A stretch of DNA of 45,221 nt, from positions 1-45,221 of the IMG/VR virus record IMGVR_UViG_3300037088_000255. The stretch is one strand, 5' to 3'. The notes beneath the pieces were generated by a model that saw only the letters and a list, made by a program, of their open reading frames with translations, was not told the origin of the DNA and did not search any database. The translations under genes and the position numbers were made by a program. The stretch comes from a virus. This document shows, one piece after another, positions 1 to 45,221 of the stretch. Numbering within the stretch: the stretch's first letter is position 1; each line of letters starts with the position of its first letter.

Positions 1-2
1 GC

Positions 3-983
3 CTTGTCATCGAACTAGACCCGAATCCGGCGGCTCGGGGTCCCCTGTACCTTCAGGACTTGGTCTCCAAGACCCGAGGCTACCTGAACAAGGTCAGTAC
101 GTACATGCAGGAACTGTTCTGCGAGAAGCACGGCCTGGAGTCTCGCAAGGAAGGCTTGGAAGCAGCGTTCCAGGTTTCTTCGGACGAACTACTTGCACAG
201 GACAAACGGGTCGTCTCGCTGCCTTCGATTGATGATCGCAAGGCGATGATCAACCACATCCTCAAGGACGAGCGCAAGGAAATCGAACGGGTGAGCCGAG
301 AGATTCGGGGCCTCAGTCACGTCGAGAAGGTCATCCGGTACCGGTACAAGGAACTAGAGAGCACGATGTCTGCGATCCGAACGCAGAAGTCGCTCATCGA
401 AATGGAACTCCGCACGGGCTCGTTCTACGGGGACGAGAACGATACTTCACGAGGGTCGTCGTGGGGGCGATCTCCGGCCAAACCCTCAAGTCCAGCCGGG
501 GATATCGGTGAGGAAGAGATTGCTCGCATGATGGACGAGGCTACCGCCGAGCCTCCAACGGAAGAGGGCGGCAAGCCGAACGGACTCCTCTGCTCGATTT
601 GCGGCGAGCCTCAGATGGTCTGTTCCTCGGGGACCTATTGCTCGAACAACCATGGGGGTGTCGATGGTGTGGAGCCGAGCGAGCAAGATTCAGAACCGGT
701 GCCTGAGGCACCAAAGCCGGCGGCAGCACCGGAGCCCGTGAAGTCATCGTCGGATGATGACTTCAGCGATTTCTTGCTCGGGGAAGAACTCGATGGTGCG
801 TCGTTCGCTCCCAAGTCTAAAAGGATCATATCGAAGTCCAAGTCCGCTCCGAGTCCTCAGCCACAACCGGTAGTGGACAATCCTGTTGCGAACGCCAAGG
901 CCCCTGAGTCGGCTGAAGAAGACCCGGACATTCAGAAGTTCCTTGAAGGCGACGAGTACGACGAATTTTTCAAGAACATGTGA
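3..983 (+). CDS. Partial coiled-coil protein with zinc-cluster motif, acidic C-terminus
   Basis: The reading frame is open from base 3 with no stop, so the gene almost certainly starts before the window; a TTG at 60 is the first possible in-window start but is not convincing. The visible part begins with about 130 residues of charged helix, then a C-x2-C-x6-C-x5-C cluster (bases about 590-640) that could bind zinc. A Pro/Ala/Glu linker follows, with two acidic patches, one containing DDDFSDFLLGEELD and one at the extreme C-terminus (EGDEYDEFFKNM). The helical part contains QKSLIEMELRTGSFYGDEN, which loosely recalls the lysine/arginine-rich helix of the T4 recombination mediator UvsY. That resemblance is weak and rests mainly on position: the next genes are SSB-like, RuvC-like and RecA-like. 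Function is unknown; a role in recombination is inference from context. Confidence 0.7.
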   Translation, partial: LVIELDPNPAARGPLYLQDLVSKTRGYLNKVSTYMQELFCEKHGLESRKEGLEAAFQVSSDELLAQDKRVVSLPSIDDRKAMINHILKDERKEIERVSREIRGLSHVEKVIRYRYKELESTMSAIRTQKSLIEMELRTGSFYGDENDTSRGSSWGRSPAKPSSPAGDIGEEEIARMMDEATAEPPTEEGGKPNGLLCSICGEPQMVCSSGTYCSNNHGGVDGVEPSEQDSEPVPEAPKPAAAPEPVKSSSDDDFSDFLLGEELDGASFAPKSKRIISKSKSAPSPQPQPVVDNPVANAKAPESAEEDPDIQKFLEGDEYDEFFKNM

Positions 984-1082
984 GAAATCGAACCCTCTCC
1001 GGTGTACATAGTCCTTGTTCGCATCGGTTCGACCTCCATGTTGGCATGTTCGGATTGGGCGACCCACAAATAGGAGTCTGTC

Positions 1083-1940
1083 ATGGCTGATTCACCGTTC
1101 GAAGAACTAGAGGGTTTGGAAGAAGATGTTGGGCTTTCGCCGGAGGACAAGAAGTACGCAACCTCGAACCAACTAGAGTGGTTCAAGGGCGAGAAGGGGC
1201 GCACGTATCGTGTGGCCCTCGTCTATTTCCATCCGCTCGCTGGAGCGTTGGCAATAGCGGCCAAGAAGAAGAACCCTCAAGTCACCAAGGAGCAGATCGA
1301 CGGCTTGGTGCAGCAGGCGATGGCAAAGCGTGCCGAGGAACTGAAGAAGGCGGTGGATCAACTAGCCCCGCACGACAAGCTGGACCTCGGCAACACGCGA
1401 TTCAAGAAGATCGAAGCCCACTACAAGGACAACTTCGGCTTCGTCATTTCGCGTGTGGGGCTGGATGGCGTCGAGGCCGACAAGGTCTGGTCGGCGATGG
1501 GCGAGAAGAAGCTGTACTTCACGACGGTCCTTTTGCTCTACCCGGTCAACGGTTCGGGCGAAGTGGTCAAGGAGCAGTTGCCCACCCACTGGATGGTCAA
1601 GCCGTGGCGGTTCTCCGGCAAGGTCTACGGTCGTCTGCACCAGGTGGCGGCAGGTCTTCGAGAGAACGACCTGTCGATCGCCAGCCAGGACCTCACGCTC
1701 AAATGTACCAACACGGAGTACCAGAACTTCGAGATCGACGGCGCAGGCAAGGCCCTGTGGCGGAAGAACGAGAAGTACCAGGCGGCCGTCTTGGAGAAGG
1801 CCGTGTCGTTCTACGCGAAGCTCCAGCCGTTCCGTGAACTATCCACGGCCGACCTCCAGATCAAGCTCGGGCTTGGTGGTGGCGGCGGCGGCTCGGATGT
1901 GAGCGAGGACGACTTCAGCGGCATGCTCGGGCAAATCTAA
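1083..1940 (+). CDS. Single-stranded DNA-binding protein (gp32-like), probable
   Basis: A 285-residue protein starting at ATG 1083 behind a clear AGGAG (1073-1077). The body is mixed alpha/beta with many Lys, Tyr, Phe and Trp residues. It ends in a run of glycines (residues about 263-270) followed by an acidic tail, DVSEDDFSGMLGQI. A glycine linker plus acidic hydrophobic-tipped tail is the architecture of phage and bacterial SSBs, whose tails recruit partner proteins. The length is close to T4 gp32 (301 residues). The neighbours (RuvC-like, RecA-like, SbcCD-like genes) fit an SSB. I see no gp32-style zinc cluster, and no OB-fold can be proved by eye, so the call is moderate. The gene follows a 99-base gap that could hold a promoter, though none is convincing. 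Confidence 0.55.
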   Translation: MADSPFEELEGLEEDVGLSPEDKKYATSNQLEWFKGEKGRTYRVALVYFHPLAGALAIAAKKKNPQVTKEQIDGLVQQAMAKRAEELKKAVDQLAPHDKLDLGNTRFKKIEAHYKDNFGFVISRVGLDGVEADKVWSAMGEKKLYFTTVLLLYPVNGSGEVVKEQLPTHWMVKPWRFSGKVYGRLHQVAAGLRENDLSIASQDLTLKCTNTEYQNFEIDGAGKALWRKNEKYQAAVLEKAVSFYAKLQPFRELSTADLQIKLGLGGGGGGSDVSEDDFSGMLGQI

Positions 1941-1951
1941 GCCGAGCGGGG

Positions 1952-2638
1952 ATGATCACCCTTGGCGTTGACCCGTCGCTGACTGGGTTCGGCTGGTGCG
2001 TTCACAATTCAGCCGTAGTCGGACCGGCCCGTGTCATCGCCAAGGGGGTCTTCTCTACTCTCTCGAAGCGTATTTTCATCTGGCGCTACATGTTCATGCG
2101 TGAGGCCCTTGGCAAGGTTCTCGATGCGTATCCGGAGATTGAGGCCGTTGGGGTCGAGTCGCCACCGTTCGGCGAGCTTTGGTCCGAAGGATTGTACGGG
2201 CTCTTTCTCTACGTGAACGAGGCCATCTTTCTCCGACGCAAGAACGTCGTCTACTTCGACCCATTGCGTGTGAAGCTCATGGCCAAAATGGACCCTTCAG
2301 TTCGTCGAGGTTCCATGGACAAGTCGGATATGCAGGACGCCGCTCGGTCCGAAACGCAGATACGCCGCTGGAATCACAACGAAGCGGACGCCTATATCAT
2401 CGGGCGATCCGCCGCTCGGTTCTGGGAGTTCTATCGAGGTGACTACACGGAAGAAGAATTGACCCCTTCGGAGAAGAGCATCTTCCACAAGACGCACACT
2501 TTCACTCGTGGTGCCAAGGCCGGAAAGACAGTCAAGTCCGGCCTGATCTTCAAAGAGAACGATCGCTTCTTTCAGTTTAGCCTTCTTGATCCCCAGGACA
2601 TCGCCGTCGCCGTGGACTTTCAAAGAGGTACATCATGA
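1952..2638 (+). CDS. RuvC-like Holliday junction endonuclease
   Basis: The 228-residue protein opens with MITLGVDPSLTGFGW, the first strand and catalytic Asp (D7) of the RuvC/RNase H fold. A second acidic position is in GVESPP (about residue 68). Further acidic residues lie in DKSDMQDA (about 123-130) and NHNEADAY (about 142-149), matching the D-E-D-D set of RuvC. RuvC cuts four-way DNA junctions. In a phage such enzymes resolve recombination intermediates or debranch DNA before packaging, as T4 gp49 and T7 gp3 do with other folds. It is somewhat longer than bacterial RuvC (about 170 residues) because of a C-terminal extension of some 60 residues. Its TGA overlaps the ATG of the recombinase gene (ATGA), so the two are probably translationally coupled. 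Confidence 0.8.
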   Translation: MITLGVDPSLTGFGWCVHNSAVVGPARVIAKGVFSTLSKRIFIWRYMFMREALGKVLDAYPEIEAVGVESPPFGELWSEGLYGLFLYVNEAIFLRRKNVVYFDPLRVKLMAKMDPSVRRGSMDKSDMQDAARSETQIRRWNHNEADAYIIGRSAARFWEFYRGDYTEEELTPSEKSIFHKTHTFTRGAKAGKTVKSGLIFKENDRFFQFSLLDPQDIAVAVDFQRGTS

Positions 2639-4191
2639 CCGAAAACTCCGAAGTGAATGACACTCAAGAAGCTCAGAAGAGGGGTCCAGGCCGCCCTCGC
2701 AAGATTGCGTTCGCTCCGGCCAAGCCTATCAAACTCACTCCGCCGGCTGCCGGCGAGCCCGTCGCTCCGGAAACGATAGCGGCCGAGGCTGCGGTAGCCT
2801 CTGTTCTAGATGCCGCCGAGTCGTTGCAGGAGACGGTTGCCGAGATTGAGGAGAAGGCAACTTCACCTGCGGCAAAAGCTGCCCCACCTGCGGCAAAGAA
2901 GGTCGCACCTGCCAAGGGCAAGGCCCCCAAAGAGTCAACGGCTTCGATGGATGCCAGCCGAGCGAAGAGGGCAGAGGCCGCCAGGGCAATCATCTTCAAG
3001 ACCCTTGGGCACAAGAGCATTGGAGAAAAGAAGTCTCCGTGGCCTGCTGTTTCGGCGGGGAGCTTTCTGATCGATCACATGATCGGTGGAACGCCCTCGG
3101 CCGACAATACCGGTCCCAAGTGTCCTGGCTATCCTCGTAGGCACATCACCGAGGTGTATGGGGCAGAGTCGAGCGGCAAGACCACGGCGGCTCTCGAAGC
3201 CATCGCTGAAGCCCAACGTCATGGTGGGCTCGCCATGTTCCTCGACTTCGAGCACTCGCTGGACTCGCAGTACGCCAGGCGGATCGGCGTTCGGTTCGAG
3301 CGAGACTACCTCTTGAACTACCAACCGAACACGATGGAGGAGGGGTGGAGGCTTCTCTACACGGGCCTCAAGGCCGGCGTGGATATCGTCGTCGTTGACT
3401 CGATCGCGTCCATGGTACCCAAGGACGAACTAGAGAAGAAAATCGACGACCCGGCTCGTATCGGTGCTCAGGCCCGAAACATGTCCCAGAACTTGCCCAA
3501 GATCCTGTCGTGGTTGCATGACAAGAAGCACTCGGCCAACCCCCTCGGGACGGCGGTCATCTTCATCAACCAGACTCGTGCCACCATTTCGGCGGCGGCC
3601 AAGGGGGACAACGAGAACACGTCCGGCGGCCGGGCTCTCAAGTTCTACGCCACCATTCGCCTCAAGTTCACACGAACGGGCTCGGCGGTCGTGGAGAAGA
3701 AGAATCCCTTCACGGGCAAAAAGCAGTCGTACCCGTACGGCAACTACACGAAGGTCAAGCTCGTCAAGAGCAAGGTCGATGGCAAGCAGGGTCTCACGGC
3801 CAACATCTTCATTCGGTACAACCACGGCATCGACGACTACTTCTCGCTCGTCGAGGCAGCATCGTACGCCGGTTTCATCGATAAGGGTGGCGGCGGTAAC
3901 TACACGATCAACGGTGAAGCCTGTAGGGGCATGGACCGGGCTCGGGACTACCTCATCAGTCACCCCGTCTATTTCGAGGAACTGCGAAACCAGGTGCTCA
4001 ACGCTGTTCGCGACGATACCGAAGTCGAGGATGCAGAACCAACTGAAGAGGAGTCCATGCTTCAGAGCGTCAAGACGGTCTTCGGCGACGAGGACGATGT
4101 GACGAGCGAGACGGCCGACGACGTGACGTTCAACGAGGGCGAGGTCGATACCACCGGGGATACCAACGATGGAGACGATGACGACGAATGA
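2635..4191 (+). CDS. RecA/UvsX-family recombinase with N-terminal AT-hook
   Basis: A 518-residue strand-exchange ATPase. The core shows a P-loop YGAESSGKTT (about residue 175), a MFLDFEHSLD strand typical of RecA, Walker B DIVVVDSIASM (about 248), and FINQTR followed by a GGRALKFYA segment, in the RecA/UvsX order. Before the core lie about 120 residues of Ala/Pro/Lys-rich sequence. This begins with KRGPGRPRK (residues 15-23), a textbook AT-hook for minor-groove binding. The C-terminus is about 55 residues of very acidic sequence, as in many RecA proteins where it tunes DNA binding. It would form filaments on ssDNA and drive recombination-dependent replication and repair. It overlaps the RuvC-like gene upstream and the ATPase gene downstream by ATGA junctions. 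Confidence 0.92.
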   Translation: MTENSEVNDTQEAQKRGPGRPRKIAFAPAKPIKLTPPAAGEPVAPETIAAEAAVASVLDAAESLQETVAEIEEKATSPAAKAAPPAAKKVAPAKGKAPKESTASMDASRAKRAEAARAIIFKTLGHKSIGEKKSPWPAVSAGSFLIDHMIGGTPSADNTGPKCPGYPRRHITEVYGAESSGKTTAALEAIAEAQRHGGLAMFLDFEHSLDSQYARRIGVRFERDYLLNYQPNTMEEGWRLLYTGLKAGVDIVVVDSIASMVPKDELEKKIDDPARIGAQARNMSQNLPKILSWLHDKKHSANPLGTAVIFINQTRATISAAAKGDNENTSGGRALKFYATIRLKFTRTGSAVVEKKNPFTGKKQSYPYGNYTKVKLVKSKVDGKQGLTANIFIRYNHGIDDYFSLVEAASYAGFIDKGGGGNYTINGEACRGMDRARDYLISHPVYFEELRNQVLNAVRDDTEVEDAEPTEEESMLQSVKTVFGDEDDVTSETADDVTFNEGEVDTTGDTNDGDDDDE

Positions 4192-5432
4192 TCCTCGTTG
4201 ACGTTGAGAACTACCAGTCGATCGAGAAGGCGTCGGTTAAAATCGACCGCTTCACGGCACTGGTGGGTCGATCGAACATCGGTAAGAGTGCTCTTGTTCG
4301 GGCTGTCAGGAGTGCTCTTACCGGTGCGGTCGGTACGGATTTCGTACGTCACGGCAAGGATTGCGAACGCCGTCTCAAGGGCAACAAGAAATGCCGGTGC
4401 TTCAGCAAGGTTCGCATCGAGATACCCTCCTTTCTCACGCTCGTCTGGGAAAAAGGCGACGCCGTCAACAAGTACACGGTCACGAAGGACGGGCAGACGA
4501 CGGTCTACGACAGCGTAGAACGTGGAACTCCAGACTTCCTTTTGCCTAGCTTTGCCTCGGTCAAGGTAGGTGACTCCAAGGACCTCATTCAGGTTTCGGA
4601 GCAGTTCGACCCCATCTTCCTCTTGAACCAATCCGGTCCTGCCGTGGCCGATGTCTTGAGTGACGTGGCCCATCTCGATCGCATCAATATCGCGATGAGT
4701 CTCGTGAACAAGGACCGCAAGGATGCAGCGGCGACTCGAAAGGTTCGAGAGAGCGATGTCATCGTTCTGAAGAAGGACTTGGAAGCCTATGACGGTCTGG
4801 ATGCCGTCGTGGCCCGAGCACAGAAAGTCACCGATCAGTACGCCAAGGTCGGTGAGAAAAAAGCCAGGGCCAACATGTTCGAACGGTTCGTGTTGCAGGC
4901 CCAGGTCCTGACCACCGCTCTCAAGGCTCTTATGGCAGCAACCAAGCCCGAGGCTCCGGAGCTTGATCCTTTGACAACGAAGTCCACTCTTTGCTCGCAG
5001 CTTCAGAAGTTCTACGAGGAAGTGGCCGAACGCCTTCCGATCGTGAAGGCTCTATCCGGTGTGGACGAGGTAGAGGTGCCTGAAGTCCAGCCGATTCAGG
5101 GCGGCTACAAGCACCTCTTCCAGATAGCCGAATGGCTCGTGAAACTTGAAGCCTTCGATTCTCTCGACGAGACCCTCCGGAAATTTGATGACCTGGTTGA
5201 TCCGGAACTAGCGCCGCTGCTGGCCGCAGCTTCCAGATACGAGTTGTTCCAGGGATTCGCTGATCGGCTGATCGTCATTCGGGATGAGACAGCGGCACTT
5301 CAGGCCGAGCTTGAAGAAACCGAGAAGGAAGAGAAGGCCGTCCTTGATGGGTTCGGTGAACTCGGGGTGTGCCCGACCTGTTCACAAAAGGTGGAGGCCA
5401 GTCACCATTTTGCTCACGAGGCGGCATCATGA
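4188..5432 (+). CDS. Rad50/SbcC-like ATPase, N-terminal half ending at zinc hook
   Basis: The 414-residue protein begins with the typical SMC/RecF/SbcC N-terminus (ILVDVENYQSIEKASV) and carries a Walker A, VGRSNIGKSALV (about residues 27-38). A long helical, coiled-coil-like middle follows. Near the C-terminus sits VCPTC (Cys 395 and 398), the CxxC zinc hook at the apex of Rad50/SbcC coiled coils. The protein stops 16 residues later and has no ABC signature, Walker B or D-loop. Those motifs are found in a separate gene at 8886-9569. Together the two would make one Rad50/T4 gp46 ATPase subunit, pairing with the nuclease encoded immediately downstream. The zinc hook would be formed by this half only. 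The start overlaps the recombinase stop (ATGA). Confidence 0.85.
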   Translation: MILVDVENYQSIEKASVKIDRFTALVGRSNIGKSALVRAVRSALTGAVGTDFVRHGKDCERRLKGNKKCRCFSKVRIEIPSFLTLVWEKGDAVNKYTVTKDGQTTVYDSVERGTPDFLLPSFASVKVGDSKDLIQVSEQFDPIFLLNQSGPAVADVLSDVAHLDRINIAMSLVNKDRKDAAATRKVRESDVIVLKKDLEAYDGLDAVVARAQKVTDQYAKVGEKKARANMFERFVLQAQVLTTALKALMAATKPEAPELDPLTTKSTLCSQLQKFYEEVAERLPIVKALSGVDEVEVPEVQPIQGGYKHLFQIAEWLVKLEAFDSLDETLRKFDDLVDPELAPLLAAASRYELFQGFADRLIVIRDETAALQAELEETEKEEKAVLDGFGELGVCPTCSQKVEASHHFAHEAAS

Positions 5433-6406
5433 GTCCCCTCACGTTCCTTTTTCGAACGGATGTTCACGCAGCGGACAAGAGCCCCGAGTCGTGGAAGGCG
5501 GACTACCCGTCGGAGGTCTGGTCCAACCTGGAGCAGATTGGTGAGATCGCCCGTCAATGTGGGGCCGTCGCGGTACTCGACGGAGGCGATTTTTTCCATG
5601 TGAAGGCGGCGACCCGCAACTCCCATGCCCTTGTCGCGAGAGCGGCCGAGATTCACTTGGGGTATCCCTGCCCCATCTACAGCATCGAGGGTAACCACGA
5701 CATCTCGTACAACAACGTCGAGACGGTCGAACGGCAACCGTACGGCGTGCTCTTGGCCTCAGGAGTTTTCAAGTCGCTACGAGATCAGGTGTTCGAGGCT
5801 CCAGACCTTCGCGTTCGTGTAGTGGGTCTGCCTTTCAGCCCGTTCCGTAAGCTCGAAGAACTGCGGACGATCAAGAAGCAGCCGGGGGACACGCACCTCA
5901 TCGTCGTCCTTCACGCCCTCGCTGGGGAAAACCCTCCGGACCATGTGGAGGACTTTTTCGGAGAGCCCGTGTTTCGCTACCGGGACCTCATCTTCGAGGA
6001 TGGCCCGGATGTCGTGTGCTTTGGGCACTGGCACAAGGATCAGGGCATCACCGAGATCGACGGGCGCTTCTTCATCAACCAGGGTGCTGTCAGTCGTGGT
6101 GCCCTTGTTCGAGACAACCTCACACGGACTCCCAAGGTAGCGATCATTCAGATCCTGCCGACGGGTGTTGAAGTCCAGTCAGTGCTCCTGAAGGTGGCTC
6201 CGGCCGAGGATGTCTTCGACCTCGAACGCAAGGAACGTCAGGAGAAAGAGTCCACCATCATCGAGCAGTTCGTCGATCGGATCAAGTCGGATGCCAAGCT
6301 CGACCCGGCTGCCAACATCGAGGACAGCGTGGCCACCTTGGACTTCGCTCCGGAGATCAGGGACCTCGCTCTTGAGTACCTAGAAAGGGCGAGGTCAACC
6401 ACCTAA
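5429..6406 (+). CDS. SbcD/Mre11-like (T4 gp47-like) DNA exonuclease subunit
   Basis: A 325-residue calcineurin-like metallophosphoesterase. The ordered metal-binding motifs are visible: TDVHAAD (about residue 11), LDGGDFFH (about 50), EGNHD (about 87), VLHA (about 160) and FGHWH (about 198). This is the Mre11/SbcD/gp47 pattern for a two-metal nuclease. With the Rad50-like ATPase it would process DNA ends and hairpins and help host DNA breakdown or recombination, as gp46/47 does in T4. The start is ATG 5429, overlapping the upstream TGA (ATGA); the frame is open further upstream, but this start matches the family N-terminus just ahead of DxH. Its stop overlaps the next ATG (TAATG). Confidence 0.9.
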   Translation: MSPLTFLFRTDVHAADKSPESWKADYPSEVWSNLEQIGEIARQCGAVAVLDGGDFFHVKAATRNSHALVARAAEIHLGYPCPIYSIEGNHDISYNNVETVERQPYGVLLASGVFKSLRDQVFEAPDLRVRVVGLPFSPFRKLEELRTIKKQPGDTHLIVVLHALAGENPPDHVEDFFGEPVFRYRDLIFEDGPDVVCFGHWHKDQGITEIDGRFFINQGAVSRGALVRDNLTRTPKVAIIQILPTGVEVQSVLLKVAPAEDVFDLERKERQEKESTIIEQFVDRIKSDAKLDPAANIEDSVATLDFAPEIRDLALEYLERARSTT

Positions 6407-7341
6407 TGTACCTCTCTTACTCCGGCTTCAAGCTGTTCACCTCATGTCCTTTCGCGTACTGGCACGACTACGTCAACCACACGAAGATCCCCGGAGTGGA
6501 TGATCGCCTCGGGTCCATTTTTGGATCGGCAGTGGGTCTTGTCTTCGAGTGGTTCTACTCGGAGCGGCTCTGGAAAGTTGACCGGGACAAGGGCGAGGAA
6601 GTGGAGCCCGCTGTCCTGGCCAAGGCCGCGTTGGCAGTGGACTCGGTGCTTCGTCGGGAGACCTTGCCGAATCATGGCAAGCCGGGCGGTGTCATGCTCT
6701 GGAAGGGGACGGGGACAGGGCAGAACCCCGAGGGCATGTATGCGAACCGTGATGAACTACTCGCGGATGTCCGGGATGCAGTCGCTCGGGGCCTGAGGAT
6801 CATCAAGTTCTACCGGCTTCTCGGGAAGAAGATGGAGGCCGAGGTTGTGCTTGATTCGAACATCAAGGGGCACAAGATCGTCGGCCGGGCAGACTTCATC
6901 ATCGAGCGTACGAAGCCGCACCTCGACCTTGTTCTGATCGACGGCAAGGGGTCACGGCACCGGGGCAAGTACGTCGATCCAAGGCAACTCAAATGGTACG
7001 CGATGCTGTACCGAGAGCACTTCAACAAGCTGCCAGACCGCTTGGGATTCTTGTTCTGGCGGTACGAGCCACCCGAGACGTTGGACTGGATCGACTTCGA
7101 CGAGGACAGCGTCACCGAGTTGCAGAACCTCGTGCTTGCGACGGTTCGGCAGATCGAGGGGTTTGAAGCAAGAAGAACCACCTCTGTTGGGGATGCTCGG
7201 AGGGTGTGGTTGCCGAAAGCCGACGAAAAAGCTTGTCGCTTTTGTGCTTACGCTACCGCCGATATGTGCCCCAAGGGTTGTGAGGTGGTGCGGGAAATCG
7301 CAGCGAAAAAGCTTGGCCGGAAGTCCGGTGTATCTAGGTAA
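6406..7341 (+). CDS. PD-(D/E)XK nuclease, Cas4/RecB-like, with probable Fe-S cysteines
   Basis: A 311-residue protein with the RecB/Cas4-type nuclease signature. GRADFII (about residue 160) gives the first Asp, LVLIDGKGS (about 174-182) is the D-x-K catalytic strand, and PRQLKWYAMLY supplies the QxxxY motif. One cysteine lies near the N-terminus in SGFKLFTSCPFAYW. Three or four more lie near the C-terminus in CRFCAYATADMCPKGC. That arrangement matches the 4Fe-4S cluster of Cas4 and AddB nucleases. It probably acts as an ssDNA exonuclease in end processing next to the SbcCD-like pair. There is no nearby CRISPR array or cas1, so a Cas4 role in adaptation is not implied. Confidence 0.82.
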   Translation: MYLSYSGFKLFTSCPFAYWHDYVNHTKIPGVDDRLGSIFGSAVGLVFEWFYSERLWKVDRDKGEEVEPAVLAKAALAVDSVLRRETLPNHGKPGGVMLWKGTGTGQNPEGMYANRDELLADVRDAVARGLRIIKFYRLLGKKMEAEVVLDSNIKGHKIVGRADFIIERTKPHLDLVLIDGKGSRHRGKYVDPRQLKWYAMLYREHFNKLPDRLGFLFWRYEPPETLDWIDFDEDSVTELQNLVLATVRQIEGFEARRTTSVGDARRVWLPKADEKACRFCAYATADMCPKGCEVVREIAAKKLGRKSGVSR

Positions 7342-7350
7342 GGAGCCCCC

Positions 7351-7632
7351 ATGGCGACGAATCTCGATCAGATGAAGCAGAAGGTGGAAGAACTAGCTCG
7401 CCGTCACGCGGTGGCGATCCGGAAGAAGGCCGAACTAAAAGGGCGGCTCGAAGCAAAGAGGCAGGAACTGACTGCCTTGGGTACTGAGATTCGGAAGGCC
7501 GGCGTGGACCCCAAGAAGCTCAAGGAGACTCGTGACAAAGAGATGGGGGAACTACAGGTCATGATCGATTCCTTCGACAGGGATCTTGCGCAGGTCGAAA
7601 CTGCTTTGGCCGAGTTCGCCGAGCAGAAATAA
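7351..7632 (+). CDS. Small coiled-coil protein
   Basis: 93 residues, almost entirely charged heptad-like helix (for example VEELARRHAVAIRKKAELKG), broken once by a short turn, AGVDPKKL, that would let two helices fold into a hairpin. No enzymatic motif is present. Start ATG 7351, ten bases after the nuclease stop. It sits between the SbcCD-like/Cas4-like nuclease genes and the sliding clamp. A helical hairpin in this place could bridge or replace part of the coiled coil of the split Rad50-like ATPase, but that is inference only. Confidence 0.7.
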   Translation: MATNLDQMKQKVEELARRHAVAIRKKAELKGRLEAKRQELTALGTEIRKAGVDPKKLKETRDKEMGELQVMIDSFDRDLAQVETALAEFAEQK

Positions 7633-7644
7633 AGAGGAGAGAAC

Positions 7645-8922
7645 ATGAAATTCAAGGTGCAGGTTGTCGATCTGAATCAAGCTCTTGAGGTGGCCTCGAT
7701 CGTGACTCCGAAGTCCTTGAAGGGCAAAGCAGGAGACGCAGGGAAGTTCTACCTCTTTTCCGTTCTAGGTGGGGAGTGCTTCGTCTACTCGGCTGGCGAC
7801 ACGGAGCTTTACTCTCGTGCAAGACTTTCGGTCGAAGAGGTCGAGGGCGAGGGGGTGTTCCTGTATCCGGCGAATCAGATCAACGCCATGCAGTTCGTCG
7901 ATGGTTGGATTCAGATCGAGTCCGGCAAAGATGACGGCACGGATCGGTATTGGGTTCGCTTCGAATGCGAGGACGGGTCCAACGGCGAGCAGACGACGAT
8001 CAGTCCGGAGTCCACGCAGTCCTTCGCCAAGGACTTCGAGGATGCCAAGAAGCTGCCCTTCCATGAGTACCCCGCTGCCCTCTTGCGTGAGGGATTCAGC
8101 TTGGTCAGGGGCTATCTGCCGGATACGGACAAGAAGCACCTCAACACCGCCCAGCTTTTCGACAAGTCCAGGGAGAAGTGGGCGGACGGCAACGGCAGTC
8201 TCATCGGGGCAGACGGCACCGCGACGTGCTGCTTCTACAGCAAGCAGTTGGAGGACAAGGGCTTGGGCGTTCACTCCAGCAACCTGTCCTACGTCCTGAC
8301 CTTCCTCTCCAAGTGTACGGGCAACGTTCGTGTTTACACGGGCGTACGAGCGGTGTTCGCCGAGACCGAGGACGGCTCTCGGGTTCTCGGTTGGGTCCAC
8401 CGCTGCGAGAACTACGACATCTTCCGGTACTACCCGGCCGACTGGGACAAGTTCATCCTTTGTTGCGAGAGGGACATCCTGATCAAGGCCCTGAAGTTCG
8501 TGAAGGCATCCCTGGAAGGGGAGAAGAACGACAAGGTCAGAGTCGCCTACGACCACCAAGCCAAGACGATCGTGTTCCGGGTGAGTCAGTCCTCGTCGCC
8601 GAAACCGGTCTCCAGCCGGCCGATCAGCGTCACCCCGATCGAGTTGGCTGAGGAAAAGGCAGGGGGCCTGGGGACCTCGACCGACTTCGCGGTCAACACG
8701 AGCATCGAGTACCTTTTGAACCTGCTTGTGCCCATGAAGAGCCCCAAGATTTTCCTTCGAGTCGCTCCGATTCCAGCCCGAGAAGGCCGCAAGGAAGGGG
8801 CGTACTTCCGCGTCGTCGAGGAGTACATGATCGACTCCAAGGGCAAGGTCGTGATCGCTCGTGAAGGTCAGGACGAACCATTCCAATGCAAAGTCACTCG
8901 GTTCATGATCTCGAAGGTATAG
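7645..8922 (+). CDS. DNA polymerase sliding clamp, DnaN-like
   Basis: A 425-residue protein starting at ATG 7645 after a strong AGAGGAGAG. It opens MKFKVQVVDLNQALEVAS, like bacterial beta clamps. A strand pair around FVYSAGDTELYSRARLSVEE and FLYPANQINAMQFVDG, with IQIES, matches the first DnaN domain (ligand for polymerase tethering). The C-terminus FRVVEEYMIDS through RFMISKV resembles the final beta strand of DnaN, which usually ends YVVMPMRL. It is about 60 residues longer than bacterial DnaN (about 366), with extra loops in the first and third domains. It would encircle DNA and tether polymerase and, by analogy to T4 gp45, could also serve late transcription. A DnaX-like loader gene lies 3 kb downstream. 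Confidence 0.7.
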   Translation: MKFKVQVVDLNQALEVASIVTPKSLKGKAGDAGKFYLFSVLGGECFVYSAGDTELYSRARLSVEEVEGEGVFLYPANQINAMQFVDGWIQIESGKDDGTDRYWVRFECEDGSNGEQTTISPESTQSFAKDFEDAKKLPFHEYPAALLREGFSLVRGYLPDTDKKHLNTAQLFDKSREKWADGNGSLIGADGTATCCFYSKQLEDKGLGVHSSNLSYVLTFLSKCTGNVRVYTGVRAVFAETEDGSRVLGWVHRCENYDIFRYYPADWDKFILCCERDILIKALKFVKASLEGEKNDKVRVAYDHQAKTIVFRVSQSSSPKPVSSRPISVTPIELAEEKAGGLGTSTDFAVNTSIEYLLNLLVPMKSPKIFLRVAPIPAREGRKEGAYFRVVEEYMIDSKGKVVIAREGQDEPFQCKVTRFMISKV

Positions 8923-9569
8923 ATTCTCGCGTTCGATCCCTCGGCCAGAAGGCCACGAGATTCGTGACACTTCGAGACCGATTGGCAAACGACCTCGCGA
9001 GCAAAGAACGCGAGATCATCGAACTCGGGGCTCAAGTCGAGAAGCTGACGAAGGTCCTGGAATTGTTCCGGGTCCTCATGGACCTGCTCGTCATCAAGCA
9101 GGTCCGGTCGGTCGAAAGCGTCGTGACGCAAGGTTTGAAGACCATCTTCTCGGACCTGGACTTGAGCTTCGAGGCCGAGGTCGGCCCGAAGTACAACAAG
9201 ATCGCCGTCGATTTCTTCATCCGACAAGGACCGAAGGACAGCCTGACCTCACACCGAGGCAAGCCACTTGACTCGTTTGGCGGAGGGCCGTCGAGCGTAG
9301 CCTCTCTGGCCCTTCGCGTCCTCACGGTGCTCCGGTTGAAGCTCTGGCCAATACTCGTGCTCGACGAGGCCCTTGGAGCCGTTTCGGACGAATACACGGA
9401 TCAGACGGGGCAATTCTTGCGGGCACTAAGTGACAAGATCGGTGTGGACTTGTTGCTCGTCACGCACAAACCAGCTTTCCTTGACCATGCCCATCAGGCA
9501 TACAGGTGTGCGGAAGAAGTTGGCAGTGACGGGACGACCCGTTGGCTGACTCTCAGGAGTATCCGATGA
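8886..9569 (+). CDS. Rad50/SbcC-like ATPase, separately encoded C-terminal half
   Basis: 227 residues. The first 100 are coiled-coil helix (RDRLANDLASKEREIIELGA and on), then an ABC/SMC signature, DSFGGGPSSVASLAL (about residue 129-143), Walker B PILVLDEALGAVSDE (about 155-169, including the D-loop) and an H-loop LLLVTH (about 190-195). No Walker A is present, so it cannot bind and hydrolyse ATP as a complete ABC unit alone. It supplies exactly what the 4188-5432 protein lacks. The start ATG 8886 lies 37 bases inside the clamp gene, and the stop overlaps the next ATG (ATGA). Small C-terminal SMC-like ATPase proteins with an SxGGG signature occur in other phages as I recall, so the split itself may have precedents. 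Confidence 0.83.
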   Translation: MQSHSVHDLEGIDSRVRSLGQKATRFVTLRDRLANDLASKEREIIELGAQVEKLTKVLELFRVLMDLLVIKQVRSVESVVTQGLKTIFSDLDLSFEAEVGPKYNKIAVDFFIRQGPKDSLTSHRGKPLDSFGGGPSSVASLALRVLTVLRLKLWPILVLDEALGAVSDEYTDQTGQFLRALSDKIGVDLLLVTHKPAFLDHAHQAYRCAEEVGSDGTTRWLTLRSIR

Positions 9570-10102
9570 GGCAAGACTCTGAGATCCGAGATCGGGTTCG
9601 TGGCATCCTTGTCGAGGAGTTGGACCGTCGTGTGGCCGAGGCCGCTCGACGCACGCCCACCAACTGCATCCACAACCTCAGGCAGCCGCTTGATGTACGC
9701 AAGACGATCGATGGTGAGCCGAACCCCCACTACAACACGATGAGCCCTTCGCAGAGCATCGGCCTCTGCATGCTTGGCGCTGAGAATCCCGAGGAGTGGA
9801 AGGGGGATGTCTGCGAGGATTCCGTCGATGCCCAACGGTGCCCGAACTTCGCACCCAGACTCGACAAGAACGCCGTATTGAGCGAGTTCGAATCCCAGCT
9901 TCGAAACCCCGAGTGGGTCTTGACGAACTTTCCCACCGTGGCCGCGTTGATCTGGGTGCTCAATTCAGGCCCGGAAGACCTGTCCCTCCCCTGGTGGAAG
10001 CGCCTGCTCTACTACTTCTTGAAGATCAATGTCGAGCCGTTGCAGACACGAGCAAACCCGTTGGCGTTCTTGCCGCGTTCGGAGGGGGGACATGATCCTT
10101 GA
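9566..10102 (+). CDS. Conserved-looking cysteine protein of unknown function
   Basis: 178 residues from ATG 9566, preceded by CAGGAG and overlapping the previous TGA (ATGA). Four cysteines stand out: NCIHN, IGLCMLGAENPEEW, GDVCEDSVDAQRCPNF. Their spacing suggests a metal site (zinc or Fe-S), but I cannot match it to a named fold. The C-terminal half is hydrophobic and aromatic (SLPWWKRLLYYFLKIN), with no clear membrane helix. Co-transcription with the Rad50-like half and the primase suggests a role in DNA metabolism. A possible partner for the zinc-less primase two genes on is speculative. Confidence 0.7.
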   Translation: MRQDSEIRDRVRGILVEELDRRVAEAARRTPTNCIHNLRQPLDVRKTIDGEPNPHYNTMSPSQSIGLCMLGAENPEEWKGDVCEDSVDAQRCPNFAPRLDKNAVLSEFESQLRNPEWVLTNFPTVAALIWVLNSGPEDLSLPWWKRLLYYFLKINVEPLQTRANPLAFLPRSEGGHDP

Positions 10103-10697
10103 GCGTCTTCTCGTCACCGAACGACTGAGACGTAGGTCCACGCAGTCTGGGGGTTTTGCCGTCCCGGGTTTGCAGGAGCGTCCGGGAGACCCGAAAGAGG
10201 GACCGTTCGTGGCCACGAACATGCGGGGAGGGATACTCCTGACCCGGCCTTCGAGAGAAGGGTGTGTGCGGTACGGCTTCTCGGATGTCCCCCTGGAGCA
10301 AGAGGACCAGTTTTTTCTCAAGCTGCTCGACATGTTGTGGCTGCTGTCTGAAAACCAGGGCTGGACCAACCGGTGTGACTCCATACCTCAGGCATACAAT
10401 CGGATGGGGCAGTCCGGGTACTCCCCCCGGGCGTTGGTGATCCCCTACCCGCTTTTGCAGGAAGCCAGTGGGTCGATGCTGTCTCCTTCCGAGGCAGCCA
10501 ACATGATGAAGCTGCATGGGTATGTGGCCCAGTCGCAGGGGATGGACATCCTGGTTGCGGATATCCCTGCTGGTCACGCCCTTCTTGTCACATCGCCGCC
10601 CCTCGTTGGGTTCTACACGAGGATGGACAACCACCTCGGGATACTCCTTCAACGGGCGAACCAGACTTTGATGATGGTACGCCATGCCGTGGATTGA
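10092..10697 (+). CDS. Unknown protein between cysteine protein and primase
   Basis: 201 residues from ATG 10092, chosen because a very strong GGAGGGGGG sits directly before it; the frame runs open further upstream inside the preceding gene. The sequence is mixed alpha/beta with a C-terminal segment ending in YTRMDNHLGILLQRANQTLM. I recognise no catalytic motif. It overlaps its neighbours by 11 bases upstream and 14 bases downstream, so it belongs to the same tightly packed operon as the primase. A capsid-like beta fold was considered for the C-terminus but cannot be supported. Confidence 0.65.
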   Translation: MILERLLVTERLRRRSTQSGGFAVPGLQERPGDPKEGPFVATNMRGGILLTRPSREGCVRYGFSDVPLEQEDQFFLKLLDMLWLLSENQGWTNRCDSIPQAYNRMGQSGYSPRALVIPYPLLQEASGSMLSPSEAANMMKLHGYVAQSQGMDILVADIPAGHALLVTSPPLVGFYTRMDNHLGILLQRANQTLMMVRHAVD

Positions 10698-11379
10698 CCA
10701 GCTTGTCGAGTACGCTGAAGGTCGCCTGGGAGACCGAGCGCGTGAGGCCCTGTGGATGCGTGGGGTCACCGACGAGCAGGTCCTGCTCTACCATTTGGGC
10801 TATCTGAACAGCGACCTGCCGGATCTCGACTACCCCAAGGATTTCCTTGAATGGTCCGATAACGGCAAGACGCTCGACGATGTGTTCGTGCTCCCGCTCA
10901 CGACCGTCCTCGGGCAGGTCAAAGGACTCCAGTTCCGGCACGTTGAAAGAACCCGTGCGGGATATAGGGACTTTATTCCCTATGACCAAGAGCCGGTCTA
11001 CTTCGGACTGGGGCAGGCAATGCCCCATGTTTGGCGGACGGGCGAGGTCTTTTTGGTCGAAGGGGGCTTTGACCTTTTCCCCATTCAGAGGGTTCGCCCT
11101 CAGGTGGTTGCTACACTGACAGCAAGGCTCACGGGTCAGTTCGCTCAACTCTTGTATCGTATTGCTGGTTCCATTTGGTTTTGCTATGACTGGGACGACG
11201 CTGGCCGGAATGGCGTCGAGCGATTCAAGAGATCCAACTACAGTCGGCACTTCAAAGTTCACGTCATCCAACGTCCGGGTGACGCTCCTCGGGGGTCGAA
11301 GGGGCCTGTCAAAGACCCTTCCGAATTGTGGGAGTCGTGGGGGGACGATCGATTCGGTGTATTCCTAAGGCGACAGTAG
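10684..11379 (+). CDS. DnaG-type TOPRIM primase, minimal form
   Basis: 231 residues. The N-terminal part (ALWMRGVTDEQVLLYHLGYL, VFVLPLTTVLGQVKGLQFR) matches the N-terminal subdomain of the DnaG RNA polymerase core. The TOPRIM domain then shows VFLVEGGFDLFP (catalytic Glu, about residue 125) and FCYDWDDAGRNG (DxD, about 168-172), with KDPSELW after it. It would synthesise RNA primers for lagging-strand DNA synthesis. There is no zinc-binding domain at the N-terminus and no helicase-interaction domain at the C-terminus, so it is far shorter than bacterial DnaG (about 580 residues). A zinc module might be supplied by another protein. No replicative helicase is seen in the window. Confidence 0.82.
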   Translation: MPWIDQLVEYAEGRLGDRAREALWMRGVTDEQVLLYHLGYLNSDLPDLDYPKDFLEWSDNGKTLDDVFVLPLTTVLGQVKGLQFRHVERTRAGYRDFIPYDQEPVYFGLGQAMPHVWRTGEVFLVEGGFDLFPIQRVRPQVVATLTARLTGQFAQLLYRIAGSIWFCYDWDDAGRNGVERFKRSNYSRHFKVHVIQRPGDAPRGSKGPVKDPSELWESWGDDRFGVFLRRQ

Positions 11380-11402
11380 AACCCTATCTGAGAGGACTGA
11401 AC

Positions 11403-11900
11403 ATGCCCAAAATCTACGAAGAAGCAGCATCGGTATCTTCGATCGCTGGCGGCCTCATCCCCAACTACCACCCCGAACTAGCGACGGCCCGCATTCACTA
11501 CGTCTTCATCAACGAGGCGACGCAAAAGGGCGGCCACGAGGTTCTCGGAAAGGCCCGGAAACTAGCGGGCTACCAGTTGTGGGCCTTGGAAAAGGACTTC
11601 GTCGTCGAAGTCGCCCTGGACAAGTGGAACGAACTATCGGAGCCCCAACGCACGGCGTTGACCGATCACCTACTCGAACGCTGCTTCGGCGAAGAGGACG
11701 AGGAGTCGGGCGAGATGAAGTGGAAGCTTCGCGAGCCCGATGTCCAGGAGTTCTCGACCATCCTCGAACGGCACGGGGCCTGGCATGAGAGCCTTGTGGG
11801 GTTCGTCACGATCGCCCATTCGCTCAACATCGACGAGATTGCCGAGGAAGAGACCGGAGTCGCCGCTACCACGTCGGTACAGACAACCGAGCCCGGCTGA
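11403..11900 (+). CDS. Phage metallopeptidase-like protein with altered active site
   Basis: 165 residues from ATG 11403, behind AGAGGA. The layout matches the family of putative phage zincin-like metallopeptidases: NYHPELATARIHYVF, then KDFVVEVALDKWNEL, then a helix RTALTDHLLERCF where the family normally carries an H-E-x-x-H type zinc site (often DHELCH). Here the helix reads D-H-L-L-E-R, so the Glu and second His are not in place. The C-terminus EPDVQEFSTILERHGAW is also family-like. It may be an inactive relative kept for binding, or the motif may have shifted. Role unknown; it lies between primase and clamp-loader genes. Confidence 0.65.
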   Translation: MPKIYEEAASVSSIAGGLIPNYHPELATARIHYVFINEATQKGGHEVLGKARKLAGYQLWALEKDFVVEVALDKWNELSEPQRTALTDHLLERCFGEEDEESGEMKWKLREPDVQEFSTILERHGAWHESLVGFVTIAHSLNIDEIAEEETGVAATTSVQTTEPG

Positions 11901-11903
11901 GCC

Positions 11904-13340
11904 GTGTGGGACATCCGATACCGCCCACTCCGTTTTTCGGACGTGCTGGGCCAGCAAGGCGCTGTCAAGGTACTCAAGGCCAGGCTTCTCAAGAAGACGG
12001 CCCTCGAAACGTCGTACATCTTTGCTGGCGGCCACGGCTGCGGCAAGACGACCCTTGCACGTATTTTGGCCAGGGCTTTGCTCTGCACGGCCTTGACCAA
12101 CGAGGGGGAGCCCTGTAACGAATGCGATAACTGTCGTGAGATCCTGTCCGAGACCTCCGATGCTTTCGTAGAGCAGGATGCCGCAAGTAACGGCACCATC
12201 GACAACATCCGAGAGATTGTCCACAAGCTCTCTTTCTTGGTCTATGGGGCTCCCAAACGGGTCTACCTGTTCGACGAAGCCCACCGGATGAGCAAGGACG
12301 CTCAAGACGTTCTCTTGAAGCCGATGGAGGACAAGCATCTCGTTTGCCTGCTTTGCACGACCGAGCCTGAGAAGATCCGCAACGCCATCCGTAGTCGGTG
12401 CGAGGAGTACGCGATCGGCAAGATCACTCGGGAAGACATCTTCGCTCGCATGAAGTGGATGCTCGAACAGGAGAAGGTCACGTACGAGGAAGATGCCGTA
12501 TTGACGGTCATCGACCATTCGGGGGGTCACGTACGTGACGTGATGAACAAGCTGGAGATGGTGGCCCAACTAGGTCCCGTAACCTCCGAAGCCGTCCGTG
12601 ACCAACTGAACCTGTCGGTCATCTCGACCTACTACGACGTGCTTCTGTCCTTGGGAGACCCGGCAAAATCGGTGGCCTTGATCGAACAGGCGTGCGATCG
12701 GGTCGGTGCCGATGAGGCGGCCTCGGGGCTTGCTGAAGCCGCGATGAACTCGTACCGCCTGGCTCACAACATGTTCGCCGACTTCGTGTACGTGGATCGC
12801 GATCGGGCCAAGCGGCTTTACGAGACGCACGGGGACGGCGTCACCAGGCTCGCCGAGCACTTCCTGGGCTCGCGTTCGACCAAGATCGGCCTCATCTGCG
12901 ATGTCCTGGCGTGTGCTTCGGGTGTGCCCGTTCGTCAGGTGGAGCCCCCGAGAGTAGCTCCGCAAGTGGCAGTTGCGGCTCTCCCGACGGCTCCTGTGCC
13001 CGTTCAGCCAGTAGTCGTGGCCTCGGGGCCGGCACCGGCTCCGGTGCCTCCCAAGCCCGCTCAGGGAACGACAACGCCTCCTCCGGCGTCCAACGGCAAT
13101 ATGCGTCCTGACGGCATCGGGGCACCGGGGACCAGCGACATCTACGCTCTCACCAAGAACGATCCCAAGGCGGTACCGCTTGAGCACCCTCGTGGGTACG
13201 ACCTTCGGAACCAGCCTATTGCCTTGGCAAAGAACGTGTCGAGCGAGGCGTCTTCCAGGGCGGTGGACTTCGGGCACCTCACTGCCGATCAATGGCGAGT
13301 CGAATTCGAATTGCTCGGTCTAGGGCAACGTCCGTCGTAA
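11904..13340 (+). CDS. DnaX-like clamp-loader ATPase
   Basis: 478 residues from GTG 11904, three bases after the previous stop. The start reads WDIRYRPLRFSDVLGQ, as in bacterial DnaX. Walker A is GGHGCGKTT (about residue 42-50). A four-cysteine zinc module follows (one Cys in LLCTAL, then CNECDNC). Walker B/sensor is VYLFDEAHRM (about 120), and IRSRCEEY supplies the SRC arginine-finger motif (about 163). After about residue 330 the sequence becomes a Pro/Ala/Val linker (pro-rich, about 345-400) and an unrelated tail. It would load the DnaN-like clamp encoded at 7645. No delta or delta-prime gene is visible, so it either works as a homo-oligomer, uses host subunits, or the partners lie outside the window. 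Confidence 0.92.
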   Translation: MWDIRYRPLRFSDVLGQQGAVKVLKARLLKKTALETSYIFAGGHGCGKTTLARILARALLCTALTNEGEPCNECDNCREILSETSDAFVEQDAASNGTIDNIREIVHKLSFLVYGAPKRVYLFDEAHRMSKDAQDVLLKPMEDKHLVCLLCTTEPEKIRNAIRSRCEEYAIGKITREDIFARMKWMLEQEKVTYEEDAVLTVIDHSGGHVRDVMNKLEMVAQLGPVTSEAVRDQLNLSVISTYYDVLLSLGDPAKSVALIEQACDRVGADEAASGLAEAAMNSYRLAHNMFADFVYVDRDRAKRLYETHGDGVTRLAEHFLGSRSTKIGLICDVLACASGVPVRQVEPPRVAPQVAVAALPTAPVPVQPVVVASGPAPAPVPPKPAQGTTTPPPASNGNMRPDGIGAPGTSDIYALTKNDPKAVPLEHPRGYDLRNQPIALAKNVSSEASSRAVDFGHLTADQWRVEFELLGLGQRPS

Positions 13341-13350
13341 AGGCTTCTAC

Positions 13351-15213
13351 GTGCAGAAACCAGGTAAATGGGTAGTGTTGGAGTTGAACTCTCGAAGCGA
13401 GGGTGAAGATCCGGATACTGTTTGCCAGTCGATCCGCTCGACCATCAAAGGTGCCGAGGTCTTCATCCCGGCCGCTGTGACGCAGGTTGGAGGGGATCGA
13501 GTCGTTCACTACTTGGTTGATGGCTACGCTTTCATACGGCAGATAGAGCCGGACTCGACGTACCTGAAACTAGAGAATTCTCGGTACATCCAGAGCGTGC
13601 TTTTCGTTCCCGAGACGCAGGGAAATAGGCGTCAGCTTGCGACGGTCACGGACAAAGACATCGCCAAGATGCGAGGCCAGATCGAGAATGAAATCGATCA
13701 GGGCATCGGCGTTGGTGACGTGGTCCGTATCACGAGCGGTGCGTACCGGAACATGGACGCCACCGTCATCGAGGAAATTCCCGAGCAGGGGATGGTACAG
13801 GTCTTCGTGAGGCTCAGGTCCAAGCAGAGCCTGATCACGTTGCCCCGGTCATTCCTCTACGTCGTCGATCGAGCCCCACTTTCACCCGTTTTCACCCGGC
13901 TCTTTGCTCTCAAGACGTGGGTCAAGGCAGCCCGGCCTATCCTACGGTGGCCCGACAACGGGTTCGATCAAATCCGCAAAACGTACCGTTTGTTCGAGCG
14001 GCACTCAGCGTGGCTGGCAAAGGGTAGGAGACTGAAGGCATTCATCAGTCTCAGTGAGGGCGTCTACGACAACCAGATGTCCGAGATTCGGACTCGGTTC
14101 AAGACCCTCAAGGTTCTGAACAATTTGACGAACCGGTTCGAGCTTCTCTGGCCATTCGTTGCCTTCTACTACGACCACGTAGACGAAAAGCGGCTCTCCG
14201 AGTTGACCGAACGGTTGCTCCGGCTCGCCTGGTTCGATGATTTCCAACACCGGCTTCAGACGACAGCCAATGACATCGAGACCCTTAGCCAGGACCTGGC
14301 TAAGTTTGAAGACGGGGATGAAGAAATGTACCAGAACGTGTTGATTGATGGCCACAATTTGGCATTCCGTTGTCTTCATGCTCCGGGCATGGCCGAACTC
14401 TGTGACTCCAAGGGGCGTCGCACGGGGATGATCCTTGGGTTCCTGAGAAGCTTGGGTATGTTCAAGAAACGTTACCCGGGTTCGAACGTCTATGTGACAT
14501 GGGACGGTTGTTCCAAGCGTCGGAAGAGCAAATTTGGCGACTACAAAGCGAACCGACCAAGGCCGGTTGGCCCCATTCCCGATGACGATCCGGTTTTTGC
14601 TCAGATCCAGTTTTTAATGACTATTCTCCCCCAACTCAGTGTTCGACAGGCCGTCAATCCGCTCGAAGAGGCGGACGACATCCTTGCCGCTTTGGTTTGG
14701 GGGCAGCTAAAAGGTCAAAAGAACTTGATCTTTTCCTCTGACCGTGACCTACTACAACTCGTATCGGAGACGACGCATGTCCTGGCTCCGGGTGCGGGAA
14801 CCAGGAAAGAGATACTGTTCGACCTAGCGGAGGTCGAAAGCGACTACGGGGTCACGCCATCCAAAATGGTTCAGCTTCGTGCTCTATACGGGGACTCTTC
14901 CGACAACATCCCAGGGGTGCCTCGGGTACCCAAGAAGGTCCTTCGTGCTTTGCTCCAGGCCCACGGGTCGATCGACGGTATCTACATGTCGGGCCTCACA
15001 GGTCTCACCAAGGGCCAGTACGAACGCTTGCGTTCTGCTGAACCTCAGGTAAGACTGAACGTCGAACTAATGTCCCTTGCGGACGTTGATGTCTCCGTAC
15101 GAGATCCAGATATAGATGCAGAAGGTGCAGCGGGCCGGCTTCGTGAACTAGAAGTCAACCCGGACCCGATTCTGGAGAGCTTCTTCGGAAGCACGAAGGC
15201 ATTGAGCCTATGA
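13351..15213 (+). CDS. NusG (NGN+KOW) fused to 5'-3' flap exonuclease
   Basis: A single 620-residue frame from GTG 13351 (AAAGG seven bases upstream). Residues 1-175 read as a complete NusG: KWVVLELNSRSE, EVFIPAAV, HYLVDGYAFIRQ, VTDKDIAKM, then a KOW domain GIGVGDVVRITSGAYRNM (about 118-135) through LPRSFLYVVD. NusG binds the RNA polymerase clamp and modulates pausing and termination. Residues about 175-325 are helical and unrecognised. Residues about 328-620 are a FEN/T4 RNase H-type nuclease: VLIDGHNLAFR, VTWDGCSKRR, EEADDILAAL, FSSDRDLLQL and GDSSDNIPGVP (helix-three-turn-helix), with all main acidic residues present. It would remove RNA primers and flaps. An ATG at 14326 could make the nuclease alone. 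The stop overlaps the sigma-like gene (ATGA). Confidence 0.88.
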   Translation: MQKPGKWVVLELNSRSEGEDPDTVCQSIRSTIKGAEVFIPAAVTQVGGDRVVHYLVDGYAFIRQIEPDSTYLKLENSRYIQSVLFVPETQGNRRQLATVTDKDIAKMRGQIENEIDQGIGVGDVVRITSGAYRNMDATVIEEIPEQGMVQVFVRLRSKQSLITLPRSFLYVVDRAPLSPVFTRLFALKTWVKAARPILRWPDNGFDQIRKTYRLFERHSAWLAKGRRLKAFISLSEGVYDNQMSEIRTRFKTLKVLNNLTNRFELLWPFVAFYYDHVDEKRLSELTERLLRLAWFDDFQHRLQTTANDIETLSQDLAKFEDGDEEMYQNVLIDGHNLAFRCLHAPGMAELCDSKGRRTGMILGFLRSLGMFKKRYPGSNVYVTWDGCSKRRKSKFGDYKANRPRPVGPIPDDDPVFAQIQFLMTILPQLSVRQAVNPLEEADDILAALVWGQLKGQKNLIFSSDRDLLQLVSETTHVLAPGAGTRKEILFDLAEVESDYGVTPSKMVQLRALYGDSSDNIPGVPRVPKKVLRALLQAHGSIDGIYMSGLTGLTKGQYERLRSAEPQVRLNVELMSLADVDVSVRDPDIDAEGAAGRLRELEVNPDPILESFFGSTKALSL

Positions 15214-15935
15214 GCCAAGGGTACGTCATCCCGGTTGATCCTGCTGAACTAGCCAGCAGGTTTCCCTCGCACAACCCTCAAGACGAAGATGATGGATTAG
15301 GAGAGGAGTTCGAAGGCACCGACATCTCCACCGAGGAAATGTCAGCGTTCTTCGCCGACGGCGACTACGAAAGTCGCATCGCACCCCTTCTGGATCGCAT
15401 CCCCGAGCGAGAGGCCGATCTCATCTACCTCTACTTCATCCAGCGAAAGAGGCAGGCCGACATAGCCAGCATCTTCGGGGTGACGCAAGCGGCCATAAGC
15501 TACCGATTGGACAGGGGAATACAGCGGATCAAGTTCCTCTTGTCGATCCCTCAGGTCACCGACGAGGAACTACGTCACGACCTCCCGGAGGTCTTCCCAA
15601 CCAAGACAGCCTGCCCCAAATGTGAACTACAAGTTCGGGCTGACTGCCCGGTTTGCAAGGGCGAAGGCAAGATCCTCATTGATGTGGAGATCCTCGTGGG
15701 CATGTGGGGCACCACATGTCAGTCAGAGGTCGCGAAGAAACTAGGTCTCACTCAAGGACGAGTGAGACATCGTTTTTTCACGGCCGTGAAGGTTTTGGAG
15801 AAGGCGTCCGGGGAAAACGAGCGGTTCACTCCCTACCATCGGATTTTCTCGTCCATCTCGAACAAGCACTTCAACGTACTGCGTGAGGTCAAGCTACCTC
15901 AGTGGCAGGATCGCGGCGGCGACGAGTGCATCTGA
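15210..15935 (+). CDS. Sigma region 4-like transcription factor with zinc ribbon and second HTH
   Basis: 241 residues. An acidic N-terminus is followed by LLDRIPEREADLIYLYFIQR and a helix-turn-helix, ADIASIFGVTQAAISYRLDR (about residues 90-110), the pattern of sigma-70 region 4 that contacts -35 DNA. A zinc ribbon follows (CPKCELQVRADCPVCKGEG, about 135-155), then a second HTH, SEVAKKLGLTQGRVRHRFF (about 174-192). Region 2 (the -10-melting part) is not visible, so it is not a normal full sigma factor. It may be a phage middle/late specificity factor or co-activator, or simply a two-HTH regulator. Its four-base overlap with the NusG-exonuclease gene argues for joint expression and a shared role in transcription. 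Confidence 0.72.
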   Translation: MSQGYVIPVDPAELASRFPSHNPQDEDDGLGEEFEGTDISTEEMSAFFADGDYESRIAPLLDRIPEREADLIYLYFIQRKRQADIASIFGVTQAAISYRLDRGIQRIKFLLSIPQVTDEELRHDLPEVFPTKTACPKCELQVRADCPVCKGEGKILIDVEILVGMWGTTCQSEVAKKLGLTQGRVRHRFFTAVKVLEKASGENERFTPYHRIFSSISNKHFNVLREVKLPQWQDRGGDECI

Positions 15936-15953
15936 GTCCGGCCGGGGCAGCCT

Positions 15954-15968
15954 GGGCTCCCTGAGCCC
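15954..15968 (+). terminator. Hairpin at end of replication block, weak terminator
   Basis: A perfect 6-bp stem GGGCTC/GAGCCC with a three-base loop lies 18 bases after the sigma-like stop. The T-rich stretch (15981-15990) starts 12 bases downstream rather than directly at the stem, so it is a weak candidate for intrinsic termination. It marks the change from replication genes to virion genes. Confidence 0.3.
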
Positions 15969-15980
15969 GAATCCGTAGCG

Positions 15981-15993
15981 TTTTCTTCTTATC
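15981..15993 (+). promoter_or_regulatory. Candidate phage promoter motif TTTTCTTCTTATC
   Basis: A pyrimidine run ending in TTATC in the 85-base gap before the first virion gene (GTG 16021). Closely similar strings sit in four other non-coding gaps of the virion block (25521, 27995, 34256, 38437). Recurrence in gaps of an otherwise packed genome suggests a phage-specific promoter element; the motif has not been tested statistically. Confidence 0.3.
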
Positions 15994-16020
15994 ACCCCAC
16001 TTTCAGCGGGAGCGTCCGTC

Positions 16021-16932
16021 GTGACCATTTCCGCTGCAAACCTTCGGTTCCAAGACTACCAGTTCCAAGTGCAGGTCTCGTCCGGCGTTTGGAAGTGGAC
16101 GACCCGTATGGACGTTACGGGCTCGGTGCCGTTCTTTCAGGTGCGGGACATCAGTGCTCCGTACGGGATTCTGCGGGACTCGATTCCGATCCCTGGTGAA
16201 GTCGTTGTCGCGATGAACGACTCGATCAACCAGATCAAGCAGAACTTCCCGCCGCGTATTTACGTTGGACCGCCTACGTCGCTCATGTTTGAAGTCGATG
16301 AGGGACGCGGGTTCTCTGATCTTCAGAACGTCATCCTCACGAACAACGGCGTCTTCGGGTCACTACTCGGGGCTACGCTCACGACCTCGGCCCCGTACGT
16401 CACTGTGTCTCCAGCGAACGTCGGCAACCTAGCCTCGAACGAGACGGGCAGCTTCGACGTGTCGGTGGACTCGACCAACCTTGTGGTGTCGCATGGGCCG
16501 TACGCTGAGACGGTGACAATTCAGGACCCGAACGCAAGCAACACGCCCCAGACGCTTCCCATCACGATCAACGTCCGACCCAAGCCGACCATTACGTGCT
16601 CGGTGCCCGCTATCAACTTCTCGGTCTCGAAGCCGCTCACGGGTCCGTACCCGGCCATTCCGCTGCAACAGTTCGTTGTGGTGAACACGGGGCTCGCTGG
16701 TTCAGTCCTGGAGTTCCAGATCCAGAAGCTCCAGAGAACGTCGAGCAAGTGGCTTGCGGCGTTCGCTCCGACCAGCGGCACTCTCTCCAGCGGTGCCCCA
16801 GAGGTCATCCACGTCGAAGTGGTGCCCTGCGAGCACCTTCTTCCTGGCACCTACCAGGAGACCCTCCGGGTTTCGGGCTACTCCACGAATCATTATGTAG
16901 ACGTGCTCGTTGTACTCACCATCACGCAGTGA
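16021..16932 (+). CDS. Virion-associated protein with two Ig/BACON-like beta domains
   Basis: 303 residues from GTG 16021, after GCGGGAGCG. The first 85 residues are unique (FQDYQFQVQVSSGVWKWTT). Two beta-sandwich repeats follow. Each has an N-G or N-T-G turn (LTNNGVFG; VVNTGLAG), then a V/W-P-x-x-G segment (YVTVSPANVGNL; WLAAFAPTSGTL), then GPYAETVTI or GTYQETLRVS. This WL...P.SGT...GTY..T..V pattern is that of BACON/viral Ig-like domains, which often lie on capsids or fibres and bind carbohydrate. No signal peptide is present. It is the first gene of the virion block, and a surface-exposed decoration role is likely but not shown. Confidence 0.65.
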   Translation: MTISAANLRFQDYQFQVQVSSGVWKWTTRMDVTGSVPFFQVRDISAPYGILRDSIPIPGEVVVAMNDSINQIKQNFPPRIYVGPPTSLMFEVDEGRGFSDLQNVILTNNGVFGSLLGATLTTSAPYVTVSPANVGNLASNETGSFDVSVDSTNLVVSHGPYAETVTIQDPNASNTPQTLPITINVRPKPTITCSVPAINFSVSKPLTGPYPAIPLQQFVVVNTGLAGSVLEFQIQKLQRTSSKWLAAFAPTSGTLSSGAPEVIHVEVVPCEHLLPGTYQETLRVSGYSTNHYVDVLVVLTITQ

Positions 16933-16943
16933 AGGACAAGGAA

Positions 16944-17231
16944 ATGAAGGACCTCGACCTTGGCAACATCCAGACCGAAGCTTCGGGTCTTGACGCTTTC
17001 CTAGCGTCCGAGCCCAGCATCGTTTCGCCCGTGCAAGCTTCGGCCCCGATCGAGAAGAAGACGGGATCGATTCGGGTGGCCTCGCTCCAGCAGCTTGACG
17101 GCTTTCACCGGATTTCGGCCGAGACCCTCGTTCACAAGTCCACCCGGGACCTGTGGGCCGTCAAACCGGAGGGCAAGGACCTCGTGATCGAGAGGTTGTT
17201 TCAAGACAACGGCGTACCGCTGAAGGGTTGA
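16944..17231 (+). CDS. Small hypothetical protein, probable virion block member
   Basis: 95 residues from ATG 16944, with GAAGGACAAGG just upstream. It has an acidic N-terminus (MKDLDLGNIQTEASGLDAFL) and a more ordered C-terminus containing GFHRISAETLVHKSTRDLW. The frame is open far upstream inside the preceding gene, but only this start has a ribosome-binding site. No family is recognised. It sits 11 bases after the Ig-like gene and 3 bases before the next start, so it is part of the same transcript. Confidence 0.65.
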   Translation: MKDLDLGNIQTEASGLDAFLASEPSIVSPVQASAPIEKKTGSIRVASLQQLDGFHRISAETLVHKSTRDLWAVKPEGKDLVIERLFQDNGVPLKG

Positions 17232-17234
17232 TCC

Positions 17235-18602
17235 GTGAATCCCAACGACCTTGCTCGTCGAGTGCTGTCCCGCTACCAGAGCGGTCACGGGATACGAACG
17301 GCCGCTTTCCCACCGTTCGCGAAGGCTGGGCCTGCCCTGCCTCCCGGTAGTGAGGACGAGGGGACTGGGACTGGTGGCAACAAGCGACAGATCCCGAAGG
17401 ATCATCCGTATGATCCTCGTGCTCTCAAGCCGATGTCCAAGGCACTCTGGGCCGCAAGCGTCGGCCTTGGGCATGCGTTGTCGGCCTACCGGCACTTCTC
17501 ACGTCTGAAGTCCACCACGATCAGCCCCGATGGCCAGCTTGGCGGCCGAGGCTACGTCATGGCCGTCTCGGACATTCGCCAAAAGCTCTACGATGCCAGC
17601 GAGGCTCTCTCGTCCATCACGGACACGCTCTACGACGAGATCATGGCTCCCCACTGGAAGCCGAAGCTCGCTCAACTCGACGACGCCGATGCCAAGAGCG
17701 TCGAACGCTTCGTCGAGAAATCCCAGGACTACATGGAGAGCCCTGAGGATGAAGCCGAAGAGGACATGAAGGAAGCCGAGAACGAGCCCTCGGAAGATGA
17801 GGACAAGTCCGGCGAGCCTCGTTCGAAGCTTCCCAGTGGCGGTGCCATGGAGTCCAGCGAAGCGAAGCCCCCTGCTCCTGAGGCAGCCACCGATCCCTCC
17901 AAGATCAAGGTCGCCTCGGATCAGTGGAAGGCTGCCAACTCGACCGAGCCCGTTGATTCTTTGCCCGGTCCCCGTGTGGATCATCTCGATCCCGGAGCGA
18001 GCAACAACCCGTTTGGGTCCTTCAACACGGAAGAGGACTTCAACAACGACGATTGGTCGAACGGCGAAGGCGGGGGCCGCGAGTACGACTACCAGAACGA
18101 GTGGGAGAACGAGACCCGTGAAGCTGGTTCGGGTCTACCCAACGATCCCGACACCGAAACGGAAGCCTGGGACTTCGGCATCGGCTACGGAGCACACGGC
18201 CAAGGTGCTGGGGGCTACGAGAACCCATCCGGCGAAGGCAACGGCTCCAAGGGCGTCTACGGCCCATCCAGCGGTCTTCCTGGGCAACCCGCCACTTCAG
18301 TGAACGACACGACTCCGGCTGTGGATGCCGAGTTGAACGAGAAGCACTCGGACCTGCTGCCCGGGGACAACGATGAGCCGGTGGCCCGTTCGGACTACTA
18401 CCGAGGGGACAAGGGCAACCTCGTGAACAGCGAGTCGGGCCTTCCCGGTGAAGCTTCTCCATCGAATGTGATCGAGACCCCGCTCACGGACACGGGCTAT
18501 CGCCAGCAGGACGGCAAGACCCCGTACGTTCGGTACGACTACACCACGCATTCTCTTCGCGACGACCCACTCTACAATTGGCCTCAAAAGGCAGGGCAAT
18601 AA
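17235..18602 (+). CDS. Acidic low-complexity protein of unknown function
   Basis: 455 residues from GTG 17235. It starts with a short basic helix (LARRVLSRYQ) of a type seen again in the 20588 gene. A folded-looking helical part follows (about residues 60-165, SDIRQKLYDASEALSSITD). The rest is a long acidic, Gly/Ser/Asn/Asp-rich disordered tail. At 17901-17938 it encodes KVASDQWKAAN, a motif almost repeated at the C-terminus of the 42747 gene (KTASSDQWKAG). Repeats such as SGLPG occur in the tail (GSGLPND, SSGLPGQ, ESGLPGE). Its place among head genes suggests a structural or scaffolding role, but nothing proves it. Confidence 0.68.
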   Translation: MNPNDLARRVLSRYQSGHGIRTAAFPPFAKAGPALPPGSEDEGTGTGGNKRQIPKDHPYDPRALKPMSKALWAASVGLGHALSAYRHFSRLKSTTISPDGQLGGRGYVMAVSDIRQKLYDASEALSSITDTLYDEIMAPHWKPKLAQLDDADAKSVERFVEKSQDYMESPEDEAEEDMKEAENEPSEDEDKSGEPRSKLPSGGAMESSEAKPPAPEAATDPSKIKVASDQWKAANSTEPVDSLPGPRVDHLDPGASNNPFGSFNTEEDFNNDDWSNGEGGGREYDYQNEWENETREAGSGLPNDPDTETEAWDFGIGYGAHGQGAGGYENPSGEGNGSKGVYGPSSGLPGQPATSVNDTTPAVDAELNEKHSDLLPGDNDEPVARSDYYRGDKGNLVNSESGLPGEASPSNVIETPLTDTGYRQQDGKTPYVRYDYTTHSLRDDPLYNWPQKAGQ

Positions 18603-18604
18603 CG

Positions 18605-20587
18605 ATGGCTGATCTGGACCTGACCGAATTCCTGAAAGAGGGCAGTGGAGGCGCTGTTTCGGACCTCGATTGGCTCGCGGTGAATGAAAAAGACTACCGT
18701 GAGATGGATCGACTCCCCAAGCAAAACCTCGACATCGCCCCCGACCTCCAGGCCCTTTGGAGCCACGAGGACAAGCCTTCGACGGCCTACGTTCCCAACA
18801 CGGGTGGTCCCCGGACCATGGGGGACTTATCACAGGTTCACGGCCCATTGCGGTCGAGTCCCGAGGACCTCGTTCGGGCGGCTCGCCTTGCGATGATGCA
18901 AACGACCAACCAGAGCCGAGTTCGAAGCGTTCTGGCGGCCCGATTCGACAGAGATTCGATTCGGGCAGCCAGCACCGCTCTGTCCGGAGTCATGGCCGAG
19001 TGCGGGTTACTGGGCCAGGTCTACATCGTTGCCTCAGACTTCCCGGACTGCAACAAGGGATCAAGGACATCCCCCGAGTTCGTTCGTCGGTACGCTGGTG
19101 ATGCCAAGTTCGTGCTGGCCAAGGAAGAATGCCAGGACTGCCAGTGCCGTCAGGTAGCGGCCGGCGGAGCTTCGCATTGCAGCGTCTTCCACAAGCAGGT
19201 CGTGGTCGATGTGCCCTACAGCGACGCTCTCGCCGAGAACGTCGAAAGAATGCAGGCGGCCAAAGGCAAAGTAGCCAGTCTCTCGGTTGCGTCTTCGCCC
19301 AAGGAACGCATCCAGCGGGCCATCCTTGCTGGCCAAGTGGTTCAGGCCACGGAGTTCTCGGGCCACATGCAGGTGGTTCCTCAGGTAGTTCCGGTGGACA
19401 CCCAGCAGGCGCTCATCACGGCAGCCGATCTGACCAAGAAGCGGGATGCCGCGATTCAGGAAAAGCTCGCCGTCGAAAAAGCCCGTCCCATCGTGGCCAC
19501 GCTTCGTCGCGAGATGCTCAAGGGTCGGTCGTCCGAAGAGCTTTTGCAGTCGATCCGGTTGGCGTTCGATCTGCGGGATCTTCAGGCGACTCGTGCCCAT
19601 TGGGAGCCTGTTTTCAAGCAGGCGGGCCTCTACGGCACCGTCTACATGACCCAGGACTCGTTCGAGGACTGCCGCGAAGGGGCGGATTTCCTCAGCCGCC
19701 ACAGCAGCAAGGTTCGAGCGGTCATCGCTGGTCAGAAGTGTGCTTCCTGCATCTTCGCTCAGGCGAATCGCTGCTTGATGTACGGACGCAAGCTCGTGCA
19801 GGCAGCGGAAGAGGTCCTCACGGCCGATACAGTTCGAGCCGTGATCGATGAACACCAGATTGCTGGGAATCTGCCACACACGGCGTCCAAGCATTCCTGG
19901 GGCGATACCCCGGTCGAAGCCCTCAAGGCCATCCACAAGGCCGCGTCGGGTCCCAAGCCGACCACTGGAAGCCTTCGAGAGATCATCGAGAAGGGCTTCT
20001 ACGGAACGCCTCACATGGTGACCACCGGTCAGATCACGAAGCGTGAGATCGTCCGAGTGGCCTCTGAGTACCTGAACGAGGGGCTCTACGGGGACGACCT
20101 TCGCATGGCCCTTCAGGCTCGATTCGACCCTCGGGACCTCATTGCGTCGGCCGACGACCTTCGTCCGGTTCTGGCCGAGCAGGGGCTGCAAGGGATCAAG
20201 TACGTCGATCCGACAATCTACTCCGACTACGGCTCTGGATGCCACACGGCGGCACGGCTTCACAGGTCTCGTGGAGCGGTCAAGTACGCCAAGGTCGGCA
20301 ACAAGTGTGCTTCCTGCGTATTCCAGACGCAGCCGGGCATGTGCTCGGTTCTGAACAAGCAGCTTGTCATCGAGCCCCCGTACATTGACAAGCTCGCCGA
20401 GCAACAAGCCGTTCTGTCGTCGGGACGCTCAACCGAGGTGTCGTTGGAAAGCCTCGTGAACAGCGGCCTGACGATGATGCAGGAGTACAACCTCCAGCAT
20501 CAGGCGGCCACCGATCTGGAACTCAACCCCGAGGCGAAGGCCGCTTCTGTGGAGATCGAGTTTGGGTCTCAGAACGTGAAGCTCTGA
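18605..20587 (+). CDS. Three-repeat cysteine (CxxC) protein
   Basis: 660 residues from ATG 18605. After about 90 unique residues it holds three copies of a domain of about 110-120 residues. Each begins with a helical part like IRLAFDLRDLQATRAHWEPV, continues through G-x-x-YI or VYMT and a D-C or G-C pair (FPDCNKGS; FEDCREGA; YGSGCHTA), and ends in a C-x2-C-x(n)-C cluster with a K/R-Q/L-V strand. The clusters are ECQDCQCRQV...CSVFHKQVVV, KCASCIFAQANRCLMYGRKL and KCASCVFQTQPGMCSVLNKQ. The domains centre on about 18950-19230, 19520-19830 and 20090-20390. The four cysteines per copy suggest metal binding. No named family is recognised. It is followed with zero spacing by the 20588 gene. Confidence 0.72.
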   Translation: MADLDLTEFLKEGSGGAVSDLDWLAVNEKDYREMDRLPKQNLDIAPDLQALWSHEDKPSTAYVPNTGGPRTMGDLSQVHGPLRSSPEDLVRAARLAMMQTTNQSRVRSVLAARFDRDSIRAASTALSGVMAECGLLGQVYIVASDFPDCNKGSRTSPEFVRRYAGDAKFVLAKEECQDCQCRQVAAGGASHCSVFHKQVVVDVPYSDALAENVERMQAAKGKVASLSVASSPKERIQRAILAGQVVQATEFSGHMQVVPQVVPVDTQQALITAADLTKKRDAAIQEKLAVEKARPIVATLRREMLKGRSSEELLQSIRLAFDLRDLQATRAHWEPVFKQAGLYGTVYMTQDSFEDCREGADFLSRHSSKVRAVIAGQKCASCIFAQANRCLMYGRKLVQAAEEVLTADTVRAVIDEHQIAGNLPHTASKHSWGDTPVEALKAIHKAASGPKPTTGSLREIIEKGFYGTPHMVTTGQITKREIVRVASEYLNEGLYGDDLRMALQARFDPRDLIASADDLRPVLAEQGLQGIKYVDPTIYSDYGSGCHTAARLHRSRGAVKYAKVGNKCASCVFQTQPGMCSVLNKQLVIEPPYIDKLAEQQAVLSSGRSTEVSLESLVNSGLTMMQEYNLQHQAATDLELNPEAKAASVEIEFGSQNVKL

Positions 20588-20977
20588 ATGAATCTTCTCG
20601 CCATCAAAGTAGCTGCACGATTCCAACGGCTCGCTGATCAGCCCTCTGGGGCTCGTCGGGAGACCAAGAAGAACGTGCAGCCGATCAACAAGCCCAAGGG
20701 CATCAATCAAGAGATTCAAAGGGACAACGCGAAGTCCCAGACCAAGGGCGAGGAGACTGTCAAATCGGATCGGCGGGACATCCAGCCCAGCGACGTGTTC
20801 ATGCCACTCCCGAAGAACACCGGGGTCTTGAACCTTGCCGAGACGGGCAAAGACCTATCGAAGGCCATCGAGAAGCAGATCCCCAAGGACAAGGGGTACG
20901 ACGCTGTTTACAACCTCTCGCAGTACCTGGTCAGGACTGACGGAGGCGGTAGCGGGGGGCCTGAAGGAAAGAAGTAG
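20588..20977 (+). CDS. Small basic hypothetical protein
   Basis: 129 residues, starting at the ATG that directly follows the previous TGA. The N-terminal helix MNLLAIKVAARFQRLA resembles the LARRVLSRY start of the 17235 product. The centre is Lys/Asn/Gln-rich and probably disordered (NVQPINKPKGINQEIQRDN). The C-terminus ends in a Gly-rich basic tail, GGGSGGPEGKK. No family recognised. It lies two genes before the large terminase. Confidence 0.62.
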   Translation: MNLLAIKVAARFQRLADQPSGARRETKKNVQPINKPKGINQEIQRDNAKSQTKGEETVKSDRRDIQPSDVFMPLPKNTGVLNLAETGKDLSKAIEKQIPKDKGYDAVYNLSQYLVRTDGGGSGGPEGKK

Positions 20978-20979
20978 TC

Positions 20980-21651
20980 ATGTCTGAAAACGACGACACA
21001 CCCCAAGATCAAGATGTGGAAGACTTGATGGAAGCCGTGGACGAAACCGACCCCATCGTGGCCGAGGAAGCCAAGATCGAGGCTGATTCCAGCGAAACCA
21101 AGATCGTCAACGAGATGGCCGAGGTGGTGCCCCTGCATTCGGTTGGAGGCATCCCTGCAAAGCGTGGCCGTGGTCGTCCGAGGAAGATCAACCCTCAGCC
21201 GACGACCAGCGATCTTGAGTACCACAAGGAGATGACCCGTCGGAAGGCGACCTTCATGGACGCCGATCCGATCGTTGCCGGCACGAAAGAGCACAAGGAC
21301 CCCATCGAGGTTCTTCATCGGATCAAGGAGCAGATTGCTCTTGAGGCAGCGGCCCTGCACTTCCAGCGAATCGAGAACGAGAAGATCGGCAAGGATTCCG
21401 CTCAGGTGTCGAGCCGTCGTATCTCGGCCCTCAAAGAGGTCGCCCAGATCGAACTAGAGATCCGCAAGCTCGGGGTTCACACGGTCGATCTCAAGAGCGA
21501 GCAGATGCAGCGGGTCTTCAAGATGTTCATCACGAAGATCCGGGACGAGGCCAAGGAAGTCCTGCCGACCGAGCAGTTCGACCTCCTCTTCAATCGACTC
21601 CAGACATCCCTCGATGGCTGGGAGGATGAAGCTGAGAGCCTTCTTCACTGA
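20980..21651 (+). CDS. AT-hook protein upstream of TerL, candidate small terminase
   Basis: 223 residues. The N-terminal 60 residues are acidic, followed by KRGRGRPRK (about residues 62-70), a canonical AT-hook. The rest is helical with two long coiled-coil-like segments (HRIKEQIALEAAALHFQRIE; ISALKEVAQIELEIRKLGV). The gene is directly upstream of the large terminase (eight-base gap). DNA-binding plus oligomerising helices next to TerL are the usual features of a small terminase subunit, which recognises the packaging site. No direct sequence match to a TerS family is visible, so this is context-based. The same AT-hook core appears at the N-terminus of the recombinase at 2635. Confidence 0.6.
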   Translation: MSENDDTPQDQDVEDLMEAVDETDPIVAEEAKIEADSSETKIVNEMAEVVPLHSVGGIPAKRGRGRPRKINPQPTTSDLEYHKEMTRRKATFMDADPIVAGTKEHKDPIEVLHRIKEQIALEAAALHFQRIENEKIGKDSAQVSSRRISALKEVAQIELEIRKLGVHTVDLKSEQMQRVFKMFITKIRDEAKEVLPTEQFDLLFNRLQTSLDGWEDEAESLLH

Positions 21652-21659
21652 GGTGCTCT

Positions 21660-23663
21660 ATGGCTTCCGACAAGAAGAAATCCGGCCTTGCCTCGCTCAT
21701 CCGTGAGGCCAGCCAAGACGTAAAGACTGCTGCTGCCAAGCTAGCCGTCGGTGGAGATGGCGGCGGCAACAGACGCATCTTCAGCGTTCTCGACTACATC
21801 GAGCAACCATGGGGCTTGAACATGCGTCTGTTTCCGGCGCAGAGATTCATCGTCAAGCTCTACTACAACATCCCCTTGGACGAGCATTTGCCCGAGGACC
21901 CGAATCTACGGATTCAGATCCCCGACATGTTCAAGACCAAGCTCCTGTACGAGTTCACCGAGCGGGAATACCTCACGTACCTTCACAACGAAGGCCGTTG
22001 CAACATCGGAGAGCAGGACCACGATCGACACGAACTAGTCTTGGCGGTCGGCCGTCGTGCAGGCAAGACGACCTTGTCCGGCATCTTCGCCAGCTATGAG
22101 GTCTACCGCCTGCTCAACCTGTACAACCCCCAGTCGTACTACGGGCTGCCAAATGGCAACCGTATCCAGATCATCTCGGTCGCTACGGACCGGGACCAGG
22201 CAGGCATCCTTTTCAACGAGGTGACAAGCCACCTGGCCAAGTGCGACTACTTTGCCCCGTACGTCGCCAACAACACCCTCAGCCACGTCAATTTCCGGAC
22301 CCCCTACGACATCGAGAAGTTTGGTCCGAACCTTCGTCAAGAGAACGGAAAGTTCGTCTCCTTCAACGGCAAGGCAACCCTGAGGGTCACGTTCAAATCG
22401 TGCATCGCCAAGGGGCTTCGTGGTGCCGGTAACATCGTCATCATTCTCGACGAGTGTGCTCACTTCCAAGACAAAGGTCTCTCTTCTGCCGGGGAAATCT
22501 ACGATGCCGTTTCGCCGTCCAAGGCGGCGTTCTCCCGAAAGAATCCTCTGACGGGACGCCCTGCAATTATGCCAGACGGTGGGGAAGCGCCGGTCGAGAG
22601 CCGGACCATCTTGATCTCATCACCCCTCGGCAAGAGCGGGAAGTTTTTCGAGAAGTTCGACCTTGCGATGCACGGTGGTGAAGGGTCCGAGGACATCCTG
22701 GCGCTTCAGGCTCCGACTTGGGAAATCAACCCAACCGTTCCCTCGACCTATTACCGAGAGAAATACTTCGACAACCCCATCACCTTCATGACGGAGCACG
22801 GGGCTGAGTTCTCTGGTCAGTCCAGTAGTTGGATGGAACGGGACACGGACCTCACGGTTTGCATCGATCCTCACCGTCGTCCGGTGACACGGCCCGTTCC
22901 CAAGCAACCTCACCAGATGGGAATCGACGTGGGGTTGGTGGGTGACGGTACTGCAATCGTGATCACGCACGTTGACCGGAACATGATCATCCTCGATTAC
23001 CACGAGGCTTGGTACGCCGGCATCGACTGGCGCACGACCAACCCCCATCTCAATGGGGAGTACACGACCGACTACACGAGGTCGCTCACCACCGTAAGTC
23101 GTCTGGACTTCGACGAGATCGCCGACTGGATAGCCTTTCTCTGCAAGAGGTTCAACATCACGGCGGGGCTCTTTGACCGGTGGAACGGCATCCCGCTCGA
23201 ACAGAGCCTTCACAAGAAGGGGCTCAAGCAGTTCAAGGCCGAGTTCTTCACTCGGGACATGTCTTCCAAGATTTACCAGTCGGCCAAGACGTTCATCTAC
23301 GATGAGCGGGTTCGCCTCTACGACTACCCAGTCCCCGAGCGAGCCAAAGAGGGCAAAGCGAGGCACTCGCCCTTCATTGCTGAACTACTGGACCTTCAGG
23401 CCAAGCAGATCAGCAAGAACATCGTCCTGGTTCAGGCACCCCAGGTTCGTGGGTCTCATGACGACGTGAGCGACGCTTTCGTTCGTTCCGTGTGGCTCTC
23501 GACCGAAGTCCTGATCAACCAGAAACACACGGCGTACGGGGGTCTCTTCGTGCCGACCGTGAATTCGGCGATGAGCCAGCAGCGTTACCAAGTTGCTCGG
23601 GCTCGCCGTCATGGAGGGTTTGGCGACCGGTCGCTTGCGGGTCGTTTAATGCGTGTGCGTTAG
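21660..23663 (+). CDS. Terminase large subunit (packaging ATPase and nuclease)
   Basis: 667 residues. The ATPase domain shows Walker A AVGRRAGKTT (about residues 128-137), Walker B NIVIILDEC (about 257-265) and the coupling motif ILISSPLGKSG. The RNase H-like nuclease shows MGIDVGLVGDGTA (about 420, first Asp), AGLFDRWNG (second acidic region) and SHDDVSDAFVRS (about 600, third). This full set marks an active headful- or cos-type TerL that translocates and cuts DNA into proheads through the portal encoded at 25990. Start ATG 21660 has GAGGTG upstream. The C-terminus beyond the nuclease is basic (RARRHGGFGDRSLAGR). Confidence 0.95.
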   Translation: MASDKKKSGLASLIREASQDVKTAAAKLAVGGDGGGNRRIFSVLDYIEQPWGLNMRLFPAQRFIVKLYYNIPLDEHLPEDPNLRIQIPDMFKTKLLYEFTEREYLTYLHNEGRCNIGEQDHDRHELVLAVGRRAGKTTLSGIFASYEVYRLLNLYNPQSYYGLPNGNRIQIISVATDRDQAGILFNEVTSHLAKCDYFAPYVANNTLSHVNFRTPYDIEKFGPNLRQENGKFVSFNGKATLRVTFKSCIAKGLRGAGNIVIILDECAHFQDKGLSSAGEIYDAVSPSKAAFSRKNPLTGRPAIMPDGGEAPVESRTILISSPLGKSGKFFEKFDLAMHGGEGSEDILALQAPTWEINPTVPSTYYREKYFDNPITFMTEHGAEFSGQSSSWMERDTDLTVCIDPHRRPVTRPVPKQPHQMGIDVGLVGDGTAIVITHVDRNMIILDYHEAWYAGIDWRTTNPHLNGEYTTDYTRSLTTVSRLDFDEIADWIAFLCKRFNITAGLFDRWNGIPLEQSLHKKGLKQFKAEFFTRDMSSKIYQSAKTFIYDERVRLYDYPVPERAKEGKARHSPFIAELLDLQAKQISKNIVLVQAPQVRGSHDDVSDAFVRSVWLSTEVLINQKHTAYGGLFVPTVNSAMSQQRYQVARARRHGGFGDRSLAGRLMRVR

Positions 23664-23673
23664 GAGAGGCCCG

Positions 23674-23925
23674 ATGGACGCTCCCCCAAAGCCCCCGATC
23701 GTTCTAGCCGAACGTCTCATCAAGCAGTTCGTGGACCACCTCGTTGCAGGTGCCCCCGAAATCAAGCCGGACGACTTCATGGCGATCCGTGTGGTCTTCC
23801 GCAAGTGCGGAGGCAACTGGGAGAAGATCATTCACGGGGACATCGTCCAGGTCAGTCTCCTTGCCAAAATAGCCACCGTCTGGGCCAACAGCGCCAGCAA
23901 GTCCTCCGAGGGCAAGAATGCCTGA
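23674..23925 (+). CDS. Small hypothetical protein downstream of TerL
   Basis: 83 residues from ATG 23674, behind TAGGAGAGG. A single folded helical protein is likely (AERLIKQFVDHLVAGAPEIK, DDFMAIRVVFRKCGGNWEKI). No motif recognised. Its end overlaps the start of the first of three tandem paralogues by eight bases. Confidence 0.65.
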   Translation: MDAPPKPPIVLAERLIKQFVDHLVAGAPEIKPDDFMAIRVVFRKCGGNWEKIIHGDIVQVSLLAKIATVWANSASKSSEGKNA

Positions 23926-24439
23926 GCAGTTTCGTACCCGTGACTGCATCATCTTGTTCAAGGGAGACGCCTACCCGGTGTCCGTGGATAGCTCCTTGGC
24001 CACGAACGGTTGGAAGGGTGGCCAGGGAGTCAAGTGGACCCCTTCTACGAAAGACGAGTTCCTGGTCACGCAGTCAGACGGTTTTTACGCCGGCTTCATG
24101 CTCTGGGGCTCGGACGAGTCGAGTGACCAGTTCACGACGATGACCCGAAACCAGCCCGCCTACCGCTTCGGAACGGTGGGAGCCGGCGGCTGGACCATCA
24201 TGACGACCTCGTTTGAGAGGTACACGTACATGTCGCGGCAAGGGCCTGGGCCTCTGGTTCCGATCAACTACCATGCGTCCGACCGACTTCTCTTTTCGCT
24301 TCGGGGGTTCTTCACGTCCGAGGATGAGTGGACGTTGGCCCTCGATCCTCGCAGACCCAACACGTACTACATCGCGTTCGTAGAGCAGGCCCCGTCAGCG
24401 GACAACAACTACTACATGACCATTCAAGTCTCGATATGA
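23918..24439 (+). CDS. Tandem paralogue 1 of 3, probable virion protein
   Basis: 173 residues, all-beta in appearance. It shares with the next two genes the ordered blocks RDCIILFKGDAYPVSV, GWKGGQGVKW, SDGFYAGFMLWGSDES, TMTRNQ, FERYTYMSRQGPGPLVP and LLFSLRGFFTSEDEWTL. No known family is recognised. Co-location with terminase and portal genes, and three copies in a row, suggest a virion component such as a decoration, fibre or neck protein. ATG 23918 overlaps the previous gene; its TGA overlaps the next ATG. Confidence 0.72.
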   Translation: MPEQFRTRDCIILFKGDAYPVSVDSSLATNGWKGGQGVKWTPSTKDEFLVTQSDGFYAGFMLWGSDESSDQFTTMTRNQPAYRFGTVGAGGWTIMTTSFERYTYMSRQGPGPLVPINYHASDRLLFSLRGFFTSEDEWTLALDPRRPNTYYIAFVEQAPSADNNYYMTIQVSI

Positions 24440-24966
24440 CCTTCCAGCAAGAGTTCTCCCGAAATCGTGACTGCACCGTCCTCTTCAAGGGCGATTGCTA
24501 CACCGTGTCCGTTTCGCCGAGTCTGATTGCCAATGGTTGGCAGGGAGGTCAGGGTGTCGTGTGGGACGACTCGCCCAAGGACGAATTCCGAGTGACGTAC
24601 TCGGACGGCCTCTACGGTGGGTTTCTGTTGGAGGGATCGGAAGAGAGACCCGTCGAGTTCACATCCCAAGAAGAGCAACAACCGACCTATGGCTACGGCG
24701 TCTTCTGTGCGGGTGGGTGGCTCGTAGCGACAAGAACCTACGAGCAGTTCACGTACGCTTCTCGAATCGGTCCAGGACCTCTGGTGCCGATCAATTACGT
24801 CGTGGGACAGCGAGTGGTCTTTTCTCTTCGAGGCTTCTTCACCAATGAGGATGAGTGGACCTTGTCCGGAGATCCTAGGGCTCCGAACCACTGGTACGTC
24901 GCGAACGTTGTTCAAGCCCCTAGTGCCGACACCGACAATTACATCACACTCCAGACTTCGATCTGA
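24436..24966 (+). CDS. Tandem paralogue 2 of 3, probable virion protein
   Basis: 176 residues from ATG 24436 (ATGA overlap with paralogue 1). It carries the same block order: RDCTVLFKGDCYTVSV, GWQGGQGVVW, SDGLYGGFLLEGSEE, YEQFTYASRIGPGPLVP and VVFSLRGFFTNEDEWTL. The TMTRNQ loop is replaced here by SQEEQQ, and an extra cysteine appears in FKGDCY. This copy is the most diverged in that loop, suggesting it contacts a different partner. Confidence 0.72.
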   Translation: MTFQQEFSRNRDCTVLFKGDCYTVSVSPSLIANGWQGGQGVVWDDSPKDEFRVTYSDGLYGGFLLEGSEERPVEFTSQEEQQPTYGYGVFCAGGWLVATRTYEQFTYASRIGPGPLVPINYVVGQRVVFSLRGFFTNEDEWTLSGDPRAPNHWYVANVVQAPSADTDNYITLQTSI

Positions 24967-24968
24967 CC

Positions 24969-25484
24969 ATGGACCTCATTCGAGCCCGAGACTGCATCGT
25001 CTTTTTCAAGGGAGACGCTCAACCGGTGGCCGTGTCCGATGCCATGGTTGCGGGCGGCTGGCCCGGCGGGCAGGGAGTCCAGTGGGTGGACAATACCGAT
25101 GACCTTCGGATGGTCACGTACTCGAAAGGGCTCTACGGCGGCCTGCTCATTTGGGGATCTGACGAAACCGGCGACCAGTACACGTCGATGACCAGAAACC
25201 AGATGGTCTACAAGGCCGCGACGTTTCTTTCCGGAGGGAGTCTCATCTCGACCAGTTCGTACGAACGCTACACGTACACCTCTCGAATAGGTCCCGGTCC
25301 ACTCGTTCCCCTCGTCTATAAGGCCAACGATGTCCTGTACTTCTCGTTGCGAGGGCTCTGGACCAACGAGGACGAACTGACCATCTCTCTCGACCTGTTG
25401 CGGCCGGCTTTCTTCACAGGATTCGTCGCCCAGGTACCGTCGCCGGCCAACACCTTCTGGTTGGGCATCCAGACGAGCCTGTAG
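24969..25484 (+). CDS. Tandem paralogue 3 of 3, probable virion protein
   Basis: 171 residues from ATG 24969, two bases after the stop of paralogue 2. Blocks: RDCIVFFKGDAQPVAV, GWPGGQGVQW, SKGLYGGLLIWGSDET, SMTRNQ, YERYTYTSRIGPGPLVP and LYFSLRGLWTNEDELTI. It is closer to paralogue 1 than to paralogue 2 in the middle loop. Its C-terminus departs from the others (FVAQVPSPANTFWLGIQTSL). A likely terminator hairpin follows at 25503. Confidence 0.72.
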   Translation: MDLIRARDCIVFFKGDAQPVAVSDAMVAGGWPGGQGVQWVDNTDDLRMVTYSKGLYGGLLIWGSDETGDQYTSMTRNQMVYKAATFLSGGSLISTSSYERYTYTSRIGPGPLVPLVYKANDVLYFSLRGLWTNEDELTISLDLLRPAFFTGFVAQVPSPANTFWLGIQTSL

Positions 25485-25502
25485 GTTTTGTGCAAAAAGC
25501 TG

Positions 25503-25528
25503 AGGAACTGGTGACGGAAGTTCCTTTT
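25503..25528 (+). terminator. Probable intrinsic terminator after the three paralogues
   Basis: A perfect 7-bp stem AGGAACT/AGTTCCT (25503-25509 and 25519-25525) with a nine-base loop is followed at once by TTT and then AT. It lies 19 bases after the stop of the third paralogue. The T-run is short and overlaps a candidate promoter string, so read-through or a combined terminator/promoter is possible. Confidence 0.42.
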
Positions 25529-25532
25529 ATCC
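25521..25532 (+). promoter_or_regulatory. Candidate phage promoter motif TTCCTTTTATCC
   Basis: One of five similar pyrimidine-plus-TTATC strings in non-coding gaps of the virion block. It begins inside the 3' arm of the preceding hairpin and ends 12 bases before ATG 25545, so any transcript starting here would have a very short leader. Confidence 0.27.
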
Positions 25533-25544
25533 ATCTGATAGAGG

Positions 25545-25997
25545 ATGCCTGCGTCTCCCGCTGTAGCCAAACCGTTGAAGCTCCCTGAGCCTGCTCCAGA
25601 GCCAGATCAGGAACTCAAGGCGCTTGTGAGCCAGATTCAAGAGGCTCGCAAAACCGCTGACGAATCTGCGAGGAAGCTCTACGAAGCAGCGAGCCTGCTT
25701 TACGAAAAGGCCCGCAGGAATCCGATTGAAGGAGCATCGGCGTACGTGATCTTTGCGAACGCCCACCTTCGAATGGCGAATGCGCTTGGCCAAGGACTTC
25801 GTCGAACCGCTTCGACGGATCGGGTCCTGAAGATCGCACGAGACGAGCAGGAGGAAGAGCGGCGTCGGGCGTCCGTTGAGGAAGAGCATCGCAAGATCCG
25901 TGAAGGGCAACGTCGGATTCAGAAGTTGACCCTTACGTCAGACAACGCCTTTGACGAGGTCTATGGCGGTTTTGACGAGGAAATGAGTCATGCCTGA
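25545..25997 (+). CDS. Coiled-coil protein upstream of portal
   Basis: 150 residues. A Pro/Ala-rich start (VAKPLKLPEPAPEPDQ) leads into a long charged helix (SQIQEARKTADESARKLYEA; ARDEQEEERRRASVEEEHRK). No motif identifies it. It ends with an acidic stretch, FDEVYGGFDEE. The last eight bases overlap the portal ATG. A chaperone or head-assembly role beside the portal is possible but not shown. Confidence 0.68.
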   Translation: MPASPAVAKPLKLPEPAPEPDQELKALVSQIQEARKTADESARKLYEAASLLYEKARRNPIEGASAYVIFANAHLRMANALGQGLRRTASTDRVLKIARDEQEEERRRASVEEEHRKIREGQRRIQKLTLTSDNAFDEVYGGFDEEMSHA

Positions 25998-27804
25998 TCG
26001 TCGCTATACGAACGCCCCTGTCGTTCCCGAGTACCTTGTCCGCACCAGCGTTCGACAGCACCGGCCCTACGTCGGCAGCAACTACTCGAACCAGTTGACC
26101 TACAAGGAGCGGTTGGCCCGACAGCAAGTCCGTCAGGCGTCCTCGATCGGCAGCCTTGGTGGTTTCTCTGGCGGTGGTGGCGGTGGTGGCGGCAACACGA
26201 TGCTCAGTAGCCAGGGCAATTTCTTCTCGCCCCAGCTATCGACAGACTTTCTTGAACTACCCCAGTCCCTCCGAGAGAAGAGGGAAATCTACCGGCACTT
26301 CTACAACGCCGACGAGCTTGTAGGCCAGGCCATCGACTTGCACACGGAGTTGCCGCTCTCAAAGGTTCGGCTGGCACCCCCGAAGCCACGAACGTGCCCC
26401 AAGGGGTTCAAGAGCCCCGACGACTACGGCAAGTACATCCTCAGCCGGTTCCAGCGCATGTGTGACCGTGTGAAGCTCTTCCAGCGGCTGATCACGATGG
26501 TCCACCACTACTGGCTTGATGGCACCTGTGCCATCTTCGCCGAGGACGGCACCGTCGAAGTCCCTCAGAACGTTGGCTATGATCGCCAGGTCGAGGTCAA
26601 GAACATCCTCAAGGAGGATGGGCAAGCGGTCGAGCAGGAAGAAGAGAACTGGAGCGAGCGGTCGGATCGCGAGGCTCAGGAACTGGCGTACTACCAGAAG
26701 CACTACAAGGGGTGGTCGCGGCTCATCATCCTGCCGATCGACAAGGTCAAGATCACGACGGCAAGCTTCACGGACCGAGTTCGTATCGAACTGATCCCGT
26801 CCGACCGTGACCGGGCTCTCATTCAGCAAGCGGCGATGGGTGACCCGACGGCCATGGAAATGGCCAAGGACATCCCCGAAGAGGTCCGCGAGCACCTGGA
26901 GAACGGCAAGCTCATTCCTCTGGGTACCGATCCGGATGAGGGCTCGTTCGTGTACCTCCTGTCGGGCCGCAAGGGAGCCGACTCCGAACTAGGTCAGAGC
27001 ATTCTGGACCGTTGCCTCCGGACGCTCTACTACCGTGAGAAGCTTCGGCAGGCTCAGACAAGCATCGCTTCGAGGGCCATGACCCCCAAGCGCATCGTTT
27101 GGGGCGAGGGCCTGAGTGACATCGACGTGGACAATCTGCGAGAGCAGGTGGACCTGGCTCTTGTGGACCCCGACTACTCGATCGTCGCCAACTACGAGAT
27201 CCACTGGGAAGAGATGGGGTCTCGCGATCGTCTTCTCGACCTTTCAACCGAATACGAGCAGACGGAACGTCGGCTCTTGGCAGGTCTCGGGGTGACCGAG
27301 AGCCTCATGAGCGGCGAATCGCTCTACTCGGCCGACCGGCTCAAGCTCGAAGTCATCAACAACCGGTACATCCACCTCCGAGAGATCCTCCAGGAGTACG
27401 TCCACCACAGCCTTTTCGAGCCGGTGGCCCGCAGGATGGGGTTCATCGAGGAGGACGACTGGGGTCAAGAAGTGGTGCTCTATCCCCGCCTGTCCTTCAC
27501 GAGGCTGCCGCTTCGGGACTCGCAGGATACGTTCGAATCGTTGATGACCCTTTATCAGAAGGGATCGATCAGCGTCGATTTCGTGCTCGAACTTCTGAAC
27601 ATCGATGCCGAGGACACGCGAGCGAAGCTGGAGAAGGACATGCTCACGGTCAACGATTCGGTCTTCAACGAGATCCTCAGATCCCTCTACTCCGAGGTCG
27701 GTCGTATGCTGGCCGAGAAGACGGACGTGGCCGAGAAGGTCGCCAAGTACATGGACCTGAAGATCAAGGCCGAGCCTGAGGCCGAGGAACCAGGTCGGTT
27801 CTAG
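25990..27804 (+). CDS. Portal vertex protein
   Basis: 604 residues. A Gly-rich linker (residues about 56-66) separates a flexible N-terminus from the body. The order seen is LREKREIYRHFYNADELVGQAIDL, then a clip/stem-like region around SRLIILPIDKVKI, then SILDRCLRTLYYREKLRQAQ and a long C-terminal helical part. That order and length fit T4 gp20-like and other large-phage portals, which form the dodecameric DNA channel. Genomic position after TerL and before the prohead protease and capsid genes is the usual one. Start ATG overlaps the previous stop. Confidence 0.85.
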   Translation: MPDRRYTNAPVVPEYLVRTSVRQHRPYVGSNYSNQLTYKERLARQQVRQASSIGSLGGFSGGGGGGGGNTMLSSQGNFFSPQLSTDFLELPQSLREKREIYRHFYNADELVGQAIDLHTELPLSKVRLAPPKPRTCPKGFKSPDDYGKYILSRFQRMCDRVKLFQRLITMVHHYWLDGTCAIFAEDGTVEVPQNVGYDRQVEVKNILKEDGQAVEQEEENWSERSDREAQELAYYQKHYKGWSRLIILPIDKVKITTASFTDRVRIELIPSDRDRALIQQAAMGDPTAMEMAKDIPEEVREHLENGKLIPLGTDPDEGSFVYLLSGRKGADSELGQSILDRCLRTLYYREKLRQAQTSIASRAMTPKRIVWGEGLSDIDVDNLREQVDLALVDPDYSIVANYEIHWEEMGSRDRLLDLSTEYEQTERRLLAGLGVTESLMSGESLYSADRLKLEVINNRYIHLREILQEYVHHSLFEPVARRMGFIEEDDWGQEVVLYPRLSFTRLPLRDSQDTFESLMTLYQKGSISVDFVLELLNIDAEDTRAKLEKDMLTVNDSVFNEILRSLYSEVGRMLAEKTDVAEKVAKYMDLKIKAEPEAEEPGRF

Positions 27805-27806
27805 CC

Positions 27807-27992
27807 ATGGATCGATCCCGTTTGTTCGTACTGGAGAGCCCCAGGCTTAGCCACGATCAGATTCTTGAGCTTCTCAGTTCGGAACCCTCGGACGTTTCCG
27901 ACGAGGACACCTTCGCGGTCAAGGACCCTGAGTTCAACAGACTGGTACGGGAGCTATTCACCAAAGCGGCTGCCGATCTGGCCAAGCGTTGA
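27807..27992 (+). CDS. Small acidic protein after portal
   Basis: 61 residues from ATG 27807, two bases after the portal stop. The sequence has two amphipathic helices (HDQILELLSSEP; PEFNRLVRELFTKAAADLAK) and an acidic centre. Nothing more can be said about its function. Codon use matches the neighbours, which supports it as a real gene. Confidence 0.55.
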   Translation: MDRSRLFVLESPRLSHDQILELLSSEPSDVSDEDTFAVKDPEFNRLVRELFTKAAADLAKR

Positions 27993-27994
27993 GC

Positions 27995-28005
27995 ATTTTC
28001 CTATC
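27995..28005 (+). promoter_or_regulatory. Candidate promoter motif ATTTTCCTATC
   Basis: A member of the recurring pyrimidine/TATC strings, in the 24-base gap before the 1198-residue gene. It differs from the others by C-T-A-T-C instead of T-T-A-T-C, so support is weak. Confidence 0.2.
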
Positions 28006-28019
28006 AGCCGTCCTAGGTG

Positions 28020-31000
28020 ATGGACTTTCGGGCGACCAAAACCCACGGCGAGCGTGAGGATGACGAGGCAAAGCGCCTTGTCCGTCCGGCCCCGAAGGAC
28101 AAGCCCCCGCGTCACGATCTTCGTCGGAACCTGATGAAGCCCGACGAAGATCCGGATACCGACGCCGATCTTGACATCTCCAAGGACAAGGACAAGTCCC
28201 GCAACTACAAGAACATCGGCGGATCAGCGGGCCGTGTGCTTCGGCGCTTTCTGGCAAAGAGCGGCAAGAAAGAACGTGTTCAGGCGATCAACCAAGACGG
28301 GGAGATCGTTTCGGTCACACGAGAAACCCTCGAAAAATACCCGGACAAGTTCAAGAAGCACGAAGAGAAGCAGAAGACCCCGGAGAAGAAGGGACCCCCA
28401 AAAGAGAAGGGACTCCTTCAAGAGCCGAAGCCCCTTGAGGAATCGAAGCCGCTTCCGGAGTCGAAACCCGTTCAACAGACGAAGCCTCTCGAAGAATCGA
28501 AGCCCCTCAAGCCCATCCAAGAGGAAACGCCCTCCAAGGGTGAGGATGGGGGCGATATCGACTACGAGGCTGAAGGTGACGCCCTCTGGCAGATGGCAGA
28601 TGAGGACGAGTCCCTAAAGGAAGTCTTCGACAAGGTCCTGGACGAAACCGACGCACTCTACCACTACGCGAAGAACAAGCCCCACACCCCGATAAAACAC
28701 GTCGTCAAAGCCCCGCTTCCTGGGTGGATCAAGACCCTCGGGGATTTGTGGAAAGCTTTGACGGCGAAGCACGGCAAGGGCGGCAAAGGGGGTAAGGGCA
28801 CCAAGCCCCTCAATCTGTTCAAGCACACGCCGGGCAAGTCAGTGAACGAGCCCAAAAAGCCGAAGCATCCGAAGCTCAAGCACGAAAAACCCGAGGCCGA
28901 GCCTGAGGCTGAGCCCGAAGCCGTTCCGTCAGGCAAGCCAAAGGAAAAGGTCGCCCCGGACATCGGGAAGTTCGAGCCGGCGATTGGAGCACGGCCCCCC
29001 ACGGAAGAACCCGAGGGGGCTCAACCTGAAGAGGGCCACGAAAAAGTCTCCCCGGACATAGGGAAGTTCGAGCCGGCGATTGGGGCGAGGCCCCCCGAGG
29101 AAGAGAAAGTCCCGCCGTCCGGCAAGAGGCCCAAGAAGAAGCCCGAAGCAGCCCCTGTTGGCGAGGTGAAGCCCAAGAAGACGGACGAGGAAATCTCGAA
29201 AGAGGTCGTCGATCGCTTCGTGGGTGGTGGGCAGCACAAGAGCACGGGCTTCCAGGAGTACCTCAACAACATCCCGACGAGCGACAAGCCCGCTGGAGTC
29301 GAAGATGTTCAGGTCCTCGATCCGGACACGAAGACTCGGGTGCCCTTCGAGAAGCTCAGTCCTGCCAGGCAGAAGGCCCTCATCGACGGCTACGAGGCAA
29401 AAGAGACTGATGCCAGTATGGATCAGGCCAAGGTGGAAGACGCCGAGCGGGCCAAGCAGCATGGAAAGACGGTCACTGCCTTACTGGACAAGGTTCAGGA
29501 TCACAAAGCTCGGTACGTCCTTGACCAATTGGGGGACCCTGAGAGCGATGCCTCGAAGAAGCTCGCTGAAGTAGCCCAGGACAACGACCTCAAGTTCGTC
29601 AGGCCCGGCAAGATTTTCCCCGAGCTAGAGGGCAATCTCCCAGAGGAACTGAAGACTCTTGATGATGTTTCCGGCGCAGTCAAGTTGCGTAGCAGCTACG
29701 AGAGCCTTTCAGAGGCGGCCAAGCGGGACATCCCTGAGCCGAAACGCCGGAAGGTTTCTGAAGCCGAGGAAGAAGCCTCTTCTCTTGAAGTCGCTGACAC
29801 ATTTCCGCCGGACATGGCGGCCGAAATTCTCGGCAAGGGGCTTCATCCCGACGACACTCGGGAATTGATTCGGCAGTTCCATGCGGCCAAGAGCCAGAGG
29901 CCGAAGGACCTGTCCCAGTACGTCGAGCAGGCAAAGGCGTTCTATCAAACCGATCCGAACAAGGTGAGGCCCCCGAAGACGGTCACCAAGGATGGAGTGA
30001 CCACGGACTTCGACAAGCTGCCGCCGGAGGAACAAGGCGAAGCTCTGCGACAGCACCAGATGAAGGTCATGGCCGCGAGCATGGCGGTCAAGGACCGGCT
30101 TACCTACGAACTGAGCATGCCGAGCATCACGAACAAGCCTCGGGTGCCCGTCGAGCTTGCCTCCAAGCTGGCCGAGATGACCCTGCACAAGGGATCTGAC
30201 GAATTTGCCGAGGAGGATGCCACCGAGACGTTCAACACGGTTCTCACGTCTGGGCAGTACACCCCGATCAAGGACAAGGTCGCGTCCGAGCTACTTTCGA
30301 AGCTCGACGAGGGCAGCAAGCGGGTCGCTCAGGCGTACCTCCAGGCCAACGACTACCAGGAGGCGAAGAGCAAGTTCCTGACCTCGAACCCCAATCCGAC
30401 GAAACAGGCCAAGTCCGAGCACTCGTGGGGTGAGCCGGAAGATGAGCACGAAGACCTCTACACGATCTCCGAGTGGGACTCTCCGAGAAAAATCGCCAAA
30501 GGTCTTCAGAAGGCGTCCGAGTTCTTCAACCAGAAGGCTGAACTTTACGGCACGCCCACCCATCCAGCAGCGGCCGTGTTTCGGGTTCGGGTCCTTTCGA
30601 AGCTTCGGGCTCTTGCTCCGGAGAAGTACGAGGCGGCTCGTAACGAAGTGGCCAAGACAGAGGCCAACGAATACGACGACGCCCTGAAGAAGCACGAGGC
30701 TTGGAAGAAGAGCCAAAAGGGGCCTGAACCCCCGAAGCCCGAGAAGCCTCTGAGGTACGACATCGTTCGTGGGAAGACCGAGTCGGAGGGCAAGGACCTG
30801 TTCGAGAATTTGGCCACGCAGTCGAAAGTCGGCTCGTGGCACGCAAATTCTTCTTATCCAACAGGGATCTCGATGGGTACTTCTTTGTCGAGGCAGGCCG
30901 TCTACCACGGGATCGATCCGTCCAGTACCGCCTTCAACGTCTACCGCAAGTGGTCTCAACCGCATCAGAGAGACGCAGGGGAGTCCGATTACCAGACCAT

Positions 31001-31616
31001 CTTGGCTCAGGCCAAGGACTGGCTCAAGGCACCGGTTCTCTCGATGGCATACGCCGGTACTTTCCGAGACACCCAGCTTCGAGCCGCGTTGGATCTGGCC
31101 ATCCAGACCACCAACTACAAGCTCGATCCCAACACGTACAACGCCCTCCTGAGTCGTTTGGGAGGCAAACAGGCATCCAAATCCTCTTATGAGAGCGCAT
31201 CGGGAGAGGTCAAGACCATGAGCACATCCGCGAAACTCCGCAAGTTGGCCGCCAAGGCTTCCATCGAGAACCCCAAGTTTGCTTTCGATCTCATGAAGAT
31301 CGCCGAGGAAGCGGACGACGAGGAAAAGCAGGACAAGGACCAGCAGAAGCAAGCGGCGAACAACCATCCGCCCGGCTGCACTTGCCCCATTTGCCAGAAC
31401 ATGAAGGGCAAGGGCGACGGCGACAAGAAGGACGACGACAAGAAGGAAGCCGCTCAGCAGCAGAAGAAGCAAGACGAGCCCAAGGACGACGACGCACAGA
31501 AGCAGGCATCGAAGTACGCCTCGCTTCGGTCCGCTGTCATCCGTACGGCCGCGAGCGACGACGCTGCGAAGCGAACCCTTCTCCCGGTCCTCCAAGTCAT
31601 CAAGCAACTGGGCTGA
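28020..31616 (+). CDS. Giant low-complexity protein of the head block (1198 residues)
   Basis: Starts at ATG 28020 (a GTG at 28017 is the alternative; neither has a good ribosome site). The N-terminal 350 residues are dominated by Lys/Pro/Glu repeats of the type PLEESKPLPESKPVQQTKP and a duplicated block PDIGKFEPAIGARPP. The middle (about 370-1040) is helical and partly folded (KTHGE..., ELIRQFHAAKSQ, YTISEWDSPRKIAKG). The C-terminus has a CTCPICQ cysteine cluster inside a KDQQKQAA / EAAQQQKKQ tract, then SLRSAVIRTAAS. Its site between portal and prohead protease suggests an inner-head, scaffold or packaged protein that may be proteolysed. No family is recognised. Confidence 0.72.
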   Translation: MDFRATKTHGEREDDEAKRLVRPAPKDKPPRHDLRRNLMKPDEDPDTDADLDISKDKDKSRNYKNIGGSAGRVLRRFLAKSGKKERVQAINQDGEIVSVTRETLEKYPDKFKKHEEKQKTPEKKGPPKEKGLLQEPKPLEESKPLPESKPVQQTKPLEESKPLKPIQEETPSKGEDGGDIDYEAEGDALWQMADEDESLKEVFDKVLDETDALYHYAKNKPHTPIKHVVKAPLPGWIKTLGDLWKALTAKHGKGGKGGKGTKPLNLFKHTPGKSVNEPKKPKHPKLKHEKPEAEPEAEPEAVPSGKPKEKVAPDIGKFEPAIGARPPTEEPEGAQPEEGHEKVSPDIGKFEPAIGARPPEEEKVPPSGKRPKKKPEAAPVGEVKPKKTDEEISKEVVDRFVGGGQHKSTGFQEYLNNIPTSDKPAGVEDVQVLDPDTKTRVPFEKLSPARQKALIDGYEAKETDASMDQAKVEDAERAKQHGKTVTALLDKVQDHKARYVLDQLGDPESDASKKLAEVAQDNDLKFVRPGKIFPELEGNLPEELKTLDDVSGAVKLRSSYESLSEAAKRDIPEPKRRKVSEAEEEASSLEVADTFPPDMAAEILGKGLHPDDTRELIRQFHAAKSQRPKDLSQYVEQAKAFYQTDPNKVRPPKTVTKDGVTTDFDKLPPEEQGEALRQHQMKVMAASMAVKDRLTYELSMPSITNKPRVPVELASKLAEMTLHKGSDEFAEEDATETFNTVLTSGQYTPIKDKVASELLSKLDEGSKRVAQAYLQANDYQEAKSKFLTSNPNPTKQAKSEHSWGEPEDEHEDLYTISEWDSPRKIAKGLQKASEFFNQKAELYGTPTHPAAAVFRVRVLSKLRALAPEKYEAARNEVAKTEANEYDDALKKHEAWKKSQKGPEPPKPEKPLRYDIVRGKTESEGKDLFENLATQSKVGSWHANSSYPTGISMGTSLSRQAVYHGIDPSSTAFNVYRKWSQPHQRDAGESDYQTILAQAKDWLKAPVLSMAYAGTFRDTQLRAALDLAIQTTNYKLDPNTYNALLSRLGGKQASKSSYESASGEVKTMSTSAKLRKLAAKASIENPKFAFDLMKIAEEADDEEKQDKDQQKQAANNHPPGCTCPICQNMKGKGDGDKKDDDKKEAAQQQKKQDEPKDDDAQKQASKYASLRSAVIRTAASDDAAKRTLLPVLQVIKQLG
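28419..28520 (+). repeat. Short Pro-Glu-Ser-Lys repeat tract inside the giant gene
   Basis: Tandem degenerate five-to-seven-residue repeats (EPKPLEESKPL, PESKPVQQTKPL, EESKPLKP). They probably form an extended, disordered linker. Confidence 0.6.
28945..29103 (+). repeat. Direct duplication encoding PDIGKFEPAIGARPP twice
   Basis: Two copies about 93 bases apart (about 28945-29009 and 29040-29103) are nearly identical at DNA level as well as protein level, indicating a recent in-frame duplication. Confidence 0.7.
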
Positions 31617-31665
31617 ACCTCAGCCTCATCGCATCAGAGCCTCAAGCCAAACCGGAGACAGCATC

Positions 31666-32022
31666 ATGAACAAGCAAAGTGCCGACAACATCCTTGGTCG
31701 CATCGACCGGATCGCCTCGAACGTCATGGCCAACCACGAGAAGTGGGGCATGAAGTTCGAAGCTGCCAAGGGCCTCGTGAACGATCTGGACAGGGTCGCC
31801 GACGAGATCGAAGTAGCCTCTTTCGGCCCCGAGTCGTTCGCTCGTCGCCAGGCCGAGGTCATTCAGAAGGACGCTGACGAGCCCTACATGGACACGTTCA
31901 AGAACCCCATGAAGCCGATCCAGACGGATGCCGACGAGGCGTACATGAGCGCCTACGCCGACGATCAGTCATCGGCCGTCAACCACGGAAAGAGCACCAC
32001 CGGTCGTCCGCTGGCTCCCTAA
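31666..32022 (+). CDS. Small helical protein of the head block
   Basis: 118 residues from ATG 31666, 49 bases after the giant gene. Helical first half (ADNILGRIDRIASNVMANHE). Two similar acidic segments follow: QKDADEPYMDTFKNPMKPI and QTDADEAYMSAYADD, a small internal repeat. No known family. A structural or scaffolding accessory is plausible from position. Confidence 0.66.
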   Translation: MNKQSADNILGRIDRIASNVMANHEKWGMKFEAAKGLVNDLDRVADEIEVASFGPESFARRQAEVIQKDADEPYMDTFKNPMKPIQTDADEAYMSAYADDQSSAVNHGKSTTGRPLAP

Positions 32023-32046
32023 CCCTCACAAGGCTTGAGGTTTGCT

Positions 32047-32751
32047 GTGGCGATCGACTACTGGGCTCTGACGAAGGACTTTGCCCCGGGCGACATGGTT
32101 CAACGTGTCGTTCTGGGGCAGGGCCTCACTCCCTACACGGGGCGAATTCTTGCCTCACTCCCGGGTATTGGTTTCGTCGATGTCCAGTGGCCGTACGGCA
32201 CTGAGCGAGTTTCCCCTGAGGAACTCGTGAAGATGAATCCGGAGTTCTCCAACTACCTGCCTCCGGAAGTCACGTTCTCGTATTTTCCGGAGTTGAAAGC
32301 TCGGCAGGCTTCGAGGGCTCCTTGGAGGACAACCGAGGTCCCGGCTGGTTTTCACCGGGAACTAACTCGCCTCTTTGGCAAGAAGGCCAGTGAGGTCCAA
32401 GCCTACGACGAGCTATGGCACCGCTACGCCTCTTTCAGTGACGACGAGGCGATCCGGGATGAAGTCAGCAAGTTCTACCGTTTCGCTTCCAACGCCCTGG
32501 ACATGCTCTTGGCGGAGCATGCGAGGAAGACGGCGACGTACTGGGTTTCCCAGAACCGTACGCACCGGGCGACTCGTTCTGAGGTTCAGGTGCGTCAGGC
32601 CAACTGCCCTCGGTGTGGAACGCCGATGCGAAGGACGACCTACAAGATGGCCGAGGGGCAGCGAGTCCAGCTTTTTGCGTGCCCTCAAGACCTCTACTTG
32701 ATCAAGCAGAGCGACATCCTGGGACCTGAGGGTTCCCCGGTGGAGTGGTGA
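32047..32751 (+). CDS. Protein with SH3/KOW-like N-terminus and zinc-like cysteines
   Basis: 234 residues from GTG 32047, chosen because GAGG (32037-32040) stands six bases before it; a TTG at 32035 is the alternative. The first 60 residues (FAPGDMVQRVVLGQGLTPYT, GRILASLPGIGFVDVQW) look like a small beta-barrel of SH3/KOW type. A helical region follows. Near the C-terminus NCPRCGTPMRRTTYK and FACPQD give three cysteines of an incomplete zinc ribbon. It ends three bases before the protease gene's GGC/ATG. Function unknown; it could be a head accessory protein. Confidence 0.68.
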   Translation: MAIDYWALTKDFAPGDMVQRVVLGQGLTPYTGRILASLPGIGFVDVQWPYGTERVSPEELVKMNPEFSNYLPPEVTFSYFPELKARQASRAPWRTTEVPAGFHRELTRLFGKKASEVQAYDELWHRYASFSDDEAIRDEVSKFYRFASNALDMLLAEHARKTATYWVSQNRTHRATRSEVQVRQANCPRCGTPMRRTTYKMAEGQRVQLFACPQDLYLIKQSDILGPEGSPVEW

Positions 32752-32755
32752 TCTC

Positions 32756-34252
32756 ATGGCGTTCATGCGGACCGCCGATGCGAAGATCGTCAAACCGGAA
32801 ATCTCGATGCCGGTATGGGACGAAGTCCGTTCCAAGGCCACATCCCTAGGTTCTGCCTTCGATCGTCGGACTGCGTCGAACATCATCCTTCAGAAGTACC
32901 GGCCCGACCAGTTCATGTTGAGCCACTGCACGATCATCGCCTCGGTCGATTCCGAGGACACGGGCATGGCCCTGGGTCGTCAGATGGTCGATGGCTTTCA
33001 GATCGATCGAAAATACTCCGACTACCTGATCACCCCTCAAACGTCGAAGTACGTCAACAACAACAACGACGCTTGGGAACGGAAGCTCTTGCTCTCGTCC
33101 TTCCGTACGTTCGTTGGGGGTGAAAACTACGTCGAGCATCTTCAGGTGCCCGAACTATCCAAGGGCAAGATCATCGATGCCGCTGCCCGAGACATCGGTG
33201 ACTCGGTCTACGTCGATATCCTCGTTGCGACCAACCTCTCACACCAACCGCTCATCCATGCAATCCGTACGGGTCAACTTCAGACCCTGAGTATGGGATG
33301 CCAGGTGCAGTTCACGATCTGCACCAAGTGTGGCAACGTCGCAGAGGACGAGACCCAGCTTTGCTCACACGTCAAGTATTCCAAGGGGAATACGTACCTC
33401 GACGGTTTGGGCAAGACACGCAGGATCGCCGAGCTTTGCGGGCACATCACGGCTGAGCCCGGCAGTGTCAAGTTCATCGAAGCTTCGTGGGTTGCGAACC
33501 CTGCATTCACGGGTGCTGTCCTTCGGAACATCCTCTCGCCGCAGGACATCAAGAACTTCGGGAGCAAGATACAGATCGCATTCTCTCAGCCGGCACGTAC
33601 TGCGGAAGAGGGGATGATGCAGAAAGCCGCTCGCTTCATTTTCGGAGCGATCCCCGTCGTCGGTCAAGGTCAAGAAGGTCAAGGCCAAGAAGCTCAACCT
33701 GATCAGGCGACCCCCAAGAAGGAGGACGACCCTCTTTCAAAGGCGATCGATGACCTTTCGGACTTCATGCGGGAAAAAGCGGTCGAGAAGCTCCGCAAGC
33801 AAATCGGAGAAGGGGAAACCGGTTCGCTCGGCCACCTGAACGTGAACTTGAATGAGTCCTTGATCAAGGAAGCCGTCAGCCGAAATCCCGAGTGGCAGCA
33901 CATTGCCAGGGCAGTGAGGGCTCGGACTCCGGATGCTGAGACGGCCCGTCGTCTCGTTCTGGCCCTCCTCATCTACAAGAATGGTGGGTGGAAGTCGGTA
34001 CAGGCTTCCGGTCGATTCTCGGGGGTGGATGTTCTCGCCCTCTCAAGGCTCCTCGATATCTTTCAAGGAGCCCCCAAAACAGCCGGTGAAACTCGCATCT
34101 ATCGCACGGTTTTGGCCGTGGGCGGGTTTACTGCATACGGAGATGTAGATAGCTACCTTGCGGCTTGTCGCAGGGTGCTGGGCAGAGACCTCATAGGCTC
34201 TGAGAGGGATGCCCTTGTCACAAAAGGGAGACTTTACGATCTCGGATCGTGA
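32756..34252 (+). CDS. Prohead protease-like protein with long C-terminal extension
   Basis: 498 residues. Residues about 110-260 fit the HK97/herpesvirus-type prohead protease fold: VEHLQVPELSKGKIIDAAARD, then VYVDILVATNLSHQPLIHAI, then TGQLQTLSMGC, where the Ser in L-S-M-G-C (about residue 179) takes the place of the catalytic Ser in the usual GLSxGF. FIEASWVANPAFTGAVL closes the domain. An inserted CTKCGNVAEDETQLCSH could bind zinc. After a Gln/Gly linker the final 170 residues are helical and unrecognised. The enzyme would cleave scaffold and capsid precursors during head maturation. It lies directly before the scaffold-like and capsid genes. Confidence 0.68.
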   Translation: MAFMRTADAKIVKPEISMPVWDEVRSKATSLGSAFDRRTASNIILQKYRPDQFMLSHCTIIASVDSEDTGMALGRQMVDGFQIDRKYSDYLITPQTSKYVNNNNDAWERKLLLSSFRTFVGGENYVEHLQVPELSKGKIIDAAARDIGDSVYVDILVATNLSHQPLIHAIRTGQLQTLSMGCQVQFTICTKCGNVAEDETQLCSHVKYSKGNTYLDGLGKTRRIAELCGHITAEPGSVKFIEASWVANPAFTGAVLRNILSPQDIKNFGSKIQIAFSQPARTAEEGMMQKAARFIFGAIPVVGQGQEGQGQEAQPDQATPKKEDDPLSKAIDDLSDFMREKAVEKLRKQIGEGETGSLGHLNVNLNESLIKEAVSRNPEWQHIARAVRARTPDAETARRLVLALLIYKNGGWKSVQASGRFSGVDVLALSRLLDIFQGAPKTAGETRIYRTVLAVGGFTAYGDVDSYLAACRRVLGRDLIGSERDALVTKGRLYDLGS

Positions 34253-34255
34253 GGA

Positions 34256-34266
34256 TTCTTTTATAT
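34256..34266 (+). promoter_or_regulatory. Candidate promoter motif TTCTTTTATAT
   Basis: Directly after the protease stop and 31 bases before ATG 34298. It is followed by a small hairpin, GCCC/GGGC (34267-34279). Similar strings are found in four other gaps. Confidence 0.33.
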
Positions 34267-34297
34267 GCCCTCTCTGGGCAGAAGAGGTGATTTCGTC

Positions 34298-35779
34298 ATG
34301 CGAGAGCGAACCACTTGGAACCGCGAAGTGATTGCCAGCCAGATCAAGAAGGCTGAGGACCCTTCGGAACTCAACAACCCCGAGCATCTTTCGAAGCAGC
34401 CGAAGGCCGATGGTTACATCATCGGCGGCCCTTCGGAGTTCGCAGAGGATGTCCATCCGTCGGCGGGTACTTGGAAGGCCGAGTACAGCGGCGGAGCGGT
34501 CAAGCGCAACGAGATCGGGCAACCCGAGTTCCGTGGCGACACGTTCAAGACTGCCGCTCTCGACGAAGAGACCCTCGTCAAGAAGGCCGACCTGTGCGTG
34601 AAGGTCGCTCGTCAAATGCTTCCGAAGAAAGCTGCGGAGCAGTTGGTCGAGGATCAGGCTCTCGCTCTCATGCACCTCTCGAACGGCGACCTCATCGCTA
34701 CCGCCAACCGTCTCGCTGGCGTCACGACAGCGGCCGATGACGACGACGCGGACGACAAGGACCAGGATCAGCAGAAGCAAGCTGCTCAGGACCAGGACAA
34801 GGACGACGACAAGGACCAGCAGCAGAAGCAAGCTGCCCAGGACCAAGACGACGACAAGGACCAGGACCAGCAGAAGCAAGCTGCCCAGCAGCAGAAGAAG
34901 GACAAGCTTCCGGCCTTCCTCGAAGACAAGAAGAAGGACCAGGCCGACAAGAAGCAGGGTCAAGGCCAGCAGCAGAAGGGCCAGCAGCAGGACAAGAAGC
35001 AGAGCGGCAAGAAGAAGGCTTCCGAAGTCCTTGCCGAGGCCATTCAGCAGGGTGACCCCCAAGCGATCCAAGCTGCCGTTGACGACATGGTCCAACAGGC
35101 GTTGGCCCAAGCTCAGCAGCAGGCACCTGTTCAGCAGCAAGCTCCGGCTCAGCAGCAACAGCAGCAACAGGAGCAACAGCAGCAACAACAGGCGGCCCAG
35201 CAGCAGCAGCAGCAACAGCAGCAACAACAGCAACAGGATCAGCAGCAACAAGCTGCCACGCAGGAAGTTGCCAAGAACCTGTTGTTCCCCAAGGGCCTCA
35301 CTTCCCAGCAGCCGCCCGTTCAGCAGCAAGTGCCGCCTCCTGCTCAGCAACAGCAGGACCAGCAGCAACAGCAGCAACAGGCTGGTGGACCCGCGATGGG
35401 CAATGACGACGCTCTGCTCGACCAGATGCTCCAAGGCGACATGGGTGCCCCCCAGCAGTCGCAGGTCTTCGCCTCGGACATCCAACTCGACAGCGTTCCG
35501 ATGGACGTTGGCGAAGTGAAGCTTGGAGCCGAAGACGAGGCTCTCAAGATGCTCTTCGCAAGCGGCAACGAAGTACAGCAAGCCCTGACGGCCCAAAGCC
35601 TTCAGTCCGGCAATGTTCGTACGGCCTCGACCCGCACAGTCGGCACTCGCCCGACGGCTGGCGTCTCCCAACTAGGGGGAGCGGCTGGCGGCTCCGGTGG
35701 CTCTGGCGGCAACGAAGTGGACAAGCTCGCAAGTCTCTGGGCCACAGCCCCGAACGTCCAAGACGTTTTCGGTCGGTAA
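34298..35779 (+). CDS. Polyglutamine scaffold-like protein upstream of capsid genes
   Basis: 493 residues from ATG 34298 with AGAGGTG upstream; an in-frame ATG at 34265 lies within the promoter-like string and is less likely. The N-terminal 140 residues are ordered (YIIGGPSEFAEDVHPSAGTW, ADLCVKVARQMLPKKAAEQL). The centre is Asp/Lys/Gln repeats (DQQKQAAQDQD) and then long Gln runs. The C-terminal 100 residues include DDALLDQMLQGDMGAP and LGAEDEALKMLFASGNE. Position between protease and capsid genes and a charged, flexible make-up fit a scaffold or core protein removed by the protease. No direct family match is visible. Confidence 0.65.
   Translation: MRERTTWNREVIASQIKKAEDPSELNNPEHLSKQPKADGYIIGGPSEFAEDVHPSAGTWKAEYSGGAVKRNEIGQPEFRGDTFKTAALDEETLVKKADLCVKVARQMLPKKAAEQLVEDQALALMHLSNGDLIATANRLAGVTTAADDDDADDKDQDQQKQAAQDQDKDDDKDQQQKQAAQDQDDDKDQDQQKQAAQQQKKDKLPAFLEDKKKDQADKKQGQGQQQKGQQQDKKQSGKKKASEVLAEAIQQGDPQAIQAAVDDMVQQALAQAQQQAPVQQQAPAQQQQQQQEQQQQQQAAQQQQQQQQQQQQQDQQQQAATQEVAKNLLFPKGLTSQQPPVQQQVPPPAQQQQDQQQQQQQAGGPAMGNDDALLDQMLQGDMGAPQQSQVFASDIQLDSVPMDVGEVKLGAEDEALKMLFASGNEVQQALTAQSLQSGNVRTASTRTVGTRPTAGVSQLGGAAGGSGGSGGNEVDKLASLWATAPNVQDVFGR
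34737..34900 (+). repeat. Asp/Lys/Gln repeat tract (KDQDQQKQAAQDQD type)
   Basis: Three near-identical units of DQQKQAAQDQD separated by acidic stretches. The same KDQQKQAA phrase occurs near the end of the giant gene (about 31335-31360). Confidence 0.65.
35150..35251 (+). repeat. CAG/CAA tract encoding polyglutamine
   Basis: About 34 codons, nearly all CAG or CAA, interrupted by single Glu, Asp and Ala codons. A shorter run follows at about 35345-35380. Mixed CAG/CAA use limits slippage. Confidence 0.85.
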
Positions 35780-35858
35780 GCCCTCAGCAGTACCTGAAGC
35801 ACCCAGATGAATATGTAAATCGTCCCACCCCGGCAAATAGCCACAACAGGAGCAAATC

Positions 35859-36470
35859 ATGCCTCTACAAATCGGCCAAGGCTCGGGTGACTTCAGGGAA
35901 ACCTCAGGTCGCGTCCAGTTGTTCTTCATGGGGATTCGCAACACGATTGGAATCCTCACGGCAGACGCCTTCACGCAATCGACTCCCCCGATCGTCGCCT
36001 CGACCCACACAAGCACCACTCTCGCAGGCATCACCAAGAAGGGCGTCCTTGGAGGCACCGTCGCCTTCACCCGTCCCGACATCGGCAATGCCCGCATCGG
36101 TGGCCCAGTCAAAGTCGCGAATGCGTACGTCGCGGGAATCAAGCCCCTCGGCATCTTCATCAACGACGCGATCGGCAATGCCTTCGAGAACACCCCGGGC
36201 GTCGCCAGCGGTCGTGGTCCCTACGTTCATGGGATCGCAACGGTCGGCGTGTCCATCTGGGAGACGCAGAACCAGATCGCGAACGACAGCGACGTGACAG
36301 CGTACGCACCAGGCCAGCCGCTCTACGCCTCGGTAAACGGCCTCCTCACGAACAACATCGCGGATGCCTATGAGACCGGTTCGAGCAGCACTCCGGTCAC
36401 CATCATCGGCATCGTGAAGATCGCACCCGACGCGAACAACTCGCTCCTCGTCCTCGACATGCGGATCTGA
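35859..36470 (+). CDS. Probable head decoration or stabilising protein
   Basis: 203 residues from ATG 35859, behind ACAGGAG. The sequence is beta-rich and Gly/Ala/Thr-rich. It has features of small capsid-bound proteins: TLAGITKKGVLGGTVAFTRP, KPLGIFINDAIGNAF, TAYAPGQPLYASVNGLLTN and a final strand NNSLLVLDMRI. Such genes usually lie directly before the major capsid gene, as here, and encode trimers that clamp the shell. No signal peptide or catalytic motif is seen. The call rests on composition, size and position. Confidence 0.55.
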   Translation: MPLQIGQGSGDFRETSGRVQLFFMGIRNTIGILTADAFTQSTPPIVASTHTSTTLAGITKKGVLGGTVAFTRPDIGNARIGGPVKVANAYVAGIKPLGIFINDAIGNAFENTPGVASGRGPYVHGIATVGVSIWETQNQIANDSDVTAYAPGQPLYASVNGLLTNNIADAYETGSSSTPVTIIGIVKIAPDANNSLLVLDMRI

Positions 36471-36472
36471 GC

Positions 36473-36510
36473 CGGGAACCCACAACCCTGAACAACGGAC
36501 AAAGTTCCCG
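36473..36510 (+). promoter_or_regulatory. Hairpin in leader of major capsid gene
   Basis: A 7-bp perfect stem CGGGAAC/GTTCCCG (36473-36479, 36504-36510) encloses a 24-base loop, directly upstream of the AAGGAAA ribosome site and ATG 36525. It lacks a T-run, so it is more likely a leader structure that stabilises mRNA or modulates translation than a terminator. Confidence 0.4.
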
Positions 36511-36524
36511 TCAAGGAAAAAGCC

Positions 36525-37403
36525 ATGAACCCAGTTTCCAACGAAGTCAAGCAACAGATCATCTCGGAATACATCAAGACCGCCGCTGGTCGTGCAAAGC
36601 TGGCAGCCTCGATGATCCAACCGTTGCGTCTACGGCGTGACTACACCGCCGTGGGTCGCAAGACCTTCTTGGTCGAGCAACTCCCGGATGGAGCACTCCC
36701 CATCTACGACAAGGACCCGGAAGTCACGGCCTTCGTCGTCGGCGAGGAAGGCGAGAACATCCTGGCGATCCAGAAGCCTCGCAGGGTCATCTTCCCGCTG
36801 TTCGAGATCGCCTCGAACCCCGAGATCCCGCTCACCCAGATCAAGGAGCGCCGGTTCGATCTCATCGAACGGTCCCAGGACCTGGCGAAGGCGCAGATCC
36901 AGGCAGCGGAAGACGAGCGTGTGTTCGCAGTCCTCGACAGCATCGCTGTCTCGGGCTTCGACACCCTCGGTGGCCAGACCAACCCGGACGTGGCCGTTGT
37001 CGCCCCGATCTCGCCGAGCGTTCTCGCGGACGCTTTCGCCGAGGTCGAGCGTCACGACCTGCGTGTCGCCCGCATCTACATGAATGCGGTGGACTACGCT
37101 GACATCCGGAAGTTCGGCCGCGACATCCTGGACATCGAGAGCCAGGCCACGCTGCTCAAGACCGGTCTGCAAGCCACCCTCTGGGGCGCTCAGATCATCA
37201 CCAGCCGTCTCGTCCCCGCCGGGTTCGTGTACGTCTGTGCCGAGCCGGAAAACTTCGGCCGCTTCCCCGTCCGTACGGAACTCACGGTTCTGTCCGCCGA
37301 CGACCCCAAGGCCCGCACGATCGGATTCTCGGTTTTCGAGAACGTCGGCATCGGTGCCTTCAACCCGCGTGGCCTCACCCGCCTCACGGTCACCCGGTTC
37401 TAA
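36525..37403 (+). CDS. Major capsid protein
   Basis: 292 residues, with AAGGAAAAAG before ATG 36525. The sequence fits an HK97-fold coat protein: a helical N-arm (VSNEVKQQIISEYIKTAAGR), an E-loop-like stretch, a spine helix region (RSQDLAKAQIQAAEDERVF), and SPSVLADAFAEVERHDLRVA followed by RIYMNAVDYADIRKFG in the A/P domains. It ends with NPRGLTRLTVTRF, a typical capsid beta strand. It has no long cleavable N-terminal delta domain, which agrees with a separate scaffold gene upstream. A strong terminator directly after the gene fits high-level expression. Encapsulin-like relatives are the nearest alternative. Confidence 0.82.
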   Translation: MNPVSNEVKQQIISEYIKTAAGRAKLAASMIQPLRLRRDYTAVGRKTFLVEQLPDGALPIYDKDPEVTAFVVGEEGENILAIQKPRRVIFPLFEIASNPEIPLTQIKERRFDLIERSQDLAKAQIQAAEDERVFAVLDSIAVSGFDTLGGQTNPDVAVVAPISPSVLADAFAEVERHDLRVARIYMNAVDYADIRKFGRDILDIESQATLLKTGLQATLWGAQIITSRLVPAGFVYVCAEPENFGRFPVRTELTVLSADDPKARTIGFSVFENVGIGAFNPRGLTRLTVTRF

Positions 37404-37430
37404 GCCTAGCGGCCTAGTTTCGGTGGTGCG

Positions 37431-37461
37431 AGCCCGGTTGACTTCGGTCGGCCGGGCTTTC
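37431..37461 (+). terminator. Strong intrinsic terminator with cUUCGg tetraloop
   Basis: A 12-bp stem (37431-37442 with 37447-37458, ten Watson-Crick pairs and two G-T wobbles) is closed by C(TTCG)G, the exceptionally stable RNA tetraloop. It is followed by a T-rich stretch (TTT, then CTATTT). It lies 27 bases after the capsid stop and should end the capsid transcript. Confidence 0.85.
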
Positions 37462-37489
37462 GCTATTTGGACTCGGTGTACGTATTGGG

Positions 37490-38155
37490 GTGGACCCGTC
37501 TTGGAAGGACCGCCTCTCGGGCGAGTTCGTGAAGCCTTACTTCATGAACCTCGTCGATTTCGTTCGAGCAGAGCGTCAGAAGCACGTTGTCTTCCCGGCC
37601 GCTGGGGACGTGTTCAACGCTTTCAAGGTGACGCCCTTCGACAAGGCCAATGTACTCATCCTGGGTCAAGACCCCTACCACAACGCTGGGCAGGCCCATG
37701 GACTGTGCTTCTCGGTCCTTCCTGGGATGAAGCCTCCCCCGTCGCTTCTGAACATCTACAAGGAACTGGCTTCGGATGTGGGGTTTCAGCCCCCGAAGCA
37801 CGGCTTCTTGATGCCGTGGGCCGAGCGGGGCGTCTTCCTCTTGAATGCCACCCTAACGGTTCGAGCACACGAGCCAGGGTCTCACCAAGGCAAGGGGTGG
37901 GAAACCTTCACAGACGCGGCCATACGGGCTCTAAACGACCGTCCCACTCCCGTCGTGTTCGTCCTCTGGGGTAGATACGCTCGACAGAAAGCCGACCTCA
38001 TTGACAAGAGCCGGCACACGGTCATCGAGTCGGCCCACCCGTCTCCCATGTCGGCGAGTTCAGGGTTCTTCGGCAGCCGTCCGTTCTCGAAGATCAACGA
38101 GGCCCTTGGGGGTTTTGGGCTCTCACCAATCGACTGGAGTCTGCTTGGTGTATAG
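37490..38155 (+). CDS. ung: Uracil-DNA glycosylase, family 1
   Basis: 221 residues from GTG 37490. The family-1 motifs are intact: LILGQDPYHNAGQAHGLCFS (catalytic Asp in GQDPYH), VFLLNATLTVRAHEPGSH and ESAHPSPMSAS (catalytic His). The N-terminal SWKDRLSGEFVKPYF also matches bacterial Ung, supporting the GTG start despite a poor ribosome site. It removes uracil from DNA, starting base-excision repair. Its presence means the phage does not rely on uracil-containing DNA. It lies in the head block, isolated from the other repair genes and bounded upstream by a terminator. Confidence 0.95.
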   Translation: MDPSWKDRLSGEFVKPYFMNLVDFVRAERQKHVVFPAAGDVFNAFKVTPFDKANVLILGQDPYHNAGQAHGLCFSVLPGMKPPPSLLNIYKELASDVGFQPPKHGFLMPWAERGVFLLNATLTVRAHEPGSHQGKGWETFTDAAIRALNDRPTPVVFVLWGRYARQKADLIDKSRHTVIESAHPSPMSASSGFFGSRPFSKINEALGGFGLSPIDWSLLGV

Positions 38156-38162
38156 GGGTCCT

Positions 38163-38405
38163 ATGGGGAAGGACGACATCATCTCGAACTTCCTTCGTAC
38201 CATGCAACCTACGAAGCGGACCTGCACCATCTGTGGGGACGAGTATGTTGGGATCAAGGCCATCTGTGAGAAGCGTCAGTGCTACTGGGCCTTGCAAGCG
38301 AGAGTTCAGGAGAACCGGTCCTTGAGGCCACGCGACTACCAGAGTAAGGGCCGCAAGACCTTCCTGGTTCTTGACGGCCCGCCTCCGGACGAAAAGAAGC
38401 ACTGA
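38163..38405 (+). CDS. Small zinc-finger protein
   Basis: 80 residues from ATG 38163 with GGGG upstream, seven bases after the glycosylase stop; the frame extends upstream but only this start is in position. A C-x2-C-x9-C-x4-C cluster, CTICGDEYVGIKAICEKRQC, is likely to bind zinc. The basic C-terminus (LRPRDYQSKGRKTF) could touch nucleic acid. It probably shares a transcript with the glycosylase. Role unknown. Confidence 0.66.
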   Translation: MGKDDIISNFLRTMQPTKRTCTICGDEYVGIKAICEKRQCYWALQARVQENRSLRPRDYQSKGRKTFLVLDGPPPDEKKH

Positions 38406-38436
38406 CCGCCCTTCCGGGTCGATACTCTATTTGTGA

Positions 38437-38447
38437 TTTACTTATCC
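38437..38447 (+). promoter_or_regulatory. Candidate promoter motif TTTACTTATCC
   Basis: In the 84-base gap between the zinc-finger gene and the next virion gene. It runs into the 5' arm of a hairpin (38446-38476). Confidence 0.33.
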
Positions 38448-38476
38448 TAGGGGATAGCTCTGTCCTTTCCCCTGGG
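38446..38476 (+). promoter_or_regulatory. Hairpin overlapping the ribosome site of the 38490 gene
   Basis: A 9-bp stem, 38446-38454 (CCTAGGGGA) with 38468-38476 (TCCCCTGGG), one G-T wobble and a 13-base loop. The 3' arm contains the first part of GGGAG (38474-38478), the likely ribosome site for ATG 38490, so the stem may limit initiation. No T-run follows, which argues against a terminator. Confidence 0.45.
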
Positions 38477-38489
38477 AGACAAAGATCAA

Positions 38490-39590
38490 ATGAGTCCTCA
38501 GATCCAATTCAAAGCGGGCCAGCCTCAGAAGTTCATTGCCACCAAGGCGTTCTCGTTGGGAGCGATTGGTGTGAACGTGCCGGCGGGGGCTGAAATCGAG
38601 TACGACGGCAATCAGGTGATCTACGGTGGGTACCCACCCGTGGGAATGCCTTCTCTTCGGGGAGCCCTTCGACTGGGATGGATCGTTCCGGCCGACGACT
38701 ACGACCCCAGGGCGGCGGAAACGAGGCCCCAGTCGGCTGGAATGACGATTCGTGATGCTCAAGGTGGCAACCCGATGGAGCCCAAGTCTCGGACTCCGAT
38801 CACGACGGTTGACGCAGAAGAGCAGGAAGTCTCGAACGTCAAGGCGCACTCGGCCGAAACGACGGCCCGGAATGCCACGAACTACCGCAAGGATTCCCAC
38901 CATCCGGATGTGGAAGGGGCGTCGAGCGAGGGCATCCCTGTCCGCAGGCTCAAGACCAAGGCCGTTTCAGCGACGAACCTGGAAAAGACCTCTCCGGGGC
39001 AAGCGATCAGCGAGGCCCAGAGCGTCAAGATCGATGCCGGTCAGGGCCGGACTCGTGACGAGATGCTCGCCGGGATGGACGAGGACGAGCGTGAAGCCTA
39101 TCTCGCTCAACTAGGTGCCCACAAGGCAGCCTACGTGGACGAGCCCGTGATCGTGGGCAGGGTCGCGAAGATGTCCGGGACGACCGAGAAAGAAGGCGTC
39201 AAGATCGCTACGAGCGTTGGTGGGGGCACCAGCACCGCCGACCTCGGTGGAACTGGCGAAGCTGGCAAGCAGCAGCTTTCGACGGCAGAGAGCGAAGGCA
39301 TTCGGTTCACGAACACCAATGGCCCAAAGAAGGGCGTCAGGGTCGTGGACAAGAAGCCGTCTCAGCCACAGACTCCGGCGGACGATGACATGTGCCGCAA
39401 GATCGCAAAGTCGGTATGCCCGGACTTCCCCGACAACTACGTTTTCTCTGACCCCATCCGAAAGAAGATCGCTCGGCTTCAGGCGGACTACGATGACCGT
39501 CCCGACGTGATTCGAGCGGTGGCAGCGGCCGAGACGGATGCCGAGGTCAAGCGTCGGCTCGTGGCAGAGTTCCCCCAGGCGTTCGAATAG
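38490..39590 (+). CDS. Probable virion protein of unknown function
   Basis: 366 residues. The N-terminal 75 residues look like a small beta domain (FIATKAFSLGAIGVNVPAGA, RGALRLGWIVPADDY). A long polar, probably disordered centre rich in Thr, Ser, Glu and Lys follows. The C-terminal 80 residues form a helical domain (DMCRKIAKSVCPDFPDNYVF, KKIARLQADYDDRPDVIRAV). That last part, with D-R-P-x-V-I-x-A-V, resembles small helical phage adaptor-like domains but is not identified. Confidence 0.68.
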   Translation: MSPQIQFKAGQPQKFIATKAFSLGAIGVNVPAGAEIEYDGNQVIYGGYPPVGMPSLRGALRLGWIVPADDYDPRAAETRPQSAGMTIRDAQGGNPMEPKSRTPITTVDAEEQEVSNVKAHSAETTARNATNYRKDSHHPDVEGASSEGIPVRRLKTKAVSATNLEKTSPGQAISEAQSVKIDAGQGRTRDEMLAGMDEDEREAYLAQLGAHKAAYVDEPVIVGRVAKMSGTTEKEGVKIATSVGGGTSTADLGGTGEAGKQQLSTAESEGIRFTNTNGPKKGVRVVDKKPSQPQTPADDDMCRKIAKSVCPDFPDNYVFSDPIRKKIARLQADYDDRPDVIRAVAAAETDAEVKRRLVAEFPQAFE

Positions 39591-39606
39591 CCAAGGTTCT
39601 TCTTGT

Positions 39607-39635
39607 GAGCCCCCTTCGATGTACGAAGGGTGCTC
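39607..39635 (+). promoter_or_regulatory. Hairpin masking the start of the 39636 gene
   Basis: Stem CCCTTCG/CGAAGGG (39612-39618, 39624-39630) with loop ATGTA, extended by GAGC/GCTC after one mismatch. The purine run GAAGGG in the 3' arm is the only ribosome-site candidate for ATG 39636, so folding would hide it. It could equally act as the 3' end of the preceding transcript. Confidence 0.5.
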
Positions 39636-42176
39636 ATGAGCCAGACCGATACCTGCCTCCAGCGTAAGGGCCGTACCAAAACAGCCAGTGCCACGGTGTA
39701 CCTCATGGAGGAGTTGGGCGACGCTCGTGTGCGGTGCGACCAACTCATGAGGTACATCGCTGACGCCGTGCAGCTTATCGAGCAGTCAGAGCACCGAGAT
39801 CATTTCTTCGAAGTGGCCGGGCACCTCATCCAGTCCGTCCCCGGAACGGCGTTCAAGCTGCAAAAGGCCCTGCAAGCTGTGGCCCTCGCAGCCGATCGCA
39901 TTGACTACGAGGAAATCAAGCAAGAACTCCGGCCTGAGAAGGTCGAGCAGTTGGAAAACGTTCTGAAGGATGTTCGTGTCCGTCAAGTTCAACGACGTTC
40001 GGAGCCACCGATGAACCCCAAGCAAGCCGCTGACGCACTCAAAGAAATCGCCCAGATCACTCGTGAGACAGGGAGCCTTCCCTTCGAGCGAGTCCTGCAC
40101 CTTGCCTCCCAGTTGGAGGAAGGCACGAAGACCGCGAGTGGTTCGGCCGGAGAACCCGCTGATCTCCTGGATCGGTTGGCATCGGCCCTCGAAAACCCGC
40201 CCGATCCCGAGAAGGATGCAAGCCGGGTACGTCTTGCGGCAGTGATCCGGAGGCTTGCTTCGGACGAGGCCCTCAAGATCGTGGCCGGCACGAAGACCGA
40301 CGACGAGCAAATGGCAGAACTCGACCAAGAAAAAGGTGACAAGACGGCCGGGATCGTGGATGAGGTTCTCGCTGCCAAGTTCGAGTACCTCAAGAACCTC
40401 GCCATCGTGGCCTACCGAAGTGCCAACGGCAAGCGATGGAAGATGTCCCTGGTGAACCTGGCCCAGTTGGTGAACTCGCTGAGCCCGATGCTCGAAATGT
40501 TCGGGTCTTCGAAGGACGTGGAGCCCAAGGTCACGGCCATCTATCGTGCAGTTCGTCAGACGGGAATGACGGCTCAGAGGGTCATGAAGGAGCAAGAGGC
40601 CCAGGCGTTGGCCCCTCAGCCGGCGATGGGTATGGTGGCATTCACCGAGCCCTCGATTCAGGACGACGCCGGTCCGGATGAGGTTCTGATCTCCAAGTTC
40701 GAATACCTCCGGGGTCTCTCCATTCTGGCGTTCCGGAATGCCAACGGCGGCCGTTGGAAGATGGCCTTGATGGCGATTGCCGAAATGGTAGAGCAGATTG
40801 GGGCGATCCTCACGCTCTTCGGTACCACGGACGTAGAGGCTCGGATCGTTGCCCTCTACCGTGAAGTCCGCACGACGGCCTTGTCCGCTCAGCGGGTCAT
40901 GCAGCAGCAGGAAACGCATCCGACGGTGTCGCCGGAGTTGATGGCGGTCAATGCTGCGGATGCAGTGCCCCTGCCCGTCGTAGAAGAGGCCATCGAGCCG
41001 GGAGAACCCGTACTTGGTCGAGACAACGTCCTCTTGGGTCTCGACAGGATTCTCGTGAGTGCTCGCAAGGCCGGTCCCACTTTCGAGTCGGGCAATACGA
41101 AGAAGATGTTCTTCCATCTGCTCGGCGTCATCGATGGCCTCGGGCAAGTTGGTCGTTCGTTTGACCTTCCCGAGGTGGGTTACCTGGTGAGGGTCTACCG
41201 GCAGTTCGCTCGACGTTCAAGCGGTCGGCCCATGATGAACTTCTCGGCGGCCGAGGCGGACAAGGACTCGAAGTTCGAGGAGGGCAAGCCTGCTGATCCC
41301 ACCAAGGACATGAGCCCTGAAGACGCCAAGAAGTGGAAGGCGATGAACGACGAGCACAAGGACAACTTCAAGTCCGCCGTCGAAGGTGACAAGGACTCCA
41401 AGTTCGAGGAAGGCAAGCCGGCCGATCCCACGGAAAATCTATCGCCCGAAGACGCCAAGAAGTGGAAAGAGATGCACGAGAAGCACAAGGACAACTTCAA
41501 GGCAGCGGTCGAGGGGGACAAGGACTCCAGGTTCGAAGAGGGCAAGCCCGCCGACCCGACGGAGAATCTGTCGCCTGAGGACGCCAAGAAGTGGAAGGAA
41601 ATGCACGAGAAGCACAAGGACAACTTCAAAGCCGCTGATTGGAAGGTGGGGGCAGGCGAAGGCCAACCCCCTTTTCCGGCTAGGGACGTGACTGCTTCCG
41701 ATATCCGGTTCGAGCCTGACGACAAAGGTTTGGCATGGGCCTACGCCGATGCGTGGCCGAAGAGCACTCTGTTTTCAGCGAACCTTCGCTTCGACATCAA
41801 CCAAGAGATCCTGGCGCACCTACCCAACGCTGCCAATCCCAGGAACCAGAAGGCCACGAAGGATGCCTGGGAAAACGTGTGCCAGGACGTTCGGAATCTT
41901 CATTTCCGGGATCGGAAGTGGCGTTCTCCGGCGGACATGAAGATCCTCGTGGACATCGTGCCGAGCTACAACGAGTTCAACGCCAAGAAGGTCGTAGCCT
42001 GGCTCTCGAAGTTCCAAGGCATCCGAGTTCAGGCGGCCCGGGAGTATTCCGTGTGCCTCTACATCACTGGCCACGAAGATGTCCTCCGAGAGATGCAGGC
42101 GGCGGCCCCTACAGGGGTCAAGGCCGACGAATCCGACATCCGATCCAACGGCGAGCTACGGCTCTGGTGGGACTGA
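39636..42176 (+). CDS. Large modular repeat protein, probable virion component
   Basis: 846 residues from ATG 39636 (GTG 39630 lies in the hairpin and is less likely). A unique helical part (residues 1-240) is followed by two copies of a helical domain, FEYLKNLAIVAYRSANGKRW and FEYLRGLSILAFRNANGGRW (about 248-325 and 355-430). A possible third, worn copy ends in VYRQFARRSSG. Three 43-residue repeats come next (41259-41640), and a C-terminal domain (about 675-846) containing LAWAYADAWPKSTLF, VDIVPSYNEF and ELRLWWD. That last domain is encoded again as the separate 42185 gene. No known family. Confidence 0.72.
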   Translation: MSQTDTCLQRKGRTKTASATVYLMEELGDARVRCDQLMRYIADAVQLIEQSEHRDHFFEVAGHLIQSVPGTAFKLQKALQAVALAADRIDYEEIKQELRPEKVEQLENVLKDVRVRQVQRRSEPPMNPKQAADALKEIAQITRETGSLPFERVLHLASQLEEGTKTASGSAGEPADLLDRLASALENPPDPEKDASRVRLAAVIRRLASDEALKIVAGTKTDDEQMAELDQEKGDKTAGIVDEVLAAKFEYLKNLAIVAYRSANGKRWKMSLVNLAQLVNSLSPMLEMFGSSKDVEPKVTAIYRAVRQTGMTAQRVMKEQEAQALAPQPAMGMVAFTEPSIQDDAGPDEVLISKFEYLRGLSILAFRNANGGRWKMALMAIAEMVEQIGAILTLFGTTDVEARIVALYREVRTTALSAQRVMQQQETHPTVSPELMAVNAADAVPLPVVEEAIEPGEPVLGRDNVLLGLDRILVSARKAGPTFESGNTKKMFFHLLGVIDGLGQVGRSFDLPEVGYLVRVYRQFARRSSGRPMMNFSAAEADKDSKFEEGKPADPTKDMSPEDAKKWKAMNDEHKDNFKSAVEGDKDSKFEEGKPADPTENLSPEDAKKWKEMHEKHKDNFKAAVEGDKDSRFEEGKPADPTENLSPEDAKKWKEMHEKHKDNFKAADWKVGAGEGQPPFPARDVTASDIRFEPDDKGLAWAYADAWPKSTLFSANLRFDINQEILAHLPNAANPRNQKATKDAWENVCQDVRNLHFRDRKWRSPADMKILVDIVPSYNEFNAKKVVAWLSKFQGIRVQAAREYSVCLYITGHEDVLREMQAAAPTGVKADESDIRSNGELRLWWD
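41259..41640 (+). repeat. Three tandem 129-base in-frame repeats
   Basis: Units begin at 41259, 41388 and 41517, exactly 129 bases apart. Each encodes DKDS(K/R)FEEGKPADPT and then SPEDAKKWK. Copies 2 and 3 are closer to each other than to copy 1. The units are highly charged helices. Confidence 0.92.
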
Positions 42177-42184
42177 GGTACGTG

Positions 42185-42739
42185 ATGAATCCAAAGGACT
42201 CAAGGTGGAAGGTTACGGCCTCAGTCTCGAAGGCGTTTGACCCTTGGAAGGTTACGGCCGCTCTGTCCGAGTTCGGTCCCAACAGGGAACTCGCCCTGGC
42301 CTATGCGGATGCTTGGCCCGACAAGACGCTTTTCGCAAAATCCTCACAGCCGATTATCGTACGGGCGATCCAGGAGCACGAACCCAGTATCAATCCTGAC
42401 TTCCCAAACAAAGCAGCCCTCCAAAAAGTTTGGGAGAACGTTTCGGACAAAGTTCGGGATCTCCGATACCGGGATCGGCGGTGGCTCAAGCCAGGAGACC
42501 TGAAGATGCTCGTCGAGATTGTCCCGAGCTACAACGAGTGGGACGCCAAGAAAGTCGTCACATGGCTTTCAAAGTTCCCGGGGATTCTCGTTCAAGTCGC
42601 TCGGGACAGTTCGCCTTGCCTGTTTATCACTGGCAAGCCCGAGACGCTCAAGAAGATGGAGGCCGAGGCCGAGCAGGCGGTCAAGGCCGATGAGCATTCT
42701 ATCCAGCCGAACAACGACCTACGGCTCTGGTGGGACTGA
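42185..42739 (+). CDS. Stand-alone paralogue of the preceding gene's C-terminal domain
   Basis: 184 residues from ATG 42185, eight bases after the previous stop; the open frame runs upstream inside the preceding gene, but the homology and the start position support this ATG. It matches the preceding C-terminal domain through LALAYADAWPDKTLF, RDLRYRDRRWLKPGDLKMLV, EIVPSYNEWDAKKVVTWLSK and DLRLWWD. It adds an N-terminal leader, MNPKDSRWKVTAS, and a DPWKVTAA phrase. Function unknown; duplication of a virion domain is the simplest reading. Confidence 0.74.
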   Translation: MNPKDSRWKVTASVSKAFDPWKVTAALSEFGPNRELALAYADAWPDKTLFAKSSQPIIVRAIQEHEPSINPDFPNKAALQKVWENVSDKVRDLRYRDRRWLKPGDLKMLVEIVPSYNEWDAKKVVTWLSKFPGILVQVARDSSPCLFITGKPETLKKMEAEAEQAVKADEHSIQPNNDLRLWWD

Positions 42740-42746
42740 GGCAACC

Positions 42747-44120
42747 ATGAACCCCAAGAACTCGAAGTGGAAGGCTGTGGCCGCTACGGAAACCCCTGCA
42801 ACAAGGGACCTCAATTCCGTAGCTCGTACGGTAGCGGGAAAAATCGATTCCCTGCAAGACACCCTCGGTCTCCTGCAAAGCAAGATGACCCACTACGACA
42901 GGGTCTCCACGCTGTTCACGGTTCAAGACATCGTAGAGGTCGAGAAAACGCTCACCAAGTGGCGGCACGATCTTTTCGGGTGGGGTGGCATCTCTTTCCT
43001 GGACGATGCCGTGAAAACCGCTGTTGAGAAGCCCGTGAGCCCCAAGAGAGCCGATCGTCTGGCGAGCCTCAAGACCGCCACCATCAACGACTACGACACC
43101 CTCTACCAGCTTGTGGACATGGAGGTCGAGAACCTGGAGGGGGACGGGAAGAAACGCACCTCGGATGGCGAGGTGACCACCGAAATTCGCAACGCTGCTG
43201 AAGCGTATGATCGGGCCGTGGAGAAGGTCTTGACGGAGTGGGTCAAGAAGAACACGGACAAGCTCAACATGGGCAAGGGTCCGCTTCGTAGTGCCAAGGA
43301 CGCGGACGACGTTGTGAGCGTCATGATGGAGTTGCGGGGTGGAGCCGGCTACCTCTACTTCATGGAGGCCGAGGGCCATGGTGTAGGGACTTGGGATGGG
43401 GACTGGGATGTCCTCTTCGACTCGCCCAAGCAGACCATCAAGGAGCTTTCCAAGCTGGTGAAGGACAAAACCCGCCAGCAGTACGACAAGCTCAAGCAAG
43501 CCATGGAGAATGAGGCTTTCGAGTGCGTGCCCGACGAAGTCACCGACAAGACGGCTTCTGTGGACCAGCAAGCTCTGAATGAGTTGGAACTCTACATGGA
43601 GAACGAGTCTTCTCTCCACAACCAGAAGAAGTCGATCATTCTCAATATCCTTCGCAAGAAGAAGGGTGGCCGATACGATCACAACTTGGCTCCGAAGCTC
43701 TGGGCCTACTGGGTCGAGTCCGGAGCGAAGGCGTACGTCAGGGAATTTGGTGGCGACATGAAGACCGTGTTCCCGAAGCCCCTTCGGGATCAGTTGGCCA
43801 AATCGCTCGCCGACGAATACAACAAGAAGATCGACGCGGGCGAGTACAGCGACACGAAGGTTGCAGCCGAAGATCCGTGGAAGGCCGACAAGTCAGCCGG
43901 TGCTCGAAGTGATGTCCAGGCCAAGTTCTTGAAGGAGATGGAAGACGCCCTCAAGAAGCACGGCTACGACCCCAAGGATGCCAAGAAGCTCCAGAAGGAA
44001 GGGATGGGACCTGAGGAACTGGAGGAGCGCCTCAAGGTCAAGTCCGGCGTCGGCAGCCTGGAGCACACCCACAATCTCAAGAAGAAGACTGCATCCTCTG
44101 ACCAATGGAAGGCCGGTTGA
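42747..44120 (+). CDS. Large helical protein with MNPKxSxWK leader, unknown function
   Basis: 457 residues from ATG 42747, seven bases after the previous stop. The leader MNPKNSKWKAVAA is almost that of the preceding gene. The body is helical with a W-rich patch (KWRHDLFGWGGISFLDDAV), a GAGYLYFMEAEGHGVGTWDG segment and an acidic Lys-rich C-terminal part. It ends SSDQWKAG, matching KVASDQWKAAN in the 17235 product, and also contains VAAEDPWKADKSAG. No enzyme motif or family is recognised. It is likely a virion or virion-assembly protein from context. Confidence 0.7.
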   Translation: MNPKNSKWKAVAATETPATRDLNSVARTVAGKIDSLQDTLGLLQSKMTHYDRVSTLFTVQDIVEVEKTLTKWRHDLFGWGGISFLDDAVKTAVEKPVSPKRADRLASLKTATINDYDTLYQLVDMEVENLEGDGKKRTSDGEVTTEIRNAAEAYDRAVEKVLTEWVKKNTDKLNMGKGPLRSAKDADDVVSVMMELRGGAGYLYFMEAEGHGVGTWDGDWDVLFDSPKQTIKELSKLVKDKTRQQYDKLKQAMENEAFECVPDEVTDKTASVDQQALNELELYMENESSLHNQKKSIILNILRKKKGGRYDHNLAPKLWAYWVESGAKAYVREFGGDMKTVFPKPLRDQLAKSLADEYNKKIDAGEYSDTKVAAEDPWKADKSAGARSDVQAKFLKEMEDALKKHGYDPKDAKKLQKEGMGPEELEERLKVKSGVGSLEHTHNLKKKTASSDQWKAG

Positions 44121-44974
44121 ACCAGCCGCTCGTTTCCCGCCCGCCCTACGGAGAGGGCCAACCAAGGACCCCCCTATCCGAAGCGAAATTGCCCGAGGGA
44201 GGCCCAACGGATAGAGGCTTGCCGGTCGATGACGAGATGACCGGCTACAAGACGTTCTCCAAGCCCGAGGATGACTACAGCACCAAGGAAAACCCCATCG
44301 AGGATGAGCCCAAGGAGCGAGTTGAGAGCCCTCGGGATCTTCTGAAAACCCGTGATCGTATCGATGTGAACGATCAGACGGACGCTCAGCCTCACTACTA
44401 CGGGCTCGGCGAGCCGGACAACTCCCCGAAGACGAAGTACCCCTATCGAGACGACAAGCCGAACACCCACAACGCTTCGGCCGAGTTCGTCGCGGGCCTC
44501 TATCGTGTCGAGCTTGCTCACTCGATCGTTCTCTCTCCGACTTCGCCGGTCAAGGTCGCTGCTACGGGGGAAGAGATTCTCTCGGGTTTGAACCGAAAGT
44601 TCCAGCAGAGGGCCAAGAAGTGTGCCGCAACCCTCAAGAGGGTCAGTGCCAAGAACCTGCGGTGGATCTTCAGTGTGGACTGCGGGAACGGGGCCAAGGC
44701 GGTGAAGGTCAAGGCCCTAAGGCAGGGTAACGTCACGCAATTCTCGAAGCTCGACCTGGAGCTTTCGTGCTCTTGTCCGGCCTGGCAGTGGCTTGGTCCA
44801 GAGTACCATGCGGTGAAGAAGGACTACCAGCTTGGCAAGCCCGTGGGGACGGCTTCGACGCCGGACATTCGGGACCCTCGCCGGATCAACAAGGTCTGCA
44901 AGCACGTAGCTGCCGTGCTGGCCGCAACAAAAGGGTGGTCGATTCCGAAAGCAGCAAAACCCAAACGCAAATGA
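44105..44974 (+). CDS. SWIM zinc-finger protein
   Basis: 289 residues from ATG 44105, overlapping the previous gene by 16 bases. The first 125 residues are Pro/Asp/Lys-rich and probably disordered. Residues about 140-285 hold a folded domain: LNRKFQQRAKKCAATLKRVS, RWIFSVDCGNG, then LSCSCPAWQWLG and, 45 residues later, NKVCKHVAAVL. The C-x-C-x(n)-C-x-H arrangement is that of a SWIM zinc finger, a DNA- or protein-binding module. The charged C-terminus (PKAAKPKRK) may add DNA contact. Partners are unknown; the gene sits at the end of the visible virion block. Confidence 0.75.
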   Translation: MEGRLNQPLVSRPPYGEGQPRTPLSEAKLPEGGPTDRGLPVDDEMTGYKTFSKPEDDYSTKENPIEDEPKERVESPRDLLKTRDRIDVNDQTDAQPHYYGLGEPDNSPKTKYPYRDDKPNTHNASAEFVAGLYRVELAHSIVLSPTSPVKVAATGEEILSGLNRKFQQRAKKCAATLKRVSAKNLRWIFSVDCGNGAKAVKVKALRQGNVTQFSKLDLELSCSCPAWQWLGPEYHAVKKDYQLGKPVGTASTPDIRDPRRINKVCKHVAAVLAATKGWSIPKAAKPKRK

Positions 44975-44987
44975 AAAGGAGATCCAG

Positions 44988-45221
44988 ATGCCAACCTACA
45001 CGTTTCGGCACCCCGGCACTGGGGCCGTTCTGACCAAGCGCCTGAGCTTCGAGGACTACGAGGCCGTCAAGTCCGGCGAAAAGTGCCTCTTGGCCGAAGA
45101 CGATACCGAACTAGAGATCGTCTTCAACCCGGGCACCGTCGGTTTCGTGCTCAAGGATGGCGAATCTGGAGGCTGGGCGAGCAAGGCTCTCAAGGAAAAC
45201 CAGTACCGGCGTGAGCGGAGT
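44988..45221 (+). CDS. Partial FmdB-like small protein, cut by window end
   Basis: ATG 44988, behind AAAGGAGATCC, reads 78 codons to the window edge without a stop. It opens MPTYTFRHPGTGAVLTKRL, like FmdB-type zinc-ribbon proteins (MPTYEYRC..C), but the N-terminal cysteines are replaced by H and T; only one Cys is seen (EKCLLAED). GTVGFVLKDGESGGW also recalls the family. Similar cysteine-less versions exist in T4-like cyanophages as I recall. Function unknown. Confidence 0.6.
   Translation, partial: MPTYTFRHPGTGAVLTKRLSFEDYEAVKSGEKCLLAEDDTELEIVFNPGTVGFVLKDGESGGWASKALKENQYRRERS

Follow-up and report, generated by a model that had tools for sequence, protein, structure and literature searches.

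An uninterrupted NusG-FEN fusion gene conserved in a lineage of huge phages

Introduction

NusG/Spt5 proteins form a universally conserved family of transcription elongation factors, and FEN-type enzymes are the universal nucleases of primer removal. In the NusG family the NGN domain is anchored on the beta' clamp helices and acts at the upstream fork junction; Mfd and UvrD, two factors that couple transcription and repair, work there too (PMC5100998). In the sections covered of a review on NusG diversity, extra domains are mentioned, the known add-ons (e.g. DII of T. maritima NusG) are not nucleases, and no nuclease was found (PMC7819879).

The FEN/Pol I family includes the nucleases of Taq and mycobacterial Pol I, FenA/YpcP, ExoIX and T5 D15. 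The 5' nuclease of Pol I is able to work in trans, and RNA flaps are removed by FenA in B. subtilis (PMC13220808). Phage T4 likewise encodes a FEN-family enzyme, the primer remover RNase H, which was among the Foldseek matches of the protein described here (2ihn); unlike that protein, it stands alone, with no NusG part.

The window analysed in this work is the whole 45,221-nucleotide stretch of an IMG/VR virus record (IMGVR_UViG_3300037088_000255). The TerL of this 45-kb fragment matches relatives in contigs of up to 512 kb, and the window therefore belongs to a huge-phage lineage. One of its genes encodes both protein families in a single frame. The order and fold of its NGN and KOW domains are those of NusG/Spt5 proteins and of the paralogues RfaH, UpxY and LoaP, but a linker and a nuclease are added. 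Its FEN has the fold and the nine acidic residues of the FEN/Pol I family, but lies C-terminal to NusG, whereas the FENs of that family stand free or are N-terminal to a polymerase.

Each of the two parts falls in a known family; their combination is undescribed as far as we searched, which supports the novelty suspected in an initial annotation of the window. A scan of cellular genomes (GTDB) with two short patterns gave FEN-only matches and no fusion, and none was found in plasmids, phage records or BFVD. The portion of the literature covered by our searches contained no report of NusG in connection with huge or jumbo phages, or of its fusion to a flap endonuclease.

Results

The fusion gene and its product are organized as follows:

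13351..15213, + strand: NusG-linker-FEN fusion gene, 620 aa, GTG start; one open frame, with intact homologues in more than 50 contigs.
13363..13695, + strand: NGN (NusG N-terminal) domain, residues ~5-115; PDB profile matches to NusG, strands in the AlphaFold (AF2) model, Foldseek 6gov_G.
13708..13872, + strand: KOW domain, residues ~120-174; Pfam KOW at 121-151, family alignment, NusG profile match.
13876..14325, + strand: helical linker, residues ~176-325, of variable length; AF2 helices 179-320, low confidence.
14326..14328, + strand: in-frame ATG (Met326) at the FEN boundary, a possible internal start.
14332..15183, + strand: FEN/Pol I-type 5'-3' nuclease, residues 328-611; Pfam, alignment invariants, Foldseek 6c33 (1.4e-17).

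The single uninterrupted frame reported by the initial annotation was confirmed in the window sequence: it is GTG-initiated and runs through 620 residues with neither stop nor frameshift. The domain limits given there (NusG 1-175, FEN 328-620) proved accurate, the two parts being found at about 5-174 and at 328-611, and the proposed helical linker of about 150 residues corresponds to AlphaFold helices at 179-320, where model confidence is low. The AlphaFold model of the full protein (mean pLDDT 77.6) has strands of NGN and KOW type in the N-terminal part, as the proposed folding check had anticipated, followed by the linker helices and a confident FEN. Foldseek searches with this model retrieved FENs at 1.4e-17 and the NusG chain of the lambda-N antitermination complex at 1.9e-8; the whole-protein family profile matched Pol I/FEN chains of the PDB at 1e-46 and NusG at 1e-9.

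The description of the first part as a whole NusG holds for the fold. The sequence is divergent and paralogue-like: the score against the housekeeping NusG equivalog (NCBIfam TIGR00922) was 25.5 bits, far under the curated cut-off of 135.7, and the protein is therefore a divergent member of the superfamily and not a NusG orthologue. Taken singly, the sequence gave weak matches to Pfam KOW (0.014) and Pfam NusG (0.07), an NCBIfam nusG match at E 1e-5 and a match to PHROG 6386, 'transcription antiterminator', at 2e-5. The assignment became solid when relatives were added to the profile: a profile of eight NusG parts retrieved T. maritima NusG at 3.7e-10, in agreement with the Foldseek match of the NGN fold (6gov_G, 1.9e-8), and the KOW domain following the NGN was clear in the family profile.

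The NGN core is kept, and its GY.F strand aligns with FPGYVFV of T. maritima NusG. The NusG part probably binds RNA polymerase (RNAP). The KOW domain of bacterial NusG carries the contact stretch 'IFGR'. This stretch is absent from the family, the aligned residues being 'LRSK', and the KOW has invariant residues of its own; the absence of 'IFGR' puts the partner of the KOW in question and counts against a model in which the nuclease is tethered to RNAP.

The FEN part is complete and carries its acidic motifs, as the initial annotation had stated. Pfam 5_3_exonuc_N (PF02739) covers residues 330-500 (E 2.8e-26) and 5_3_exonuc (PF01367) residues 501-583 (E 2.9e-14); together with Foldseek 6c33, these matches identify the PIN-like N domain and the H3TH domain. 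Nine acidic residues, corresponding to the metal-binding residues of the FEN family, are invariant in 18 sequences: D333, D385, E440, D442, D443, D464, D466, D515 and D518. The conserved active site predicts nuclease activity. No polymerase domain was found by Pfam in the fusion protein, which sets it apart from DNA polymerase I.

A C-terminal clamp-binding (PIP-like) motif is not claimed. The pattern [ILMV]xxFF occurs in 25 of 32 C-terminal tails, against 0.8 in shuffles, but it falls at the position of the last helix in Pol I-type FENs. In the whole-protein profile search the alignment with Taq ends just short of this position; the Taq residues that follow presumably place the pattern at that helix.

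Relatives were gathered by TerL first, and then by the family alignment of the fusion. The fusion is one intact frame in 18/18 related virus records matching both parts; three more records, all fragments of less than 90 kb, gave no fusion match. The family scan recovered 55 contigs (L057-L111), 52 with an uncut fused gene, one with a gene cut by the contig end and two with a split gene, and one further contig (L181) also carries the fusion. After removal of duplicates, 45 distinct full-length fused sequences remained, the window included.

Where dS was estimable, pairwise dN/dS was 0.03-0.19 in NGN-KOW, 0.08-0.25 in the linker and 0.03-0.11 in FEN. Purifying selection acts on each of the three segments, including the linker, which is poorly conserved in the family alignment. 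Trees of the NusG part and of the FEN part give the same main groups, as expected if the parts were fused once and then inherited together.

These results bear on whether an assembly or sequencing artefact could have joined two genes. Split frames do occur in two contigs, and nothing else speaks for an artefact. The stop or frameshift between the parts that the initial annotation had named as grounds for doubt was not seen: the same join is intact in more than 50 independent, diverged contigs from many metagenomes, which rules out chance or assembly error, and the dN/dS of all three parts argues in the same direction. The probability of an artefact is thus negligible and the fusion is, with near certainty, real; its product would be a genuinely bifunctional protein of these huge phages.

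Three genes of the window form the context of the fusion:

11904..13340, + strand: DnaX-like clamp-loader gene, directly upstream of the fusion; NCBIfam dnaX_nterm 3.6e-65, conserved neighbour.
15210..15935, + strand: sigma-70 region-4 protein gene; Pfam Sigma70_r4 2e-13, conserved neighbour.
7645..8922, + strand: DnaN-like sliding clamp; profile 1vpk 3e-7, AF2 pLDDT 92, Foldseek beta clamps ~2e-17.

Wherever the contig extends far enough, the genes follow one another as dnaX - fusion - sigma region 4, and in the window the ATG of the sigma gene and the stop of the fusion share 4 nt (ATGA). The clamp gene, located about 4.4 kb upstream of the fusion, has no PHROG match, and its DnaN type was recognized by profile and predicted fold. 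The gene preceding dnaX (11328-11900) is conserved in the fusion lineage and in the sister lineage described below; it was assigned to a transposase by PHROG and to a phage metallopeptidase by Pfam (PF18894, 9e-23). Elsewhere in the window, a 1199-aa frame (28017-31616) with no Pfam or PHROG match lies where the AT skew is strong (0.26-0.33).

This neighbourhood is consistent with several readings. A nuclease placed on the transcribing RNAP is a putative but plausible role, and it fits the wider context of one NusG and one FEN found, with neither RNAP beta' nor RNase H detected; the presence of the sigma gene could also mean no more than that replication and transcription genes are grouped in one operon. 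It is unlikely that the NusG part was repurposed to bind the phage replisome or clamp loader in place of RNAP, positioning FEN at the fork: the location of the fusion between dnaX and sigma, about 4.4 kb from the clamp gene, and the divergent sequence with its own invariant KOW residues would agree with such a role, but the NGN core is kept, including the strand shared with T. maritima NusG, and stand-alone relatives are kept in phages with no detectable FEN.

Replication-coupled late transcription of the T4 type, with clamp, sigma-like factor and co-activator, and with FEN marking replicated DNA, has a precedent in T4 (PMC7892883), and the genes for clamp, loader, NusG-FEN and a small sigma-region-4 protein lie near one another. 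We consider it very unlikely here, as no clamp-binding motif or gp33-like gene is established and proximity by itself says little.

A search with PF02739 gave exactly one FEN in each of nine contigs of 372-513 kb, that of the fused or split gene, and NusG matches, where present, were to that same gene. Neither RNAP beta' nor RNase H was detected in these nine contigs. Pol A was present, separate from the FEN match, and the one Pol A examined in full had no 5'-nuclease match. The fusion is thus probably the only FEN and the only NusG of the phage, 'only' meaning the only one found in contigs that are possibly incomplete. As no RNAP beta' was detected, transcription should rest on the host RNAP, the natural partner of NGN, and the fusion probably works together with that RNAP and with the Pol A of the phage.

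A sister lineage (LR745208, L178-L180) has a stand-alone NusG in the same slot between dnaX and sigma. Its NusG, about 200 aa long and 27-31% identical to the NusG part of the fusion, has neither linker nor FEN. FEN was not detected in the records of this lineage, two of which are short fragments and carry little weight; that the lineage manages with no detected FEN is an argument against a tether.

In the cultured Tunturiibacter jumbo phage Tunturi_5 (PP885688), the clamp-loader gene is likewise followed directly by a NusG-like one: gp25, 'transcription antiterminator' (annotation; PHROG 6386). Unlike the fusion, gp25 is 344 aa long and has a C-terminal extension of its own, and no FEN was detected in the complete genome. 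The product gp26 of this phage was suspected to be the missing FEN half and ruled out by a check; a scan with the Tunturi_5 NusG gave no relatives. Since a stand-alone NusG follows dnaX, with no detected FEN, in both the sister lineage and Tunturi_5, FEN was probably added to a pre-existing phage NusG, as far as sequences can tell; the alternative is loss of FEN in the sister lineage and in Tunturi_5.

The capsid protein of the window is 84% identical to that of LR745208, 47% to that of Tunturi_5 and 38% to that of Bacillus phage G. The unequal identities to LR745208 (capsid, window 36525-37403, 84%; TerL 48%; NusG part about 31%) point to mosaic evolution. The dnaX of LR745208 (L002:2161-4047) has an intein-like insert beside the Walker B motif and that of L179 a larger interruption; the Pol A frames of LR745208 and G016 are unusually long and match in pieces, possibly due to inteins.

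Two contigs carry the halves of the gene in different, overlapping frames (L107, 2803-4561; L108, 5980-7871). Both splits lie precisely at the FEN start, where the fused genes retain a start codon. The split in L108 is an ATGA stop-start overlap; that in L107 sits at a run of seven A, where a one-base assembly error is possible. In the trees, L107 and L108 are nested in different fused groups: the gene is split again in two nested lineages, each independently. The covalent link is therefore not indispensable.

An ATG, GTG or TTG is found near the FEN boundary in 44/44 distinct fused genes. Among 30 fused representatives (<75% identity), 25 have an ATG and 5 only GTG/TTG, within 12 codons; the ATG share expected from the Met frequency of the linker is 18%. 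The Shine-Dalgarno (SD) strength at the boundary start exceeds that of the remaining in-frame starts of the same genes (mean percentile 0.73; p 0.001 by Wilcoxon test on lineages that are not independent) and about equals that of annotated gene starts. A separate, free FEN product of an internal start is therefore possible; a proven dual product is not claimed, the SD being well supported in some lineages but missing from other groups. Alternatively, the start codon may be a relict by ancestry alone. Together with the two re-splits, the boundary start suggests that FEN may also function, or be produced, separately.

These observations bear most directly on an operon-style origin, in which NusG would serve as antiterminator on host RNAP and FEN in primer removal, the join providing equal, timed supply, with the linker as a spacer and perhaps some free FEN from the internal start. 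This reading, possible though somewhat doubtful in our judgement, is favoured by the stand-alone NusG of the sister lineage and Tunturi_5, by the re-splits exactly at the FEN start and by the conserved boundary start with its SD. It is less easily reconciled with retention of the fusion, its frame conserved, in the large majority of lineages, deeply diverged as these are, or with selection on the linker, and translational coupling, as in the ATGA overlap of the sigma gene, already offers equal supply.

Discussion

The explanation that we favour, tentatively and ahead of the operon-style fusion, is a FEN tethered to RNAP that also serves primer removal; the preference is based on the anchoring site of NGN and on the precedents of the trans-acting Pol I nuclease and FenA. 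The NGN domain would dock at the upstream fork junction, on the beta' clamp helices of the host RNA polymerase. The flexible helical tether would give the nuclease reach behind the polymerase, where the transcript can re-anneal, and where a replication fork meets the polymerase. A transcript that anneals at the upstream junction while its 5' tail stays free would be a natural substrate of a FEN-type enzyme. The nuclease could cut RNA-DNA hybrids and 5' flaps of either RNA or DNA on templates that are both transcribed and copied, while the fusion protein would also support pause-free transcription of the phage genome and supply primer removal in trans to the FEN-less phage Pol A. RNAP may be the site at which the nuclease acts, at slightly less than even odds in our judgement.

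The real, conserved join suggests a direct physical link of transcription with genome copying: as a stable natural fusion, it would make transcription and primer removal meet physically in these phages. A phage factor carrying a flap/R-loop nuclease on the elongating host RNAP could, still more tentatively, belong to a new class of factors that deal with transcription-replication conflicts. The fusion offers a probe for the handling of R-loops and collisions in phages where one DNA serves both replication and transcription, with natural controls in fused, re-split and FEN-free relatives, one of which is a cultured phage. If the favoured explanation is true, elongation would be physically tied to the removal of RNA-DNA hybrids and primers.
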